A stretch of 64,000 nucleotides of DNA. Source: Nocardioides potassii. GTDB taxonomy: Bacteria; Actinomycetota; Actinomycetes; Propionibacteriales; Nocardioidaceae. The stretch lies in contig NZ_JAKJHZ010000011.1 of assembly GCF_021648885.1 (NCBI RefSeq), forward strand, positions 62,001-126,000, written 5' to 3'. The first letter of the stretch is position 1; every line of letters starts with the position of its first letter. Of this stretch, positions 1-64,000 are shown in pieces. Below the pieces are notes generated by a model. The model did not search any database. It worked only from the letters and a program-made list of their open reading frames with translations, and had not been told where the DNA came from. A program made the position numbers and the translations under genes.

Positions 1-294
1 GCGCTGATGTGCGGCTACGACCCTCCAGCGCGCGAGCGGTTCGCCGATCCGGCGCACCTGACCCGTCTGTGGAGCGGCGCGAACGGGCTCGTGATGCCGC
101 CGCTCCTCGTCGACGGCCGGATCACCGGCTACTGGCGAGCCAACGGCAGCGCTCGCAGGCGGCCGCTCGAGGTGACCTGGTTCGCCCGGACCCGCCGACC
201 GCGCCGCGACGAGCTCGACGAGCCGGTCGCCGCGCTCGAGGCCGTGCTGGGCATCACGGTCTCGTCGGTGACCATCACGCGCGAGCTGGTGTAG
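1..294 (+). CDS. Winged-helix DNA-binding domain protein, C-terminal part
   Basis: Only the last 97 codons are in the window; the reading frame is open from base 1. The segment reads through 'GLVMPPLLVDGRITGYWR' and then 'RPLEVTWFARTRRP', which resembles the C-terminal part of the HTH_42/YcaQ-AlkZ-like winged-helix family. Members of this family include DNA glycosylases acting on crosslinks or alkylated bases, but most actinobacterial paralogues are uncharacterised. The catalytic part would lie upstream and cannot be seen, so function is not assigned. It converges on the esterase gene with a single base between the two stop codons and no terminator. Confidence 0.6.
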   Translation, partial: ALMCGYDPPARERFADPAHLTRLWSGANGLVMPPLLVDGRITGYWRANGSARRRPLEVTWFARTRRPRRDELDEPVAALEAVLGITVSSVTITRELV

Positions 295-295
295 G

Positions 296-1138
296 TCACG
301 TCGCGTCGCGGATCTCGCTCGCGACCATCGCCATGGTGAGGCGGGCGCGGACGGGGTCCTCGGTGAGGAAGTAGTGGTCGACACCGGGCGTCACGTCGTG
401 CACCACGCGCACGCCGGCCGCGCGCAGCCGGTGGGCGTACGCATCGCCCTCCGCACGCAGCACGTCGCGCTCCGCCGTCAGCACCACCGCCGGCGGCAGC
501 CCGGTGAGGTCCCCCGCCAGCAGCGGGGAGGCGTACGGCTCGAGCCGCGTCGCCGGGTCGGGGAGGTAGACGCGGCGGACCAGCCGACGCAGGGCGGGCG
601 AGATCATGCCGGTGTCCCCGTCCTGCGGCTCGGCCGAGAGGTCGAGCGCCGGGATGCCGAGCACCTGCAGCGTCGGCGTGAACGACCCGGAGTCGCGCGC
701 CTGGAGCGCCACGGACGCGGCGAGCCCACCACCCGAGCTGAAGCCACCGACCGACACGGGCGTCCCGTCGGCGGCCAGTGCCGCCGCGACGTCGTGCGCC
801 TGGTGCTGGGCCACCGGGTAGGCCGCTCGTGGGGCGACCTCGAAGTCGACGTTGGCCACGACCACCCCCGCGGTCGCCGCGACGTAGCGGCACCACCAGT
901 CGTCCATCGCCGGGTAGCGCATGAGGAACGCGCCGCCGTGGAGGTGCACGTGGACCGGGAGCGCACCCGGTGCCGGGCGGTAGAGGTGGACCGTCACCCT
1001 GCCGTGCCGCGTCGGCACGCGGACCCGCTCGGGCCTGGGGAGGTCCCGGCCGGCGAACCTCAGCTCGTCGCCGTACGACACCGTGAAGCGGGCGGTCGCG
1101 CGCATCAGCTCCACCCGGATCCGGTCATCGAGACGCAT
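296..1138 (-). CDS. Alpha/beta hydrolase (HSL-type esterase)
   Basis: A 280-residue alpha/beta hydrolase of the hormone-sensitive-lipase type (alpha/beta hydrolase fold-3). The oxyanion motif HGGAF is at residues 67-71, the nucleophile elbow GFSSG has Ser134, and the acid and histidine of the triad are probably in 'AERDVL' and 'GVDHYFL' near the C-terminus. Length is typical for the family. No signal peptide is seen, so it is probably a cytoplasmic carboxylesterase acting on short-chain esters; the substrate cannot be read from sequence. An AAGGA ribosome binding site lies just upstream of the ATG, unlike many genes here that look leaderless. It follows lepA-hutD on the same strand and may be co-transcribed with them (44 nt gap). 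Confidence 0.8.
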   Translation of the reverse strand: MRLDDRIRVELMRATARFTVSYGDELRFAGRDLPRPERVRVPTRHGRVTVHLYRPAPGALPVHVHLHGGAFLMRYPAMDDWWCRYVAATAGVVVANVDFEVAPRAAYPVAQHQAHDVAAALAADGTPVSVGGFSSGGGLAASVALQARDSGSFTPTLQVLGIPALDLSAEPQDGDTGMISPALRRLVRRVYLPDPATRLEPYASPLLAGDLTGLPPAVVLTAERDVLRAEGDAYAHRLRAAGVRVVHDVTPGVDHYFLTEDPVRARLTMAMVASEIRDAT

Positions 1139-1182
1139 GCCGGTCCTTCGCCACCGTCGCGTGGACGGATGGGTCGGGAGGG

Positions 1183-1674
1183 TCAGGTGCGCTCGAGGGT
1201 GACGACGGCGACCGTGCCGCGGCCGGCGACCTCGCCGGGGCCGAGCACGAGCGACCCCCTGTCGTCGCCGCCGACGACGTACGCCGCCTGGTCCGCCGCG
1301 AGCGGCAGGGCCGAGCCGCGGCCGAGCTCGAGGACGGTCACGAACGGGTGCACGACGCCCGGGTCGACGACCACGTTGAGCGCCTGCACCGGCCCCTCGG
1401 GCACCGACGCGACGACCACGGCCTCACCGGAGAACCCGAACGGCCGCTGCGGCTCGACCACGTGCTGGTCGCCGTCGACGTCGAGGACGAGCACCGGCCC
1501 GTCGACGACGGTGAGCAACCGCTGGCGGCCGGTGAACGCCGAGAAGGGTCCCTCGCGGTCGACCGTCGCGAGGCTGATCCGCCAGGCCCCGTCGTCGGCG
1601 CGCGCCAGCTCCCGCGTCGTACCGCCTCCGTTGGCCCAGGGCTCGGGACGTACGTCGGCGGCGCGGACGATCAC
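1183..1674 (-). CDS. HutD/Ves family protein
   Basis: A 163-residue cupin-fold protein. The N-terminus '[16 protein letters not shown]' followed by '[29 protein letters not shown]' is the hallmark of the HutD/Ves family. In proteobacteria HutD sits in histidine-utilisation operons and has been proposed to moderate that pathway; its biochemical role is not established. Here no hut gene is nearby. It starts with GTG and overlaps the lepA stop codon as GTGA, so it is probably translated by coupling to lepA. The link to LepA is positional only. Confidence 0.8.
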
Positions 1675-3545
1675 TTCTTGCCGGACTTCTCCGCGGGCTG
1701 CGTGGTCGCGAGCGCGGCGACGAACGCCTCCGGCGGGACCTCGACCGAGCCGATGTTCTTCATCCGCTTCTTGCCGGCCTTCTGCTTCTCGAGCAGCTTG
1801 CGCTTGCGGCTGATGTCACCGCCGTAGCACTTGGCGAGGACGTCCTTGCGGATCGCGCGGATGGTCTCGCGGGCGATCACGCGCGCGCCGATGGCGGCCT
1901 GGATCGGCACCTCGAACTGCTGGCGCGGGATGAGGTCCTTGAGCTTGCCGGCCATCATCACGCCGTAGGAGTAGGCCGCGTCGCGGTGGACGATCGCGCT
2001 GAACGCGTCGACGGGCTCGCCCTGCAGCAGGATGTCGACCTTGACGAGGTCGGCCGCCTGCTCGCCCGAGCGCTCGTAGTCGAGCGAGGCGTAGCCCTTG
2101 GTGCGCGACTTGAGCTGGTCGAAGAAGTCGAAGACGATCTCGCCCATCGGCAGCGTGTAGCGCATCTCGACGCGGTCCTCGGAGAGGTAGTCCATCCCCT
2201 GCAGGTTGCCGCGCTTGAGCTGGCAGAGCTCCATGATCGTGCCGATGTAGTCGGCCGGCGCCAGGATGGTCGCCTTCACGACGGGCTCGCGCACCTCGGC
2301 GACCTTGCCGTCGGGGTACTCGCTCGGGTTGGTCACCACGTGCTCGGTGCCGTCGTCCATCACGACGCCGTAGACCACGTTGGGGGCCGTCGAGATGAGG
2401 TCGAGGTTGAACTCGCGCTCGAGGCGGTCGCGGGTGATCTCCATGTGGAGCAGGCCGAGGAAGCCGCAGCGGAAGCCGAAGCCCAGCGCGCCGGAGGTCT
2501 CCGGCTCGTAGGTCAGCGCCGCGTCGTTGAGCTGGAGCTTCTCCAGGGCGTCGCGCAGCGTCGGGTAGTCGTCGCCGTCGATCGGGTAGAGCCCCGCGTA
2601 GACCATCGGGTTGGGGTGCTTGTAGCCGCCGAGCGGCTCGGTGGCGCCGTGGTGCTGCGAGGTGACGGTGTCACCGACGCGTGACTGGCGGACGTCCTTC
2701 ACCCCGGTGATGAGGTAGCCGACCTCGCCCACCCCGATCTCCCCGGCCTTCACGGGCTCCGGGCTGATGACGCCGACCTCGAGCATCTCGTGCACGGCGT
2801 TGGTCGACATCATCTTGATCCGGTCGCGGTGGCTGAGCTTGCCGTCGACGACGCGGACGTAGGTCACCACGCCGCGGTAGGTGTCGTACACCGAGTCGAA
2901 GATGAGCGCCCGAGCCGGCTTGTCGGCGTCGCCGACGGGCGCGGGGGTCTGCTTGACGATCTCGTTGAGGAGGGCCTCGACGCCGACGCCGGTCTTGGCG
3001 CTGGTGAGCAGCACCTCCTCGGGCTCGCAGCCGACGAGGCCGGCGAGCTCGGCGGCGTACTTCTCCACGTTGGCGCTCGGCAGGTCGATCTTGTTGAGCA
3101 CCGGGATGATGTGGAGGTCCGCGCCCATCGCGAGGTAGAGGTTCGCCAGCGTCTGCGCCTCGATGCCCTGCGCGGCGTCGACCAGCAGGACCGCCGCCTC
3201 GCACGCCTCGAGGCTGCGCGAGACCTCGTAGGTGAAGTCGACGTGGCCGGGCGTGTCGATCATGTTGAGCACGTAGGTGCCGGGCTCGGCGCCCTCGGCG
3301 TTGTCGGCCGGGATCGTCCACGGCATCCGCACGGCCTGACTCTTGATCGTGATGCCGCGCTCGCGCTCGATGTCCATCCGGTCGAGGTACTGCGCGCGCT
3401 GCGAGCGCTCGTCGACCACGCCGGTGAGCTGGAGCATGCGGTCAGCCAGGGTCGACTTGCCGTGGTCAATGTGCGCGATGATGCAGAAGTTGCGGATGAT
3501 CGACGGGTCGGTCGAGCCAGGCTTCGGCGCGTTTGTGAGGCTCAC
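1671..3545 (-). CDS. lepA: Elongation factor 4 (LepA) GTPase
   Basis: A ribosomal GTPase of 624 residues that back-translocates or remodels stalled ribosomes. The G1 loop AHIDHGKST is at residues 24-32, followed by the switch region '[10 protein letters not shown]', the G3 motif DTPGH and G4 NKIDLP. The characteristic LepA C-terminal domain ends in the basic segment '[22 protein letters not shown]'. Length is normal for the family plus a short actinobacterial N-terminal extension. The start is a GTG preceding SLTNAPKPG. Downstream hutD overlaps its stop. Location near rpsT-holA-comEC is a conserved actinobacterial arrangement. Confidence 0.97.
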
Positions 3546-3627
3546 GGACTGCTTTCAGCTGTACGGCGGCGGGGTCGGGTCATTCTCCCACGCGGGTCGT
3601 GGCTCACCGAACCGACGACGGGGCGCG

Positions 3628-4155
3628 TCAGGTCGTCGGCACCCAGTAGCGGCGCTTGAGGCCGCGGACGTCCTCCAGCACCCCGCCGCACGCCTCGATC
3701 ACCCGGATGGAGCCGACGTTGTCGTCGTCGCAGGTGACCAGGGCGGGGTCGATCCCGAGGGCGAGGGCCCACGGCAGCGCGGCGCGCAGCATCGCGGTCG
3801 CGTGGCCCTCGCGCCGGCGCGTCGGACGGACGTCGTACCCGATGTGGCCGCCGACGTCGAGCAGGAAGTCGTTGAGGACGTGGCGGATCGCGATGCGGCC
3901 CAGGTAGTCGTGGCCGTCGACCCACCACAGGGTCGTGCACGGCACGTGCCAGTCCGGCCGCGGGCTGTCGAGCAGCGCATCCGCCTTCACGGCCTCGACG
4001 AAGGTGGCGAACCTCTCCGGGTCCTGCCAGCCGGGGGCGTTGACGTCGATCCAGGCAGCCGTCTGGCTGTTCTCCGCTCCCTCGGCGACGAACTCGTCCA
4101 TCGCCTCGAGGAACGAGGTCATCACGGACGTGGTCGGCAGCACGAGCTCGGGCAT
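3628..4155 (-). CDS. GNAT family N-acetyltransferase
   Basis: A 175-residue single-domain acetyltransferase. The acetyl-CoA loop is the segment 'GYDVRPTRRREGHATAMLRAAL' (R-x-x-G-x-A type), followed by 'GIDPALVTCDDDNVGSIRVIEACGG', a typical beta5-alpha4 N-x-x-S motif of GNATs. Related proteins are annotated as predicted acetyltransferases; the acceptor is unknown. Its start codon lies 6 nt after a CAGGAT hexamer on the minus strand, suggesting a leaderless transcript. A 61-bp palindrome (4195-4255) separates it from the upstream operon on the same strand. Confidence 0.82.
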   Translation of the reverse strand: MPELVLPTTSVMTSFLEAMDEFVAEGAENSQTAAWIDVNAPGWQDPERFATFVEAVKADALLDSPRPDWHVPCTTLWWVDGHDYLGRIAIRHVLNDFLLDVGGHIGYDVRPTRRREGHATAMLRAALPWALALGIDPALVTCDDDNVGSIRVIEACGGVLEDVRGLKRRYWVPTT

Positions 4156-4194
4156 GGCGTCATCCTGCCGTCAGCCCACCCACCCCTCAACGGC

Positions 4195-4255
4195 ATATCT
4201 GAGGACGTGGTGGACGTCCACGTCGCCGATCGACGTACGCCACGTCCTCAGGTAT
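4195..4255. repeat. 61-bp nested palindrome (REP-like or terminator)
   Basis: The outer arms (4195-4210 and 4240-4255) pair over 16 bp with one G-U; the core arm is ctgaggacgtgg against ccacgtcctcag. The 29-nt interior holds the perfect palindrome tggacgtcca (4211-4220) and the arms cgtcg/cgacg (4221-4225 and 4231-4235). It begins 4 nt after the stop of the maleylpyruvate-isomerase-like gene, so it could act as its terminator, but there is no U-run on either strand. The nested design resembles REP/BIME-type elements. Confidence 0.7.
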
Positions 4256-4259
4256 CGGC

Positions 4260-5060
4260 TCAGAAGATGACGCGGGCTGCTCGGAGGCGGTCGGCCACCG
4301 CCGCGTCACCGTCGGTCGTGAGCCGGCACTCGTCGGAGCGGCCGGACAGCAGGCGCATCAGGGCGACGGAGTCCTCGGTGACGGTCGCGACCGGCGTCCC
4401 GCCGCCGACCTGCCACCGTCCGGCACCCCGGCCGGTCAGCTCGAGCACGAGGGCCGGGCCGTCCCACCCGAGGTCGAGGTCGCGGACGACCTGCGCGACG
4501 ACCTCACCCTCGGCGGACGAGGTCGGCATCGCGACACCGGTCGCCCGCTGGAGGTCGACGCGGTGGAGCCAGACGTCGCGCACGTAGATCACGTCGAGCA
4601 GGTGCGCCAGGTCGGTCCCGGGGCGCAGGCCGGTGAACGGCGGCATCGGAATCCGACGCAGCAGGCCCGGCTGCCGGCGCCTGCCGTCGGGCGCACCAGC
4701 CGCCCAGCGCCGCAGGTCGCTCGGGAGGTCGGTGTCGGACAGGCCGGCCCGGTCCGCGACCTGCGCGCGGCAGAGCAGGTCCACGATCGACCCGTCGCCG
4801 CGCCGCAGTCCCCTCACCGCCGCCACCTGGTGTCGCACCATCACCGGCAGCCGGCACGCCTCCTCGGCGGCGCCTGCGAGGTGGGCGACCATGTCGCGCA
4901 CCTTCCACTCGGTGCAGTCGGTCTGCAGGTCCCAGTCGGCAGGACCGAAGGCGTCGACCATCGCCACCAGTGCGGCGTACTCGGCCGCGGCGTGGTCGCG
5001 CGCCGCGTCGGGGTGGGTCTGCGGGAGGTCGGCGGCGCGGGTGGCGGTGTCGGTGGTCAT
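4260..5060 (-). CDS. Maleylpyruvate isomerase-family (DinB-fold) protein
   Basis: A 266-residue protein of the mycothiol-dependent maleylpyruvate isomerase family. The N-terminal four-helix DinB-like domain shows 'TDCTEWKVRDMVAHLAGAAEE' (residues about 47-67), where the WxVRDxxAHL pattern carries a metal-binding His. The C-terminal half (about 190-266) looks like the SCP2-like domain that often follows ('ELTGRGAGRWQVGGGTPVATVTEDSVALMRLLSGR'). Most members are not true isomerases and are generically thiol-S-transferases or metalloproteins. It overlaps the upstream TetR gene by ATGA, so the two form an operon and the regulator probably controls it. Confidence 0.75.
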   Translation of the reverse strand: MTTDTATRAADLPQTHPDAARDHAAAEYAALVAMVDAFGPADWDLQTDCTEWKVRDMVAHLAGAAEEACRLPVMVRHQVAAVRGLRRGDGSIVDLLCRAQVADRAGLSDTDLPSDLRRWAAGAPDGRRRQPGLLRRIPMPPFTGLRPGTDLAHLLDVIYVRDVWLHRVDLQRATGVAMPTSSAEGEVVAQVVRDLDLGWDGPALVLELTGRGAGRWQVGGGTPVATVTEDSVALMRLLSGRSDECRLTTDGDAAVADRLRAARVIF

Positions 5061-5689
5061 CGGCGGTCTCCATCAGTGTCGGGTGGTGAGTAGTGCGCGG
5101 CGTACATCCGGACGAGCGCCTGGCGGTGCCGCGAGGTGCGCCCGTCGGCGAGCCCGACGCCGGGCTCGTTGGACAGCTGCTGGGAGATGACGCCGGCGAC
5201 CAGGGCCACCCAGACGGCCACGAGCTCCTCGAGGTCGGCCGCCGCGTCGAGCAGGCCGAGCCGCTGCGCCTCGGCCAGGGAGGAGGCAGTGGCGCCCATG
5301 ACCTGCTCGGCGGGCTCGTACGCCGACGGCGACGGCTGCCACCGCGCGATGGGGCGCCAGAACATCAGCTGGGCGTCGGCCGGGTGGTCGAGCGCCCACC
5401 CCACCGAGACGTCCATCGCCTCGGTCAGCAGCGCACGGATGCCGGTGCCAGGGACCGGGACGAGGTGCGCGACCGCCGCCCCGAAGTCGCTCCACCCCCG
5501 GCGGAACAGCTCGTCGCAGAGGTCGGACCGGCCCGCGAAGTAGCCGTAGAGCGACGGCGTGCGCATCCCGACCCGGCGAGCCACCTCGCCGAGCGTGAGG
5601 CCGGCCGCGCCCTCCTCGGTGATCACCTCGCGGGCCGTCGCCACGATCCGGTCGATCGTGGCTGCCCGGCGCTCCGCGACGCGTCCCAT
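5057..5689 (-). CDS. TetR/AcrR family transcriptional regulator
   Basis: A 210-residue one-component repressor. The N-terminal helix-turn-helix covers about residues 10-55, with 'TIDRIVATAREVITEEGAAGLTLGEVARRVGMRTPSLYGYFAGRSDL' matching the TetR_N pattern. The C-terminal domain ('GWALDHPADAQLMFWRP...') fits the TetR_C family found next to small hydrolase or DinB-fold genes. The ATG at 5689 is preceded by an AGGAG segment that lies inside the dyad 5702-5720, so binding there could block both transcription and ribosome access. First gene of a two-gene operon with the DinB-fold protein; divergent from a phosphotransferase gene. Confidence 0.88.
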   Translation of the reverse strand: MGRVAERRAATIDRIVATAREVITEEGAAGLTLGEVARRVGMRTPSLYGYFAGRSDLCDELFRRGWSDFGAAVAHLVPVPGTGIRALLTEAMDVSVGWALDHPADAQLMFWRPIARWQPSPSAYEPAEQVMGATASSLAEAQRLGLLDAAADLEELVAVWVALVAGVISQQLSNEPGVGLADGRTSRHRQALVRMYAAHYSPPDTDGDRR

Positions 5690-5701
5690 GTGCCGATATT
5701 T

Positions 5702-5720
5702 CTCCTAACACCATTAGGAG
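5702..5720. promoter_or_regulatory. Dyad operator between tetR-like gene and phosphotransferase gene
   Basis: Perfect inverted repeat ctcctaa-N5-ttaggag in the intergenic region between divergent genes. It is AT-richer than its surroundings and includes the Shine-Dalgarno-like AGGAG of the regulator on the minus strand. Position and symmetry fit autoregulation by the adjacent TetR protein. Confidence 0.6.
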
Positions 5721-5776
5721 TCAAGGTGGTCGGTGTCCGGTCGAGACCACCGGCGACGGTGGTGGAGGATGCCGTC

Positions 5777-6739
5777 ATGCCGTCCACGCCGTCCGTCGCG
5801 CCCTACCCCGTCCCGCACGGGAAGACCGCCCGACGGCTCGAGTGGGCGTTCCTCCCCCCGCACCTGCGGGCGTGGATCGAGCGGAGGTGCGGCTCACCCG
5901 TCGCGTCCGCGATCTCCCAGAACGGCGGGTTCACCCCCGGCTTCGCCTCCGTCCTGGTGTGCGAGGACGGCTCGCGCCACTTCGTGAAGGCCGCCTCGGT
6001 GAAGGCCCAGCGCCTGTTCGCCGACTCCTACCGCGAGGAGGCTCGCAAGCTCGCCGCGCTCCCGCCCGCCGTGCCCGCGCCGCGGCTGAAGTGGCACCTC
6101 GACGACGACTGGGTGGTGCTCGGCATCGAGCACGTCGCCGCCCGAGCACCGCGACGCCCGTGGGTGCGCGAGGAGCTGGACGCCCTGCTCGACTCCCTCG
6201 AGCAGGTGGCCGACGCCGTGACGCCCCCGCCGGCCGGGCTCGCGCTCGACACGGCCGAGGCGGACTTCGCGCCGATGCTCGAGCACTGGACGGCGCTGCG
6301 CGAGCGTCGTACGGACCTCGGCGCGGACCGCCTCGCGGAGGCCGAGGCACTGGCCCGTCGCTACGCCGACGTGGTCGGCGGCGACACGCTCGTGCACACC
6401 GACGTCCGCTCCGACAACGTGCTCATCGACCCGGACGGTCGTGCGTTGATCTGCGACTGGAACTGGCCCGTGCGCGGCGCTGCCTGGTTCGACTCCTTCG
6501 CGGCCCTCCTCGCCCCGCGGGCGGAGCGTGTCGACGTCGACGCGGTCATCGCGTCACGGCGGTTGCTGAAGGACGTCGACCCCGAGGCGTTCGACATCAA
6601 CCTCGCGCTCTACGTCGGCTACTTCCTCATCCAGTGCGAGCTGCCGGCACCGTCCACCTCGCCGCACATCCGCGACCACCAGCGCTGGTGCGGCGAGGTC
6701 TGCTGGGACTGGCTGGCCGAGCGGCGGGGCTGGTCGTGA
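5777..6739 (+). CDS. Phosphotransferase (APH/choline kinase-like)
   Basis: A 320-residue kinase of the aminoglycoside phosphotransferase superfamily. The nucleotide-binding lobe has 'GGFTPGFASVLVCEDGSRHFVKAAS', where the last Lys is the ATP-contacting residue. The Brenner motif is HTDVRSDN with catalytic Asp209, and the metal-binding Asp227 is in ICDWNW. The start ATG at 5777 was chosen because the coding pattern fits from there; the upstream open frame runs into the TetR promoter. Such genes are common in Streptomyces and Nocardioides and rarely confer resistance; the substrate is unknown. The next gene is a paralogue overlapping by GTGA. Confidence 0.8.
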   Translation: MPSTPSVAPYPVPHGKTARRLEWAFLPPHLRAWIERRCGSPVASAISQNGGFTPGFASVLVCEDGSRHFVKAASVKAQRLFADSYREEARKLAALPPAVPAPRLKWHLDDDWVVLGIEHVAARAPRRPWVREELDALLDSLEQVADAVTPPPAGLALDTAEADFAPMLEHWTALRERRTDLGADRLAEAEALARRYADVVGGDTLVHTDVRSDNVLIDPDGRALICDWNWPVRGAAWFDSFAALLAPRAERVDVDAVIASRRLLKDVDPEAFDINLALYVGYFLIQCELPAPSTSPHIRDHQRWCGEVCWDWLAERRGWS

Positions 6740-7678
6740 CCGCTCCGCGCGCCGTCGGCGTCCGCATCGGGTACGCCGCCGTGCCCGCGGCCGTGCGCAC
6801 CTGGGTCGACGAGACGCTGGGCTCCCCCGTCGTGGCGACGGCCGAGCAGGTCGGTGGCATGTCACCGGGGTGCGCCACGCGGGTGACCTCCGCCGACGGC
6901 ACCCGCGCCTTCGTGAAGGCGGTCGGCAGCGAGCTGAACCCCGACACCCCGACGCTCTTCCGCCGCGAGGTCGCGGTGCTCGGCCACCTCGGGTCGCACG
7001 AGCTGTGGGCGGACCTGCTGGCGTCGTACGACGACGGGGCGTGGGTGGCGCTGCTCGTCGAGGACGTGGAGGGCCGGCACCCCGACTTCCGCGACGACGC
7101 CGAGCTCGGCGCGGTGCTCACCGGTGTCGACCGGTTGGGAGCAGAGCTGCGCGAGCGAGGTGTGCCCGGGGACGTCGACCTCCTCGACGTCTCCCACGTC
7201 TTCGGCAAGTGGGCCGAGTCGCTCGCGACCCTCGCCGACGCCCCGGCCGCGACGCCCGTGCCCGACTGGCTGCGCGGCGACCCCCACGGCTGGGCCGCCG
7301 TCCTGGACAAGCACGCCGACCGGCCGATGCCCGACCCCGTGCACTGGGACATCCGGATCGACAACATGCTGCCGGCCGAACGGTGAGGTCGTCTTCCTCG
7401 ACTGGGGCACGACTGCACGCGGTCCCGAGTGGGTCGACCCGCTGCTGGCGCGGCTGGAGCGGGTCGAGGAGCCGTGGTTCGACGCCTCCGTCGCGGCCTC
7501 CCCCGCGCTCGCGAGGGCCGGTGACGAGGTGGTCACCGCGTTCCTCGCCGGCTTCGGTGCCCACCTGGCGGTGCGCTCGGTCGTCGCCGTCGACGTCAAC
7601 CTGCCCACGCTCAACGATTTCCGCATCGCGGAGTCGCGCCGCATGCTGGGAGCAGTGGCCCGCCGCACGCGTCGGTGA
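6736..7678 (+). pseudogene. Second phosphotransferase (APH family), frameshifted
   Basis: A paralogue of the preceding kinase, starting at GTG 6736 inside the stop codon of its neighbour. The first 216 codons run through 'GGMSPGCATRVTSADGTRAFVKAVG' and the catalytic HWDIRIDN (Asp205), then end at the TGA 7384-7386. The missing C-terminus continues in another frame from about 7377 to 7678 as 'NGEVVFLDWGTTARGPEWVDP', which carries the metal-binding LDWG motif. Removing one A from 'gccgaacgg' near 7378-7381 restores 'PADGEVVFLDWG'. As written the protein lacks the metal-binding Asp and should be inactive. A sequencing or assembly error is an alternative. Confidence 0.8.
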
Positions 7679-7702
7679 CCCTCGCAGGCACCCTCACACG
7701 AT

Positions 7703-7732
7703 TTGGGCGCTCACCGCGCCTGCCGGTAGTGT
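7703..7732 (+). promoter_or_regulatory. Putative promoter of rpsT
   Basis: A TTGGGC box (7703-7708) and a TAGTGT box (7727-7732) separated by 18 nt, about 115 nt before the rpsT start, implying a 5' leader of roughly 105 nt. Found by eye. The leader could be the place for S20 autoregulation, but no structure is asserted. Confidence 0.45.
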
Positions 7733-7846
7733 TTCTCCCTGCATGTCCGGCACCCGACCCTCTCTCATCACGACGGGGGGTTGCCAGGCAGCCGACAGCA
7801 CCAGTCTTCTCTGTCCAGACCAGCTCGAGCATCCGAGGATCCACAC

Positions 7847-8107
7847 GTGGCGAACATCAAGTCCCAGATCAAGCGCAACAAGCAGAACGAGGCGCGCCGC
7901 CAGCGCAACCAGGCGGTCAAGTCGCGCCTGAAGACCGCTGTGCGCAAGTTCCGCGAGGCCGCCGAGGCCGGCGACAAGGACACCGCCGTGGCCGCTGGTC
8001 GCGACGCGATGAAGGCGCTCGACAAGGCCGCCTCGAAGGGCGTCATCCACGGCAACCAGGCCGCGAACCGCAAGTCCTCGATCGCCAAGAAGACCGCGTC
8101 GCTCTGA
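7847..8107 (+). CDS. rpsT: 30S ribosomal protein S20
   Basis: An 86-residue basic protein that binds 16S rRNA in the small subunit. '[35 protein letters not shown]' is the typical N-terminus and '[18 protein letters not shown]' the typical C-terminus. The GTG at 7847 is chosen because the family starts at (M)ANIKSQ and a GAGG lies 8 nt upstream; longer in-frame starts are not credible. It converges on holA with a strong bidirectional hairpin between the genes. Confidence 0.96.
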
Positions 8108-8123
8108 CCCGGCCCTTCCCGCC

Positions 8124-8148
8124 GACACCCGCCCACGTGGCGGGTGTC
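8124..8148. terminator. Bidirectional terminator rpsT / holA
   Basis: Perfect 10-bp stem gacacccgcc / ggcgggtgtc with a 5-nt loop, placed between the convergent stops of rpsT and holA. There is a short T-containing tail on the plus strand (tctcgcattt). Confidence 0.75.
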
Positions 8149-8163
8149 TCGCATTTCGGGGGG

Positions 8164-9150
8164 TCAGCGGCTCTCGCGCAGCCCGGCCACGGTGAGCACG
8201 AGCCGCTCGAGCGTGTAGGACGCGTCGTGCGCCTGACCCTTGATGTCGGCGTCGGCGTGGGCGACGGCGCGCACGGCGGCGGCGATGCCGTCCGGGCTCC
8301 ACGAGCGTGACTGGTCGCGGACGGTGCGCACCTTCCACGGTGGCACCCCGAGGTCACGCGCGAGATCGGCGTCGCGGGCACCGCGCGGCGCGCCGAGGTA
8401 GCGCGCGAGGCTGCGTGCGGAGGCTGCCATCGCCGAGGTCACCAGCACCGGCGACGTACCGGCGTCGAGAGCCCAGCGCAGCTCCTCCAGCGCGACCGCG
8501 CGCTTGCCGGCGAACGCGGCGTCGGCGACGGTGAACGACTTCGCCTCGGCGCGGCCGCCGAAGTAGCGCTGCACCTTGTCGACCGTGAGCTGCTCGCCGT
8601 GGAAGTCGTTGGTGAGCTGGTCGGCCGCGGCCGCGAGCGAGCGGAGGTCGTTGCCCACCGCCTGGACGAGGACGACCGCGGCGTCGGAGTCGATCCGCGC
8701 GCCGTGGGAGGCGACCTCGGAGGCGACGAACCCGGCCATCTCGCTGGGCCGGACCTCCTCGGACTTCACCTCGGTGACGGCGGGGAGCTTGCGGAGCTTG
8801 GTCAGCACCCCGCTCCCCTTCTGGCCGCCGGAGTGCACCAGCACGAGCGCGACGTCGTCGGCGGGCCCTGCGCAGCAGTCCAGGAGCCCGTCGACCGACT
8901 CGTCGGGCAGGTCCTCGAGCCCGCGCACGATCACGCAGCGGATCGAGGAGAACAGCGACGGCGCCGACATCTCCCCGAGCGACGCCAGGGTCAGGTCGCT
9001 CGCCGCCGACTCGGCGATCTCTGCCTCCGCGTCGTGGACCCGGACGGCGTCGCGCACCGACGCGACGGTGCGCGCGGAGAGGAACTCCTCCTTGCCCGTC
9101 ACGAGGACGACGTGGCCGAGGACCTGAGCGGCGGAGGGGGTGCGTGCCAT
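8164..9150 (-). CDS. holA: DNA polymerase III subunit delta
   Basis: A 328-residue clamp-loader subunit that opens the beta sliding clamp during replication. It begins 'VLGHVVLVTGKEEFLSARTVASV' (the HolA N-terminal AAA+-like domain) and contains 'CVIVRGLEDLPDESVDGLLDCCAGPADDVALVLVHSGGQKGSGVLTKLRK', followed by the all-helical C-terminal domain with 'RAEAKSFTVADAAFAGKRAVALEELRWALDAGTSPVLVTSAMAASAR'. Delta has a degenerate ATP site, as expected. A TAGGCT hexamer ends 9 nt before the ATG, so the mRNA leader is short. It is usually next to comEC in actinobacteria; here a secreted-protein gene with its own terminator intervenes. Confidence 0.93.
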   Translation of the reverse strand: MARTPSAAQVLGHVVLVTGKEEFLSARTVASVRDAVRVHDAEAEIAESAASDLTLASLGEMSAPSLFSSIRCVIVRGLEDLPDESVDGLLDCCAGPADDVALVLVHSGGQKGSGVLTKLRKLPAVTEVKSEEVRPSEMAGFVASEVASHGARIDSDAAVVLVQAVGNDLRSLAAAADQLTNDFHGEQLTVDKVQRYFGGRAEAKSFTVADAAFAGKRAVALEELRWALDAGTSPVLVTSAMAASARSLARYLGAPRGARDADLARDLGVPPWKVRTVRDQSRSWSPDGIAAAVRAVAHADADIKGQAHDASYTLERLVLTVAGLRESR

Positions 9151-9199
9151 GGTGCGGACAGCCTATCGACGGCCGGCGACAGCCCCGGAGGCAGACGCA

Positions 9200-9234
9200 G
9201 AGCGCCCCGCCACGGTGGCCGTGGCGGGGCGCTC
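9200..9234 (-). terminator. Strong hairpin terminator after the P-domain protein gene
   Basis: A perfect 16-bp stem (gagcgccccgccacgg with ccgtggcggggcgctc) and a 3-nt loop, starting 36 nt after the stop of the gene at 9270-10454 and just before holA. It is GC-only without a clear U-tract, which is usual for actinobacterial terminators. Confidence 0.75.
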
Positions 9235-9269
9235 GCTGATCGAGGGATCAGGTGGTCACGTGGTGGTGA

Positions 9270-10454
9270 TCAGCGCGTGGTGAACTTCCAGCCCTTGGTG
9301 GCGATGGAGTTGCCCGCGAGGTCGGTGACCTTCTTGGAGATCTTGACCTTGTAGATCGTGCCGCGCGCCAGGTCCTTCTTGGGCGTCAGGACGACCTTCC
9401 TCTTGCTGGCCTTGTAGGTGACCTTGGCCTTGACGGTCTTGCCGCCGGCGGTCAGCTTGACCGTCTTCTTGGTGACCGTCGACTTGAGGAGAGCCTCCGA
9501 GGCCTTGAACTGCACCTTGGCGGTGGTCTTCACGCCGGTGGCGTTCTTCTTGGGCGACAGCTTCTTGGCCGTGGGGGCCTTGGTGTCGAGCACGATCGTG
9601 TCGCTGGCGGGCTCGGAGACGTTGCCGATGCCGTCGGCGTACTGCACCCACACGGTCTTGGTGCCGTCGCCGGCGCCGAGGGTCCACGCGGCGGTCGCGG
9701 CGTAGGGCTGGAAGGCCGACCAGCTCGTGCCGTCGTTGCTGAAGCGCATGCTGGCCACGCCGGTGGTGAAGGCGTCGGGGTCGCTGGCGGCGAGGCCCAG
9801 GGTGACGGCCGAGGAGTCGGTGAGCGCCGCGCCGCCGTCGATGACGACCGAGCCGCTCGGGGCGGTCGGGTCGTTGTAGTCGATGTCGATGGACCAGCCG
9901 GCGAGGCTGCCCTCGTCGCCGCCGGCCTGGTCGACGATCGAGAGCTCCCACGTGCCGCTGGCGGCGCCACCGTCGAACGAGGCGAGCGAGGTCGCGACCG
10001 GCTCAGGACCGCTCGAGTCGGTGGGCTTGTAGCTGCCGTCGGGCGTCACGACGCTGGACGAGGTGGGCACGACGGTCGCGGCCTCGTCGTCGAGCGTGTA
10101 GGTGCGGAAGGCCGTGGTGTCGACCGAGTCGCCGGACGCGTCGAGGAGCTTCACGGCGGTCCCGTTGTGGGTCAGCGTCACCTCGAGGTCCCGCATGTAG
10201 GTGTGGGAGAGGCTGTTGAGGGTGACGTCGACGTCCTTCACCTGGCCCTTGCCGGCGGGGATCGTGATCGCCGTCGACCCAGGCGTGCTCGGGCCCTCGT
10301 CGGGGATCGCCATGGCCACCGTGCTGAAGCCGGCGACGGTCTGGTCCGGGGCGGCGGAGGCCGGAGCGGCGAGGGCGCCAGCAGCAGTGGTGGCGAGGAG
10401 CCCGACGGCGACCGTGGTCGCCAGCGGCCGGAGCCGCGAAGAGGTGTGCGTCAT
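9270..10454 (-). CDS. Secreted P-domain / Ig-like domain protein
   Basis: A 394-residue exported protein. The start at 10454 gives a classical Sec signal peptide (positive 'THTSSRLRPLATT', hydrophobic 'VAVGLLATTAAGALA', A-x-A sites ending 'APASAAP') and is preceded by AAGGA. Residues about 38-190 resemble a proprotein convertase P-domain ('KDVDVTLNSLSHTYMRDLEVTLTHNGT' to 'GTWELSIVDQAGGDEGSLAGWSIDIDY'). A middle Ig-like segment follows, then a Big_5/SbsA-type Ig-like module ('APTAKKLSPKKNATGVKTTAKVQFKASEAL' to 'KVTDLAGNSIATKGWKF'). No protease domain is present, so a structural or adhesive cell-surface role is more likely than enzymatic. It interrupts the usual comEC-holA adjacency. Confidence 0.8.
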   Translation of the reverse strand: MTHTSSRLRPLATTVAVGLLATTAAGALAAPASAAPDQTVAGFSTVAMAIPDEGPSTPGSTAITIPAGKGQVKDVDVTLNSLSHTYMRDLEVTLTHNGTAVKLLDASGDSVDTTAFRTYTLDDEAATVVPTSSSVVTPDGSYKPTDSSGPEPVATSLASFDGGAASGTWELSIVDQAGGDEGSLAGWSIDIDYNDPTAPSGSVVIDGGAALTDSSAVTLGLAASDPDAFTTGVASMRFSNDGTSWSAFQPYAATAAWTLGAGDGTKTVWVQYADGIGNVSEPASDTIVLDTKAPTAKKLSPKKNATGVKTTAKVQFKASEALLKSTVTKKTVKLTAGGKTVKAKVTYKASKRKVVLTPKKDLARGTIYKVKISKKVTDLAGNSIATKGWKFTTR

Positions 10455-10555
10455 GTGCTGGTGAGTCCTTCTGCGAGGAGAGAACGCCGACGTCGTGCCG
10501 GCGACGCCCTCGATCCTCGACCGTGCTCGCGGCGCTCGTGGGCGAATCCGCACTT

Positions 10556-12820
10556 TCACCCACCCGTGATCACTCCGACTCCACCCCTACGGGCGACCAG
10601 GACGACGTCGCCGGAGGTGTCGGTCCGCCAGGTCCGGACGCCGGAGGCGGAGAGCGCGGCCAGCAGGTCGGGGGCGGGGTGCCCGTAGTCGTTGTCGGCC
10701 CCCACCGACACCACGGCGATCCGCGCACCCAGCGAGGTCAGCCAGTCGACGTCCTGGTGGCGGCTGCCGTGGTGCGGCACCTTGAGCACGTCGACATGCA
10801 GCCCGGCGAGGTCGCGTGCGAGGGCGGCCTGGGCGGACGGCTCGACGTCGCCCGTCAGCAGGATGCGGACGCCGGCCACCTCGGCAACGAGCACGACGCT
10901 GGCGTCGTTGGGGGCGCTCTCCCCCGGGTCGACGCGGCTCCCGGGACGCGGCCACACGACCTGGAGCGTCACGTCGCCCACCACCCGCGTGACGCCGTAC
11001 GACGCCGGGGCGGGCGCACGACCCAGCGCGAGCCCGACCTCGCGCACCCCCTCGGCCGGCTCCAGCAGCCCGGTCGCCTCGACCTCGCCCACGTCCCGTC
11101 CCTCGAGGACGCCTGCCATGCCGTCGACGTGGTCGGCGTGGAAGTGGGTCAGCACGAGCAGCGGTACGGACGTGACCTCGAGCCGGTCGAGGCAGGCGTC
11201 CATCGCGGCCGGGTCGGGACCGGCGTCGACCACCACCGCCGCGTGCGGGCCCGCACGCAGGACCAGCCCGTCGCCCTGCCCGACGTCGCACGCCACGAGG
11301 ATCCAACCCTCCGGGGGCCACCCCGGGGTGGGCGGCCGGACCAGGACCACGACGACCAGCAGCCCCGTGCAGGCGAGAGCGGACCCCGGACGCCGCAGCA
11401 GGCGCGGCGCGAGCGGCACCGCGGCCAGGCACGCAAGCGTCAGCAGGGTGAGCGGCACCGGGCCCGTGCCCCAGTCCACGGCGGCGGTCGGCACGTCGGC
11501 GCCCCACCGGGCGACGGCGATGATCCACTGCGCCGACCAGGCCGCCGGTGCCGCGACGACGACGCCGAGCGGGGTCCAGAGCAGCCCGAGCAACCCGCCG
11601 CCCAGCCCGAGCACGGTGGCGGGGGCGACTGCCGGTGCGGCGAGGAGGTTGGCCACGACGGCGACCAGGCTGACCTGCCCCGACAGCGCCGCGACCACCG
11701 GCGTGCAGGCGACCTGCGCCGCCAGCGGGATCGAGACTGCCTCCGCCACCCAGCGCGGCGTCCACCGCAGCAGCGCGTCGCGCCACACCGGCGCGAGGAG
11801 CAGGATGCCGGCCGTCGCGAGCACGGACAGCGCGAACCCGGCGCTGACCGCCAGGCGCGGCCAGAGCAGGAGGAGCCCGAGCACCGCGACGCCCAGGCCA
11901 CGGGCGCCGCGGGACCGTCCGTTGCCCGTCATCCCGAGCAGCGCGACCGTGCCCATCGCCGCGGCCCGGACGACGCTCGGCTCGGCGCGTGCGGTGACGA
12001 CGAACCCGACGATGCCGGCCGCGGCCAGCACGTGCAGCCAACGCCCGCGGACGCCCGCCCAGCGACCGAGCACGAGCATCGCTCCGACGACGAGGGTCAG
12101 GTTCGTGCCGCTCACCGCGAGGAGGTGGGTCAAGCCGGTCGTGCGGAAGTCGTCGGCGAGCACCGGGTCGAGCCCGCCGTCGTCACCCACCACGAGCGCC
12201 GGCACGAGCTCGCGCGCGTCGGCGTCCCGATGGGCGACGGCGGCCCGCACCGAGCGTCGTACGGCAGCGGCGGCGTCCCACCACACGTCGGGCTCGGCGA
12301 CCACGCGCGGTTCGCCGGTCGGCCGGACGAGCGCCGCGACCTCGTCGTCGCCCGGCACCAGCCGCGCAGTGGTCTCGATGGTCGTGCCGAGCGGCACGGA
12401 CGGCCAGTCCGCCCCTGCCATCAGCACGACCGGGGCGTCGAGGGTCCATGCGGTCCCCCGTCCCGCCACCCGTGACACGTCGGCCTCGGCCACCTGGAGG
12501 TCGCCGTACTGTCCCGCCACCGTGCGCACGTCGCTCGTCACCTCGAGCCGCAGGTCGACGACCGCACCGTCCTCTGCGAGCACCGCGAGCGGGGAGGTCG
12601 CGACCAGCGTCTGCTGGAGCGCGGCGACTCCCCCGACCGCGACGAGCGCCGCGAGCGGACCGAGCCATCCGGGTCCCACCAGCCGATGCGCGACCAGGGC
12701 GACGCCGACAGCAGCGACCAGCAGCACGACGGCCAGTGCGACCCGACCGGGGAGCACGATCGCGACCAGTGCCCCCGACCACGCGCCGGCACCCAGCGCC
12801 AGGGCCCTCGCGTCCGGCAC
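10556..12820 (-). CDS. comEC: ComEC/Rec2 DNA-uptake channel protein
   Basis: A 754-residue membrane protein forming the channel through which single-stranded DNA enters in natural transformation. An N-terminal membrane segment and a soluble OB-like domain precede the multi-TM competence domain, with 'GLTHLLAVSGTNLTLVVGAMLVLGRW' as its signature. The C-terminal metallo-beta-lactamase-like domain carries THFHADHVDGMAG near residue 560. The start is GTG at 12820, 3 nt after the comEA stop, so the two are co-transcribed. Many non-competent actinobacteria keep comEA-comEC, so the presence of the genes does not prove competence. Confidence 0.93.
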   Translation of the reverse strand: MPDARALALGAGAWSGALVAIVLPGRVALAVVLLVAAVGVALVAHRLVGPGWLGPLAALVAVGGVAALQQTLVATSPLAVLAEDGAVVDLRLEVTSDVRTVAGQYGDLQVAEADVSRVAGRGTAWTLDAPVVLMAGADWPSVPLGTTIETTARLVPGDDEVAALVRPTGEPRVVAEPDVWWDAAAAVRRSVRAAVAHRDADARELVPALVVGDDGGLDPVLADDFRTTGLTHLLAVSGTNLTLVVGAMLVLGRWAGVRGRWLHVLAAAGIVGFVVTARAEPSVVRAAAMGTVALLGMTGNGRSRGARGLGVAVLGLLLLWPRLAVSAGFALSVLATAGILLLAPVWRDALLRWTPRWVAEAVSIPLAAQVACTPVVAALSGQVSLVAVVANLLAAPAVAPATVLGLGGGLLGLLWTPLGVVVAAPAAWSAQWIIAVARWGADVPTAAVDWGTGPVPLTLLTLACLAAVPLAPRLLRRPGSALACTGLLVVVVLVRPPTPGWPPEGWILVACDVGQGDGLVLRAGPHAAVVVDAGPDPAAMDACLDRLEVTSVPLLVLTHFHADHVDGMAGVLEGRDVGEVEATGLLEPAEGVREVGLALGRAPAPASYGVTRVVGDVTLQVVWPRPGSRVDPGESAPNDASVVLVAEVAGVRILLTGDVEPSAQAALARDLAGLHVDVLKVPHHGSRHQDVDWLTSLGARIAVVSVGADNDYGHPAPDLLAALSASGVRTWRTDTSGDVVLVARRGGVGVITGG

Positions 12821-12823
12821 GAC

Positions 12824-13690
12824 TCAGAGCGTCACGAGCGGCGCGAGGTCCTCCAGCGTCGCCTCGCCGATGCCGTCGACCTCGAGCAGCTCGTCGACGG
12901 AGGTGAAGCCGCCGTTGTCGGTGCGCCAGGCGAGGATCGCCGCGGCGGTCACCGGACCCACGCCGGGCAGCGTCTCGAGCGTGGGTTGGTCCGCGGTGTT
13001 GAGGTTGACCAGCGACGTCCCCTCCGGCGGCGCGCCGACGACGGTGCCGGCCACGCCGGGAGCCGGCGCGACCCCGACGAGGATCTGCTCGCCGTCCACC
13101 ACCAGCCGGGCGAGGTTGAGCCCCGTGAGGTCGACGCCCGACCGCGCTCCTCCGGCCGCCTCCAGCGCGTCGACCACCCGCGAGCCCGCGGGCAGCACGG
13201 CGATGCCGGGACGCCGTACCTTGCCCGCGACGTCGACCACGAGCTCAGCCCCCGGTTCAGTGACGGGCGACTCCGTGGACACCGGGGCGAGCGGCTGGTC
13301 GGTCGACGCTGCCGGGGTGACCGCGACGGGCGGCACGATCTCGGCCTGGTCGCGCACCGCCCACCACGCCGCGAGCCCGACCGCGACCGCCGCCACCACC
13401 GCGACCACGGCGAGGTGCACCGGGCCGAGCCGCAGCCCGCCGAGCCCGGTCCCGCCGGGCCTCAGCCCGCCGAGCAGCAGCCGCCGCGACGCGTGCCGGC
13501 CCGGCACCGGCAGGACCACCGGTGGCGGCGGGGAGGGAGGTACGTCGCCGGGGCGGGCGCGGACCCGTGTGTGGGTCGCCCCGTCCCATCCCTCCGGCTC
13601 ACTGCGGACGGCCGCCAGCTCGGCGCTCAGCGTCGCCAGCCGGCGCGACACCGCCTCCGCGTGCTCGGACGAGGACTGGGATCGGCGCAT
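12824..13690 (-). CDS. comEA: ComEA family DNA-binding protein
   Basis: A 288-residue membrane-anchored DNA receptor for uptake. After a Pro/Gly-rich cytoplasmic N-terminus there is one transmembrane helix ('LAVVAVVAAVAVGLAAWW', about residues 90-110), then an SLBB-type domain ('VVDVAGKVRRPGIAVLPAGSRVVDALEAAGG') and a C-terminal pair of helix-hairpin-helix motifs ('LVNLNTADQPTLETLPGVGPVTAAAILAWR' and 'FTSVDELLEVDGIGEATLEDLAPLV'). A TAGCGT hexamer ends 6 nt before the ATG, predicting a leaderless mRNA. It forms an operon with comEC. Confidence 0.92.
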   Translation of the reverse strand: MRRSQSSSEHAEAVSRRLATLSAELAAVRSEPEGWDGATHTRVRARPGDVPPSPPPPVVLPVPGRHASRRLLLGGLRPGGTGLGGLRLGPVHLAVVAVVAAVAVGLAAWWAVRDQAEIVPPVAVTPAASTDQPLAPVSTESPVTEPGAELVVDVAGKVRRPGIAVLPAGSRVVDALEAAGGARSGVDLTGLNLARLVVDGEQILVGVAPAPGVAGTVVGAPPEGTSLVNLNTADQPTLETLPGVGPVTAAAILAWRTDNGGFTSVDELLEVDGIGEATLEDLAPLVTL

Positions 13691-13754
13691 CCCTCCACGC
13701 TAGGAACGGCGCAGGTCCCCCGACAGGGGCGACCGGCAATCTGTGGAGAGGGGG

Positions 13755-13830
13755 TGTCAGGCGTTCCCTACGGTTGTCGGCCGTTGCAGCGCCTGACAAC
13801 GTCGGTGATCCCCGGTCAGCCGGGGATCAC
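13755..13830 (-). terminator. Two consecutive hairpins downstream of degV
   Basis: Hairpin A: gtgatccccgg / ccggggatcac (13805-13830), 11 bp with a 4-nt loop, 5 nt after the degV stop. Hairpin B: tgtcaggcg / cgcctgaca (13755-13798), 9 bp with a longer loop. Hairpin A is the likely terminator; B lies between it and the comEA promoter. Confidence 0.65.
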
Positions 13831-13834
13831 TCCA

Positions 13835-14698
13835 TCACGGCAGAGGCCGGGGCGACACGCACACCGCGACCATCCCCGGCCCGACGTGGGCACCGAGGAC
13901 GGCGCCGAGCTCGCCACACATCACCTCGCGGCCCTCGAGACCGGCGGCCAGCCGCTCGGTGAGGGCGGCCGCGAGCTCCTCGGCCCGGGCGGCGTTGGCG
14001 AGGTGGGAGACGCAGACGTCGACCGGCTGCTCGCCGGCCGCCTCGACGGCGAGGTCGGCGAGGCGGGCGAGGGCACGCGACGCCGTACGGACGCGCTCGC
14101 GCGGCTGGACGCGGCCCTCGACGATCTCGAGCAGCGGCTTCACCGAGAGCGCGCTGCCGAAGATCTTGGCCGCGGCCCCGATCCGGCCGCCGCGGCGGAG
14201 GTACTCGAGCGTGTCGACGTAGAACAGCGAGGTCGCGGCCTCCCCGCGGGCCAGCGCGGCCTCGGCCGCCTCCTCGGCCGTGCCGCCCGCCTCCAGGACG
14301 TCGACCGCGGTCAGCGCGGCGTAGCCCGTCGCGATCCCCACCTGGCCCGAGTCGACGACGTGCACCGGCATCTCGAGCTCGAGCGCCGCGAGCTGGGCGG
14401 ACTCGAACGTCCCGCTCATCTCGCCGGAGAGGTGCACCGAGACGATCTCCTCGGCGCCCTCGGCCTCCAGCGAGCGGTAGAGCTGGGCGAAGAGCGCCGG
14501 GGCGGGCCGCGACGTGCTGACCGGGACGAAGTCGCGCAGCGCCTCCGCGACCACCTCGGGCGTCGCGCCGTCCGGCCCCTCGTCGAGCACGCGCGCGCCG
14601 ATGACGACCTGCAGCGGCACGACGCGGATCCCGCGAGCCTGCGCCACCTCGGTGGGCAGGCTCGCGGTCGAGTCGGTGACGACGACGACGCGCGGCAT
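13835..14698 (-). CDS. DegV family fatty-acid-binding protein
   Basis: A 287-residue protein of the DegV family, whose members bind a fatty acid between two domains; in Firmicutes the paralogue FakB presents fatty acids to the kinase FakA. Characteristic segments: 'VVVVTDSTASLPTEVAQARGIRVVPLQVVI' at the N-terminus, 'VSTSRPAPALFAQLYRSLEAEGAEEIVSVHLSGEMSGTFESAQLAA', and 'LEYLRRGGRIGAAAKIFGSALSVKPLL'. The ATG at 14698 is 7 nt after a TAGGGT box, so probably leaderless. It lies 35 nt downstream of leuS. The fatty-acid kinase partner is not in this window. Confidence 0.9.
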   Translation of the reverse strand: MPRVVVVTDSTASLPTEVAQARGIRVVPLQVVIGARVLDEGPDGATPEVVAEALRDFVPVSTSRPAPALFAQLYRSLEAEGAEEIVSVHLSGEMSGTFESAQLAALELEMPVHVVDSGQVGIATGYAALTAVDVLEAGGTAEEAAEAALARGEAATSLFYVDTLEYLRRGGRIGAAAKIFGSALSVKPLLEIVEGRVQPRERVRTASRALARLADLAVEAAGEQPVDVCVSHLANAARAEELAAALTERLAAGLEGREVMCGELGAVLGAHVGPGMVAVCVSPRPLP

Positions 14699-14733
14699 GC
14701 TGGCGACCCTATAGATGGTGGCTGGGAGGCGGG

Positions 14734-17238
<2,505 letters not shown>

Positions 17239-17276
17239 GATCTGTCCTCGGTGCTGGGTGTGCGGGTTCGGGCATG

Positions 17277-17330
17277 AAAAAACCCCTCGCATGGAGGGGT
17301 GGCCGCGCGTCGGTCCTCGTGGGTGGAGGA
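17277..17330 (-). promoter_or_regulatory. Leucine attenuator: competing hairpins and terminator upstream of leuS
   Basis: On the minus strand the terminator is CCCCTC-CATGC-GAGGGG followed by TTTTTT (plus 17277-17299). This is one of the few U-tract terminators in the window, and it sits 39 nt upstream of the leuS start rather than at a gene end. Just after the leader-peptide stop, TCCTC and GAGGA can pair (plus 17314-17330). GAGG can alternatively pair with the CCTC of the terminator's 5' arm, giving the 1:2, 2:3, 3:4 logic of ribosome-mediated attenuation. The terminator is clear; the antiterminator pairing is short and inferred. Confidence 0.75.
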
Positions 17331-17336
17331 GTCCGA

Positions 17337-17372
17337 TCAGCGCGGCTGACGAAGAAGGAGCTGCTTCTGCAC
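17337..17372 (-). CDS. Leucine leader peptide of leuS
   Basis: An 11-codon open frame, GTG CAG AAG CAG CTC CTT CTT CGT CAG CCG CGC TGA, encoding (M)[10 protein letters not shown]. Three consecutive Leu codons, two of them CTT (rare in such a GC-rich genome), are what a leucine-sensing attenuator needs. A TATGCT -10 box ends exactly 6 nt before the GTG, so the peptide is probably translated from a leaderless 5' end, as expected for actinobacterial leader peptides. It is followed by the alternative hairpins and the terminator before leuS. Leucine leader peptides are known in this phylum for leucine biosynthesis genes. Confidence 0.75.
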
Positions 17373-17378
17373 GGGACC

Positions 17379-17402
17379 AGCATAACGCCTGTCCCGGATA
17401 CT
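17379..17402. promoter_or_regulatory. Divergent -10 boxes for leuS leader and nucleotidyltransferase
   Basis: Minus strand TATGCT (17379-17384) 6 nt before the leader GTG, and plus strand GATACT (17397-17402) 7 nt before the ATG at 17410. Both fit the NANNNT -10 pattern. No convincing -35 boxes; the two promoters occupy the same 38-nt gap and could interfere. Confidence 0.5.
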
Positions 17403-17409
17403 GCTCCGC

Positions 17410-18183
17410 ATGGCCGCAGACCTGGGCAGGTACGACGACTGCCTCCGCTTCCTCACCGCACTCCCCCGGCGCGTCCCGGCCCTGCAGGTCGTGGTGGTCA
17501 ACGGATCCGCGGTCACCGGCGGCTGGGACGACCACTCCGACCTCGACGTCGAGGCGTGGTGCGGCGGCGATGCCGCGACGACGTACGACGCCGTGCTCGC
17601 GCTGGCCCGCGACGAGCTGCCCGTGGACCACGTCTGGGAGCTGCCGGAGGCGACCTGGCCGGACGGACGGCAGTGCTTCATCCACTTCCAGCCGGACGCC
17701 GCCGACCTCGGCCGGCCCACGCGGCTCGTCGACCTCGTCGTCCTGACCACGCCCGAGCGGCTGACGGTGGACACCCGGCGCCACGGCACGCCGATCGTGC
17801 TCCACGACCCCGAGGGTCTGCTCGTCCTCGAGGACGACGACGAGGCGGCGATGGAGGCGGCGCGCCGGCAGGCGGTCGAGCAGACCGCCCAGCGTCGGCA
17901 GACAGCCGCCTGGCTGGTCGAACGCGCGGTCGCGCGTGGGGATCTCGCGGAGGCGACGACGCTGCACCTGAGGTTCGCGGTCGAGCCGCTGGTGCGGCTG
18001 CTGCGCATCCAGCACTGCCCCGCGCGCTGGGACTTCGGGCTGCGCTACCTGCGCACGGACCTGCCCGACGGGTTCGCCGAGCGGGTGGAGGCGCTGCTGC
18101 CCGGGCCCGACCTGGGGGTTCGGACCCGGGCAGCGTTCGCGTGGCAGGACGAGCTGCTGGCTCAGCTCGCCCGCGTCACTTGA
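17410..18183 (+). CDS. Nucleotidyltransferase-fold protein
   Basis: A 257-residue protein with the polymerase-beta-like nucleotidyltransferase signature '[23 protein letters not shown]' (residues about 27-49): G-S followed by D-x-D, here DLD, the metal-binding carboxylates. The helical C-terminal half ('[49 protein letters not shown]') resembles aminoglycoside-adenylyltransferase-like proteins. Substrate unknown; no antibiotic-resistance role is claimed. Start at ATG 17410, predicted leaderless. The gene overlaps the convergent DUF4870 gene by 8 bp at its 3' end. Confidence 0.7.
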
Positions 18184-18622
18184 CGAAGCGGGGCGTGAGC
18201 GGCGGGTTCCACCACTCGCCGTTGTAGGCCTTGATCGCACCGATCACGTGCAGCAGGCCGGCGACGAACGGCGCCGCGACCAGGGTGAGCAGCCCCAGGC
18301 CGAGCAGCAGGATCAGGGGGATCGAGACGACGATCCAGATGAACATCGTGATCTGGACGTTGAGGGAGTTCGCCGCGTGCGCGCGGACGAACGGGCCACG
18401 GTCCTTGTGGATCGCGTAGACGACGATCGACGCGACGAAGCCCAGGAAGCCGGCGGAGCAGATCATCGCGACCAGCGCGCCGGCGTGGCTGATGGCCCCC
18501 CACGTGCGCTCGTCCTGGGGCGACATGGTCGCGGGACCGCCGTGGTAGCCGGCCTGCGGCGGTCGCGCGTAGGCCCGCGTCGGGTCCGCGGCCTGCGGGT
18601 CGTACGGGTACTGGTCGGACAT
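18176..18622 (-). CDS. DUF4870 membrane protein
   Basis: A 148-residue membrane protein. A Pro/Tyr-rich cytoplasmic N-terminus ('[27 protein letters not shown]') is followed by '[56 protein letters not shown]', the DUF4870 (Tic20-like) pattern, and two further hydrophobic segments. Function unknown. The start at 18622 has GAGGAG upstream; a longer in-frame start exists but would add a non-homologous tail crossing the neighbouring promoter. Confidence 0.82.
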
Positions 18623-18755
18623 CTCACTCACTCCTCGGTGGGCCGGGTGCCCTGTCTGGTCAAGCAAAGCAGGCCCGGAACTCGATTTCATCCCGTTCCG
18701 GGGTCGACTCAGGGTCGCGTCAGGGGTTGGGCCGGGCCAACACCCCAAGAACCGT

Positions 18756-18784
18756 TTGACAGTACGTCGAGCCGCTTGCATGCT
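18756..18784 (+). promoter_or_regulatory. Consensus promoter of the arsR-MFS operon
   Basis: A perfect TTGACA (18756-18761), a 17-nt spacer and CATGCT (18779-18784), giving a start site near 18790. This is the closest match to a vegetative -35/-10 pair seen in the window. Confidence 0.7.
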
Positions 18785-18787
18785 GAA

Positions 18788-18809
18788 CCCTCCAACGACT
18801 CTTGGAGGG
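18788..18809. promoter_or_regulatory. Dyad at +1 of the arsR-like gene, covering its ribosome binding site
   Basis: Perfect inverted repeat ccctccaa-N6-ttggaggg. As DNA it overlaps the predicted transcription start, a classical position for an ArsR operator. As RNA it would form an 8-bp hairpin hiding GGAGGG, the Shine-Dalgarno sequence 7 nt before the GTG start. Confidence 0.6.
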
Positions 18810-18816
18810 TCTGCCA

Positions 18817-19359
18817 GTGGCCGACGACCTCACCGATCCGCGCGCCGTGTCCGCGCTCCGGTCGGTCGCACACCCGGTCCGGATCCGGATCCTGTCGCTG
18901 CTGACGGCGGAGGCGATGAGCGCCGCCGAGGTCGCTCGCGCGCTCGATCTCACCCACGCCAACGCGTCGTACCACCTGCGCGTGCTGCACGAGGCGGGTG
19001 AGCTCGTCGTCGAGAGCGAGGAGAAGATCCGCGGCGGCGTGGCCAAGCGCTACCGCTACGTCGTCGCGGACGCGCCCTCCGCGACACCGGCGACGAACGA
19101 CGACCGCATCGCCTACGTCCGCGCGATCGCCCACGAGGTCACCCGCCGCCAGTCGCAGCACGAGCGTGGCACCGGTCAGATGTCCGATATCGAGACGTGG
19201 GTCGACCCGGAGACCTGGGTCGAGGCGGTCGAGCTGCTGCGCCGGGCCAGCGACCTCCTGCACGAGAACGCCCGACCGCCGGGGGCACCGGGGACCCAGC
19301 ACGTCAGCGCGTCCCTGTTCGCCTTCGAGATGACGAAACCGCAGGAGGACGCGCGATGA
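18817..19359 (+). CDS. ArsR-type winged-helix regulator
   Basis: A 180-residue regulator. Residues about 8-70 ('AVSALRSVAHPVRIRILSLLTAEAMSAAEVARALDLTHANASYHLRVLHEAGELV') form an ArsR/HTH_20-type winged helix; no metal-binding Cys cluster is visible, so it is probably not a metal sensor. The C-terminal part (about 95-180) is helical and could bind a ligand or dimerise. The GTG at 18817 is chosen because of the GGAGGG 7 nt upstream; a TTG at 18802 is also in frame. It overlaps the MFS gene by ATGA and probably regulates it. Confidence 0.85.
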   Translation: MADDLTDPRAVSALRSVAHPVRIRILSLLTAEAMSAAEVARALDLTHANASYHLRVLHEAGELVVESEEKIRGGVAKRYRYVVADAPSATPATNDDRIAYVRAIAHEVTRRQSQHERGTGQMSDIETWVDPETWVEAVELLRRASDLLHENARPPGAPGTQHVSASLFAFEMTKPQEDAR

Positions 19360-20600
19360 CGACCGGTTCCCTGGCGCCCCTGCGCGAGCGCAACTTCGCC
19401 TGGTACTTCTCCTCGCGCCTGGTCAACACCACCGGCGCGATGATGGCCAACATCGCGCTCACCTTCGCGGTGCTCGACATCGACGGGCGCGCGGTCGCGA
19501 TCGGCTACGTCCTCGCTGCGCACACCGTCCCGATGATCCTCCTGCTGCTGTGGGGTGGCGTGATCGCCGACCGGTTCCCGCGCGCGGTGGTGCTGCAGGT
19601 CTCCAACGTCACGTCCGCGCTGTCGCAGGGCGTCATCGCCTACCTGGTGCTGTCCGGGCGGGCCGAGCTCTGGATGATCATCGGCCTGACCGCCTTCCAC
19701 GGGGCCGTGTCGGCGATGTCGATGCCGGCGATGTTCGGCATGGTCCCCCAGCTCGTGCCGCGCGAGTCCCTTCAGCAGGCCAACGCCCTGCTGTCGCTGA
19801 CCCGCAACGGCCTCACGGTCCTCGGCCCGTCCCTCGGGGCGTTCCTCGTCGTCACCGTGGGACCGGGCTGGGCGCTGGCGGTCGACGCCCTGACGTGGGC
19901 GCTCGCCGCCCTCCTGCTGCTCCCGATGAGGATCCCGCCGCGCGCGCCCCGTGCCGAGGCGACCTCCACGTGGACCGACCTGCGGGAGGGCTGGACCTTC
20001 TTCCGCAGCGTCACCTGGCTGTGGGCGGTCGTGCTGGGCTTCGGCGCCCTCAACATGATCCACAACGGCGCCCTCTTCACCCTGGGCCCGGTGGTCGCCG
20101 AGGACACGATCGGGCGTCAGGCGTGGGGCTTCGTGCTCTCCGCCGAGGCCGCCGGTCTCTTGCTGATGTCGGTGGTCCTGCTGCGCGTACGACTGGAGCG
20201 CCCGCTGCTGTGGGGCATGGCCGCGATCACCCTCAACGGCCTGCCGATGGTCATGCTCGGCGTCGACCCGGTCGTGGTCGCGCTCGTCGTCGCCGCGTTC
20301 ATCGGCGGGATGGGCATCGAGGTCTTCTCCCTCGGGTGGAACCTCGCGATGCAGGAGAACATCGACGACGACATGCTCAGCCGGGCCTCGTCCTACGACA
20401 TGCTCGGCTCGTTCATCGCGATGCCGATCGGCCAGCTGGCCTGGGGACCGCTCGGGGCGGCGTTCGGCAACGAGCGCGTGCTCGTGGCCTCCGGGATCGC
20501 GTACGCCGTCATCTGCGGCCTGGTGCTCTGCTCCCGGTCGGTGCGCACGCTCCCCCGCGCCTCCGCCGAACCGGTCGCGGTCAGCTCACCGTCGCCCTGA
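19356..20600 (+). CDS. MFS transporter
   Basis: A 414-residue major facilitator with about 12 hydrophobic segments, starting 'PLRERNFAWYFSSRLVNTTGAMMANIALTFAVLDI', typical of the MFS_3/enterobactin-exporter-like group in actinobacteria. The cytoplasmic motif 'WGGVIADRFPRAVVLQVSN' between TM2 and TM3 corresponds to motif A (GxLaDrxgRr). Probably a drug or metabolite exporter; the substrate is not deducible. Operon with the ArsR-type regulator (4-nt overlap). Its last 20 bp overlap the convergent secreted-protein gene. Confidence 0.88.
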   Translation: MTTGSLAPLRERNFAWYFSSRLVNTTGAMMANIALTFAVLDIDGRAVAIGYVLAAHTVPMILLLLWGGVIADRFPRAVVLQVSNVTSALSQGVIAYLVLSGRAELWMIIGLTAFHGAVSAMSMPAMFGMVPQLVPRESLQQANALLSLTRNGLTVLGPSLGAFLVVTVGPGWALAVDALTWALAALLLLPMRIPPRAPRAEATSTWTDLREGWTFFRSVTWLWAVVLGFGALNMIHNGALFTLGPVVAEDTIGRQAWGFVLSAEAAGLLLMSVVLLRVRLERPLLWGMAAITLNGLPMVMLGVDPVVVALVVAAFIGGMGIEVFSLGWNLAMQENIDDDMLSRASSYDMLGSFIAMPIGQLAWGPLGAAFGNERVLVASGIAYAVICGLVLCSRSVRTLPRASAEPVAVSSPSP

Positions 20601-21048
20601 CCCTGGCGGTCCCCCTCGTGCCGTCCGGGGTCTTGATCGTGACAAGGGCGGCGATGCCCGAGCCCGGCTCGAAGCTCCCGTAGACGACGAACGGGCGCCG
20701 CCAGGACATCTTGATCGTCACGCTCGGCCAGCGCCCACCGTCTGCGGCGACCCTGCGGTGCCGCACGAACGCCGACACGTCGCGCGACCGCAGGTGCTCG
20801 ACCGGCGTGACGCGGATGCAGAACACGAACTCGTCGTCCCTCGGCGTGACGTACATCCGGGCAGTGCCGAGCCTGGCCCCGGCCTCGGTGCGGACGGCCG
20901 CGCGGTCGCTGAGGGACTCGTCCGGGCACCGGGCCGCGGCTGCCCGCGCACCCACGTCCGACGCAGGTGCCGCCGAGGCGGCGGGCACAGCACCCAGCCC
21001 CAGGGCGAGCGCGACCAGCAGGACCGGGACTCCGAGGCGACGCAGCAT
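20581..21048 (-). CDS. Secreted protein of unknown function
   Basis: A 155-residue exported protein with a clear signal peptide ('LRRLGVPVLLVALALGLGAVPAASA', cleavage around residue 26). The mature part has Cys near 'ARCPDESLSDRAAV' and 'EFVFCIRVTP', which could form a disulphide, and a beta-rich tail ('FVVYGSFEPGSGIAALVTIKTPDGTRGTARVRATVS'). I do not recognise the family. A TAGAGT box ends 6 nt before the ATG, so the mRNA should be leaderless; that box shares its TA with the -10 of the divergent SDR gene. Confidence 0.7.
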   Translation of the reverse strand: MLRRLGVPVLLVALALGLGAVPAASAAPASDVGARAAAARCPDESLSDRAAVRTEAGARLGTARMYVTPRDDEFVFCIRVTPVEHLRSRDVSAFVRHRRVAADGGRWPSVTIKMSWRRPFVVYGSFEPGSGIAALVTIKTPDGTRGTARVRATVS

Positions 21049-21054
21049 GGCTGC

Positions 21055-21064
21055 ACTCTAGGCT
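21055..21064. promoter_or_regulatory. Symmetric overlapping -10 boxes of two divergent leaderless genes
   Basis: actctaggct contains TAGAGT on the minus strand (21060-21055) and TAGGCT on the plus strand (21059-21064). They share the TA at 21059-21060, and each ends exactly 6 nt from its own ATG (21048 and 21071). The whole intergenic gap is 22 bp. Confidence 0.65.
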
Positions 21065-21070
21065 CTCGGC

Positions 21071-21832
21071 ATGAGCCTCCTGGACCTCTTCCGACTCGAC
21101 GACAGGGTCGTCATCGTCACCGGCGCGTCGAGCGGCCTGGGCGTCGCGTTCGCGCACGCCTTCGCCGAGGCGGGCGCCGACGTCGTGCTCGGCGCGCGCC
21201 GGGTCGAGAAGCTGCAGCGTGTCGCGGACTCGGTGCGCACCATCGGCCGCCGGGTGCACACCGTCGCGACGGACGTGGCCGACCCCGAGCAGTGCCAGCG
21301 GCTGGTCGACGAGGCAATGGCGACCTTCGGACGCGTCGACGTGCTCGTCAACAACGCCGGCGTGGGCACCGCCGTACCCGCCACCCGGGAGACGCCCGAG
21401 CAGTTCCGCTCGGTGATCGACGTCAACCTCAACGGCTGCTACTGGATGGCGCAGGCGTGCGGCCGCGTCATGGAACCCGGCTCGAGCATCATCAACATCT
21501 CCTCGATCCTCGGCATCACCACCGGCGGCCTCCCCCAGGCGGCCTACAGTGCCTCCAAGGCCGGTCTCGGTGGGTTGACCCGCGACCTCGCGCAGCAGTG
21601 GACCGGCCGCAAGGGCATCCGGGTCAATGCACTGGCGCCCGGGTTCTTCGAGTCGGAGATGACCGACACCTACCCCGAGGGCTACCTCGACCTCGCGATG
21701 ATGCGGGTGCCCGCCGGCCGCAAGGGCGACCCGCGGGAGCTGGCCGCGACCGCCGTGTGGCTCGCCTCGGACGCCGCCGGCTACGTGACCGGTCAGATGA
21801 TCCCGGTGGACGGCGGCCTCACGATCGCGTGA
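21071..21832 (+). CDS. SDR family NAD(P)-dependent oxidoreductase
   Basis: A 253-residue classical short-chain dehydrogenase. The cofactor motif is TGASSGLG ('VVIVTGASSGLGVAFAHAFAEAGADVVLGARR'), then NNAGVG, the catalytic Ser in 'IINISSILG', and YSASK ('AAYSASKAGLGGLTRDLA'). Ends with 'DAAGYVTGQMIPVDGG', the family signature. The Arg following 'VVLGAR' suggests NADP(H) preference. Substrate unknown, possibly a 3-hydroxy/oxoacyl or sterol alcohol. Predicted leaderless; divergent from the secreted protein and adjacent to the VOC gene stop (convergent, no gap). Confidence 0.9.
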   Translation: MSLLDLFRLDDRVVIVTGASSGLGVAFAHAFAEAGADVVLGARRVEKLQRVADSVRTIGRRVHTVATDVADPEQCQRLVDEAMATFGRVDVLVNNAGVGTAVPATRETPEQFRSVIDVNLNGCYWMAQACGRVMEPGSSIINISSILGITTGGLPQAAYSASKAGLGGLTRDLAQQWTGRKGIRVNALAPGFFESEMTDTYPEGYLDLAMMRVPAGRKGDPRELAATAVWLASDAAGYVTGQMIPVDGGLTIA

Positions 21833-23215
21833 TCAGAGCCAGGGATCGCCGGCGACGACTCCGTCCCGACGGCGCCCCGCCGCCGCCTCGGCGAGCCACT
21901 GCTCGCCTCGCTCGACACCGGTGCTGGACCAACCGTTCAGGGAGCGCCTGACGACGCCCGAGGCGCCGCGCACGACGTAGACGCCGCCGGACAGCGCCAG
22001 CAGGAAAGTGCTGTCGAGCGTGTCGATGAGGTCCGCGGACCCGGTGTCGCAGGCGTCGCAGCCGCAGTCGGGCTGTCGGTCCAGCACCTCGACCGGGTCG
22101 CCCACCCCGACCTGCACGAACGTCTCCTCGGCGAAGAGGCCGACGACGACCGGCTGCGTGCCTGCGGCGCCTCGGACGACCGTCACCCTCGTTGCCGGAA
22201 GGTGCTGCTCGACCGTCCACTCGACGTCGGCCGGCTCGACCTCGGTCGCGGCGCCGAGGCCCCTGCCGACGATCGCCTCGACCCACGCGTCGGCACGCCG
22301 GGCCAGCAGCCGGTAGCGCCCGCCGTCCGTGACCCGGGAGTACTCCTCCTCGGTCGGCGGCGCCCCACCCGGGTGCGGGTCCGGCCAGTCGGTCAGGTCG
22401 CCGCGAAGACGGGCGAAGGCCGCGTCGACCGCGGGCAGGAGGGACGCAGCGGAGAACCGTCGCCGGTCGGGTGCCGACGTGACACGGAGGCCGTCGAGGT
22501 CGACGCTGCGGGCCTCGTCGACGGGGAGCATGACCGCGATCGACACCGCGGGCTCGTCCGGGTCCTCGGGACCGTCGAGGGTCATCGTCCACGAGCCCTC
22601 TCCGAGGTCTTCTGGCTCGCCGGGCGGGCCGAGGGTGAGGCTCGGCCCGCCGTCGGGGTCGTGGAACATCCGCCGCGGCCAGTGCCTGCTCGGGACGAAC
22701 CCGAGCGCCAGCAGCAGGTCGGCCACCCGGTCGGGGTCGGTCGGGCTGAGGCCGACGTGCGCGACCACGGGGCCGTCGTCCGGGCCCGGCGGCATCGGCG
22801 TGGTCCACTCGATGAGGAACGGCAGGGAGCCGTCGTACGGTCCCGGGCCGACGTCGCACACCTTCCACTCGACGACGTCGCCGTCCGGAGTGGTGCGCGA
22901 GCCGGCCACGGCGGAGTGGGGACTGAACCCTGCAGCCTCGAGGGCCGCCCTGGCCTCCTCGACGTCCTCGACCGCCACCGCCCAGGAGATCGGGCCGCGG
23001 GCCGACCGGACCCGGTCCAGCCAGGGGTTGGACTTCTCGCTGCCGGCCGCGATCAGCTCGACGTACGCCGGCTGCGGGCCGCGGACGAGAACGTTCTCGG
23101 TGCCGACGGGGTGACGTCCGCCGCGCACGGCGGGCAGCCCGGCCGCACGCCAGCGAGCGGCCGCCTCGTCGAGGTCCTCGACGGCGACGACGAGGTGGTC
23201 GAACCGGGCGCCCAC
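21833..23215 (-). CDS. VOC-domain / DUF6226-like fusion protein
   Basis: A 460-residue two-part protein. Residues 1 to about 240 resemble a glyoxalase-like VOC domain ('FDHLVVAVEDLDEAAARWRAAGLPAVRGGRHPVGTENVLVRGPQPAYVELIA', then a second betaalphabeta half with 'VAHVGLSPTDPDRVADLLLALGF'). From about 275 the sequence ('LLPAVDAAFARLRGDLTDWPDPHPGGAPPTEEEYSRVTDGGRYRLLARRADAWVEAIV') resembles the DUF6226 group. A Cys cluster 'CGCDACDTGSADLIDTLDS' could bind metal. The start is GTG at 23215, 8 nt after rocD stops, so it is probably co-transcribed with rocD. The function of the fusion is unknown; DUF6226 is named from memory and less certain. Confidence 0.6.
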   Translation of the reverse strand: MGARFDHLVVAVEDLDEAAARWRAAGLPAVRGGRHPVGTENVLVRGPQPAYVELIAAGSEKSNPWLDRVRSARGPISWAVAVEDVEEARAALEAAGFSPHSAVAGSRTTPDGDVVEWKVCDVGPGPYDGSLPFLIEWTTPMPPGPDDGPVVAHVGLSPTDPDRVADLLLALGFVPSRHWPRRMFHDPDGGPSLTLGPPGEPEDLGEGSWTMTLDGPEDPDEPAVSIAVMLPVDEARSVDLDGLRVTSAPDRRRFSAASLLPAVDAAFARLRGDLTDWPDPHPGGAPPTEEEYSRVTDGGRYRLLARRADAWVEAIVGRGLGAATEVEPADVEWTVEQHLPATRVTVVRGAAGTQPVVVGLFAEETFVQVGVGDPVEVLDRQPDCGCDACDTGSADLIDTLDSTFLLALSGGVYVVRGASGVVRRSLNGWSSTGVERGEQWLAEAAAGRRRDGVVAGDPWL

Positions 23216-23223
23216 GGGCGAGG

Positions 23224-24462
23224 TCAGCTGCCGGTGAGGATCTCGGTGACGGCGGCGACCAGGCCGGCGACGTCGTCGTCGCTGGCGACGAGCGGCGGGG
23301 CGAAGCGGACGGTCGAGCCGTGGGTGTCCTTCGCGAGGATGCCGCGCGCCATCAGCGCCTCGGACATCTGGCGGCCCGACATCAAGGTCGGGTCGATGTC
23401 GATGCCGGCCCAGGCACCGCGGACGCGTACGTCGGACAGGCCCTTGCCGACCAGCGGCGCGAATCCGGCCTCGAGCTGGCGGCCGATCTCGGCCGAGCGG
23501 GCCTGGAAGGTGCCCTCCTCGAGCATCGCGACGACCTCGGTGCCGATCGCAGCGGCGAGGGGGTTGCCGCCGAAGGTGGAGCCGTGCGAGCCGGGCGTGA
23601 TCACGTCCATGACCTCGTGGTCGGCCGCGATCGCCGAGACCGGGTAGATGCCGCCGCCGAGCGCCTTGCCCATGATGTAGATGTCGGGGACGACGTCCTC
23701 GTGGTCGCAGGCGAACGTCTTCCCGGAGCGCGCGAGACCCGACTGGATCTCGTCGGCGACCATCAGCACGTTGCGCTCGGTGCAGAGCTCGCGGAGGTCC
23801 TTGAGGAACCCCGCGGGCGGCATGACCACGCCGCCCTCGCCCTGGATCGGCTCGAAGAGGACCGCGACGGTCGTCTCGTCGATGGCCGAGGCGATGGCCT
23901 CGACGTCGCCGTACTTCACGCTGCGGAAGCCGGTCGTGAACGGCGCGTAGCCCGAGGTGGCGACGTCGTCGTCGGAGAAGCTGACGATGGTCGTGGTGCG
24001 ACCGTGGAAGTTGCCCTCCATCGTGATGATCGTGGCCTGTCCGGCCGGCACGCCCTTGACCTCGTAGCCCCACTTGCGGCTGACCTTGATGGCCGTCTCG
24101 ACGGCCTCGGCGCCGGAGTTCATCGGCAGGATCATGTCCTTGCCGGTGAGGCGGGTCAGGGCCTCCGCGAAGCCGCTGAGCTGGTCGTTGAAGAACGCGC
24201 GGCTGGTCAGCGTGAGCTTGCCGAGCTGCTCGCGCGCGACCGCGACGAGGCGCTCGTTGGTGTGGCCGAAGTTGAGCGCCGAGTAGCCCGCGAGGCAGTC
24301 GAGGTAGCGCTTGCCGTCGACGTCGATGACCCACGCACCCTCGCCACGCGCCAGCACCACCGGGAGGGGGTGGTAGTTGTGCGCGGCGTACTTCTCGGTG
24401 GCCTCGATGTGGGCCTCGGTGCCCTCGAGGGTGGTGCGGGGGGTGCTGTCGATCGCGGTCAT
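23224..24462 (-). CDS. rocD: Ornithine--oxo-acid transaminase
   Basis: A 412-residue class III PLP aminotransferase converting ornithine and 2-oxoglutarate to glutamate-5-semialdehyde and glutamate. 'YAAHNYHPLPVVLARGEGAWVIDVDGKRYLDCLAGYSALNFGH' is diagnostic for ornithine aminotransferase. The PLP ring Asp237 is in 'VADEIQSG' and the Schiff-base Lys266 in 'IYIMGKALGGGIYP'. The ATG at 24462 fits the family start. Proline and glutamate metabolism recurs 2 kb away with proA, which uses the same semialdehyde. Confidence 0.92.
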   Translation of the reverse strand: MTAIDSTPRTTLEGTEAHIEATEKYAAHNYHPLPVVLARGEGAWVIDVDGKRYLDCLAGYSALNFGHTNERLVAVAREQLGKLTLTSRAFFNDQLSGFAEALTRLTGKDMILPMNSGAEAVETAIKVSRKWGYEVKGVPAGQATIITMEGNFHGRTTTIVSFSDDDVATSGYAPFTTGFRSVKYGDVEAIASAIDETTVAVLFEPIQGEGGVVMPPAGFLKDLRELCTERNVLMVADEIQSGLARSGKTFACDHEDVVPDIYIMGKALGGGIYPVSAIAADHEVMDVITPGSHGSTFGGNPLAAAIGTEVVAMLEEGTFQARSAEIGRQLEAGFAPLVGKGLSDVRVRGAWAGIDIDPTLMSGRQMSEALMARGILAKDTHGSTVRFAPPLVASDDDVAGLVAAVTEILTGS

Positions 24463-24551
24463 GAGCACATGGTGCCACCGGCCCTCGCCCAACGCCGATT
24501 CGCCTGCTAGGGGTGCTCTGGACCGGAAGATCTCCTGTGGCCGGAACGAGA

Positions 24552-24579
24552 AGAGGCCCGGTCTCTCGACCGGGCCTCT
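24552..24579 (-). terminator. Terminator after tRNA-Ala
   Basis: An 11-bp stem agaggcccggt / accgggcctct with a 6-nt loop, 4 nt downstream of the encoded CCA end of the tRNA on the minus strand, followed by a partly T-rich tail. Confidence 0.75.
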
Positions 24580-24582
24580 CGT

Positions 24583-24658
24583 TGGTGGAGCTGAGGGGAC
24601 TCGAACCCCTGACCCTCTGCATGCCATGCAGATGCGCTACCAGCTGCGCCACAGCCCC
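24583..24658 (-). tRNA. tRNA-Ala(GGC)
   Basis: A complete 76-nt cloverleaf including an encoded CCA. The acceptor stem is GGGGCTG paired with CAGCTCC, with the G3-U70 wobble that identifies alanine tRNA. D-arm GCGC/GCGC, anticodon stem TCTGC/GCAGA with loop ATGGCAT (anticodon GGC), T-arm AGGGG-TTCGAGT-CCCCT. Reads GCC/GCU alanine codons. Confidence 0.97.
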
Positions 24659-24706
24659 AACAGCCGAGAACACTAGCCGACCGGATCGGTGCAGGTGAAA
24701 TCGGGG

Positions 24707-25330
24707 TCAGGCGATCCGGTTCCACGCCATGAGGCGCCACTGCTCGACGCCGCCGGTCCACGTCGAGGCGGAGTGCTCGAGCACCACCCAGCCGCAGTTG
24801 GCGAGCACGCCGAGCGACTCGCCGGGGTCGCCCTCCCAGCCGAGGAAGGCCGGTACGGCGACGCGGAGGGCGGCTCCGTGGGAGACGACGAGCGCCGTCT
24901 CGCCCTCCCCCAGCGCGTCGACGTACGACGTCAGGGCGGGCACGAAGCGCGCCAGCACGTCCTCGCGGGTCTCGCGGCCCGGGATCGTCTCGATCTCGCC
25001 GGCCACGAGGGCGGCGTGCTCGTCGGGAAACCGCTCGGCGTACTCCTCCGAGGTCAGGCCGACGCGGTTCGGTCCGATGTCGAACTCGCGGATCCGCTCG
25101 TCCCGGGTCGCCGCCAGTCCGCACTCGGCCGCGACGGCGTCGGCCGTCTGCGCCGCACGGAGGAGGTCCGAGGTCCACACGGCCACCGGTCGGAGGGCCG
25201 CCAGGTGTGGCGCGACCTCCGTGGCCTGGGCGAGCCCGACGTCGTCGAGCGGCACGTCGGCGTGCCCCTGCGCCCGTCCGGTGTCGTTCCACTCGGTGCG
25301 CCCGTGGCGCAGGAGGACCAGGCGCCTCAC
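24707..25330 (-). CDS. Histidine phosphatase family protein
   Basis: A 207-residue phosphoglycerate-mutase-like phosphatase. The phosphoacceptor motif 'LVLLRHGRTEWN' has His9, and the second His is in 'TALVVSHGAALRVAV'. In mycobacteria a gene in this position next to rsfS and nadD encodes glucosyl-3-phosphoglycerate phosphatase (GpgP), which has a similar N-terminus. That identity is plausible from synteny but not proven, so no symbol is given. Start GTG overlapping the rsfS stop as GTGA; third gene of the nadD-rsfS operon. Confidence 0.87.
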   Translation of the reverse strand: MRRLVLLRHGRTEWNDTGRAQGHADVPLDDVGLAQATEVAPHLAALRPVAVWTSDLLRAAQTADAVAAECGLAATRDERIREFDIGPNRVGLTSEEYAERFPDEHAALVAGEIETIPGRETREDVLARFVPALTSYVDALGEGETALVVSHGAALRVAVPAFLGWEGDPGESLGVLANCGWVVLEHSASTWTGGVEQWRLMAWNRIA

Positions 25331-25686
25331 GTGAGGGTCAGCGGGATGACCGGGCAGTCGCTCCAGAGCCGCTCGAGGGCGTAGAACAGTCGCTCCTCCT
25401 CGTGCTGCACGTGCACGACGATCTCGCCGTAGTCGAGCAGCACCCAGCGACCCTCCTTGTGTCCCTCGCGGCGGATCGGCTTGGCGCCGGCCTCGCGGAG
25501 CTTCTCCTCGATCTCGTCGACGATCGCGCCCACGGCGCGCTCGTTGGTGGCGCTGGCGAGCACGAACGCGTCGGTGATCGCGATCTGCTCGCTGACATCG
25601 AAGGCCAGCACCTGGTCGGCCTTCTTGTCGTGGGCGGCCTGGGCCGCGACCTCGACGAGCTCGACGGCGTGCTCGGTGGCAGTCAT
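25327..25686 (-). CDS. rsfS: Ribosomal silencing factor RsfS
   Basis: A 119-residue protein that binds uL14 on the 50S subunit and blocks subunit joining in poor nutrient conditions. '[46 protein letters not shown]' and '[34 protein letters not shown]' are unmistakable. Overlaps nadD upstream (ATGA) and the histidine phosphatase downstream (GTGA), so the three genes are translationally coupled. Confidence 0.95.
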
Positions 25687-26330
25687 GCAGTGTCCTTGCT
25701 GGGATCGGTGGTGGAGGCGTAGAGGTCGTGCTTGGCGATGTACTGCACGACGCCGTCAGGCACGAGGTACCAGACGGGCTCGCCGCGGCGCTTGCGCGCG
25801 CGGCAGTCGGTCGAGGAGATCGCCAGGGCGGGGATCTCGACCATCGTGACCCGGTCGGACGGGATCTTGGCCAGCGCCTCGCGGTCCATCGTGTAGCCGG
25901 GACGCGTGCAGCCGACGAAGTTGGCGAGCTCGAAGAGCTCGTCGGCGTCGCGCCAGGTGAAGATGTCGGCGAGGGCGTCGGCGCCGGTGATGAAGAACAG
26001 CTCCGCGTCGGGCATCTCGGCCTTGAGGTCGCGCAGCGTGTCGATCGTGTAGGTCTTGCCCGTGCGGTCGATGTCGACGCGGGAGACGTTGAAGCGCGGG
26101 TTGGCCGCGGTCGCCACCACCGTCATCAGGTAGCGGTGCTCGGCCTCGGTGACGTCGCGGTCGCTCTTCTGCCACGGGTCGCCGGTGGGGACGAAGAGCA
26201 CCTCGTCGAGGTCGAACCACGCCTGGACCTCGGAGGCGGCCACGAGGTGGCCGTGGTGGATGGGGTCGAACGTGCCGCCCATCACCCCGACGCGACGCAC
26301 CACGGGATCAGCTGTGCTCGCGTCCGCCAC
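25683..26330 (-). CDS. nadD: Nicotinate-nucleotide adenylyltransferase
   Basis: A 215-residue enzyme adenylating nicotinate mononucleotide in NAD synthesis. The nucleotide-binding motif is [12 protein letters not shown], and '[28 protein letters not shown]' is the C-terminal signature. The start is uncertain: the GTG at 26330 overlaps the end of the 50-residue membrane-peptide gene by 23 nt. GTG codons about 27 nt further in are also possible and closer to the usual family N-terminus. Confidence 0.93.
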
Positions 26331-26460
26331 CGAAGGAGACGACTGCAGCGAGCAGCACCAGCAGGAGGCCGAGCGCGATCGCGCCGATCACGTAGGGGTG
26401 GACGACGGGGTCGCCGTGCTCGGAGGACTCGGCGGCCAGCGTGATGGCGGTGCTCAGCAT
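26308..26460 (-). CDS. Small single-pass membrane protein upstream of nadD
   Basis: A 50-residue open frame: N-terminal '[22 protein letters not shown]', one hydrophobic helix '[22 protein letters not shown]' (about residues 24-45) and a short charged tail ending REHS. A TAGGAT -10 box ends 7 nt before the ATG, so it would be the leaderless first gene of the nadD-rsfS-phosphatase operon. Its stop lies inside the nadD start region. Function unknown. Real rather than chance because the promoter spacing, membrane helix and operon position agree. Confidence 0.7.
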
Positions 26461-26493
26461 GCCCGCGATCCTATCGCCTGCGGTCCGCCCGCC

Positions 26494-27744
26494 TCACCGC
26501 ACGTGCCCGTCACCGACGACGACGTACTTGCTCGACGTCATCTCCGGCAGTCCCATGGGCCCGCGGGCGTGCAGCTTCTGGGTCGAGATGCCGATCTCGG
26601 CGCCGAAGCCGAACTCCCCGCCGTCGGTGAACCGGGTCGAGGCGTTGACCACCACGGCGGCGGAGTCGACGGCCGCGACGAAGCGACGGATGGTGCCCTG
26701 GTCGCGCGCGAGGATCGCCTCGGTGTGGCCGGAGGAGAACCGCCGGATGTGCTCGATCGCGCCCTCGACGTCGTCCACCACGGCCGCCGAGATCTCCATC
26801 GCGAGGAACTCGGCGGCGTGGTCCTCGTCGGTCGCCGGCACCACGTCGTCGTACGCCGCGAAGGCGGGGTCGCCGTGCACGAGCACCCCGGCCTCCTGGA
26901 GCGCGGCGACGACCCTCGGCAGGAACTCGTCGGCGACGTCGCGGTGGACCAGCAGCGACTCGGCGGCGTTGCACACGCTCGTGCGCTGGGTCTTGGCGTT
27001 CATCACGATCGCGAGCGCCTGGTCGAGGTCGGCGGACGCGTCGACGTAGACGTGGCAGTTGCCGACGCCCGTCTCGATCACCGGCACGGTCGACTCCTCG
27101 ACGACGCTGCGGATCAGCCCGGCCCCTCCGCGCGGGATCAGCACGTCGACCAGCCCGCGCGCCCGCATCAGTGCCTTGACGCTGTCGTGGGTGTCCCCCG
27201 GCACCAGCTGTACGACGTCCTCCGGCAGGCCGCTGCCGGCCAGCGCGCCGCGCATCGCCTCGACGATGGCCGCGTTGCTCGACCGCGCGCTCGACGAGCC
27301 GCGCAGGAGCACCGCGTTCCCGGCCTTGAGGCAGATGCCCGCGGCGTCAGCGGTGACGTTGGGCCGCGCCTCGTAGATCATCCCGACCACGCCGAACGGC
27401 ACCCGCACCTGGCGCAGCTCGAGGCCGTTGGCGAGCGTGCTGCCGCGCAGCACCTCCCCCACCGGGTCGGGCAGGCCGGCGACGTCGCGGAGCCCCTGCG
27501 CCATCGCGGCGAGCCGGTCGTCGTCGAGCCGCAGCCGGTCGACGATGTTGGCAGGCGTCCCGCCCTCCTCGGCGCGGGCGACGTCGTCGGCGTTGGCCGC
27601 CAGGATCACCTCCGACGAGGCGAGGAGCGCGTCGGCCATCGCGTGCAGGGCGACATCCTTGGTGGCCCGCGTGGCGGTCGCCAGGTCGTGGCTCGCCGCT
27701 CGCGCCCGGACGGCGACCTCGCGGACCGACTCCTCGCTGCTCAT
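26494..27744 (-). CDS. proA: Glutamate-5-semialdehyde dehydrogenase (gamma-glutamyl phosphate reductase)
   Basis: A 416-residue enzyme reducing gamma-glutamyl phosphate to glutamate-5-semialdehyde, the second step of proline synthesis. '[42 protein letters not shown]' binds NADPH, and the catalytic Cys258 is in '[15 protein letters not shown]'. The ATG at 27744 was preferred over a longer start because TACGCT ends exactly 6 nt before it. proB is not in the window, although in many actinobacteria it lies close by. Confidence 0.95.
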
Positions 27745-27750
27745 GCGGCC

Positions 27751-27776
27751 AGCGTAGGGCGGCACCGGCCTAGGGT
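27751..27776. promoter_or_regulatory. Divergent -10 boxes for proA and the secreted Asp-box protein
   Basis: Minus strand TACGCT (27756-27751) 6 nt before proA; plus strand TAGGGT (27771-27776) 6 nt before the ATG at 27783. The intergenic gap is 38 bp and both transcripts should be leaderless. Confidence 0.55.
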
Positions 27777-27782
27777 GGCCCC

Positions 27783-29318
27783 ATGTCTCGCATCACGGGG
27801 GTGATCGTCGCTCTGGCGACGGCAGCGGCTGTCCTGTCCGGCTCGAGCGTCGGCGCCGAGCCCGCAGCACCGGCTCCACCCACGGCCCAGCTGCCGCGGC
27901 CGATCGAGGGCGGCGTCGAGCTGGCGATGGCCGACGGCGACCGGCTGCGGGTCTGGGCGACCCCAGACCACCGCGCCGTGCTCTCGCGGCGCTGGGACGC
28001 GGCGACCAGCACCTGGGGGCCTCGCCTCGACGTCGTGCGGAGGAAGAATCTCTCCTGCGGCAGCGTCGACGCACGCACGGCCAACGGCGCCGTCGCCGTG
28101 ATCGCGCTCTGCGACCGCGGCGGCTACTACGAGGACCAGGCGCCGACCTCCTCGCAGGCGCTGTGGTCGCCCGACGGCGTCACCTGGAGGTCGTACCCCC
28201 TCGAGGGCGAGGCGTACGACGAGCCGGGCATCTCGCTCGGCGGCACCCGCGGCGTCTGGCCGGAGAACGAGGGCTACGTCACCTACGGCCCCGAGGGCTT
28301 CACGCGCCACCGGCTGGCGACGCCGAACCAGGAGTACACCGCGACCGCGACCATCACCGACGACGCACAGGTCTCCTACCTCTACGGCACCGCGTCGGGC
28401 AGCGGCCTCTGCGCGACCGTCGTGCTCACCCGCACGGGCGACGCCACGCCCAGCCGGCAGGAGGTCCGCAGCTCGTTCGCGTGCTCCGACGTGGGCTTCG
28501 CCAACGTCGATGCGAACACCGTCTGGCTGGGCGACCTCTGGGATCGGGCGCAGCGCACCGTGATCTCCCGTCCCGACGCGAGCTCGCCCTGGGCGGTCAC
28601 GGCGATCGCGCCCGCGGATGCGCCCGGGCTGGAGCAGGGCGGTCGGCTCGAGGTCGACTTCTTCGCGGCGCCCGGCCTCCCGCTGCTGGCCCTCGGCTCG
28701 GAGCAGGGACGTCGCGTGCGGGTCCAGGCCTACGACGAGGCGTCGCAGACGTGGGCACCGTCGACCCTCGCGTACGACGCGGGCGGGAGCCGCTGCGCGT
28801 GGGGCGACAACTGGTTCGCCACGCAGCTGGCCGTGGTCGCGGCCGAGCTCCGGTGCAACGGCCGACGGGTGGTGCTGACGACGTCGGACGGGGTCACGTG
28901 GCAGGCGCTGCGGATGGGCCGTCACGTCAAGGGCGTCTCCGACGACGGACGCTACGTCGCCGTCCCGGGTCGTTCTGGCACCGCGATCATCTCGGCGGAG
29001 CGCGGCGTCGTCACGCTGCCGCTGCCGGTGACGGGCCGGTGCGACGTCGTCGTTCCCGACGGGACCGACGGTGCGGTGCTGCTCACCTCGGCGGGCCGCC
29101 ACCGCGGGTGGCCGACGGTGCTGCAGCACTCCTCAGCCGACGGCTGGGTACACCTGTCCCGGACCGACCTGCCCACCTTCCCCCGCACCTGCCGACGGGT
29201 GCGCTCGAACAGCTACGAGCTGCCGTACGGCGTCGACGTCTTCAGCGGCTGGAAGGGCTACACGGTGCGCATCGTCCAGCGCGACGGCGAGTGGACCGCT
29301 CGGCGCGTCCGCTACTGA
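27783..29318 (+). CDS. Secreted protein with Asp-box motifs (possible beta-propeller)
   Basis: A 511-residue exported protein with an N-terminal signal ('[23 protein letters not shown]'). At least two Asp-box/BNR-like motifs are visible, '[11 protein letters not shown]' (around residue 130) and '[11 protein letters not shown]' (around residue 370). They are spaced through repeated beta-rich segments, which suggests a sialidase-like or sortilin-like propeller. No catalytic Arg/Tyr set of a sialidase can be assigned, so the function is open; paired Cys suggest disulphides. Predicted leaderless. Convergent with etfA across a strong terminator. Confidence 0.72.
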
Positions 29319-29327
29319 CCCGCACAT

Positions 29328-29366
29328 GACGAACGCCCCCGGCCGCGTAGGCCGAGGGCGTTCGTC
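29328..29366. terminator. Bidirectional terminator between Asp-box gene and etfA
   Basis: A 17-bp stem (gacgaacgcccccggcc with ggccgagggcgttcgtc, one G-U) and a 5-nt loop gcgta, between convergent stops at 29318 and 29379. Confidence 0.8.
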
Positions 29367-29378
29367 GTACGGGCTGGC

Positions 29379-30332
29379 TCAGCCCTTGCGCTCGGTGATC
29401 TTCTCCGTGGCGGCGGGCAGGACGGAGTGGAGGTCGCCCACGACGCCGAAGTCGACGAGCTCGAAGATCGGGGCCTCGGGGTCCTTGTTGACCGCGACGA
29501 TCGTCTTCGACGTCTGCATGCCGGCGCGGTGCTGGATCGCACCGGAGATGCCGTTGGCGACGTAGAGCTGCGGCGAGACCGTCTTGCCGGTCTGGCCGAC
29601 CTGGAAGGCGTGCGGCATCCAGCCCGAGTCCACGGCGGCGCGCGACGCACCCACGGCGGCGCCGATCGAGTCGGCGAAGCCCTCGACGGGCTCGAAGTTC
29701 CCGCCGGTGCCACGACCGCCCGAGACCACGATCGCGGCCTCGGTCAGCTCGGGGCGACCGGTGGACTGACGCGGCTGCGTCGCCACGACCTGCGCGCCCT
29801 TCGCCGCGTCGGAGATCGTCGCGGCGAACGCCTCCACGGTGCCGGCACCCTCGGCCTCCTCGGGCGCGGCCGAGTTGGGCTTGACGGTGATGATCGGCGT
29901 GCCGGTGGTGACCTTGGCCTGCACCGTGTAGTTGCCGGCGAAGACGCTCTGCGTGGTCACCCCGTCCTCGGACACGTCGACGGCGTCGGTGATCAGGCCG
30001 GAGCCGATCTTGATCGCCAGGCGGGCGGCGACCTCCTTGTTCTCGAAGGTCGACGGCAGCAGGATCGCAGCAGGGCTCGCCTGCTCGGCGAGCTGCTGGA
30101 GCGCCTCGGCCTTCGGCGCGACGAGGAAGCCCTTGATCGGGGCGTCGTCGACGACGTAGACCTTCGCGGCGCCGTACTTCTTGACCTTCTCGGCCACCGC
30201 GTCGCCCTTGTCGGGCGAGCCGAAGAACACCGCCGACGGCTCGCCGAGGCGGCGCGCGATCGTGAGCAGCTCGTAGGTCGGCTTCTTGACCTCGCCGTCG
30301 GCGTGGTCGATGACTACCAGGACTTCAGACAT
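29379..30332 (-). CDS. etfA: Electron transfer flavoprotein alpha subunit
   Basis: A 317-residue FAD-binding subunit that passes electrons from acyl-CoA dehydrogenases to the quinone pool via ETF-quinone oxidoreductase. The C-terminal FAD signature '[52 protein letters not shown]' is complete, and 'VSGGRGTGG' precedes it. Lies 19 nt downstream of etfB in the usual beta-alpha order. The nearby enoyl-CoA hydratase fits a beta-oxidation context. Confidence 0.95.
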
Positions 30333-30351
30333 GGGTGTGCTCCTGCCCTGC

Positions 30352-31152
30352 TCAGATGAACTTCTTGGACGCGAGGAAGTCGACCAGCGCGGTGGCGCCG
30401 GATCCGTCCTCGTCGGTGACGACCTCGCCGGCGGTGCGCGGCGGGCGGGCGGTGGTGTCCTCCACCTGGGTGTAGGCCACCGAGAGGCCGACCTGCTCGG
30501 CGTCGAGGCCGAGGTCGGTGAGCGACCAGGTCTCGAGCGGCTTCTTCTTGGCGGCCATGATGCCCTTGAACGACGGGTAGCGGGCCTCGCCCGACTGGTC
30601 GGTCACGCTCAGCACGATCGGGAGGGTCGCACCGATGACCTCGGTCGAGCCCTCGTTGTCGCGCTTGATCCGGACCTGGTCGCCCTGCGACTCGACGACG
30701 GAGGCCAGCGTGACCTGCGGGAGCCCGAGGCGCTCGGCGAGCATCGCCGGGACGACCGAGCCGGAGGCGTCGGTGGACGCCATGCCGCACACGACGAGGT
30801 CGGCGCCGGCGTCGGCCTTGATCTTCTCGACCGCCTTGGCGAGCACGAGCGACGTGCCGAGGTAGTCGGATCCGGCGATCGCGTCGTCGACGACGTGGAC
30901 CCCCGAGTCGGCGCCCATCTGGAGCGCCTTGCGGACCGCGTCGACGGCCTTCTCCGGGCCGACGGTGAGCGCGGTGACGGTGATCTCCTCGCCCTCGCGC
31001 TTCTCACGGAACTGCAGCGCCTGCTCGACGGCGTACTCGTCCAGCTCGGACAACAGGCCGTCGACACCGACGCGGTCGACGGTGTTGTCGTCCTCGAACT
31101 TGCGGTCGGCCGTGGCGTCCGGCACGTACTTCACACAGACAACAATGTTCAT
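30352..31152 (-). CDS. etfB: Electron transfer flavoprotein beta subunit
   Basis: A 266-residue partner of EtfA. 'NIVVCVKYVPDATADRKFEDDNTVDRVGVDGLLSELDEYAVEQAL' is the typical N-terminus, and 'DLVVCGMASTDASGSVVPAMLAERLGLPQVTLA' is the AMP/ADP-binding segment. The ATG at 31152 has GAGG about 10 nt upstream. First gene of the etfBA operon. Confidence 0.95.
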   Translation of the reverse strand: MNIVVCVKYVPDATADRKFEDDNTVDRVGVDGLLSELDEYAVEQALQFREKREGEEITVTALTVGPEKAVDAVRKALQMGADSGVHVVDDAIAGSDYLGTSLVLAKAVEKIKADAGADLVVCGMASTDASGSVVPAMLAERLGLPQVTLASVVESQGDQVRIKRDNEGSTEVIGATLPIVLSVTDQSGEARYPSFKGIMAAKKKPLETWSLTDLGLDAEQVGLSVAYTQVEDTTARPPRTAGEVVTDEDGSGATALVDFLASKKFI

Positions 31153-31273
31153 GGTGGTGTGGCCTCGCGGCCCCTCCTGTGGACTCGGATGTGCGCTCGA
31201 GGTTACTAGCCAGTCACCCCGCACCGGAATGCCGCTCCGGGTGGAGTGGCTCACAGCGTCCGGGGACCTCGGA

Positions 31274-31936
31274 TCAGCGCTGGCGCACCGAGAACGTCGA
31301 GGAGCGCTTGGCAGCGAGGTGCTGCGCGTCGCCGGCGTAGGTGACCCGCACGCGGTAGCGGCCCGTGCGCAGGACACCGAGGCGGGCGGTCGCCGCGCCG
31401 GTCGTGTCGAGGGCCTTCTCGCGGCGCACGACCCTGCCCGTGCCGAGGTGGCGGACGGTCACGCCGACCGCACCGGTCGGGACCGTCCCGAAGTCGCCCA
31501 GCGCACCGACGACGACCGCGGTCGGGATGCGCGCCCCACGACCGGTGACGCGCAGCTGCACGAGCGTGCGGGCCCGGGTCACGACCCAGGTGGCGGGGGC
31601 CGACTCGCTCGGCGACTGGTTGGGGAGCCGGGGCACGAACCTCGCGCTCACGGAGTGGTCGCCGACGGCTGCGGTCGTGGGCAGGACGAAGGTCTGGCTG
31701 CCGCTGGGCGTCGCGTTGGTCTTGTACGACGTCCCGTCGAGGACGAAGTAGATGTCGCCGTCCACCAGGGCTCCGCCGGCGTCGACCTGGGCCGTCGCCC
31801 GGACCGTGTCGCCGTAGGCCGACGTGGTCGCGGTCAACGTGACCGTCGTGGTGGACGGCGGCGCGGCGTGTGCAGGCGCAGCCCACCCACCGCCCGCGAG
31901 GACGAGGAGGGAGGCGACGGCGGGTGCGAGGTTCAT
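31274..31936 (-). CDS. Secreted Ig-like domain protein
   Basis: A 220-residue exported protein: signal peptide 'NLAPAVASLLVLAGGGWAAPAHA', then two bacterial Ig-like (Big_3_5-type) modules. The first is 'TTTVTLTATTSAYGDTVRATAQVDAGGALVDGDIYFVLDG' and the second 'ATARLGVLRTGRYRVRVTYAGDAQHLAAKRSSTFSV'. No catalytic domain. Its C-terminal module is paralogous to that of the upstream gene, and its ATG overlaps that gene's TGA by one base (TGATG). The pair is therefore coupled and probably works together at the cell surface. Confidence 0.75.
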   Translation of the reverse strand: MNLAPAVASLLVLAGGGWAAPAHAAPPSTTTVTLTATTSAYGDTVRATAQVDAGGALVDGDIYFVLDGTSYKTNATPSGSQTFVLPTTAAVGDHSVSARFVPRLPNQSPSESAPATWVVTRARTLVQLRVTGRGARIPTAVVVGALGDFGTVPTGAVGVTVRHLGTGRVVRREKALDTTGAATARLGVLRTGRYRVRVTYAGDAQHLAAKRSSTFSVRQR

Positions 31937-33111
31937 CAGCCCGGCTTCACCCTGAAGCCCTTGGCCGTCCTGGTCGGCAGGTGGCTGGTGTCTCCTGCGT
32001 ACCTCACGACCACCTTGTAGCGACCGACCGTGAGGGACCCGAAGCCGACGCGGGCCGACCCTCCGGCGAGCGTCCGCACCCGGGCCCACCGGCCGGCCTT
32101 GCCGAGGCGCTTGAGCGTGAACTTCACCTTGCCGGTCGCCACGGTGCCGTAGGCACCGGCGGCCCGGGCGGCGATCCGGGTCGCGCTCCCGGTGCGCTTG
32201 CCGGTCACCGCGACCTTGAGCCCGGTCTCGGCCTGGCTGACCGTGAGCAGCTTGCTGACCGACGTGCTGGCGACGTAGAGGAGCGGGTCGCTCGGGACGA
32301 ACGTCGCGGTGACGGTGGACGTGCCGACGGGGCGGTCGGCCAGCACGAGGGAGGCGACACCGGCCTTGTCGACCTTGACGCGCGTGACGGAGTTGCCGGC
32401 CGTGAAGGAGACCTCGCCGCTCGGGACGCCGCCCGAGCCGGTGACGGTCGCCGACGCCGAGACGTCCTGGCCGTAGGCGGCGGTGGTGCGGGCGAGCTCG
32501 AGGGTCGTGGTCGTGGACGCGGCCACCGACACCGTGTCGACCAGGGGCGGTTGGCCGTTGGGAACCGAGCAGTCGAGCTTGGCGGTCTGCTTCACGCCAC
32601 CGTCGTCGAACCAGCGCAGCTCGCCCGTGAGGGCGCCGGCGGCGACCTGGACCGGCCCGGGCGAGGACGGCGCGGTCCAGGGGAACGCACCCGAGGCGGC
32701 CCCCAGCCTCACCGGTGGAGAAGGTGTCTGGGCCGGGATCGTCGTGCGGGGCACGCTGGTCGCCGCGGTCGCCGCGAGAGCCCCGAGGGTGAGCTGCTGG
32801 CCGAACGACGCCTCCAAGGTCACGCCGCCCTTGTCCGCTATCTGCTCGGCGGTGCTGCCGGGCAGGTAGGCCGTGCTGGTGAGGACCACCTGCGTGGCCT
32901 GGTTGGTGGTCATCCGCTGCGGCAGGCTCGTGTCGAGGACCACCGGCATGACGAAGTCGGCCAAGGACGTCGCCGAGCACCTGTAGTCGATCTGCGGGCT
33001 CTCCGCCTGCGCCGTCGGCGGGACGGTCGTCAGAGCGACCAGCGCGAGGGAGCCGGCGGCGACCGCGGCCGAGGCGCGGCTGGACCACCGGGGTGCCGGG
33101 GACGACGTCAT
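31936..33111 (-). CDS. Secreted protein with C-terminal Ig-like modules
   Basis: A 391-residue exported protein with a signal peptide ending 'TTVPPTAQA'. The N-terminal region (about 35-185) starts 'DYRCSATSLADFVMPVVLDTSLPQRMTTNQATQVVLTSTAYLP' and looks like the secreted DUF6801-type beta-sandwich, though that assignment is tentative. It is followed by two Ig-like repeats ('TTTTLELARTTAAYGQDVSASATVTGSGGVPSGEVSFTAG' and 'TVATGKVKFTLKRLGKAGRWARVRTLAGGSARVGFGSLTVGRYKVVVRYAGDTSHLPT'). TATCGT ends 6 nt before the ATG, so it is predicted leaderless. Confidence 0.75.
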   Translation of the reverse strand: MTSSPAPRWSSRASAAVAAGSLALVALTTVPPTAQAESPQIDYRCSATSLADFVMPVVLDTSLPQRMTTNQATQVVLTSTAYLPGSTAEQIADKGGVTLEASFGQQLTLGALAATAATSVPRTTIPAQTPSPPVRLGAASGAFPWTAPSSPGPVQVAAGALTGELRWFDDGGVKQTAKLDCSVPNGQPPLVDTVSVAASTTTTLELARTTAAYGQDVSASATVTGSGGVPSGEVSFTAGNSVTRVKVDKAGVASLVLADRPVGTSTVTATFVPSDPLLYVASTSVSKLLTVSQAETGLKVAVTGKRTGSATRIAARAAGAYGTVATGKVKFTLKRLGKAGRWARVRTLAGGSARVGFGSLTVGRYKVVVRYAGDTSHLPTRTAKGFRVKPG

Positions 33112-33151
33112 GCCCCGACGATAGAGGTTCGGGCGCGACCTGGTGCGGGAT

Positions 33152-33532
33152 TCAGGGCTTGATGATGCGGTCGAGCAACCGGCCGACGATGAGGTAGGCG
33201 ATGGCGCCGAGCCCCCAGTTGAAGAGCGCGTTCTTGACCTGCGCGCCGTCACCGGTGAACTGCTTGATCCCGTCGCGGCGTGAGAAGATGTCGAGGTCGA
33301 TGTAGTCCGCCGTGCGCAGCACGAGGTCGACCAGCGAGTTGCTGCGGTTGGCGTCGAGGGCGATGAGCAGCGCGCCCACGGCCAGCACGAGGGCGGCCAG
33401 CGCCGCCAGCAGCCAGATGAGCTGCGCCAGTCGCGCCCGGATCGTCGTCACCACAGTGGGTCTCCTCAGCTGTTCGTCGTCGGTCGTTGCTCGGGTCGAG
33501 GTCAGGGTCGGGGATGTCGCGGTGTTGGTCAC
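33152..33532 (-). CDS. Small conserved membrane protein
   Basis: A 126-residue protein with a soluble N-terminus, a hydrophobic helix 'LIWLLAALAALVLAVGALLIAL' and a second weaker hydrophobic stretch near the C-terminus ('NWGLGAIAYLIVGRLLDRI'). Between them 'DLVLRTADYIDLDIFSRRDGIKQFTGDGAQVKNALFNWG' would be extracytoplasmic. Similar small proteins occur across Nocardioides-like genomes, but I know no function. It starts with GTG overlapping the enoyl-CoA hydratase stop (GTGA). Confidence 0.7.
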   Translation of the reverse strand: MTNTATSPTLTSTRATTDDEQLRRPTVVTTIRARLAQLIWLLAALAALVLAVGALLIALDANRSNSLVDLVLRTADYIDLDIFSRRDGIKQFTGDGAQVKNALFNWGLGAIAYLIVGRLLDRIIKP

Positions 33533-34305
33533 CGTCCCACGAATGTTGCCTTGCCCGGTCCGTTCTCAACGAACGAGGTCATGCCGCGGGTACGGTCCTC
33601 GGTCGCGAAGATCGCGGCGAACTGCTGGCGCTCGATCGCCAGGCCGGTGTGGAGGTCGGTGCCGATGCCCGTGTCGATGCACTCCTTGGCGGCGCGGATC
33701 GCGAGGGCGGCCGCACCGCGGAACTGCGCGGCGTAGGCCACGGCCTCCTCCAGCACCTCGTCCGGAGCGACGACGCGGTCGACGAGACCGATCCGGAGCG
33801 CCTCGTCGGCCGTGACGAACCGGCCGGTGAAGATCAGGTCCTTGGCGGTCGACGTACCGACGAGCCGGGACAGCCGCTGAGTCCCGCCGGCGCCGGGGAT
33901 GATCCCGAGCAGCACCTCCGGCTGGCCCAGGACCGCGTCCTCGGCGGCGAAGCGGAGGTCGGCGGCGAGCGCGAGCTCGCAGCCCCCGCCGAGCGCGTAG
34001 CCGTTGACGGCGGCGATCACGGGCTTGGGGATCCGCGCGATCGCGGTCGTCGCCGAGGTGGCGGAGTCGGCGATCCGCACCATCTCGGCGTACGAGACCT
34101 CGGCCATCTCCTTGACGTCGTTGCCTGCTGCGAAGACGCGCTCGCCGCCCCACACCACCACGGCGCGCACGTCGTCGCGCTCCGTCAGCTCGGCGGCCGC
34201 CTCGCGGAGGTCGGCCTGCACCTGCACGCTGATGGCGTTCATCTTGGGCCGGTCGAGCCGCAGCACGGCGACGCCGTCGGTCACGTCGATCGAGACGAAC
34301 TCCAT
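33529..34305 (-). CDS. Enoyl-CoA hydratase
   Basis: A 258-residue crotonase. 'AVNGYALGGGCELALAADLRFAAEDAVLGQPEVLLGIIPGAGGTQRLSRLVG' contains both catalytic Glu positions (in GCELA and GQPEV), as in true hydratases such as mitochondrial ECH, and the oxyanion loop. 'AGNDVKEMAEVSYAEM' is the substrate loop. Fits fatty-acid beta-oxidation, as does the etfBA operon 2.4 kb away. Divergent from glgX. Confidence 0.92.
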   Translation of the reverse strand: MEFVSIDVTDGVAVLRLDRPKMNAISVQVQADLREAAAELTERDDVRAVVVWGGERVFAAGNDVKEMAEVSYAEMVRIADSATSATTAIARIPKPVIAAVNGYALGGGCELALAADLRFAAEDAVLGQPEVLLGIIPGAGGTQRLSRLVGTSTAKDLIFTGRFVTADEALRIGLVDRVVAPDEVLEEAVAYAAQFRGAAALAIRAAKECIDTGIGTDLHTGLAIERQQFAAIFATEDRTRGMTSFVENGPGKATFVGR

Positions 34306-34388
34306 CGGTTCCTCCTCAGGTCAGGGTGCCGACGCGCGTCTCGCGGCCGGGGCCTCGCATTGTGCCGTGCGGTCCGGTGTCGACCACA

Positions 34389-36578
34389 ATGACCCGGGTG
34401 ACCCCGCCCCACGACACCGCCACGCCTGTCTGGAACCACGACGGCGAGACACGGGACGTGTGGCCGGGTCGGCACTACCCGCTCGGCGCGACCTGGTCGC
34501 GGGAGTCGACGAACTTCGCGGTCTACGCGCCCAACGCGACACGGCTGTGGGTCTGCCTGTTCGACGACGACGGGACCGAGCAGCGTCACGAGCTCACCGT
34601 CTCGACCCTCGGCGTGTGGCACGGCGCGATCCCGGGCGTCGATCCCGGCCGCTGCTACGGCTACCGCGCGGACGGTCCGTGGGACCCCGCGGCCGGGCTG
34701 CGGTTCAACGAGGCCAAGCTGCTGCTCGACCCCTACGGCAAGGCCGTCTCGGGGGAGCTGGTCGTCGACGACGCGATCTTCGCCCACGTCCGCACCGAGC
34801 CGGCGACGAGGAGCGACCTGGACTCGGCGCCGTACCTGCCGCGCAGCGTGGTGGTCCACGACGAGTTCCAGTGGGGTGGCGACACCCCGCCGCGCCGCCG
34901 CTGGCGCGACACCGTCATCTACGAGCTGCACGTGAAGGGCATGACCGCGCTGCACGACCGCGTGCCGGAGCACCTGCGCGGGACGTACGCCGGGCTCGCC
35001 ACGCCCGCGGTCACCGACTACCTCAAGGACCTGGGCGTCACGGCCGTCGAGCTCCTGCCCGTCCACCAGTTCTTCTCCGAGACGGCGCTCGCGGAGAAGG
35101 GGCTGTCGAACTACTGGGGCTACAACTCCCTGGGGTTCTTCGCGCCCCACAACGCCTACAGCTCCTCGGGCGACCGCGGGCAGCAGGTGACCGAGTTCAA
35201 GGAGATGGTGAAGGCCTTCCACCGGGCCGGGCTCGAGGTCATCCTCGACGTCGTCTACAACCACACCGCCGAGGCGGGTCCGCTCGGTCCGACGCTGAGC
35301 TTCCGGGGTCTCGACGACCTCGGCTACTACCAGCGCGTGGTGCCCACGCGGACGCTCGACGACGTCGAGGCCCCGGTCGACACCTACTGGGACGTCACCG
35401 GCTGCGGCAACACGGTCGACGCCACCCACACCCAGAGCCTGCGGATGATCCTCGACTCGCTGCGCTACTGGGTCAACGAGATGCACGTCGACGGCTTCCG
35501 CTTCGACCTGATGAGCGCGCTGACGCGGACCAACCAGGTCGTCGACATGGGCAGCCACCTGATCACCGCCATCGGGCAGGACCCGGTGCTCCGGCACGTC
35601 AAGCTCGTCGCGGAGCCGTGGGACGCCTCGATGGACGGCTACCGCGTCGGCGAGTTCCCACCGCCGTGGATCGAGTGGAACGACCAGTTCCGCGACACGA
35701 TGCGCGACTTCTGGCGCGGGCACGCCGCCGGCGTACGCACGGTGGCGACGCGGCTGGCCGGGTCGGCCGACCTCTACGCCGACGACGGTCGGTCCCCCTA
35801 CGCCTCGGTCAACTTCGTCACCGCCCACGACGGGTTCACCCTGCGCGACCTGGTGTCCTACAACCACAAGCACAACGGCGCGAACGGCGAGGACAATCGC
35901 GACGGCACCGACAACAACCGGTCGTGGAACCACGGCGTCGAGGGCGAGACCGACGACCAGGCGATCATCACCCTGCGCCGCCGCCAGGCCGCGAACCTGA
36001 TGGCGACGCTGTGCTTCTCCAGCGGCGTGCCGATGCTGACCGCCGGCGACGAGCGCGGCCGTACCCAGCGCGGCAACAACAACGCCTACGTGCAGGACAA
36101 CGAGACGTCCTGGATCGACTGGCGACCCGACGACGCCTGGCTCGACGTCTACGAGATCACCAAGACCGCGCTCCGGTTGCGTCGCGAGCACCCGGCCCTG
36201 CGCCAGCGGCACTGGTTCGAGGGCCGGCCCACCATGAGGGGCGGCATCAAGGACCTGGTGTGGCTGCACCCCGACGGCCGCGAGATGTCCACCGCCGACT
36301 GGCACGACGACTCGTGCCGCACGGTCGGGATGTTCCTCAACGGCGGCCCGCTCCGCTACCCCGGTCCGCGTGGTGAGCAGGTCCGCGACAGGTCCTTCGT
36401 CATCTGGCTCAACGCCGGCGTCGAGGACGTCAAGCTCACGCTGCCGGACAACCAGTGGGTGCACCACGGCGAGGTGGTCCTGTCGACCAACGCCGAGATC
36501 GAGGTCGGCAGCCCGGTGGTCGCCGGGAGCGAGCTGCTGCTCCAGGCGCGGTCCGTCCTGGTGATGCGCGAGACCTAG
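34389..36578 (+). CDS. glgX: Glycogen debranching enzyme GlgX
   Basis: A 729-residue GH13 isoamylase-type enzyme removing short alpha-1,6 branches left by phosphorylase. An N-terminal CBM48 domain ('GRHYPLGATWSRESTNFAVYAPNATRLWVCLFDDDG') precedes the catalytic barrel. The nucleophile is Asp373 (GFRFDLMSA), the acid Glu409 (LVAEPWDA) and the third carboxylate Asp481 (TAHDGFTL). 'YNHTAEAGPLGPTLSFRGLDDLGYY' is GlgX-typical. Start at ATG 34389. Works with GlgP at 38.9-41.5 kb in glucan breakdown. Confidence 0.95.
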   Translation: MTRVTPPHDTATPVWNHDGETRDVWPGRHYPLGATWSRESTNFAVYAPNATRLWVCLFDDDGTEQRHELTVSTLGVWHGAIPGVDPGRCYGYRADGPWDPAAGLRFNEAKLLLDPYGKAVSGELVVDDAIFAHVRTEPATRSDLDSAPYLPRSVVVHDEFQWGGDTPPRRRWRDTVIYELHVKGMTALHDRVPEHLRGTYAGLATPAVTDYLKDLGVTAVELLPVHQFFSETALAEKGLSNYWGYNSLGFFAPHNAYSSSGDRGQQVTEFKEMVKAFHRAGLEVILDVVYNHTAEAGPLGPTLSFRGLDDLGYYQRVVPTRTLDDVEAPVDTYWDVTGCGNTVDATHTQSLRMILDSLRYWVNEMHVDGFRFDLMSALTRTNQVVDMGSHLITAIGQDPVLRHVKLVAEPWDASMDGYRVGEFPPPWIEWNDQFRDTMRDFWRGHAAGVRTVATRLAGSADLYADDGRSPYASVNFVTAHDGFTLRDLVSYNHKHNGANGEDNRDGTDNNRSWNHGVEGETDDQAIITLRRRQAANLMATLCFSSGVPMLTAGDERGRTQRGNNNAYVQDNETSWIDWRPDDAWLDVYEITKTALRLRREHPALRQRHWFEGRPTMRGGIKDLVWLHPDGREMSTADWHDDSCRTVGMFLNGGPLRYPGPRGEQVRDRSFVIWLNAGVEDVKLTLPDNQWVHHGEVVLSTNAEIEVGSPVVAGSELLLQARSVLVMRET

Positions 36579-36603
36579 CCCGACCTAGCCCGACCGAGCC
36601 CGA
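36574..36603. repeat. Three 10-bp tandem repeats across the glgX stop codon
   Basis: Units cctagcccga (36574-36583), cctagcccga (36584-36593) and ccgagcccga (36594-36603), followed by a degenerate cctacgccgt that contains the stop codon of the convergent gene. The glgX TAG is in the first unit. Because the period is 10, successive TAGs fall in different frames. Confidence 0.85.
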
Positions 36604-36604
36604 C

Positions 36605-37513
36605 CTACGCCGTCTGCGCCACCCACTCGATCGGATCGCCGGCCGCGAGGTCGGTGATGCCGAGCTTCTCGTAGGCGCCGAGCACGACGAGTCGCCGTAC
36701 GGCGCCGAAGGTGAGCACGTGCGCGACCATCCCGCCGTAGGTGAACACCCTCGGGGGGTCGCAGGTGACGTCGACGAAGGTGTCGTCGAGCCGCCCCTCC
36801 TCGACCGTGGTGCGCACCTGGCGGAGGAACGTCGACCCCTCCTCGGCGAGCTCGCGCCGCAGGGTGCTGACCGACTTGCCACGCTCCTGGTCCCAGTCGT
36901 ACCTGCGCTGCGAGGTCGCGGCGTTCCACTGGGCGAGCTGGCCGACGAGCCGGCCCAGCACGGAGCGGATCGTCATGTCGTCGTCGATCGTGCCGATCGG
37001 CATGTCGATCGGGGCGTCGAGCTGGTCGTCGGTGAGCCGGTCGGCCCGGTCGATCATCTCGCCGATCAGCCAGGTGTGGTGCTCGACCATGCGCGTCATC
37101 AGGTCCATCGGGGTCACCTTTCGGGTGGTCGGCAGCCGCAGGCTGCCGGGCGGGTGGAAGTGCACACCGCTCGGACCTTCGATCTGGGTCCGGGTGGGGT
37201 GCTGACGCCAGTGGCTCGGAGCCGACCCGTACTCCCGCACGAACGCCCGGGTGAACGCCTCGTGCGAGCCGTAGCCGGCCTCGAACGCGACGTCGACCAC
37301 CTGCTGCTCGCTGGTCACGAGGCGGTACGCCGCGCGCTCCAGCAGGAGCCGGCGTCGCATCCGCTCCGGTGGCTCACCGCCGGTCGCCGACACCACACGG
37401 TCGAGGTGGAAGCGGGACAGGTGGAGCCGCCGCGCACGCTCGTCGGCACCGAGGTCGAGGGTCTCGGCCAGGGTGTCGAGGAAGGCCGCGAAGGTGTCGG
37501 CCGCTGTCGTCAT
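36605..37513 (-). CDS. AraC-type HTH / DinB-like fusion protein
   Basis: A 302-residue protein with the DNA-binding domain at the N-terminus. Residues about 15-110 carry the double helix-turn-helix of AraC/XylS ('LHLSRFHLDRVVSATGGEPPERMRRRLLLERAAYRLVTSEQQVVDVAFEAGYGSHEAFTRAFVREYGSAPSHWR'). Residues about 135-302 look like a DinB-type four-helix bundle ('DLMTRMVEHHTWLIGEMIDRADRLTDDQLDAPI' ... 'RVFTYGGMVAHVLTFGAVRRLVVLGAYEKLG'), where the bundle could bind a metal through its His residues. This order is known in actinobacterial regulators but the inducer is unknown. Start at ATG 37513, which fits 'TTAADTFAAFLDTLAETLD'. Confidence 0.82.
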   Translation of the reverse strand: MTTAADTFAAFLDTLAETLDLGADERARRLHLSRFHLDRVVSATGGEPPERMRRRLLLERAAYRLVTSEQQVVDVAFEAGYGSHEAFTRAFVREYGSAPSHWRQHPTRTQIEGPSGVHFHPPGSLRLPTTRKVTPMDLMTRMVEHHTWLIGEMIDRADRLTDDQLDAPIDMPIGTIDDDMTIRSVLGRLVGQLAQWNAATSQRRYDWDQERGKSVSTLRRELAEEGSTFLRQVRTTVEEGRLDDTFVDVTCDPPRVFTYGGMVAHVLTFGAVRRLVVLGAYEKLGITDLAAGDPIEWVAQTA

Positions 37514-37611
37514 GTCCACCACCCTGCTGCCGCCTCGGCCCGCCGGCTTGATCGCACTTGCGCAGTCTGCACCGAATCGTCGTACGACGAGCGGAGTGGG
37601 ACAATGGAGCC

Positions 37612-37977
37612 ATGGCCAGCAGCGTTCCGGCACGCCGCACCGAGAAGGGTCGCGGCCACCTCCTCGACATGAATGCGCCCCGTCAGGTCATCAAGGACCC
37701 GGAGCAGGACGCCCGCGACCTCGCCCGCGTCCAGCGCTGGGTGATGTCCGTCCTCGCCGTCACGACGATCATCCACCTCGTCGTCGGCATCCTCGTCGCG
37801 GCCGTGATGCTCGACGGCCCCACCAGCTCGCGCATCGGCCTCGCCGTGATCTCGGGCATCTTCGGCGCCGGCGCCGTCGCCGCCGGGCTGGCCATCCACG
37901 GCAAGCGCGTGGTGTCCCCCTGGCTGCTCCTCGGCGTGGTCCCCACCGCGGTCGGCCTCTGGCTCATCCTCGGCTGA
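37612..37977 (+). CDS. Small membrane protein of unknown function
   Basis: A 121-residue protein: charged cytoplasmic N-terminus ('ARRTEKGRGHLLDMNAPRQVIKDPEQDARDLARVQRWV') and three hydrophobic segments ('MSVLAVTTIIHLVVGILVAAVML', 'IGLAVISGIFGAGAVAAGLAI', 'PWLLLGVVPTAVGLWLIL'). GACAAT ends exactly 6 nt before the ATG, so it should be leaderless. The family is not recognised. Confidence 0.75.
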   Translation: MASSVPARRTEKGRGHLLDMNAPRQVIKDPEQDARDLARVQRWVMSVLAVTTIIHLVVGILVAAVMLDGPTSSRIGLAVISGIFGAGAVAAGLAIHGKRVVSPWLLLGVVPTAVGLWLILG

Positions 37978-38005
37978 GCTCGTCGGGCAGTGCCACGATG
38001 AGCAC

Positions 38006-38476
38006 ATGGACCCGGCACGTTGGACGGCTCTGCTCGAGTCGCGCGGAGTGGACGCGCGGATCATCGACCTCGTGCGGGACGTGGCTGCGTCCCGCGCCGT
38101 CGAGCCGCCAACGACCGGGACCACGCAGCTGCTGCTCGCCGTCGAACCTGACGGCTATGCCGCCGGCAGGTTCGCGAAGTCGGTGCTGTCGCTGTTCCTG
38201 GACCCCGAACGCGCACGACGCATCGGCGAGCAGCATGGCCTCGGCACGGGCACACGGAACACCGACGCCATCGTGCGCGTGCCGGCCGCTCGTCTCGACG
38301 ATCCTGATTTTCGGGAGCTGACAGTCTCACTGCTCAACGAGGCGCTCGATCGTGTGGCTCACCAAGGTTCTTGGAACCGCGGACTTCCCGACATGCGGAA
38401 GGCGCGGGGCGAGATCTGCCCCGTCCATTTCGTCCAGAAGTCCGTGACAGGCGTGTGTCCGGACTGCGAGGGCTGA
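38006..38476 (+). CDS. Hypothetical protein with C-terminal CxxH/CxxC motif
   Basis: A 156-residue cytoplasmic protein with no recognised domain. The C-terminus reads 'GEICPVHFVQKSVTGVCPDCEG', a C-x2-H ... C-x2-C arrangement that looks like a small zinc site. The middle part is helical ('YAAGRFAKSVLSLFLDPERARRIGEQHGL'). Its third codon positions contain noticeably more A/T than neighbouring genes (gat, cct, ttt, cgt, gct, ggt, cat), hinting at horizontal acquisition. A 75-bp palindrome follows 47 nt downstream. CACGAT ends 6 nt before the ATG. Confidence 0.65.
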   Translation: MDPARWTALLESRGVDARIIDLVRDVAASRAVEPPTTGTTQLLLAVEPDGYAAGRFAKSVLSLFLDPERARRIGEQHGLGTGTRNTDAIVRVPAARLDDPDFRELTVSLLNEALDRVAHQGSWNRGLPDMRKARGEICPVHFVQKSVTGVCPDCEG

Positions 38477-38523
38477 GGCGAGCGAGGGGTCGATCGTCCA
38501 CTGTCGGGACGCTGGTGCGGAGA

Positions 38524-38598
38524 TCGACGGACCGAACGCCGACGGTCGCGCCCTACTCGCGCTCAGGCGCAAGCCACGGCGGGCGTTCGGTCCGTTGA
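38524..38598. repeat. 75-bp long-arm palindrome
   Basis: Arms 38524-38540 and 38582-38598 pair over 17 bp with one G-U (core acggaccgaacgcc / ggcgttcggtccgt). The 41-nt interior holds a second pairing (gcgcc / ggcgc). It lies in the 229-bp gap between the CxxH/CxxC protein and a 45-residue gene. It may terminate the upstream gene, but it has no U-tract and is larger than the other terminators here. Confidence 0.65.
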
Positions 38599-38705
38599 CC
38601 GGTTGGAGGCCAAGCACCCGAACCACCAAGAGAATCCATTGCGGACATCGCGGGGTCGTGGGCCGGACAACGCGGTCGTCCGTTCCAGACGTCTACCCTC
38701 GACGC

Positions 38706-38843
38706 ATGGGAGACCCTGACTACCGCACGCTGCCGCCTGCTCCGCGTCTCGATGAGACCGTGGCGAGCACCGATCCCGACCGCGCGCCCGACGCCGACGA
38801 CGTACGCAACGTCAACCAGCACGCTGCCCTCCGCGACGAGTGA
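38706..38843 (+). CDS. Small hydrophilic protein
   Basis: A 45-codon open frame encoding an acidic, Pro/Asp-rich peptide ('GDPDYRTLPPAPRLDETVASTDPDRAPDADDVRNVNQHAALRDE'), probably disordered. TACCCT ends 6 nt before the ATG, the same spacing as many leaderless genes here, which is the main reason for calling it. No function is suggested. It converges on glgP. Confidence 0.5.
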   Translation: MGDPDYRTLPPAPRLDETVASTDPDRAPDADDVRNVNQHAALRDE

Positions 38844-38871
38844 CCCGTCAGGCCCTCGCTGACGGTGAGAG

Positions 38872-41454
38872 TCAGGCGGGCTCGGCCACGAGCCCGAGCT
38901 CGGCGACCGAGGCGAGGGCGTCGTTGTGCGGGACCACGCGGACCGTGTAGCCGAAGGGACCGGAGGTCGCGAGGGGCACGGCGGCGTCGAAGCGGTGGCG
39001 GTTGCCGTCGTAGGACTCCGCCACCGTCATCGGCGTGACGCTCGTCGCGGTCAGCACGTCGTCGGAGCCGATGCGCCCGTGGACGACCTGGACCTCGACG
39101 TCGTCGGCCGACAGCGAGCCCAGCGCCACCCAGGCGCGGACGGCGAGCGTCGCGCCGACCTCGGCCTGGTCACCGACGCCCTCGGAGTCGATGTGCTCGA
39201 CGCGGACGCCGGGCCACGCGGCGCGGACCTCCTGCTTCCAGGACGACAGCTCGTGGGCGCCGGCGTAGTCGCTGTTGAGCGACCGCGCGGTGTGGGCCGC
39301 CGGGGCGTAGAGCTCGCGGACGTAGTCGCGGACCTGGCGGGTGGCCAGCACCTTCGGGCCCAGCGACTTGAGGGTGTGGCGCACCATCTCGAGCCAGCGC
39401 GGCGGCACGCCCTCGTCGTTGAGCTCGTAGAAGCGCGGCGCGACCTCGTTCTCGATGAGGGCGTAGAGCGCGTTGGCCTCGAGGTCGTCACGACGATCGG
39501 GGTCGTCGATGCCGTCGGCCGACGGGATCGCCCAGCCGTTGTTGCCGTCGTGCCACTCGTCCCACCAGCCGTCGAGGATCGACAGGTTGAGACCACCGTT
39601 GAGCGCGGCCTTCATGCCGGAGGTGCCGCAGGCCTCGTAGGGACGCAGCGGGTTGTTGAGCCACACGTCGCAGCCGGGGTAGAGCGGCTGCGCCATCGCG
39701 ATGTCGTAGTTGGGCAGGAACGCGATGCGGTGCCGGACCTCCGGGTCGTCGGCGAAGCGCACCATCTCCTGGATGAGCCGCTTGCCCGTCTCGTCGGCCG
39801 GGTGCGCCTTGCCGGCGATCACGAGCTGGACCGGGCGCTCGGGGTCGAGCAACAGCTTCTTGAGGCGGGCCGGGTCGCGCAGCATCAGCGTCAGGCGCTT
39901 GTACGTCGGCACGCGACGCGCGAAGCCGATCGTCAGGATGTCGGGGTCGAGGGCGGTGTCGACCCACGTCGTCTCGGCCGGCGCGAAGCCGCGCTTGGCC
40001 GCGGACCTCTTCATCCGGTCGCGCGCGTCCTCGATGAAGCGGGTGCGCAGCGTGCGCTTGAGGTCCCAGATCTCCCGGTCGCCGAACTGGTCGACCATCG
40101 GCCACAGCGCGTCGGTGTCGTCGCCGTCGATGTCGGCGCCGCGGCTGGCGGCGAGCTCGATGACCTCGCGGGCGATCCACGTCGGGCCGTGCACGCCGTT
40201 GGTGATGGACGTGATCGGCACCTCGGCCTCGTCGAAGGCCGGCCAGAGGCCGTTGAACATCCCGCGCGACACGTGCCCGTGGAGCTGCGAGACGCCGTTG
40301 GCGCGCTGCGCGAGGCGGAAGCCCATGACGGCCATGTTGAACACGCCGGCGTCGCCGCCCTCGTAGTCCTCGGCGCCCAGCGCGAGGATCCGGTCGACCG
40401 GCACGCCCGGGGTCGGGCTGTTGCCGCCGAAGTACTGCGAGACCAGCTCGCGCGGGAAGCGGTCGATGCCCGCGGGCACCGGGGTGTGGGTGGTGAAGAC
40501 CGTGCCGGCGCGCGACACCTCGAGCGCGGTGTCGAAGTCGAGGTGCGGGCCGTGCTCGTCGACGGTGAGCTCGCGGATCCGCTCGATGCCGAGGAAGCCG
40601 GCGTGGCCCTCGTTGGCGTGGAAGACCTCGGGGGCCGGGGCACCCGTGATGCGCGACCACACCCGCAGCGCGCGTACGCCGCCGACGCCGAGCAGCAGCT
40701 CCTGGCGCAGGCGGTGCTCGGAGTTGCCGCCGTAGAGGCGGTCGGTGACGTCGCGGTAGTGGGCGCTGTTCTCCTCGATGTCGGTGTCGAGCAGCAGCAG
40801 CGGCACCCGGCCGACGTGCGCGACGAGGATACGGGCGACCAGGTCGGGCCCGTCGGGCAGCGCGAGGGAGATCGTGGCGCGGGACCCGTCGGCCTCGCGG
40901 AGCACCGTCAGCGGCAGCTCGTCCGGATCGAGCACCGGGTAGCTCTCCTGCTGCCAGCCGTCGCGGTCGAGCGCCTGCTTGAAGTAGCCGTGCCGGTAGA
41001 ACAGCCCGATGCCGACCAGCGGGATGCCGAGGTCGGAGGACGCCTTGAGGTGGTCGCCGGCGAGGATGCCGAGACCCCCGGAGTACTGGGGCAGCACCGA
41101 CGTGATGCCGTACTCGGAGGAGAAGTACGCGATCGCGCGGGGCGCGTCGGCACCGGCCTTGCGGGCGTACCAGCGGTCCTCCGACAGGTAGCGCTGGAGG
41201 TCGTCATGGGCGGCGTCGAGCCGGTTGCGGAACTCGCCGTCCTCGACCAGCTCGTCGAGGCGCTCACGGCTGACCGCGCCGAGGAAGCGGACGGGGTCGC
41301 GCTTGACCTCACGCCACAGCTCGGGGTCGACGGCCTCGAAGACGTCCTGCGTCGGCGGGTGCCACGACCAGCGCAGGTTGCCCGCGAGGACGGACAGGGC
41401 GCCCAAGGGCTCGGGCAGGACAGGACGGACGGTGAATCGTCGGAACGCACGCAC
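38872..41454 (-). CDS. glgP: Alpha-glucan phosphorylase
   Basis: An 860-residue phosphorylase of the mycobacterial/archaeal GlgP type, releasing glucose-1-phosphate from alpha-1,4-glucan. The GTG at 41454 gives 'RAFRRFTVRPVLPEPLGALSVLAGNLRWSWHPPTQDVFEAVDP', matching the family start. 'AYFSSEYGITSVLPQYSGGLGILAGDHLKASSDLG', 'FTTHTPVPAGIDRFP', 'ITSITNGVHGPTW' and the PLP-lysine region 'YEACGTSGMKAALNGGLNLSILDGWWDEW' are present. It degrades the polymer built by the glgE operon 4 kb away. Confidence 0.95.
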   Translation of the reverse strand: MRAFRRFTVRPVLPEPLGALSVLAGNLRWSWHPPTQDVFEAVDPELWREVKRDPVRFLGAVSRERLDELVEDGEFRNRLDAAHDDLQRYLSEDRWYARKAGADAPRAIAYFSSEYGITSVLPQYSGGLGILAGDHLKASSDLGIPLVGIGLFYRHGYFKQALDRDGWQQESYPVLDPDELPLTVLREADGSRATISLALPDGPDLVARILVAHVGRVPLLLLDTDIEENSAHYRDVTDRLYGGNSEHRLRQELLLGVGGVRALRVWSRITGAPAPEVFHANEGHAGFLGIERIRELTVDEHGPHLDFDTALEVSRAGTVFTTHTPVPAGIDRFPRELVSQYFGGNSPTPGVPVDRILALGAEDYEGGDAGVFNMAVMGFRLAQRANGVSQLHGHVSRGMFNGLWPAFDEAEVPITSITNGVHGPTWIAREVIELAASRGADIDGDDTDALWPMVDQFGDREIWDLKRTLRTRFIEDARDRMKRSAAKRGFAPAETTWVDTALDPDILTIGFARRVPTYKRLTLMLRDPARLKKLLLDPERPVQLVIAGKAHPADETGKRLIQEMVRFADDPEVRHRIAFLPNYDIAMAQPLYPGCDVWLNNPLRPYEACGTSGMKAALNGGLNLSILDGWWDEWHDGNNGWAIPSADGIDDPDRRDDLEANALYALIENEVAPRFYELNDEGVPPRWLEMVRHTLKSLGPKVLATRQVRDYVRELYAPAAHTARSLNSDYAGAHELSSWKQEVRAAWPGVRVEHIDSEGVGDQAEVGATLAVRAWVALGSLSADDVEVQVVHGRIGSDDVLTATSVTPMTVAESYDGNRHRFDAAVPLATSGPFGYTVRVVPHNDALASVAELGLVAEPA

Positions 41455-41546
41455 GATCGTGCACGCTAGGGCATTTCTTGGAACGATCCAAGCACTCGAC
41501 CGCAACCCGTCAGTAACCTGCGCCCCTCCCCGGCAGTTGTCGCGGC

Positions 41547-44500
41547 ATGACCCCTCGCCCCCGTTTCGGCCGCACATCCCTCGCGGCCGTGTCGCTCCTC
41601 GCGATCTCGACCTTCACCACGATCGCCACGCCGGCCACGGCCGAGCCGTCCCCCTCGGGGACCGCAGCGATCCCGCCCGGCCCGGCCCCGAAGGACGTCC
41701 GCACCCCCGGTGACCCGGTCGCAGGTCCGCGCGACACCGACACCCGCGGGACGGCGCTCCCGACGCCCGCGCAGCGCCAGGCGGTCGCGGCTCTCGGCGA
41801 GCTCACCTCCCGGTGGAACAGCCTCGGCACCCCCGCCTCGCTCCTGCCGGCCGACGGCAGCCTCGGTGCCGCGCCCGGCGACCCCGCGGCGGCCGCACGC
41901 GGCTGGCTGCGCGACCACGCCGCCGCCTTCGGCATGACCGCGGCGCAGGTCGACGGCCTCGTCCTCGTCAGCTCGCAGAAGCTGGCAGACTCCCCCGCCC
42001 GCGCCGTGCTCTTCCGCCAGGACTTCGACGGCGTCGCCCCGGCCCTCGGCGGACTGGTGACGGTCGGCGTCGCCGACGGCCAGGTGGCCTATGTCTCGTC
42101 GTCGCTGGCCCGCACCACGGGCACGATGCCGGCCGCGATGCTGACCCCCCTCCAGGGCTGGTTGAAGGCGGCCGACGACCTGTCGGTGGGGATCCCCGCG
42201 GCGAAGGTCGCCGACGTCGTGAAGACCGTGAGCGGCGGGTGGACCCGCCTGAGCGTGCCGGGCTTCGCCCAGGAGCAGCAGGTCCGCCTGCGCGCGCTGC
42301 CGATGGCGGACGGCACCGTCCGCCCTGTCCTCGAGGCCAACGTGGTCAACGTCGCCGGCGGTGCGTCGCTGGCGTTCACGAGCCTGGTCGACGGCGTCAC
42401 CGGTGAGGTGCTCGCGCGTCACAACAAGGTCGACAACTTCGTCTACAACGACCTCTTCCAGGGTGCGGTCGACCCGACGACCGGCTGCGGTCCCCAGCAC
42501 CCCTTCGACCTCGATGACGACGCCACGAGGACCATCACGGCGATCGCCGCAGGCGCGCCGGTCGACGACTTCGTCCTCAAGCTCTTCCGCGGCTCCACCC
42601 TGGTGACCTCGACGGACACCGCCACCAACCCGGAGGCGCTGGCCTACAGCGCCGCGAGCATCCCCGGCGGCACGTACTCGGTGCAGGTCTGCGAGTTCGA
42701 GCCCGGGGCGGTGATCCTCGGCCAGTACGCCGTCGCCGTCAGCACCAGCGACACTCCGGCCCCCGGCACCGGCGACCTCACCGGGAACCCGCGCTGGCGC
42801 TACTTCACCGTCAACCCGACGCTCGACTCCCCCGACGAGGTCCCGACCAACTCGGTGATCGGCTGCTGGCGCCTCGAGGCAGGATGCACGACCCCGCCCG
42901 GTGAGCTGCGCAACGTCGCCGCCTTCGGCCCGTGGGACACGATCGGCCCGCTGTCGACCCTCACCACGGTCGGCAACAACGCCAACACGCACGAGGCGTG
43001 GGTCAGCCCGCTCACGCCCGGCGGCCTGTTCCAGGCCCCCGTGTCGCCGACACGCGAGTACACCGAGGAGTTCACCGACGCCTGGAACAACAGCAGGTGC
43101 GACGTCGCCGAGCTCACCCCCGGCGGAAACGACATCAACGCCTCGGTGGGCAACCTGTTCGTCGCGCACAACCGGATGCACGACTTCTCCTACTACCTCG
43201 GCTTCACCGAGGAGAACTACAACCTCCAGTTCGACAACGGCAGCCGCGGCGGCGTGGGTGGCGACCAGGAGGTCGGAAACGCGCAGGCCGGCGCCGTCAC
43301 CGGCGGCAGCCCCACCTTCCAGGGCCGAGACAACGCGAACCAGATCGCGCTCCAGGACGGCGTCCCCGGCATCACCAACCAGTACCTGTTCGAGCCGATC
43401 GCGGGTGCCTTCTACGCACCCTGCACCGACGGCGGGCTCGACATGGGCATCGTCGGCCACGAGTACACCCACGCCATCAGCAACCGCATGGTCGGCGGGC
43501 CGGACGAGGGCCTGACGTCCGAGCAGGGCGGGGCGATGGGTGAGTCGTGGGGCGACCTCGTGGCGGGCGAGTACCAGTTCGCGCACGGCTACAGCAACGG
43601 CGGCAACGTCTGGGCAGTCGGTGCCTACGCGACCGGCAACACCGACACCGCCATCCGCGACTACTCCATCGACCAGAACCCGCTGAACTACTCCGACTAC
43701 GGGTTCGACACCACCGGTCCCGAGGTCCACGCCGACGGCGAGATCTGGAACGGCACGATGTGGGAGGTCCGCCAGGCGCTCGTCGAGAAGTACGACGCCC
43801 AGTTCCCGTACGACGACACGGCACTGCAGCTGGCCTGCGCGGACGCCACCGCGGCCGCGACGCCCAGGTCCGCCGACGCCTGCCCGGGCAACCGGCGCTG
43901 GGTGCAGCTGATGTTCGACGCCTTCCTGCTGCAGCAGGGCGCCACGTCGATGCTCGACGCCCGCGACGCCATGATCGCCGCCGACCAGATGCGGTTCGGC
44001 GGCGCCGACAAGGACGTCATGTGGGCGGCGTTCGCCCGTCGCGGCATGGGGGCTGGTGCTTCCGTCGTGGACGCGGACGACAGCGAGCCGACGCCGAGCT
44101 TCGCGACCCCCACGGGCCCGAACTCGACGATCACCTTCGCGACCACCGGCAGGGCGAAGATCTACGTCGGTGACTACGAGGCGCGGGTCAGCCCGGTCGC
44201 CGACACGGACCCGACCACTCCCCTCGGTGCCGGCGCGAGCTTCACCCCCGGCACCTACGACATGGTCGCCGTGTCGCCCGACCGCGGTTTCACGCGCTGG
44301 ACGATGACCGTCCTCCCGGACGGCCAGGCCCGCACGGAGACGCTGGGCGACGTGGTCAACCTCGCCTCGGCCGCGGCCGGCGGCTCGGTGATCGGGTCGA
44401 CGGACGGCTCGCTCAACCCCGAGGCGCTCATCGACGGCACCGAGCAGACCAACTGGGGCGGCGTGACCGAGGCCCAGGTCGACGAGTCGAACCCGTCCGT

Positions 44501-45419
44501 CGCGGTCGACCTCGCCGGTGGGGTCCAGACGGTGCGGCGCGTGCAGGTGAGCGCCTACCTCACCCCGGCGCCCGCGTCCGCGACCGACGTCCCACTTGCG
44601 CAGGACGACCCGGACTCGGGCTCGCGCTTCACCGCGCTGCGCCAGTTCGCCCTCGAGGCGTGCACGGCGAGCTGCGACTCGCCCGACGCCACCTGGACGC
44701 GGTTCTACACCTCGCCGGCCGACGCGTTCCCGAGCGGGCTCCCCCGCCCGGTGGCGCCGACGCTGAACATGCGCGAGTTCGACGTGCCGGACACCGAGGC
44801 GGCCGCCGTACGGCTGGTGACCCTGGAGAACCAGTGCACCGGCCAGGAGGCCTACGCCGGCGACCAGACCGCCAGCGCCGCCAGTGGCCTGCCGACGGCA
44901 GTGGCCACCGACTGCAAGACCGGCTCCGACCGCGGCACGATCGTGCACGCCTCCGAGCTCCAGGTCTTCGGTGAGTCCGCGACCACGCCGACGCAGCCCA
45001 CGACGGGCGGCGGCAGCGGCGCGGGCTCAGGGACCGGAACCGGGACCGGAACCGGGACCGGCGCCGGGACGGGGACAGGGACGGGGAGCGGCACGACGAC
45101 GACCACCGGTGCGGCCCGCACGAAGATCCGGATGATCGTCAAGCGGGCCTTCCAGACCACGCAGAAGCCTGCTCCGGTGCTGTTCCTGGCGGTCCGCTCC
45201 GCGGTCGAGAAGGAGGCCGGCACGTTCGTGGTCCGGGTCAACAAGAGGAAGTACACCGCCGTCGCGACCGCGGACGGCACGGCCCGGATCAAGGTGAGGA
45301 AGTCGCGGCTGCAGCCGGGCCGCAACACGGTCCGCGTGCGCTTCGCGCCGACCGACCCGTCCACGTTCGCGTCGTCGAGGACGCGGCTGCGGCGGATCAC
45401 CGTCGAGCGGACCGGCTGA
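41547..45419 (+). CDS. Secreted M36-type (fungalysin-like) metallopeptidase
   Basis: A 1290-residue exported protease. Signal peptide 'PRFGRTSLAAVSLLAISTFTTIATPATA', an FTP-like propeptide region (about 60-260) with 'LVTVGVADGQVAYVSSSLARTTG', then the M36 catalytic domain. Zinc motif HEYTH is at residues 638-642, and the downstream Glu666 is in GESWGD. After the protease come a discoidin-like beta segment ('AAGGSVIGSTDGSLNPEALIDGTEQTNWGG'), a Gly/Thr/Ser-rich linker (about 1152-1186) and an Ig-like C-terminal module. Likely a secreted nutrient-scavenging protease anchored or spaced by the linker. Stands alone between glgP and glgE. Confidence 0.9.
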   Translation: MTPRPRFGRTSLAAVSLLAISTFTTIATPATAEPSPSGTAAIPPGPAPKDVRTPGDPVAGPRDTDTRGTALPTPAQRQAVAALGELTSRWNSLGTPASLLPADGSLGAAPGDPAAAARGWLRDHAAAFGMTAAQVDGLVLVSSQKLADSPARAVLFRQDFDGVAPALGGLVTVGVADGQVAYVSSSLARTTGTMPAAMLTPLQGWLKAADDLSVGIPAAKVADVVKTVSGGWTRLSVPGFAQEQQVRLRALPMADGTVRPVLEANVVNVAGGASLAFTSLVDGVTGEVLARHNKVDNFVYNDLFQGAVDPTTGCGPQHPFDLDDDATRTITAIAAGAPVDDFVLKLFRGSTLVTSTDTATNPEALAYSAASIPGGTYSVQVCEFEPGAVILGQYAVAVSTSDTPAPGTGDLTGNPRWRYFTVNPTLDSPDEVPTNSVIGCWRLEAGCTTPPGELRNVAAFGPWDTIGPLSTLTTVGNNANTHEAWVSPLTPGGLFQAPVSPTREYTEEFTDAWNNSRCDVAELTPGGNDINASVGNLFVAHNRMHDFSYYLGFTEENYNLQFDNGSRGGVGGDQEVGNAQAGAVTGGSPTFQGRDNANQIALQDGVPGITNQYLFEPIAGAFYAPCTDGGLDMGIVGHEYTHAISNRMVGGPDEGLTSEQGGAMGESWGDLVAGEYQFAHGYSNGGNVWAVGAYATGNTDTAIRDYSIDQNPLNYSDYGFDTTGPEVHADGEIWNGTMWEVRQALVEKYDAQFPYDDTALQLACADATAAATPRSADACPGNRRWVQLMFDAFLLQQGATSMLDARDAMIAADQMRFGGADKDVMWAAFARRGMGAGASVVDADDSEPTPSFATPTGPNSTITFATTGRAKIYVGDYEARVSPVADTDPTTPLGAGASFTPGTYDMVAVSPDRGFTRWTMTVLPDGQARTETLGDVVNLASAAAGGSVIGSTDGSLNPEALIDGTEQTNWGGVTEAQVDESNPSVAVDLAGGVQTVRRVQVSAYLTPAPASATDVPLAQDDPDSGSRFTALRQFALEACTASCDSPDATWTRFYTSPADAFPSGLPRPVAPTLNMREFDVPDTEAAAVRLVTLENQCTGQEAYAGDQTASAASGLPTAVATDCKTGSDRGTIVHASELQVFGESATTPTQPTTGGGSGAGSGTGTGTGTGTGAGTGTGTGSGTTTTTGAARTKIRMIVKRAFQTTQKPAPVLFLAVRSAVEKEAGTFVVRVNKRKYTAVATADGTARIKVRKSRLQPGRNTVRVRFAPTDPSTFASSRTRLRRITVERTG
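45029..45090 (+). repeat. Hexanucleotide-type low-complexity repeat in the protease linker
   Basis: About ten imperfect 6-bp units (ggaccg, ggaacc, gggaca types) encoding an alternating Gly-Thr linker between the beta domain and the C-terminal Ig-like module of the M36 protease. Such tracts can change length by slippage. Confidence 0.8.
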
Positions 45420-45439
45420 CCGCACCGCCTGCCGATCGA

Positions 45440-45487
45440 CCGACCGCGGCCGGAGTCGTCCCAAGGGGTGGCACCGGCCGCGGTCGG
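45440..45487 (+). terminator. Terminator after the M36 protease gene
   Basis: A 14-bp perfect stem (ccgaccgcggccgg with ccggccgcggtcgg) and a 20-nt loop, 20 nt after the protease stop and before the glgE promoter region. Confidence 0.75.
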
Positions 45488-45523
45488 CTTGCGTAGGGCC
45501 ACCGGGTTCGCAAGTGTGGGGCC

Positions 45524-47512
45524 ATGGTTGGACGCATACCCGTGATGGACGTTTCACCAGTCGTCGACCTCGGTCGGCTGTCCGCGAAGGCCACGGTCGG
45601 AGAGCCCCTGCCGGTGCGCGCCACCGTCTTCCGCGAGGGCCACGACCAGCTCGCGGCCGAGGTGGTGGCGATCGACCCGAAGGGCGTACGACGCGACCCG
45701 GTCCGCATGGTCGCCGAGGGCGAGGAGCCCAACCGCTACGTCGCCCACGTCACCCCTGACGTCGAGGGTGAGTGGACCTTCGAGATCCACTCCTGGTCCG
45801 ACCCGATCGCGACCTGGCAGCACGACGGCGGCATCAAGATCCCCGCCGGCGTCGACGTCGAGCTGATGTTCACCGAGGCGCGGCTGCTGCTGGAGCGCGT
45901 GGCCGCCGGCGAGAAGCCGCTCGACAAGCAGGCGTCCGCTCTCGTGGCGGGAGCCATCGCCGCTGCGTCCGACACCGAGCGACCCGCCGCCGCCCGACTC
46001 GCCGCGCTGCAGGACCCCGAGCTGGAGGCCGTCCTCCTCGCGCACCCGCTGCGCGAGCTCACCACCGTGAGCGGCCCCTACCGGTTCCGTGCCGACCGCA
46101 ACCGCGCGCTCTTCGGCAGCTGGTACGAGTTCTTCCCGCGCTCGGAGGGCGCGACGCGCGACGAGAAGACCGGCACGATCACCTCCGGATCGTTCAGGAC
46201 GGCGATCAAGCGCCTCGACCGGGTCGCCGAGATGGGCTTCGACGTGCTCTACCTGCCGCCGATCCACCCCATCGGCGAGCTCAACCGCAAGGGGCCCAAC
46301 AACACCCTCACGCCCGGTCCCGACGACCCCGGCTCGCCGTGGGCGATCGGCAGCAAGGACGGTGGCCACGACGCCATCCACCCCGAGCTCGGCACGTTCG
46401 AGGACTTCGACGCCTTCGTCGCCCGCGCCACCGAGCTCGGCCTCGAGGTCGCCCTCGACCTCGCGCTCCAGGCGGCGCCCGACCACCCGTGGGTGACCAC
46501 GCACCCGCAGTTCTTCACCACCCGCGCGGACGGCACCATCGCCTACGCGGAGAACCCGCCCAAGAAGTACCAGGACATCTACCCGATCAACTTCGACAAC
46601 GACCCCAACGGCATCTGCCGCGAGGTGCTGCGGATCGTGCGGCTGTGGATCTCCCACGGCATCAAGATCTTCCGCGTCGACAACCCGCACACCAAGCCCG
46701 TCGCGTTCTGGGAGTGGCTGCTGGCGGAGGTGCGCCGCACCAACCCGGAGGTGATCTTCCTGTCGGAGGCCTTCACCAGGCCGGCGATGATGCACGGCCT
46801 CGGCGCGGTCGGCTTCCACCAGAGCTACACCTACTTCACCTGGCGCAACAGCAAGCGCGAGATCGAGGACTACCTCCGCGAGGTGTCGTCGCAGTCCGAC
46901 CACCTGATGCGGCCGAACTTCTTCGTGAACACCCCCGACATCCTGCCGACCTACCTGCAGTACGGCGGCCCGGCGGCGTTCAAGGTGCGCGCGGCGCTCG
47001 CCGCGACCGGCTCGCCGAGCTGGGGCGTCTACGCCGGCTACGAGCTCTTCGAGCACGTCGCCATCCGGCCGGGCGCCGAGGAGTACCTCGACTCCGAGAA
47101 GTTCCAGGTCCGCATCCGCGACTGGGACCGCCACGACGAGGAGGGCACCACGCTCGCGCCGTACCTCACCCGGCTCAACGAGATCCGCCGTCAGCATCCC
47201 GCACTGCAGCTGCTGCGCAACATCACGATCCACTGGAGCGACGACGACAACGTCCTGGTCTTCAGCAAGCGGGCCGCCCTGCCGGGCGGGGGCGACGACG
47301 TCGTGATCACCGTCATCAACCTCGACCCCCACGGAGCACGCGAGACGATGATCCACCTCGACATGGAGGCCCTCGGCCTGAGCTGGCACGACTCCTTCGT
47401 CGCCCACGACGAGATCACCGGTGCCGACTGGAGCTGGCACCAGCACAACTACGTGCGCCTCGACCCCGGGTACGAGCCCGCCCACATCATCAGCGTGAGG
47501 AGCCCCCGTTGA
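45524..47512 (+). CDS. glgE: Alpha-1,4-glucan:maltose-1-phosphate maltosyltransferase
   Basis: A 662-residue GH13_3 enzyme that adds maltosyl units from maltose-1-phosphate to alpha-1,4-glucan. '[39 protein letters not shown]' is the family N-terminus. The nucleophile is Asp386 ([10 protein letters not shown]), the acid Glu415 (LSEAFTRP) and the third carboxylate Asp472 (NTPDILP). First gene of glgE-treS-mak-glgB; treS starts inside its stop codon. Just upstream, cttgcg and cgcaag (45488-45514) form a weak dyad that might be an operator. Confidence 0.97.
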
Positions 47513-49323
47513 CCGAGACCTCCCCCTCCCACTCCTCCCCCTCCCACTCCTCCCCCTCGCACTCCTCGTCCGCCCCGATGTCGGCCGACGCCGGCGCCGC
47601 GACGGCTGTGCTCAACTCCGAACCGGAGTGGTTCCGCACCGCGGTCTTCTACGAGGTCCTGGTCCGGTCGTTCCGCGACTCCAACGGCGACGGCACCGGC
47701 GACTTCAAGGGCCTGATCGAGAAGCTCGACTACCTCGAGTGGCTCGGCGTCGACTGCCTGTGGGTGCCGCCGTTCTTCACCTCGCCGCTGCGCGACGGCG
47801 GCTACGACGTCGCCGACTACAACAACATCCTCCCCGAGGCCGGGACGGTCGAGGACTTCCACGAGTTCCTCGACGCCTGCCACCAGCGCGGCATCCGCGT
47901 GATCATCGACTTCGTCATGAACCACACGAGTGACGCCCACCCGTGGTTCCAGGCGAGCCGGAGCGACCCCGAGGGCCCCTACGGGGACTTCTACGTGTGG
48001 TCCGACACCGACGAGCTCTACGAGGAGGCCCGGGTCATCTTCGTCGACACCGAGCCGTCCAACTGGACGTGGGACCCGGTGCGGCAGCAGTACTACTGGC
48101 ACCGGTTCTTCCACCACCAGCCGGACCTCAACTTCGACAACCCGAAGGTCCACGACGCGATGCTGGACGCGATGGCGTTCTGGCTCGACATGGGCCTCGA
48201 CGGCTTCCGCCTCGACGCCGTGCCGTACCTCTACGAGCGACCCGGCACGAACGGCGAGAACCTCAAGGAGACGCACGACTTCCTGAAGAAGTGCCGCCGG
48301 TTCGTCGACGACAACTATCCCGGTCGCGTGCTGCTCTGCGAGGCCAACCAGTGGCCGGCCGACGTCGTCGAGTACTTCGGGCCCGAGGAGACCGCGGACG
48401 GGCGCTGGATCGGCACCGAGTGCCACATGGCCTTCCACTTCCCGGTCATGCCGCGCATCTTCATGGCCGTGCGCCGCGAGTCGCGCTTCCCGATCTCGGA
48501 GATCCTCGAGCAGACCCCGGCGATCCCCGAGGGCTGCCAGTGGGGCATCTTCCTGCGCAACCACGACGAGCTCACGCTCGAGATGGTGACCGACGAGGAC
48601 CGCGACTACATGTGGTCCGAGTACGCCCACGACCCGCGGATGAAGGCCAACATCGGCATCCGCCGACGCCTCGCGCCGCTGCTCGACAACGACGTCAACC
48701 GGATGGAGCTCTTCACCGCGCTCCTCCTCTCGCTCCCGGGCTCGCCCGTCCTCTACTACGGCGACGAGATCGGGATGGGCGACAACATCTGGCTCGGCGA
48801 CCGCGATGGCGTGCGCACGCCGATGCAGTGGACGCCCGACCGCAACGCCGGCTTCTCCAACGCCACCCCCGGCAAGCTCTTCCTGCCGGCGATCCAGGAC
48901 CCCGTCTACGGCTACCAGTCGGTCAACGTCGAGGCGCAGCTGGAGAACAGCTCGTCGTTGCTCCACTGGACCCGTCGCCTCGTCCACGCGCGGCGACGGC
49001 ATCCGGCCTTCGGGCTCGGCGACTTCCACGACCTCGGCGGCTCGAACCCGAGCGTGCTGTCCTACGTGAGGGAGCATTCCCCCGAGGGAGCCGGACCCGA
49101 CGAGCGCGACGTGATCCTCTGCGTCAACAACCTCTCGCGCTTCCCGCAGCCGGTCGAGCTCGACCTGCGCCAGTGGGAGGGCATGGTGCCGGTCGAGCTC
49201 CTCGGCGGCGTGCCGTTCCCCGCGGTCGGCGAGCTGCCCTACCTGCTGACGCTCGGCGGCTACGGCTTCCTCTGGTTGCGGCTGACCGAGCCCAGCAACA
49301 CCAGCCAGGGGGTGGAGGGATGA
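47509..49323 (+). CDS. treS: Trehalose synthase (maltose/trehalose mutase)
   Basis: A GH13_16 enzyme interconverting trehalose and maltose, supplying maltose for Mak. Catalytic residues counted from TTG 47509: Asp236 (FRLDAVPYL), Glu278 (LCEANQWP), Asp353 (NHDELTLEM). '[49 protein letters not shown]' is diagnostic. Two starts are possible: TTG 47509, overlapping the glgE stop as TTGA (604 residues), or ATG 47578 (581 residues). The first includes a SPSHS repeat tail outside the conserved domain. I favour TTG because of the coupling, but this is uncertain. Confidence 0.95.
47521..47565 (+). repeat. In-frame 15-bp minisatellite at the treS N-terminus
   Basis: Three copies of tccccctcccactcc (the third with one c-to-g change), encoding Ser-Pro-Ser-His-Ser three times if treS starts at TTG 47509. 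The period keeps the reading frame, so copy number could vary without breaking the gene. Confidence 0.85.
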
Positions 49324-50719
49324 GCGCGCCCCTGGACCACCTGCGCGGCTGGATCGAGCAGGCCCGCTGGTTCGGCGGCAAGGGCCGCAGCTGGAGCCTC
49401 GCCGGCGTGCGGCGGGTGGGTGACCTGCCCGACGCCCCCGACGGCCTGCGGGTCGCCATCGAGCTCGCCGAGGTCGCCTACGACGGCGGCACGACCGACT
49501 ACTACCAGCTCCCGCTCGCCTACTACTCCGAGCCGCAGGACCGACTCGGGCACGCGCTCGTGGGTGAGTGGGACGGCGCGTTCGTCTACGACGCCGTGCA
49601 CGACCGCGAGTCGATGGCGCTGTGGCTGGCGGCCTTCAACGCCCACGCGGTCGACCCGTCGAGCCCGTCCGACGTGCGCGGGGAGCTGATGTTCCACCGC
49701 CTCCCGGGCTACGACCTCGACATCGAGGCCCACTCGACGCTCTTCTCCGGGGAGCAGTCGAACTCCTCGGTCGCCTTCGGCGAGGACGCGCTGATGAAGG
49801 TGTTCCGCAAGGTCACCCCCGGCGTCAACCCCGACATCGCGATCCACCAGGTGCTCACCGAGGCCGGGTCGACGCACGTCGCCGCGCTCTACGGCTGGCT
49901 CGACCTCGTCGACGACGACGCCGACGGCACCGGCTCGACGATCCAGCTGGCCATGCTCCAGCAGTTCCTCCGCACCGCCAGCGACGGCTGGGACCTTGCG
50001 CTCGCCAGCGTGCGCAACCTCTTCGCGGAGGCCGACCTCCACGCCGACGAGGTCGGCGGCGACTTCGCCGGCGAGGCCGCCCGCCTCGGTACGGCGCTCG
50101 CGGAGGTGCACGCCGACCTCGCCGCGCACTTCCCGGTCGAGCACCGCGACGCCGACGCGACCTCCGCCCTGGCCACGGCGATGGAGGGGCGGCTCGACGC
50201 CGCGCTCGACGTCGTACCCGAGCTGGCGCCGCACGCGGACCGCCTCCGCGAGACGTTCGGCCGGCTCCGCGACCTGGACGGCATCGCCGTGCAGCAGGTG
50301 CACGGCGACCTCCACCTCGGTCAGACCCTGCGGACGTCCAAGGGCTGGAAGATCGTGGACTTCGAGGGTGAGCCCGCGAAGCCGCTGGCCGAGCGGCTGC
50401 TGCCGGACTCGGCCTGGCGCGACGTGGCGGGGATGATCCGGTCCTTCGACTACGCCCCGCGGGTCGTCGCGATGACCGCGGGCCCCGCGGTCGGGGACGA
50501 GGCCGACCAGCGGTCCTACCGTGCCGCCGAGTGGGCCGCCCGCAACCGGGCCGCCTTCCTCGATGCCTACACGACCGAGCTGGGTACTGCACTCGACGGC
50601 GAGGCCGGCACCCTGCTCGACGCCTACCTCGCCGACAAGGTCGTCTACGAGGCGGTCTACGAAGCACGCAACCGACCCGGATGGGTGTCCATCCCCCTGG
50701 CTGCACTTGAGGAGAGCCG

Positions 50720-50723
<4 letters not shown>
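49320..50723 (+). CDS. mak: Maltokinase
   Basis: A 467-residue kinase phosphorylating maltose to maltose-1-phosphate, the GlgE donor. The cap N-terminus '[31 protein letters not shown]' and the eukaryotic-like kinase motifs '[25 protein letters not shown]', HGDLHLGQ (Asp330) and IVDFEGEP (Asp347) match the Pep2/Mak family. In some actinobacteria this domain is fused to TreS; here it is separate but overlaps treS by ATGA and glgB by ATGA. Confidence 0.95.
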
Positions 50724-52612
<1,889 letters not shown>

Positions 52613-52639
52613 CAGGAGTCCCGACCTGGGCCTGCGGCG

Positions 52640-53512
52640 TCAGGTCAGGTGGATCATCTCCAGCATGCCCATGAACGCGTGCGGCATGCCGCCCATGGTC
52701 GGGTCGGGGAAGAAGCACATGACCACGTACTGCCCGGGCGGCAGGTCGTAGTTCACGGTGACGCTCTTGCCGGGGCTGATCGACCCCGTCTCCAGGCCGG
52801 CGGGCAGGCCCCACGAGGGCTGGCCCTGGTCGCCGCTCTGGAAGTACTCGAGCACCTGGTCGGTCGTGGTGCCCTCCTGGACCTGCTGCATGGCGATGAA
52901 GTGCGGGACGCCCGTGTTGCCCCTGTTCTTGAACAGCAGGCGACCCTTCGCCGGCAGCGTCGACGAGCCGCCCCACGAGAGTCCGGCCTTGGCGATGATC
53001 CGGCCGTCGGTGCTGGGCGTCGCCGACTTCCGCTTCGCGCCCTTGACCATGATCGGGTCGCCGAGCACGACGCCCTTGTCGCCGAGGGAGAACGGCGTGT
53101 AGGACCCGGCCTTCGGCAGGACGAGCGTGCCCGAGCCCCCGCCCTCGAACCCGCCGAGGATGGTGGTGTTGGCGAGGGCGTGCTTGAGCGCCTTGACGTC
53201 GTTCTTCGCGCCGAACTTGTTGACGTCGGCGGCGAAGTCCGCGGCGTCGTACCCGCTCCTGAACATCGCGAGCTCGACGACGCCCTTGCCGGACACGCTC
53301 ATCCGGACGCGACCGGGGCGCAGCTTGCTCGGGCCGCTGACCTTGATGGTCTTGCCCGTGAGGGTGGCGGTGAGCATCGGCGTCGCAGCACGCGACGACA
53401 CCGAGACGGGCTTGGCGTTGGCCGTGCCCGGTGCGAGCAGGAGCGGCGAGCACACGAGTGCTGCCGCACCCACGAACGCCACCCCCCTGCGCAGTCTGTT
53501 GACCATCTGCAT
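52640..53512 (-). CDS. Secreted cupredoxin-like protein
   Basis: A 290-residue exported protein: signal peptide 'NRLRRGVAFVGAAALVCSPLLLAPGTANA', then a beta-rich body. The C-terminus has a plausible type-1 copper site: His in 'TGVPHFIAMQQ', Cys in 'YVVMCFFPDP', His and Met in 'GGMPHAFMGM'. The His...Cys...His...Met order matches cupredoxins, though the spacing C-x11-H is longer than usual. Start ATG 53512 (an alternative ATG is two codons on). Divergent from a multicopper oxidase, suggesting a copper-related electron-transfer or metal-handling pair outside the membrane. Confidence 0.7.
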   Translation of the reverse strand: MQMVNRLRRGVAFVGAAALVCSPLLLAPGTANAKPVSVSSRAATPMLTATLTGKTIKVSGPSKLRPGRVRMSVSGKGVVELAMFRSGYDAADFAADVNKFGAKNDVKALKHALANTTILGGFEGGGSGTLVLPKAGSYTPFSLGDKGVVLGDPIMVKGAKRKSATPSTDGRIIAKAGLSWGGSSTLPAKGRLLFKNRGNTGVPHFIAMQQVQEGTTTDQVLEYFQSGDQGQPSWGLPAGLETGSISPGKSVTVNYDLPPGQYVVMCFFPDPTMGGMPHAFMGMLEMIHLT

Positions 53513-53661
53513 GGTGGACCGAACCTTTCTGGACTCGTGCCCGAAGCCCCGGGCAGCAGCCCATTGAAAGCACCATCCGTGGCTGTCGTCATCCGTAGAT
53601 CTCCCGATGTCCAGACCACCGCGAAAAGGGTGTGGACGGTGGACGGAGGAGGGGCACACTC

Positions 53662-55548
53662 GTGCGGATGCGGGGAGAGATGCGCGCGCCGGCGCGCGCC
53701 AGGGGGCCGGCGCGGATCTGGGTCGGAGCCGCAGCCGTGGTGCTCGCGACGTCGGCGTTCGTGGCGTACGACGTCGGTGGCGCGCCCGATGCGCCGCGGA
53801 GCGCGGCCTTCGCCGAACCGGTGCGCAACGCCACCGTGGTGATCGAGCAGGGCGGCGCCCGCAAGGGCTTCGCGACCAAGGCCGTCACCGTCTCCGGCGG
53901 CGGCACCGTCACGGTGGTCAACCTCGACTCGATGGACCACACCTTCACCTCGGTCGCCAAGGGGGCCGACGGCCTGCCGCTGTTCGACGTCCGCGTCACC
54001 GCCGGCACGACCGCCACGGTGCCCGGCATCGAGGCGCTCGCGGCCGGCGACTTCGCGTTCTACTGCAAGTTCCACCCGGGCATGCGCGGCGTGCTCACCG
54101 TTGCCGGAGCCGGCGGCGGCGTCGAGCCCGAGCGCCCGACCTTCGACCAGCCGCTCGTGGTGCCGCCGACGGAGCGAGGCGCCGACGTACGGCTCGAGAT
54201 GAGGCGGGCGCTCGTGCGCACCATGCCGGACGGCCCACGGACGTCGATGTGGACCTTCGACGGCACCTACCCCGGCCCCACCATCCGGCGCCGCGGCGGC
54301 CAGGGCACCCACGTCACCGTCGTCAACCACCTGCCCAAGGGCGCGGGCGCGACGTCCACGCACCTGCACGGCGACCACCACGCGGCGAAGGACGACGGGC
54401 AGCCCACCACGCAGCTCGTCCACCGGGGCCAGAGTCGGACCTACGACTACCCGCTGACCGTCGACGGCAAGGCGACCCCGGGCTCGTTCTTCTGGTACCA
54501 CGACCACCGGATGGACCGCACCGCGCGCAACAACTGGCGCGGCCTGCAGGGCATGTTCATCGTGACCGACCCGCCGATGAAGGGCGTGCGGCTGCCGAGC
54601 GGCGCGCGCGACGTCCCGCTGATGATCTCCGAGCGCTCGTTCACCGCCGGCAACCAGCTCACGAACCCCTTCGCCGACGGACCGGAGATGGTGCACGGCT
54701 CGGGGCACGACGAGATGTCGTGGACCGGCGACCTCGCCCCGCCCAACGACGCCACCGTGGGGGACACGGTGCTCGTCAACGGTCGCGCGGCGCCTTACCT
54801 CGACGTGTCCGCCACCCGCTACCGGCTCCGCCTGCTGAACTCCTCGCCGTTCTCGAGCTACAACCTCACGCTCTCCGACGGCCGACCGATCCTGCAGATC
54901 GGGACGGGGAGCGGCCTGCTCCCCCGCGCGGTCGTCCGCTCCTCGGTGCTCCTCGGCCCGGCCCAGCGCGCCGACGTGATCGTCGACTTCAGCGGCGCGA
55001 CCGGCAAGGACATCGTCCTCGAGTCGGTTCCTGCCGCGATCGGCAGCACGGGCGACGACGCCCGCGCGGCCTCCGTGATGGAGTTCCGGGTCGGTGAACG
55101 CGCGAGCGACCCCTCACGCCTCCCCTCACGCCTCCCCTCCCCCGCGCTGGTCTCGCCGGTCCCGAAGAAGGTCGCCAAGACCTGGACGTTCGGCCTGCAC
55201 CAAGGGCACCACGGCAGCGCCTGGACCATCAACGGCGAGTCGTTCGACCCGACCCGCGTCGACCACCGCGCGAAGCTCGGCACCGTCGAGCGCTGGCGCT
55301 TCCGCAACACCAGCGACGTCACCCACTACGTCCACGTCCACGCCGAGCAGTGGCGCACCGTCCTGCGCGACGGCAAGGCGCCCCCGCCCTGGGAGCAGGG
55401 ACTCGAGGACACCTGGCGCCTCGAGCCCGGCGAAGTCGTCGAGGTGGCCGCCCGCTTCACCGACTACACCGGCGCCTTCATGATCCACTGCCACATGCTC
55501 GACCACGAGGACCACGGGATGATGTCCCGCTTCGACGTCGTCCGCTGA
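53662..55548 (+). CDS. Exported multicopper oxidase with N-terminal cupredoxin domain
   Basis: A 628-residue laccase-like oxidase. GTG 53662 is chosen because GGAGGAGGGG lies 7 nt upstream; ATG 53668 is also in frame. After a membrane/signal segment ('IWVGAAAVVLATSAFVAYDVGG') comes a plastocyanin-like domain with H93, C135, H138 and M141 (FYCKFHPGM). Then the oxidase follows, with all four copper motifs: HLHGDHH (234-240), WYHDH (278-282), HYVHVHAEQW (555) and HCHMLDHEDHGMM (609-621). The extra cupredoxin module could pass electrons to the T1 site or be structural. Substrate unknown; copper, phenols or metal ions are candidates. Confidence 0.9.
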   Translation: MRMRGEMRAPARARGPARIWVGAAAVVLATSAFVAYDVGGAPDAPRSAAFAEPVRNATVVIEQGGARKGFATKAVTVSGGGTVTVVNLDSMDHTFTSVAKGADGLPLFDVRVTAGTTATVPGIEALAAGDFAFYCKFHPGMRGVLTVAGAGGGVEPERPTFDQPLVVPPTERGADVRLEMRRALVRTMPDGPRTSMWTFDGTYPGPTIRRRGGQGTHVTVVNHLPKGAGATSTHLHGDHHAAKDDGQPTTQLVHRGQSRTYDYPLTVDGKATPGSFFWYHDHRMDRTARNNWRGLQGMFIVTDPPMKGVRLPSGARDVPLMISERSFTAGNQLTNPFADGPEMVHGSGHDEMSWTGDLAPPNDATVGDTVLVNGRAAPYLDVSATRYRLRLLNSSPFSSYNLTLSDGRPILQIGTGSGLLPRAVVRSSVLLGPAQRADVIVDFSGATGKDIVLESVPAAIGSTGDDARAASVMEFRVGERASDPSRLPSRLPSPALVSPVPKKVAKTWTFGLHQGHHGSAWTINGESFDPTRVDHRAKLGTVERWRFRNTSDVTHYVHVHAEQWRTVLRDGKAPPPWEQGLEDTWRLEPGEVVEVAARFTDYTGAFMIHCHMLDHEDHGMMSRFDVVR

Positions 55549-55565
55549 CGACATCTGTAGCTCCT

Positions 55566-55647
55566 TCACCATGGGATGTAGGCGAATGTGCACTTCCCTT
55601 CGTCAACTGACATGGGGAAGTGGACGGCGGCCAACATCCCATGGTGA
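55566..55647. repeat. Hairpin element, copy 1 (flanks AbiEi/nuclease-like gene)
   Basis: An 82-bp element with perfect 13-bp terminal inverted repeats (tcaccatgggatg / catcccatggtga) and a perfect inner stem cacttccc / gggaagtg (55591-55598, 55615-55622). It matches the copy at 56758-56831 at 60 of 74 aligned positions without a gap; blocks aggcgaa, tgcacttccc, cgtcaactgacatggg and acatcccatggtga are identical. It lies 17 nt after the multicopper oxidase stop and 124 nt before the next gene. Confidence 0.9.
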
Positions 55648-55771
55648 GTGATCGCGAGCGATCCGGCCGGGTTCAGCCACGAGACGTCCACAGCGAGCAA
55701 CCGGACGCGGTCGTCCACAGGGGCGCCGTACGACGGGTGCGTTGGCGCCTCGGTCGTCCGACGATCGCCGG

Positions 55772-56716
55772 ATGGACGATCCGCTACGCGCCATCGCACT
55801 GGAGCTCGGTTTCTTCACCCGCGCCCACGCGCGGAACGCCGGCTATGACGACCGCGCCATCACCCGGGCAGCGCGTGCACGCGCGTGGCACCGGATCCGA
55901 CGCGGTTACTACACGTTCCCCGACATCTGGTCGGGAGCGACCGACGAGGAACGGCACCTCATGACATGTCGAGCCGTGCTCGACTCGCTTGGTGACGCTG
56001 TCGCCCTGAGCCACACGTCGGGCTGCGTCGCCCAGCGGGTCGACGTCTGGGGCCTGCCACTGGACGTCGTACATGTCACGCGGCTCGACGGCGGTGCCGG
56101 CCGCATCGAGGCCGGCGTGGTCCATCACGAGGGCCTGGTCCTTGATCACGAGGTGAGCGAGGTCGACGGCATGCGCGTCCTCGCACCACAGCGTTGCACG
56201 CTCGAGGCGGGCTCTCTCGGCTCTCCGGAGGCCGCCCTCGTCCTGCTGAACTCGTGCCTCCATCGTCAGCTCTGCACGTCGGACGAGGTGTGCACCCAGT
56301 TCGACGTGATGGCTCACTGGCCGCACGTCCGACACCTTCACGTCCCGGTGCGGATGTGCACGGCGAAGGCGGAGTCGGTCGGCGAGAGTCGCGGGCTGTG
56401 GCTGTTCTGGACCCAGCACCTGCCGGCGCCGACGCTCCAGCACGAGGTGCACGACAGCGCCGGCCGCCTGGTCGGTCGCACTGACTACGCCTGGCTCAAG
56501 CACCGCGGGCTCGGCGAGTTCGACGGCAAGGTCAAGTACGGCCGACTCCTCAAGCCCGGTCAGCATCCGGGTGAGGTCGTCTTCGAGGAGAAGCGACGCG
56601 AGGACCTCCTGCGCGAGGCGACGGGATCGTGGATGGTGCGGCTCGTGTGGTCGGATCTCGACCACCCCGCCGAGACCGCGGCTCGCATCCGTCGGTTCCT
56701 CGTCCGCGCGAGCTGA
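55772..56716 (+). CDS. AbiEi-type N-terminal domain / PD-(D/E)XK nuclease-like protein
   Basis: A 314-residue protein. The N-terminus ('LGFFTRAHARNAGYDDRAITRAARARAWHRIRRGYY', residues 12-47) resembles the AbiEi antitoxin winged-helix domain. The C-terminus has a DUF559/PD-(D/E)XK-like core: a helix with 'GESRGLWLFW', Asp238 (GRTDYAW), then Glu249-x-Asp251-x-Lys253 (GEFDGKVKY), and 'EEKRREDLLREATGSWMVRLVWSDL'. The cognate AbiEii toxin gene is absent, so this is not a visible toxin-antitoxin pair. The start at ATG 55772 follows homologues. The gene is bracketed by two copies of an 80-bp hairpin element, which suggests a mobile or element-associated cassette. Confidence 0.8.
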   Translation: MDDPLRAIALELGFFTRAHARNAGYDDRAITRAARARAWHRIRRGYYTFPDIWSGATDEERHLMTCRAVLDSLGDAVALSHTSGCVAQRVDVWGLPLDVVHVTRLDGGAGRIEAGVVHHEGLVLDHEVSEVDGMRVLAPQRCTLEAGSLGSPEAALVLLNSCLHRQLCTSDEVCTQFDVMAHWPHVRHLHVPVRMCTAKAESVGESRGLWLFWTQHLPAPTLQHEVHDSAGRLVGRTDYAWLKHRGLGEFDGKVKYGRLLKPGQHPGEVVFEEKRREDLLREATGSWMVRLVWSDLDHPAETAARIRRFLVRAS

Positions 56717-56757
56717 GCCCATCGCCGTGTGCCCACGACCACGCGGTGGCCGTCCAG

Positions 56758-56834
56758 CATGGGATGGAGGCGAACATGCACTTCCCGGCGTCAACTGACA
56801 TGGGTAGGTGTCCATTGACCGACATCCCATGGTG
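56758..56834. repeat. Hairpin element, copy 2
   Basis: Second copy, in the same orientation, 41 nt after the nuclease-like gene and 47 nt before the NUDIX gene. Terminal arms catgggatg / catcccatg (9 bp) remain. The inner stem is cacttccc opposite gggtaggtg, which pairs with one mismatch and a G-U. Same length as copy 1 with no indels; differences concentrate in the 3' part of the interior. Confidence 0.9.
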
Positions 56835-56881
56835 AACGATCACAGACGCGACCACCTCCGACGCCTCGCTAGGGTGGGAGA

Positions 56882-57622
56882 GTGCCGAGCCCCATCACCC
56901 TGACCTCCGCTGACGGGGTCGCTCGGCTGGAGTGGACGGGCGAGGTCAGCACCGACGAGCTGCGGCGGGTGGTCGCGGAGGCACTCACCGGGCACACCCG
57001 GGTCGAGACCCACGTCGCGAGCGACGACCCCGCCGGGCAGCGGGCGGCGACGTGGGCCGGCCTGCACCGCGAGGGCGTACGGCGTGGGGTGGGGGCGGAC
57101 GGTGAGCCGCAGGACCGCATCGTCTACGCGCGCCTGGTGACGGACGCGCCGGTCAACGAGCCGGGCGGCTTCCGCGCGCTGCTCAACTCCTTCCTCCCCC
57201 GCAAGCGGGCGATCTCGCAGATGCTCATCCGCGACGCGGACGGCCGGGTCCTGCTGTGCCAGCTGACCTACAAGCGCGACTGGGACCTGCCCGGCGGCAT
57301 CGTCGAGGTCGGCGAGTCACCGCGCACCGCCGTCCAGCGCGAGGTCGAGGAGGAGCTCGGGCTCGAGGTCGAGCCCGGCGGGCTGCTCCTCACCGACTGG
57401 CTGCCCCCGTGGGGTGGTTGGGACGACGCCGTCTGCCTCGTCTTCGACGGCGGCACCCTTGCTCCCGGGACCCTCGACGAGGTGGTCAAGCAGGAGCGGG
57501 AGATCCGTGACGTGCGCTTCTGCACCCTCGAAGAGGTGGACGAGCTGGCAGCCGACTTCACCGCCCGCCGCGTGCGGGCCGCAGTGGGCGGCGCGCAGCC
57601 GTATACGGAGTCCGGTCGCTGA
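56882..57622 (+). CDS. NUDIX hydrolase
   Basis: A 246-residue protein with a C-terminal NUDIX domain. The box starts at Gly138, 'GGIVEVGESPRTAVQREVEEELGLEV', with the complete G-x5-E-x7-R-E-x2-E-E-x-G pattern. The N-terminal ~95 residues ('LTSADGVARLEWTGEVSTDELRRVVAEAL...') form a separate, unidentified alpha/beta segment. Hydrolyses some nucleoside-diphosphate derivative; the substrate is unknown. The GTG start is exactly 6 nt after TAGGGT, predicting a leaderless mRNA. Converging context none; ppdK follows in the same direction. Confidence 0.88.
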   Translation: MPSPITLTSADGVARLEWTGEVSTDELRRVVAEALTGHTRVETHVASDDPAGQRAATWAGLHREGVRRGVGADGEPQDRIVYARLVTDAPVNEPGGFRALLNSFLPRKRAISQMLIRDADGRVLLCQLTYKRDWDLPGGIVEVGESPRTAVQREVEEELGLEVEPGGLLLTDWLPPWGGWDDAVCLVFDGGTLAPGTLDEVVKQEREIRDVRFCTLEEVDELAADFTARRVRAAVGGAQPYTESGR

Positions 57623-57636
57623 GGCAGGATGCCTGC

Positions 57637-60315
<2,679 letters not shown>

Positions 60316-60325
60316 CCGGGACGCG

Positions 60326-61279
60326 TCAGAACAGCGCGGACGCCAGGTTGCGACGACCCGCCAGCACGCGCGGGTCGTCGTTGCCGACGGCGGCGAACAG
60401 GCCGAGCAGGTGGTCGCGCGCCTTCGTGCGGTCGGCGTCAGACGTCCGGGCGACGAGGTTGACCAGGCGGGTGAACGCGTCCTCGACGTGACCGCCTAGC
60501 ATGTCGAGGTCGGCGACCAGCGTCTGCGCGTCGACGTCGTCGGGACGCTCGGCCGCCGCGGCCCGCGCCTCGTTGAGGTCGACGCCCTGCGTGCGCTGCA
60601 TGACCTTGGCCATCGCCAGGCCGCCGGCGGCCTCGACGTCGGCCGGGTTGGCGTCGAGGAGCTTCTGGTACTCCCGCACCGCCCCGTCGATGTCACCGGC
60701 GACGAGCGCGTCCTGGGCGGGGGCGTAGCGCGGGTCGATCGGCTGCTCCTCGCCCTCGGCGGGCGCGCCGGCGCTCGAGCGCGGCTGGTGACGCCCGGCG
60801 ATCCCCTGGGCCGTGAGCTGCTGGCCGACCTGGTGGAGCGCGGTGCGCAGCTCGTCGATCGGCAGGGCGTCCTGCATGAGCGGCATCGGGCGACCGTCGA
60901 CGACGGCGACGACCAGCGGGATCGACGGGATCTGCATGGCCTGCGCGATCTGCGGCACCGCGTCGATGTCGACGAGGCCGAGCAGGTAGCGGCCCTCGTG
61001 CTCGTCCACGACCGTCACGAGGTCGTCGGCGAGCTGGCCGCTCTCGGGCATGCGGGTGCGCGAGTAGAACGCCAGCAGCACCGGGGCCGTCATCGACTGC
61101 TCGAGGAGACCCTGGAAGTTGGCCTCGTCCACCCGGACGGCGTACGACGACCCCGTGCCGGCCGGCGTGCCGCCCGAGCCTCCGACGGGAGGACCGGCCG
61201 GCGCCCCCGCCTGCGGTGCGGGTCGGCCCAGCCCGGAGAGGTCGATGGCACCGGGGCGGCTGAAGGGCTGCTGCGTCAT
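60326..61279 (-). CDS. Thioredoxin-fold / TPR co-chaperone-like protein (YbbN/CnoX type)
   Basis: A 317-residue protein with a low-complexity N-terminus, a thioredoxin fold (about 60-165, 'NFQGLLEQSMTAPVLLAFYSRTRMPESGQLADDLVTVVDEHEGRYLLGLVDIDAVPQIAQAMQIPSIPLVVAVVDGRP') and C-terminal TPR-like helices ('AQDALVAGDIDGAVREYQKLLDANPADVEAAGGLAMAKVMQ'). The usual CxxC is replaced by 'SRTRMPES', so it cannot act as a redox thioredoxin. Family members deliver substrates to GroEL or DnaK in proteobacteria; the actinobacterial role is untested. Predicted leaderless (TAGGAT 7 nt before the ATG). Confidence 0.85.
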   Translation of the reverse strand: MTQQPFSRPGAIDLSGLGRPAPQAGAPAGPPVGGSGGTPAGTGSSYAVRVDEANFQGLLEQSMTAPVLLAFYSRTRMPESGQLADDLVTVVDEHEGRYLLGLVDIDAVPQIAQAMQIPSIPLVVAVVDGRPMPLMQDALPIDELRTALHQVGQQLTAQGIAGRHQPRSSAGAPAEGEEQPIDPRYAPAQDALVAGDIDGAVREYQKLLDANPADVEAAGGLAMAKVMQRTQGVDLNEARAAAAERPDDVDAQTLVADLDMLGGHVEDAFTRLVNLVARTSDADRTKARDHLLGLFAAVGNDDPRVLAGRRNLASALF

Positions 61280-61286
61280 GGGGACA

Positions 61287-61331
61287 ATCCTAGGGAGAGC
61301 GCCCACGCGCGGGCGTCGGGGTGGGTAGCCT
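61287..61331. promoter_or_regulatory. Divergent -10 boxes for the YbbN-like and GtrA genes
   Basis: Minus strand TAGGAT (61292-61287) 7 nt before the ATG at 61279; plus strand TAGCCT (61326-61331) 6 nt before the ATG at 61338. Both transcripts are predicted leaderless. Confidence 0.5.
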
Positions 61332-61337
61332 CACTGC

Positions 61338-61925
61338 ATGGCATCGCGGGGCAGCGCCCTCTTCGTGCGCCACCGGCGGAACCTCGGCCTGCTGGCGCGC
61401 TTCGGCGTGGTGGGAGGATCCGGCGTCATCGTCAACCTCGTGACGCTGGTCGTGCTGCGGCGCCTCGGCCCGCACTTCGAGGACGCGGTCGTCGGCCTCG
61501 GGAGCTCGGGGTTCAACCTCCGCTGGTACCACGTCTTCTCCACCATCGCCTTCCTCGTGGCGAACCTCTGGAACTTCCAGCTCAACCGCAGCTGGACCTT
61601 CCACAGCAGCAGGGCCGCCGGCTGGTGGCGCGAGTACTGGCCCTTCCTGGTGGTCGGGTTCGGCGGCCAGGTGGTGGGCCTCGCGCTGCTCACGCTCCTC
61701 ATGCACCCGCACTCCCCCGTGAGCCTGCCCACGAGCGTCTTCGACGACTCCAGCGGGCTCCGCAACCGCCTCTACTGGTCCCAGCTGATCGTCATCGCGC
61801 TCGTGATGCCGGTGTCCTTCGTGTTCAACAAGCTGTGGACCTTCGCGGCGGTCCGGACGGGTCGACCCGACCTCGCCGACCCCCTCTTCGAGGAGGAAGT
61901 GCTCGAAGTGGGACCTCACCCCTAG
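61338..61925 (+). CDS. GtrA family membrane protein
   Basis: A 195-residue protein with four hydrophobic segments. 'LLARFGVVGGSGVIVNLVTLVVLRRLG' and 'FLVANLWNFQLNRSWTFHSSRAAGWWREYWPFLVVGFGGQVVGLALLTLLM' match the GtrA/PF04138 pattern (N-F-x-x-N-R-x-W-T-F), and the final 'LVMPVSFVFNKLWTF' repeats it. GtrA proteins take part in moving lipid-linked sugars across the membrane for cell-surface polysaccharides. The partner glycosyltransferase is not adjacent. Confidence 0.88.
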   Translation: MASRGSALFVRHRRNLGLLARFGVVGGSGVIVNLVTLVVLRRLGPHFEDAVVGLGSSGFNLRWYHVFSTIAFLVANLWNFQLNRSWTFHSSRAAGWWREYWPFLVVGFGGQVVGLALLTLLMHPHSPVSLPTSVFDDSSGLRNRLYWSQLIVIALVMPVSFVFNKLWTFAAVRTGRPDLADPLFEEEVLEVGPHP

Positions 61926-61974
61926 GCGTGGTAGAACACCGGATCGAAGGGCGACGTCGACGGGAGGCGCACCC

Positions 61975-62700
61975 ATGACTTCGGGGTCATACGACTTCGC
62001 CGGCTACCAGGTGCTGGTGGTGGGCGGCACGCGGGGCGAGGGCCACACCATCGCCACCTCCTTCGCGGAGGCCGGGGCCTCGGTGGCGGTCACCGGCACG
62101 ATGACGCTGCGGGCCCTGTACGACACCGACCTGACGCCGTTCGACTACGAGTCGGTCAACCTGGCCCGGCAGGACTCGATCGACCACCTCGTGGGCATGG
62201 TCGACCACCTCGACGTGCTCGTCCTCGCGGCTTCGGCGAACCTCCCCCACGGCCTCCCGCCCGACGAGCAGGCGTTCATCGCCCAGGCGGTGCGCTCCGG
62301 GCTCCTCGGGCCGACGTTCCTCACCACCCGGCTGCGCCTCAAGCTCAGCCAGAGTCCCGCCCTCGGCGGCGGCTGCGTCGTCAACACCGGCGCCGTACGC
62401 ACGTGGCTGGAGCTCTCCTCGAGCGCCGACGAGGCGCAGGCACAGGTCATCGAGTCGACCGCGCGGGCCGGCGAGAACTGGGCCGGGCTGGGTGTCCGGG
62501 TCAACTCCGTGCTGCACGAGACGCGCCCGGTGCTCCCCCGCCAGTACGTCCCCCGCGCCGGCAGCAGGGTCGCCGGCACCACCCTGGTTCGCGGTCAGGG
62601 GCAGGGCACCCGCGCCGGCGAGGCGGTGGCCGACTCGGTGCTGTTCCTCGCGAGCAGCGCCGCCTCCCGCATCACCGGGCAGACCCTCCGCCTCGGCTGA
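61975..62700 (+). CDS. SDR-fold protein lacking the catalytic Tyr-x3-Lys
   Basis: A 241-residue short-chain dehydrogenase-like protein. The cofactor loop is 'VLVVGGTRGEGHTIATSFAEAGASVAVTGT', and the C-terminus 'DSVLFLASSAASRITGQTLRLG' is SDR-typical. Where the catalytic Ser-Tyr-Lys should be, it reads 'CVVNTGAVRTWLELSSSADEAQAQVIESTARAG', with no Tyr-x3-Lys. 'LAASANLPHG' replaces the NNAG motif. It is therefore probably a cofactor-binding or structural paralogue rather than an active oxidoreductase. Function unknown. Confidence 0.75.
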   Translation: MTSGSYDFAGYQVLVVGGTRGEGHTIATSFAEAGASVAVTGTMTLRALYDTDLTPFDYESVNLARQDSIDHLVGMVDHLDVLVLAASANLPHGLPPDEQAFIAQAVRSGLLGPTFLTTRLRLKLSQSPALGGGCVVNTGAVRTWLELSSSADEAQAQVIESTARAGENWAGLGVRVNSVLHETRPVLPRQYVPRAGSRVAGTTLVRGQGQGTRAGEAVADSVLFLASSAASRITGQTLRLG

Positions 62701-62866
62701 GGGAGACGGGCTAGTACGACCGGGTGGTTCTGCTGCCGCCGCGTCCGTGTTGCCGGTGAACGGATCGCGCGACGGCTACGGTTCGTCCACAAAGGCAACG
62801 AAGCTGACACATCGCGAGGGCGTGGGGCCCCGGTCGGTTGCCGTGACGCAGGGGAAGGACGTTCCG

Positions 62867-63409
62867 ATGGTGGCACCGCGTGGAGGGGCAGTCCGCTGGC
62901 AGGGCCGGGCCTCGGACTTCAGGCGTGACCAGGTCCGCGCACGGGGGCAGTGGCCGGCCGAGGTCGACGTCCGCCGCGACCCGGGGAGCACGGCCCGGAC
63001 CCGGGAGCCGGCCTCGGAGGAGATGGTGTCGATGGAGGCGCTGTGGAGGTCGTTCGTCGACGTCCTGGACGCCGTCGAGGCGCCCACGTACGCCCTGCTG
63101 TCCACCGAGTCGGGCTTCCCGCTCCGGGCGCACGGGTACGGCGCGCGCGACCTCGTGGCGGCGGTGCGCGCGGCCGGCAGCACCTTCGACAGGCGGCGGG
63201 CCGACGCCACCGTGGAGGGCGACGTCGCCACGCTCGAGGTCGTGTCGGGCGTGACCCAGACCGTCATCGCCACGATCAGCTCGCCGCGCGGCCGGCACCT
63301 GCTCGCGGTCACCGCCGACGAGGTGAGCATGCCCGTGCTCCGCGCCTGGACCCACCACACGGCCACGCGGTTCGCCTCGATCCTCGCCCGCGCGGACGCA
63401 CCGAGGTAA
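62867..63409 (+). CDS. Possible roadblock/LC7-fold protein
   Basis: A 180-residue protein with a basic, disordered N-terminus ('VAPRGGAVRWQGRASDFRRDQVRARGQ') and an alpha/beta C-terminal domain ('LWRSFVDVLDAVEAPTYALLSTESGFPLRAHGYGARDLVAAVRAAGSTFDRRRADATVEGDVATLEVVSGVTQTVIATISS'). That domain resembles roadblock/LC7 GTPase-regulatory proteins of actinobacteria. The fold assignment is by eye and uncertain. ATG 62867 has GGGAAGGAC upstream; GTG 62842 is an alternative. No partner GTPase or kinase lies next to it. Confidence 0.55.
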   Translation: MVAPRGGAVRWQGRASDFRRDQVRARGQWPAEVDVRRDPGSTARTREPASEEMVSMEALWRSFVDVLDAVEAPTYALLSTESGFPLRAHGYGARDLVAAVRAAGSTFDRRRADATVEGDVATLEVVSGVTQTVIATISSPRGRHLLAVTADEVSMPVLRAWTHHTATRFASILARADAPR

Positions 63410-63448
63410 AAACCTTCCCGTCCGTCGCCACCCGCGGCGGATGCCGGA

Positions 63449-63530
63449 TACAATCTCCACAACGCGGTAACAAAACACCCACAGCGGGTGGTGCCGCCCG
63501 AATGATGACGCTGGTTCCCCCACCCGCCAT
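63449..63530 (+). other. AT-enriched intergenic stretch with -10-like TACAAT
   Basis: Between the roadblock-like gene and meaB. TACAAT (63449-63454) is the best -10 match in the gap, followed by an unusually A-rich run (aacgcggtaacaaaacaccc) and a small hairpin caccc-acagc-gggtg (63476-63490). No open frame of note and no good -35. With the downstream terminator it could define a short RNA of about 115 nt; this is speculative. Confidence 0.3.
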
Positions 63531-63574
63531 CGCCCACGAGCCGAAACCCCACAGCATCAGGCGGCTCGTGGGCG
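63531..63574. terminator. Terminator between roadblock-like gene and meaB
   Basis: A 13-bp perfect stem cgcccacgagccg / cggctcgtgggcg with an 18-nt loop, 46 nt beyond the meaB stop in the convergent gap. It can serve both strands. Confidence 0.7.
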
Positions 63575-63619
63575 GGGCGGGGCCTCCGCCGGGGACCTCG
63601 CGACGACGGGGCACCCGCG

Positions 63620-64000
63620 TCAGGTCCGCGCGACGACCTCGTCCGCGGCTGCGTAGGGGTCGACCTCACCGCCGGCCACGCGCGCGGCCAGGTCGTCGAG
63701 GTCGGCGCTGCCGGAGCGCTCCCACCGCTGGCGCACCGCGGCGAGGGCGATCGCCTCGACCTCGCTCCGCGCCCGCGCCGTACGACGACGGGCGAGCTCA
63801 CCGGAGTCGTCGAGCCACGCCGCATGGCGGTCGACCTCGGCCAGCAGCCCGTCGATCCCCAGCCCCGTGCTGGCCACGGTCTGCACCACCGGGGGCCGCC
63901 AGGCACCCTCTGGCCGCTCGGCCATCGACAGCATCGTGCGCAGCTCGCGGCGGGTGCGGTCGGCGCCCTCCCGATCCGCCTTGTTGACGGCGTACACGTC
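63620..64000 (-). CDS. meaB: Methylmalonyl-CoA mutase-associated GTPase MeaB, C-terminal part
   Basis: The C-terminal ~126 codons of a G3E-type GTPase; the frame is open to the window end. 'VYAVNKADREGADRTRRELRTMLSM' carries the NKAD G4 motif, and 'WRPPVVQTVASTGLGIDGLLAEVDRHAAWL' with 'AIALAAVRQRWERSGSADLDDLAARVAGGEVDPYAAADEVV' is typical of MeaB/ArgK. The protein loads and protects adenosylcobalamin in methylmalonyl-CoA mutase, whose genes probably lie beyond the right edge. The G1 and G3 motifs are outside the window. Confidence 0.9.
   Translation of the reverse strand, partial: DVYAVNKADREGADRTRRELRTMLSMAERPEGAWRPPVVQTVASTGLGIDGLLAEVDRHAAWLDDSGELARRRTARARSEVEAIALAAVRQRWERSGSADLDDLAARVAGGEVDPYAAADEVVART

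Follow-up and report, generated by a model that had tools for sequence, protein, structure and literature searches.

A gene of Nocardioides potassii, whose product is predicted to be a fusion of an AbiEi-like half and a Vsr/I-Bth0305I-like nuclease, lies between two direct copies of a long palindrome, and this bracketed unit is probably a small mobile element that follows a REPtron-like logic, with a Vsr-like nuclease replacing the HUH transposase. While the binding, cutting and copying of the palindrome are inferred, the pairing of gene and palindromes, the paralogue-specific palindromes, their dispersal, and the presence or absence of the unit and of solitary copies between species were all observed. 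The hairpin-bracketed nuclease family points to an undescribed actinobacterial mobile-element system. The unit is situated in the analysed stretch of 64,000 nucleotides (the window) and consists, together with its neighbours, of the following features, where R1 denotes a covariance model built from the nine palindrome copies of the window genome:

53632..55548, + strand: left neighbour, a multicopper oxidase (PF07731/PF07732), outside the unit
55549..56866, no strand assigned: inserted unit, approximate limits; the stretch missing in G074, G007, G020, G076 and G092
55567..55653, no strand assigned: upstream palindrome copy, a near-symmetric palindrome of ~84 bp (R1 model match, 84 bits)
55654..55771, + strand: spacer from the upstream palindrome to the gene start, with like spacing at many homologous loci
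55772..56716, + strand: gene for a 314-aa protein, predicted to combine an AbiEi-like N-terminal half with a Vsr/I-Bth0305I-like nuclease
55796..55921, + strand: AbiEi_4 segment, residues 9-50 (PF13338, E 2.3e-5; 24.8 bits, the cut-off being 25)
56369..56713, + strand: putative Vsr-like nuclease domain, residues 200-314 (from the predicted structure and conserved residues)
56755..56841, no strand assigned: downstream palindrome copy, in the orientation of the upstream copy (R1 model match, 66 bits)
56882..57622, + strand: right neighbour, a NUDIX protein (PF00293), outside the unit

The earlier note on this DNA had described two intergenic copies in the same orientation around one gene, and these were confirmed as 87 nt each, 80% identical without any indel, and 1188 bp apart from start to start. 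Local alignment of one flank against the other scored 89, compared with a maximum of 28 in 2000 shuffles of the two intergenic flanks. Judging from the sequence, the gene most likely starts at the ATG at 55772 (MDDPLR..), and the upstream TTG at 55742 is disfavoured, in agreement with homologues that begin with MDPLR. A toxin partner gene (AbiEii nucleotidyltransferase) is absent beside the gene at the window locus, where the neighbours are the multicopper oxidase and the NUDIX protein.

The upstream copy is composed of outer arms CACCATGGGATGT / ACATCCCATGGTG, inner arms CACTTCCC / GGGAAGTG and the centre GTCA-nn-TGAC. All nine genomic copies align without indels, with CACCATGGGATGT, CACTTCCC, GTCA-nn-TGAC and their complements as conserved blocks and variable spacers in between. 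The sequence cgtcaactgacatggg, which had been taken for an invariant core, is common to the two bracketing copies only, and it is GTCA-nn-TGAC that is kept across the nine. Each copy had also been described as a hairpin, which agrees with the folding analysis: none of 200 shuffles folds as well as the upstream copy on either strand (z -7.7 and -6.1), nor as well as the downstream copy on the + strand (z -4.2), though on the - strand the latter folds weakly (z -1.9, with 9 of 200 shuffles equally good). An Rfam scan of positions 54500-58000 gave nothing at the gathering score, and the sole match at E<=5, to a microRNA (E 0.9), was judged to be chance. Paired changes among the nine copies of the window genome showed no excess and were slightly fewer than in shuffles, which counts against the mobile-element reading. 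Across species (56 sequences), dyad symmetry is kept by double changes, with a score of 6.6 versus 2.2 for shuffled sequences (maximum 2.6), and 84% of the pairs in the palindrome are kept versus 72% after shuffling; the double-change counts are inflated by kinship among these sequences. By inspection, no GTAG-type tetranucleotide was found at the foot of the palindrome, neither in the nine-copy alignment nor in the 56-sequence consensus.

Pfam assigns only AbiEi_4 to the window protein, just under the cut-off, and no transposase domain, and NCBIfam has no family for it. AbiEi_4 is found at E<=0.1 in 70 of the 76 family members, and the PADLOC AbiEi model matches the window protein (E 4e-14). 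A profile search of the sequences of solved structures returned a single match, at E 0.88, which was judged to be chance. The AlphaFold2 model of the protein (mean pLDDT 95.4) was obtained with an alignment of 76 sequences, namely the window and 75 of 80 named homologue loci, from which L142 and L178 (short frame), L165 (early stop), L159 and L170 were left out. In this model, residues 200-314 resemble the catalytic domain of I-Bth0305I (3r3p; Z 11.8, rmsd 2.4, 96 aligned) and Vsr (1cw0; Z 10.2), and a mitoribosome protein (Z 9.6) is ranked between these two matches. The nuclease matches of Foldseek are weak (E 0.17 and 0.20 for I-Bth0305I and Vsr, range 0.17-0.36), as are those of PF18741 and PF04480, found in two and one of the 76 members, respectively. 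Residues 1-197 match AbiEi (6y8q; rmsd 6.4 with 178 aligned, Z 8.8), for which Foldseek gives E 2.7e-4, and Rv2827c is matched by residues 1-216 (1zel; Z 6.8, a range rated common by the comparison tool). An AbiEi-like winged helix had already been suggested for this protein, and an AbiEi-like half is upheld by the AbiEi_4 matches in the family and by the structural match to 6y8q; according to these predictions, the window protein joins such a half to a Vsr/I-Bth0305I-like nuclease.

The PD-(D/E)XK core that had been proposed does not stand as claimed, the nuclease resembling instead the Vsr/EDxHD branch. The residue pattern of the nuclease is E205, D238, E249-x-D251-G-x-x-K255, E273 and R276. 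Among these, E205, E249, D251, G252, K255, E273 and R276 are invariant in alignments of 59 and 76 sequences, and D238 is invariant in the 59 and at least 90% conserved in the 76. The catalytic residues suggested before were D238 and D251-x-K253, of which the two aspartates hold but K253 is not conserved. The expected conservation of acidic residues of a putative EDxHD/Vsr-like active site is met in the alignments (the EDxHD pattern was not superposed). An internal stop was found in only two of the homologue matches listed. A shared fold alone is no proof of nuclease function.

BLAST of the window genome (4.28 Mb) with the palindrome, the genome-wide search for which the earlier note had called, yielded nine palindromes, i.e., the bracketing pair and seven solitary copies, and also three weak matches, each <20 nt. 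The genome carries four genes of the nuclease family, and the palindromes of the other three paralogues, which differ from one another, are multicopy as well, with at least about 14, 10 and 16 places. These numbers are lower bounds, since 40 of 61 first-look candidates were scored, with short partial matches included, and for one paralogue (L030) only one of the two flanks is present in the copy list. As well, in four genomes of other genera the repeat of the locus is multicopy (at least about 4 places for L195, 44 for L193, 18 for L174 and 7 for L192), and each of these genomes matched essentially no segment of the joined query but its own; these counts are lower bounds too, with 40 of 162 first-look candidates scored in G344. 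According to a heuristic gene call, 36 of 45 solitary copies are no more than 40 nt away from a 3' end, and none of the 45 lies between divergent genes. The 45 copies comprise 24 of the own genome (all four families) and 21 of other genomes (R1), and the survey started from 26 own-genome and 26 other-genome loci, six of which were undetermined; the other-genome loci L047, L052 and L054 are flanking copies, and L054, which was among the called ones, was removed from the counts. Classical REPs between convergent genes are described as lying mostly <20 bp from 3' ends in the part of the source available (PMC3733652).

R1 matches occur in at least 33 of the 98 genomes of the genus, and pairs of matches spaced about 1.15-1.2 kb recur among these genomes; for the first four such pairs, the gene in between encodes a homologue 52-73% identical to the window protein. 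At 33 loci, namely those of the best homologues, the window and its three own paralogues, R1 is present on both sides in 13, on one side in 2 and on neither in 18, and the 13 all belong to the 14 homologues with the best scores (window included). Sixteen of the 80 named loci have R1 on both sides, and L145, L149 and L127 have it at wider spacing. Among the matches listed, 15 of the 16 genomes whose homologue scores 290 bits or more contain R1, versus 18 of 82 others (Fisher p 7e-8 for the co-occurrence, with kinship ignored and flanking copies counted). The 18 genomes with R1 and no close homologue, as far as the matches listed go, count against the mobile-element reading, and the R1 counts are biased toward close relatives because the model derives from the copies of the window genome itself. 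Within the R1 clade (16 loci), the mean identity between copies is 0.86 within a locus versus 0.63 between loci, and palindrome identity is only weakly related to protein identity (Spearman 0.22, Mantel p 0.05). One genome, G058, has at least 18 R1 matches on both strands, yet no homologue at E<=1e-45. For such R1-bearing genomes without a close homologue, gene loss and mobilisation in trans are possible readings.

Many homologues without R1 have long palindromes of other sequence on both flanks. With a flank pair defined by an upstream-versus-downstream alignment score of at least 40, 55 of 59 homologue loci in a first set are positive, versus none of 30 window genes used as control (maximum 32). 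In a second set, 57 of 78 homologue loci reach this score versus 1 of 98 genes that neighbour the homologues in these loci (Fisher p 3e-27, kinship ignored). The first set excludes L082, whose contig begins 15 nt before the match, and 20 loci of the work on it were hand-picked down the ranked homologue list and are non-random. The second set represents the 80 named loci without L159 and L170, which have no downstream flank, and covers Nocardioides, Marmoricola, Aeromicrobium, Mumia, Rhodococcus, Nocardia, Skermania, Jiangella, Nakamurella and others; seven loci are common to both sets, without which the second amounts to 51 of 71. The homologue search behind the named loci matched at least 555 stretches. 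The earlier note held that its proposed link between hairpin and nuclease family would be refuted if the hairpin occurred throughout the genome with no enrichment near the family, or if homologues never had flanking copies. Both points were examined, and the outcome, R1 at 13 of 33 loci and repeats of any sequence at the frequencies given above, favoured the link, which is supported. Only one instance had been seen at that time; at the level of sequence the pattern extends beyond it, with palindromes that vary from subfamily to subfamily, and the action of the protein on the hairpin is inferred.

Six of the 21 misses in the second set have a pair at greater distance, with the upstream copy about 1 kb ahead of the gene (L127) or the downstream copy about 0.55 kb past it (L145, L146, L148, L149 and L182). 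No pair was found even in the wider search at 15 of the 78 loci, seven of which belong to Blastococcus/Geodermatophilaceae, nor was a flank pair detected at L095 and L102 of the first set, and these loci count against the mobile-element reading. The repeats of 56 positive loci (56 rather than 57, the downstream flank being begun at a slightly different base) form 35, 40 or 47 sequence clusters, depending on the threshold. Forty of the 56 are more self-complementary than all of their own shuffles, and the 16 that are not count against the same reading. The prediction that a hairpin pair about 1.2 kb apart would enclose a nuclease failed in a Rhodococcus contig (L280, 495-1822), where two hairpins 1.26 kb apart bracket a gene called cation-efflux-like by eye from its translation, and no nuclease homologue. 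This pair around a non-nuclease gene is a further point against the mobile-element reading.

Empty sites in relatives, to which attention had been drawn as a check, were found. In G074, a near relative, the oxidase stop codon almost abuts the NUDIX upstream region and the ~1.3-kb unit is missing; it is also missing at the matching place in G007, G020, G076 and G092, and in G045 and G052 another hairpin occupies this place. The solitary sites were compared by the distance separating their flanks, which is 104 nt in the window genome. At L002, this distance is 22 nt in G074 and 7 nt in G045. L005 is an empty site in G074 as well as in G070, and so is L006 in G073, while G074, G007 and G095 contain other sequence at L006. 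For L003, G045 has 24 nt, and G074, G073, G083, G007 and G070 carry other sequence of 98-133 nt, partly visibly hairpin-forming. At L007, G045 has 19 nt, G074 and G021 contain other sequence, and G070 shows an R1 match; at L012, other sequence is present in G083 and G070 and an R1 match in G074. No target-site duplication, looked for by eye, and no exact junction could be made out at the empty sites, where the flanks are only about 80-90% identical, and this counts against the mobile-element reading; at these divergent sites, neither the palindrome nor a clear recombined target was seen. Based on shared neighbours, 39 close loci fall into 20 groups, 10 of which contain one locus each, so that some neighbour sharing could be concealed by short flanks.

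As in REPtrons (TnpA-REP/RAYT), for which the sources were available in part, a single gene is flanked by palindromes that are also dispersed intergenically, the palindromes lie just behind 3' ends (PMC3733652), and enzymes and palindromes form cognate pairs (PMC8266576). However, REPtrons possess an HUH/Y1 transposase and a GTAG tag, whereas the window family has AbiEi-like and Vsr-like parts and its palindrome lacks the tag. REPs measure 20-50 nt compared with about 80 bp for the window palindrome; the window family has a lower copy number, with counts per genome of 4 to about 44 places (as lower bounds), and the location of its gene varies between species, whereas evidence for mobility of tnpA-REP is stated to be lacking in the accessible part of PMC8266576. 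The unit was not filed as a REPtron, because the defining HUH enzyme and GTAG tag are absent. Moreover, the Y1_Tnp domain (PF01797), the only one searched for in this respect, was detected in none of the 98 genomes of the genus, while 5 of 14 known genomes were positive as control, so a RAYT is not at hand to move the palindromes. TIRtrons, which consist of a RAYT-like gene with long inverted flank repeats, likewise have a single gene and repeats forming small dispersed families (PMC3733652, in part), but encode a tyrosine transposase that the window family does not.

I-Bth0305I and Vsr share with the window protein the fold of the predicted nuclease domain and the joining of a nuclease to a DNA-binding part. 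I-Bth0305I dimerises on a target of nearly 60 bp, as stated in the portion of PMC3943268 available. Unlike the window gene, which is bacterial, intergenic and located between two whole palindromes, it is encoded by an intron gene splitting one site, and the window family differs from both proteins in its dispersed solitary copies and its AbiEi-like DNA-binding half. The N-terminal half of the window protein aligns to AbiEi and Rv2827c, which, according to the available text of PMC7319586, bind inverted repeats in their own promoters; in contrast to these, the window gene has no toxin partner, and it has an extra nuclease domain as well as palindromes on both sides and dispersed. Within the open-access PMC literature, which leaves preprints and most subscription journals outside the scope and was searched with some narrow word combinations, the nuclease-palindrome pairing did not turn up.

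According to the mechanism that we infer, the AbiEi-like half would recognise and bind the palindrome, an inference made because AbiEi and Rv2827c bind inverted repeats. The Vsr/EDxHD-like half would then nick or cut the palindrome, either as duplex or as extruded hairpin, which is presumed because I-Bth0305I dimerises on its long target (PMC3943268, seen in part). Break repair or strand transfer may subsequently copy the palindrome into intergenic sites, and the whole bracketed unit would be copied too, less often than the palindrome alone. Insertions directly past stop codons would survive because they do least harm. Homing-like gene conversion and true transposition are indistinguishable from the present data.

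Alternatively, the palindromes might bind an AbiEi-type repressor that controls its own gene and, via the scattered copies, others, with the nuclease half incidental or degenerate. Such an operator function is suggested by the AbiEi-like N-terminal half and by the binding of AbiEi and Rv2827c to inverted repeats in their own promoters (PMC7319586, partial text), but a matching copy is also located downstream of the gene, the solitary copies are mostly past stop codons and never (0 of 45) between divergent genes, the nuclease residues are invariant, and both unit and solitary copies are gained or lost between species; we regard it as unlikely. It also seems improbable that the nuclease is a domesticated host protein, vertically kept as guardian or editor of the palindromes (in genome structure, mRNA 3' ends or defence) with little present mobility. 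Some neighbour groups are common to several species, all but two of the homologue matches listed have a frame free of internal stops, and AbiEi-type models of a defence collection match, all of which would suit a domesticated protein; however, there are 20 neighbour groups among 39 loci, empty sites in relatives and, at a few loci, a second gene inside the brackets. We give still less credit to ordinary terminators or REP-like repeats moved by other machinery, with the gene merely lying in repeat-rich intergenic DNA, since this idea, despite the position of most solitary copies at gene 3' ends, the hairpins of differing sequence between rplY and pth in the window genome and 12 relatives (by eye) and the pair around a non-nuclease gene in Rhodococcus L280, has to face pairs at 57 of 78 homologues versus 1 of 98 neighbour genes, an own palindrome for each paralogue of one genome, and the lack of Y1_Tnp, the one domain searched, in 98 genomes.

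Beyond the small mobile element favoured here for the window unit, a Vsr/EDxHD nuclease with an AbiEi-type half could drive a whole class of actinomycete palindromic repeats, each paralogue making and spreading its own, sometimes relocating the gene with cargo, without HUH chemistry; this is a conjecture in which doubt slightly outweighs confidence. In the available parts of the literature, the spread of REP-type palindromes is described as unresolved (PMC8266576), and one large REP class is reported without a dedicated transposase (PMC3733652). The family supplies testable nuclease-palindrome pairs outside HUH systems, four of them in one genome, and suggests a possible role for an abundant actinobacterial protein family that is labelled in databases by the AbiEi antitoxin domain. 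Provided that the pairs are specific, they would represent natural small nucleases recognising long palindromes, with a specificity swappable and measurable paralogue by paralogue.

Several further observations concern the places and contents of such units. In the rplY-pth gap (L013, L248-L259), a long hairpin is present in the window genome and the 12 relatives examined by eye; it is R1 in the window genome and G074 and another hairpin in the 11 further relatives. The place seems to be fixed while the hairpin turns over. The hairpin at the unit's place in the relatives' loci L241 and L247 is ~85 bp long, with arms around GGCAGTT / AACTGCC, and the oxidase-NUDIX gap of G083 (L246) contains another, longer insert of about 860 nt with no homologue of the window protein inside. 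Between the same neighbours, the unit was found in both orientations (L124, L126, L128 and L130 versus L144 and L151), through either inversion between the bracketing palindromes or independent insertion. Two loci, L142 and L178, have short open frames (154 and 269 codons) with the palindrome pair still present and are possibly decaying gene copies. Finally, L146, L148 and L149 (about 4005-4110) possess, between the nuclease gene and the downstream palindrome, a second frame of 191 codons with a P-loop, which in L148 matches AAA_33 and of which L145 has a shorter open stretch; it is possible cargo of these four units.
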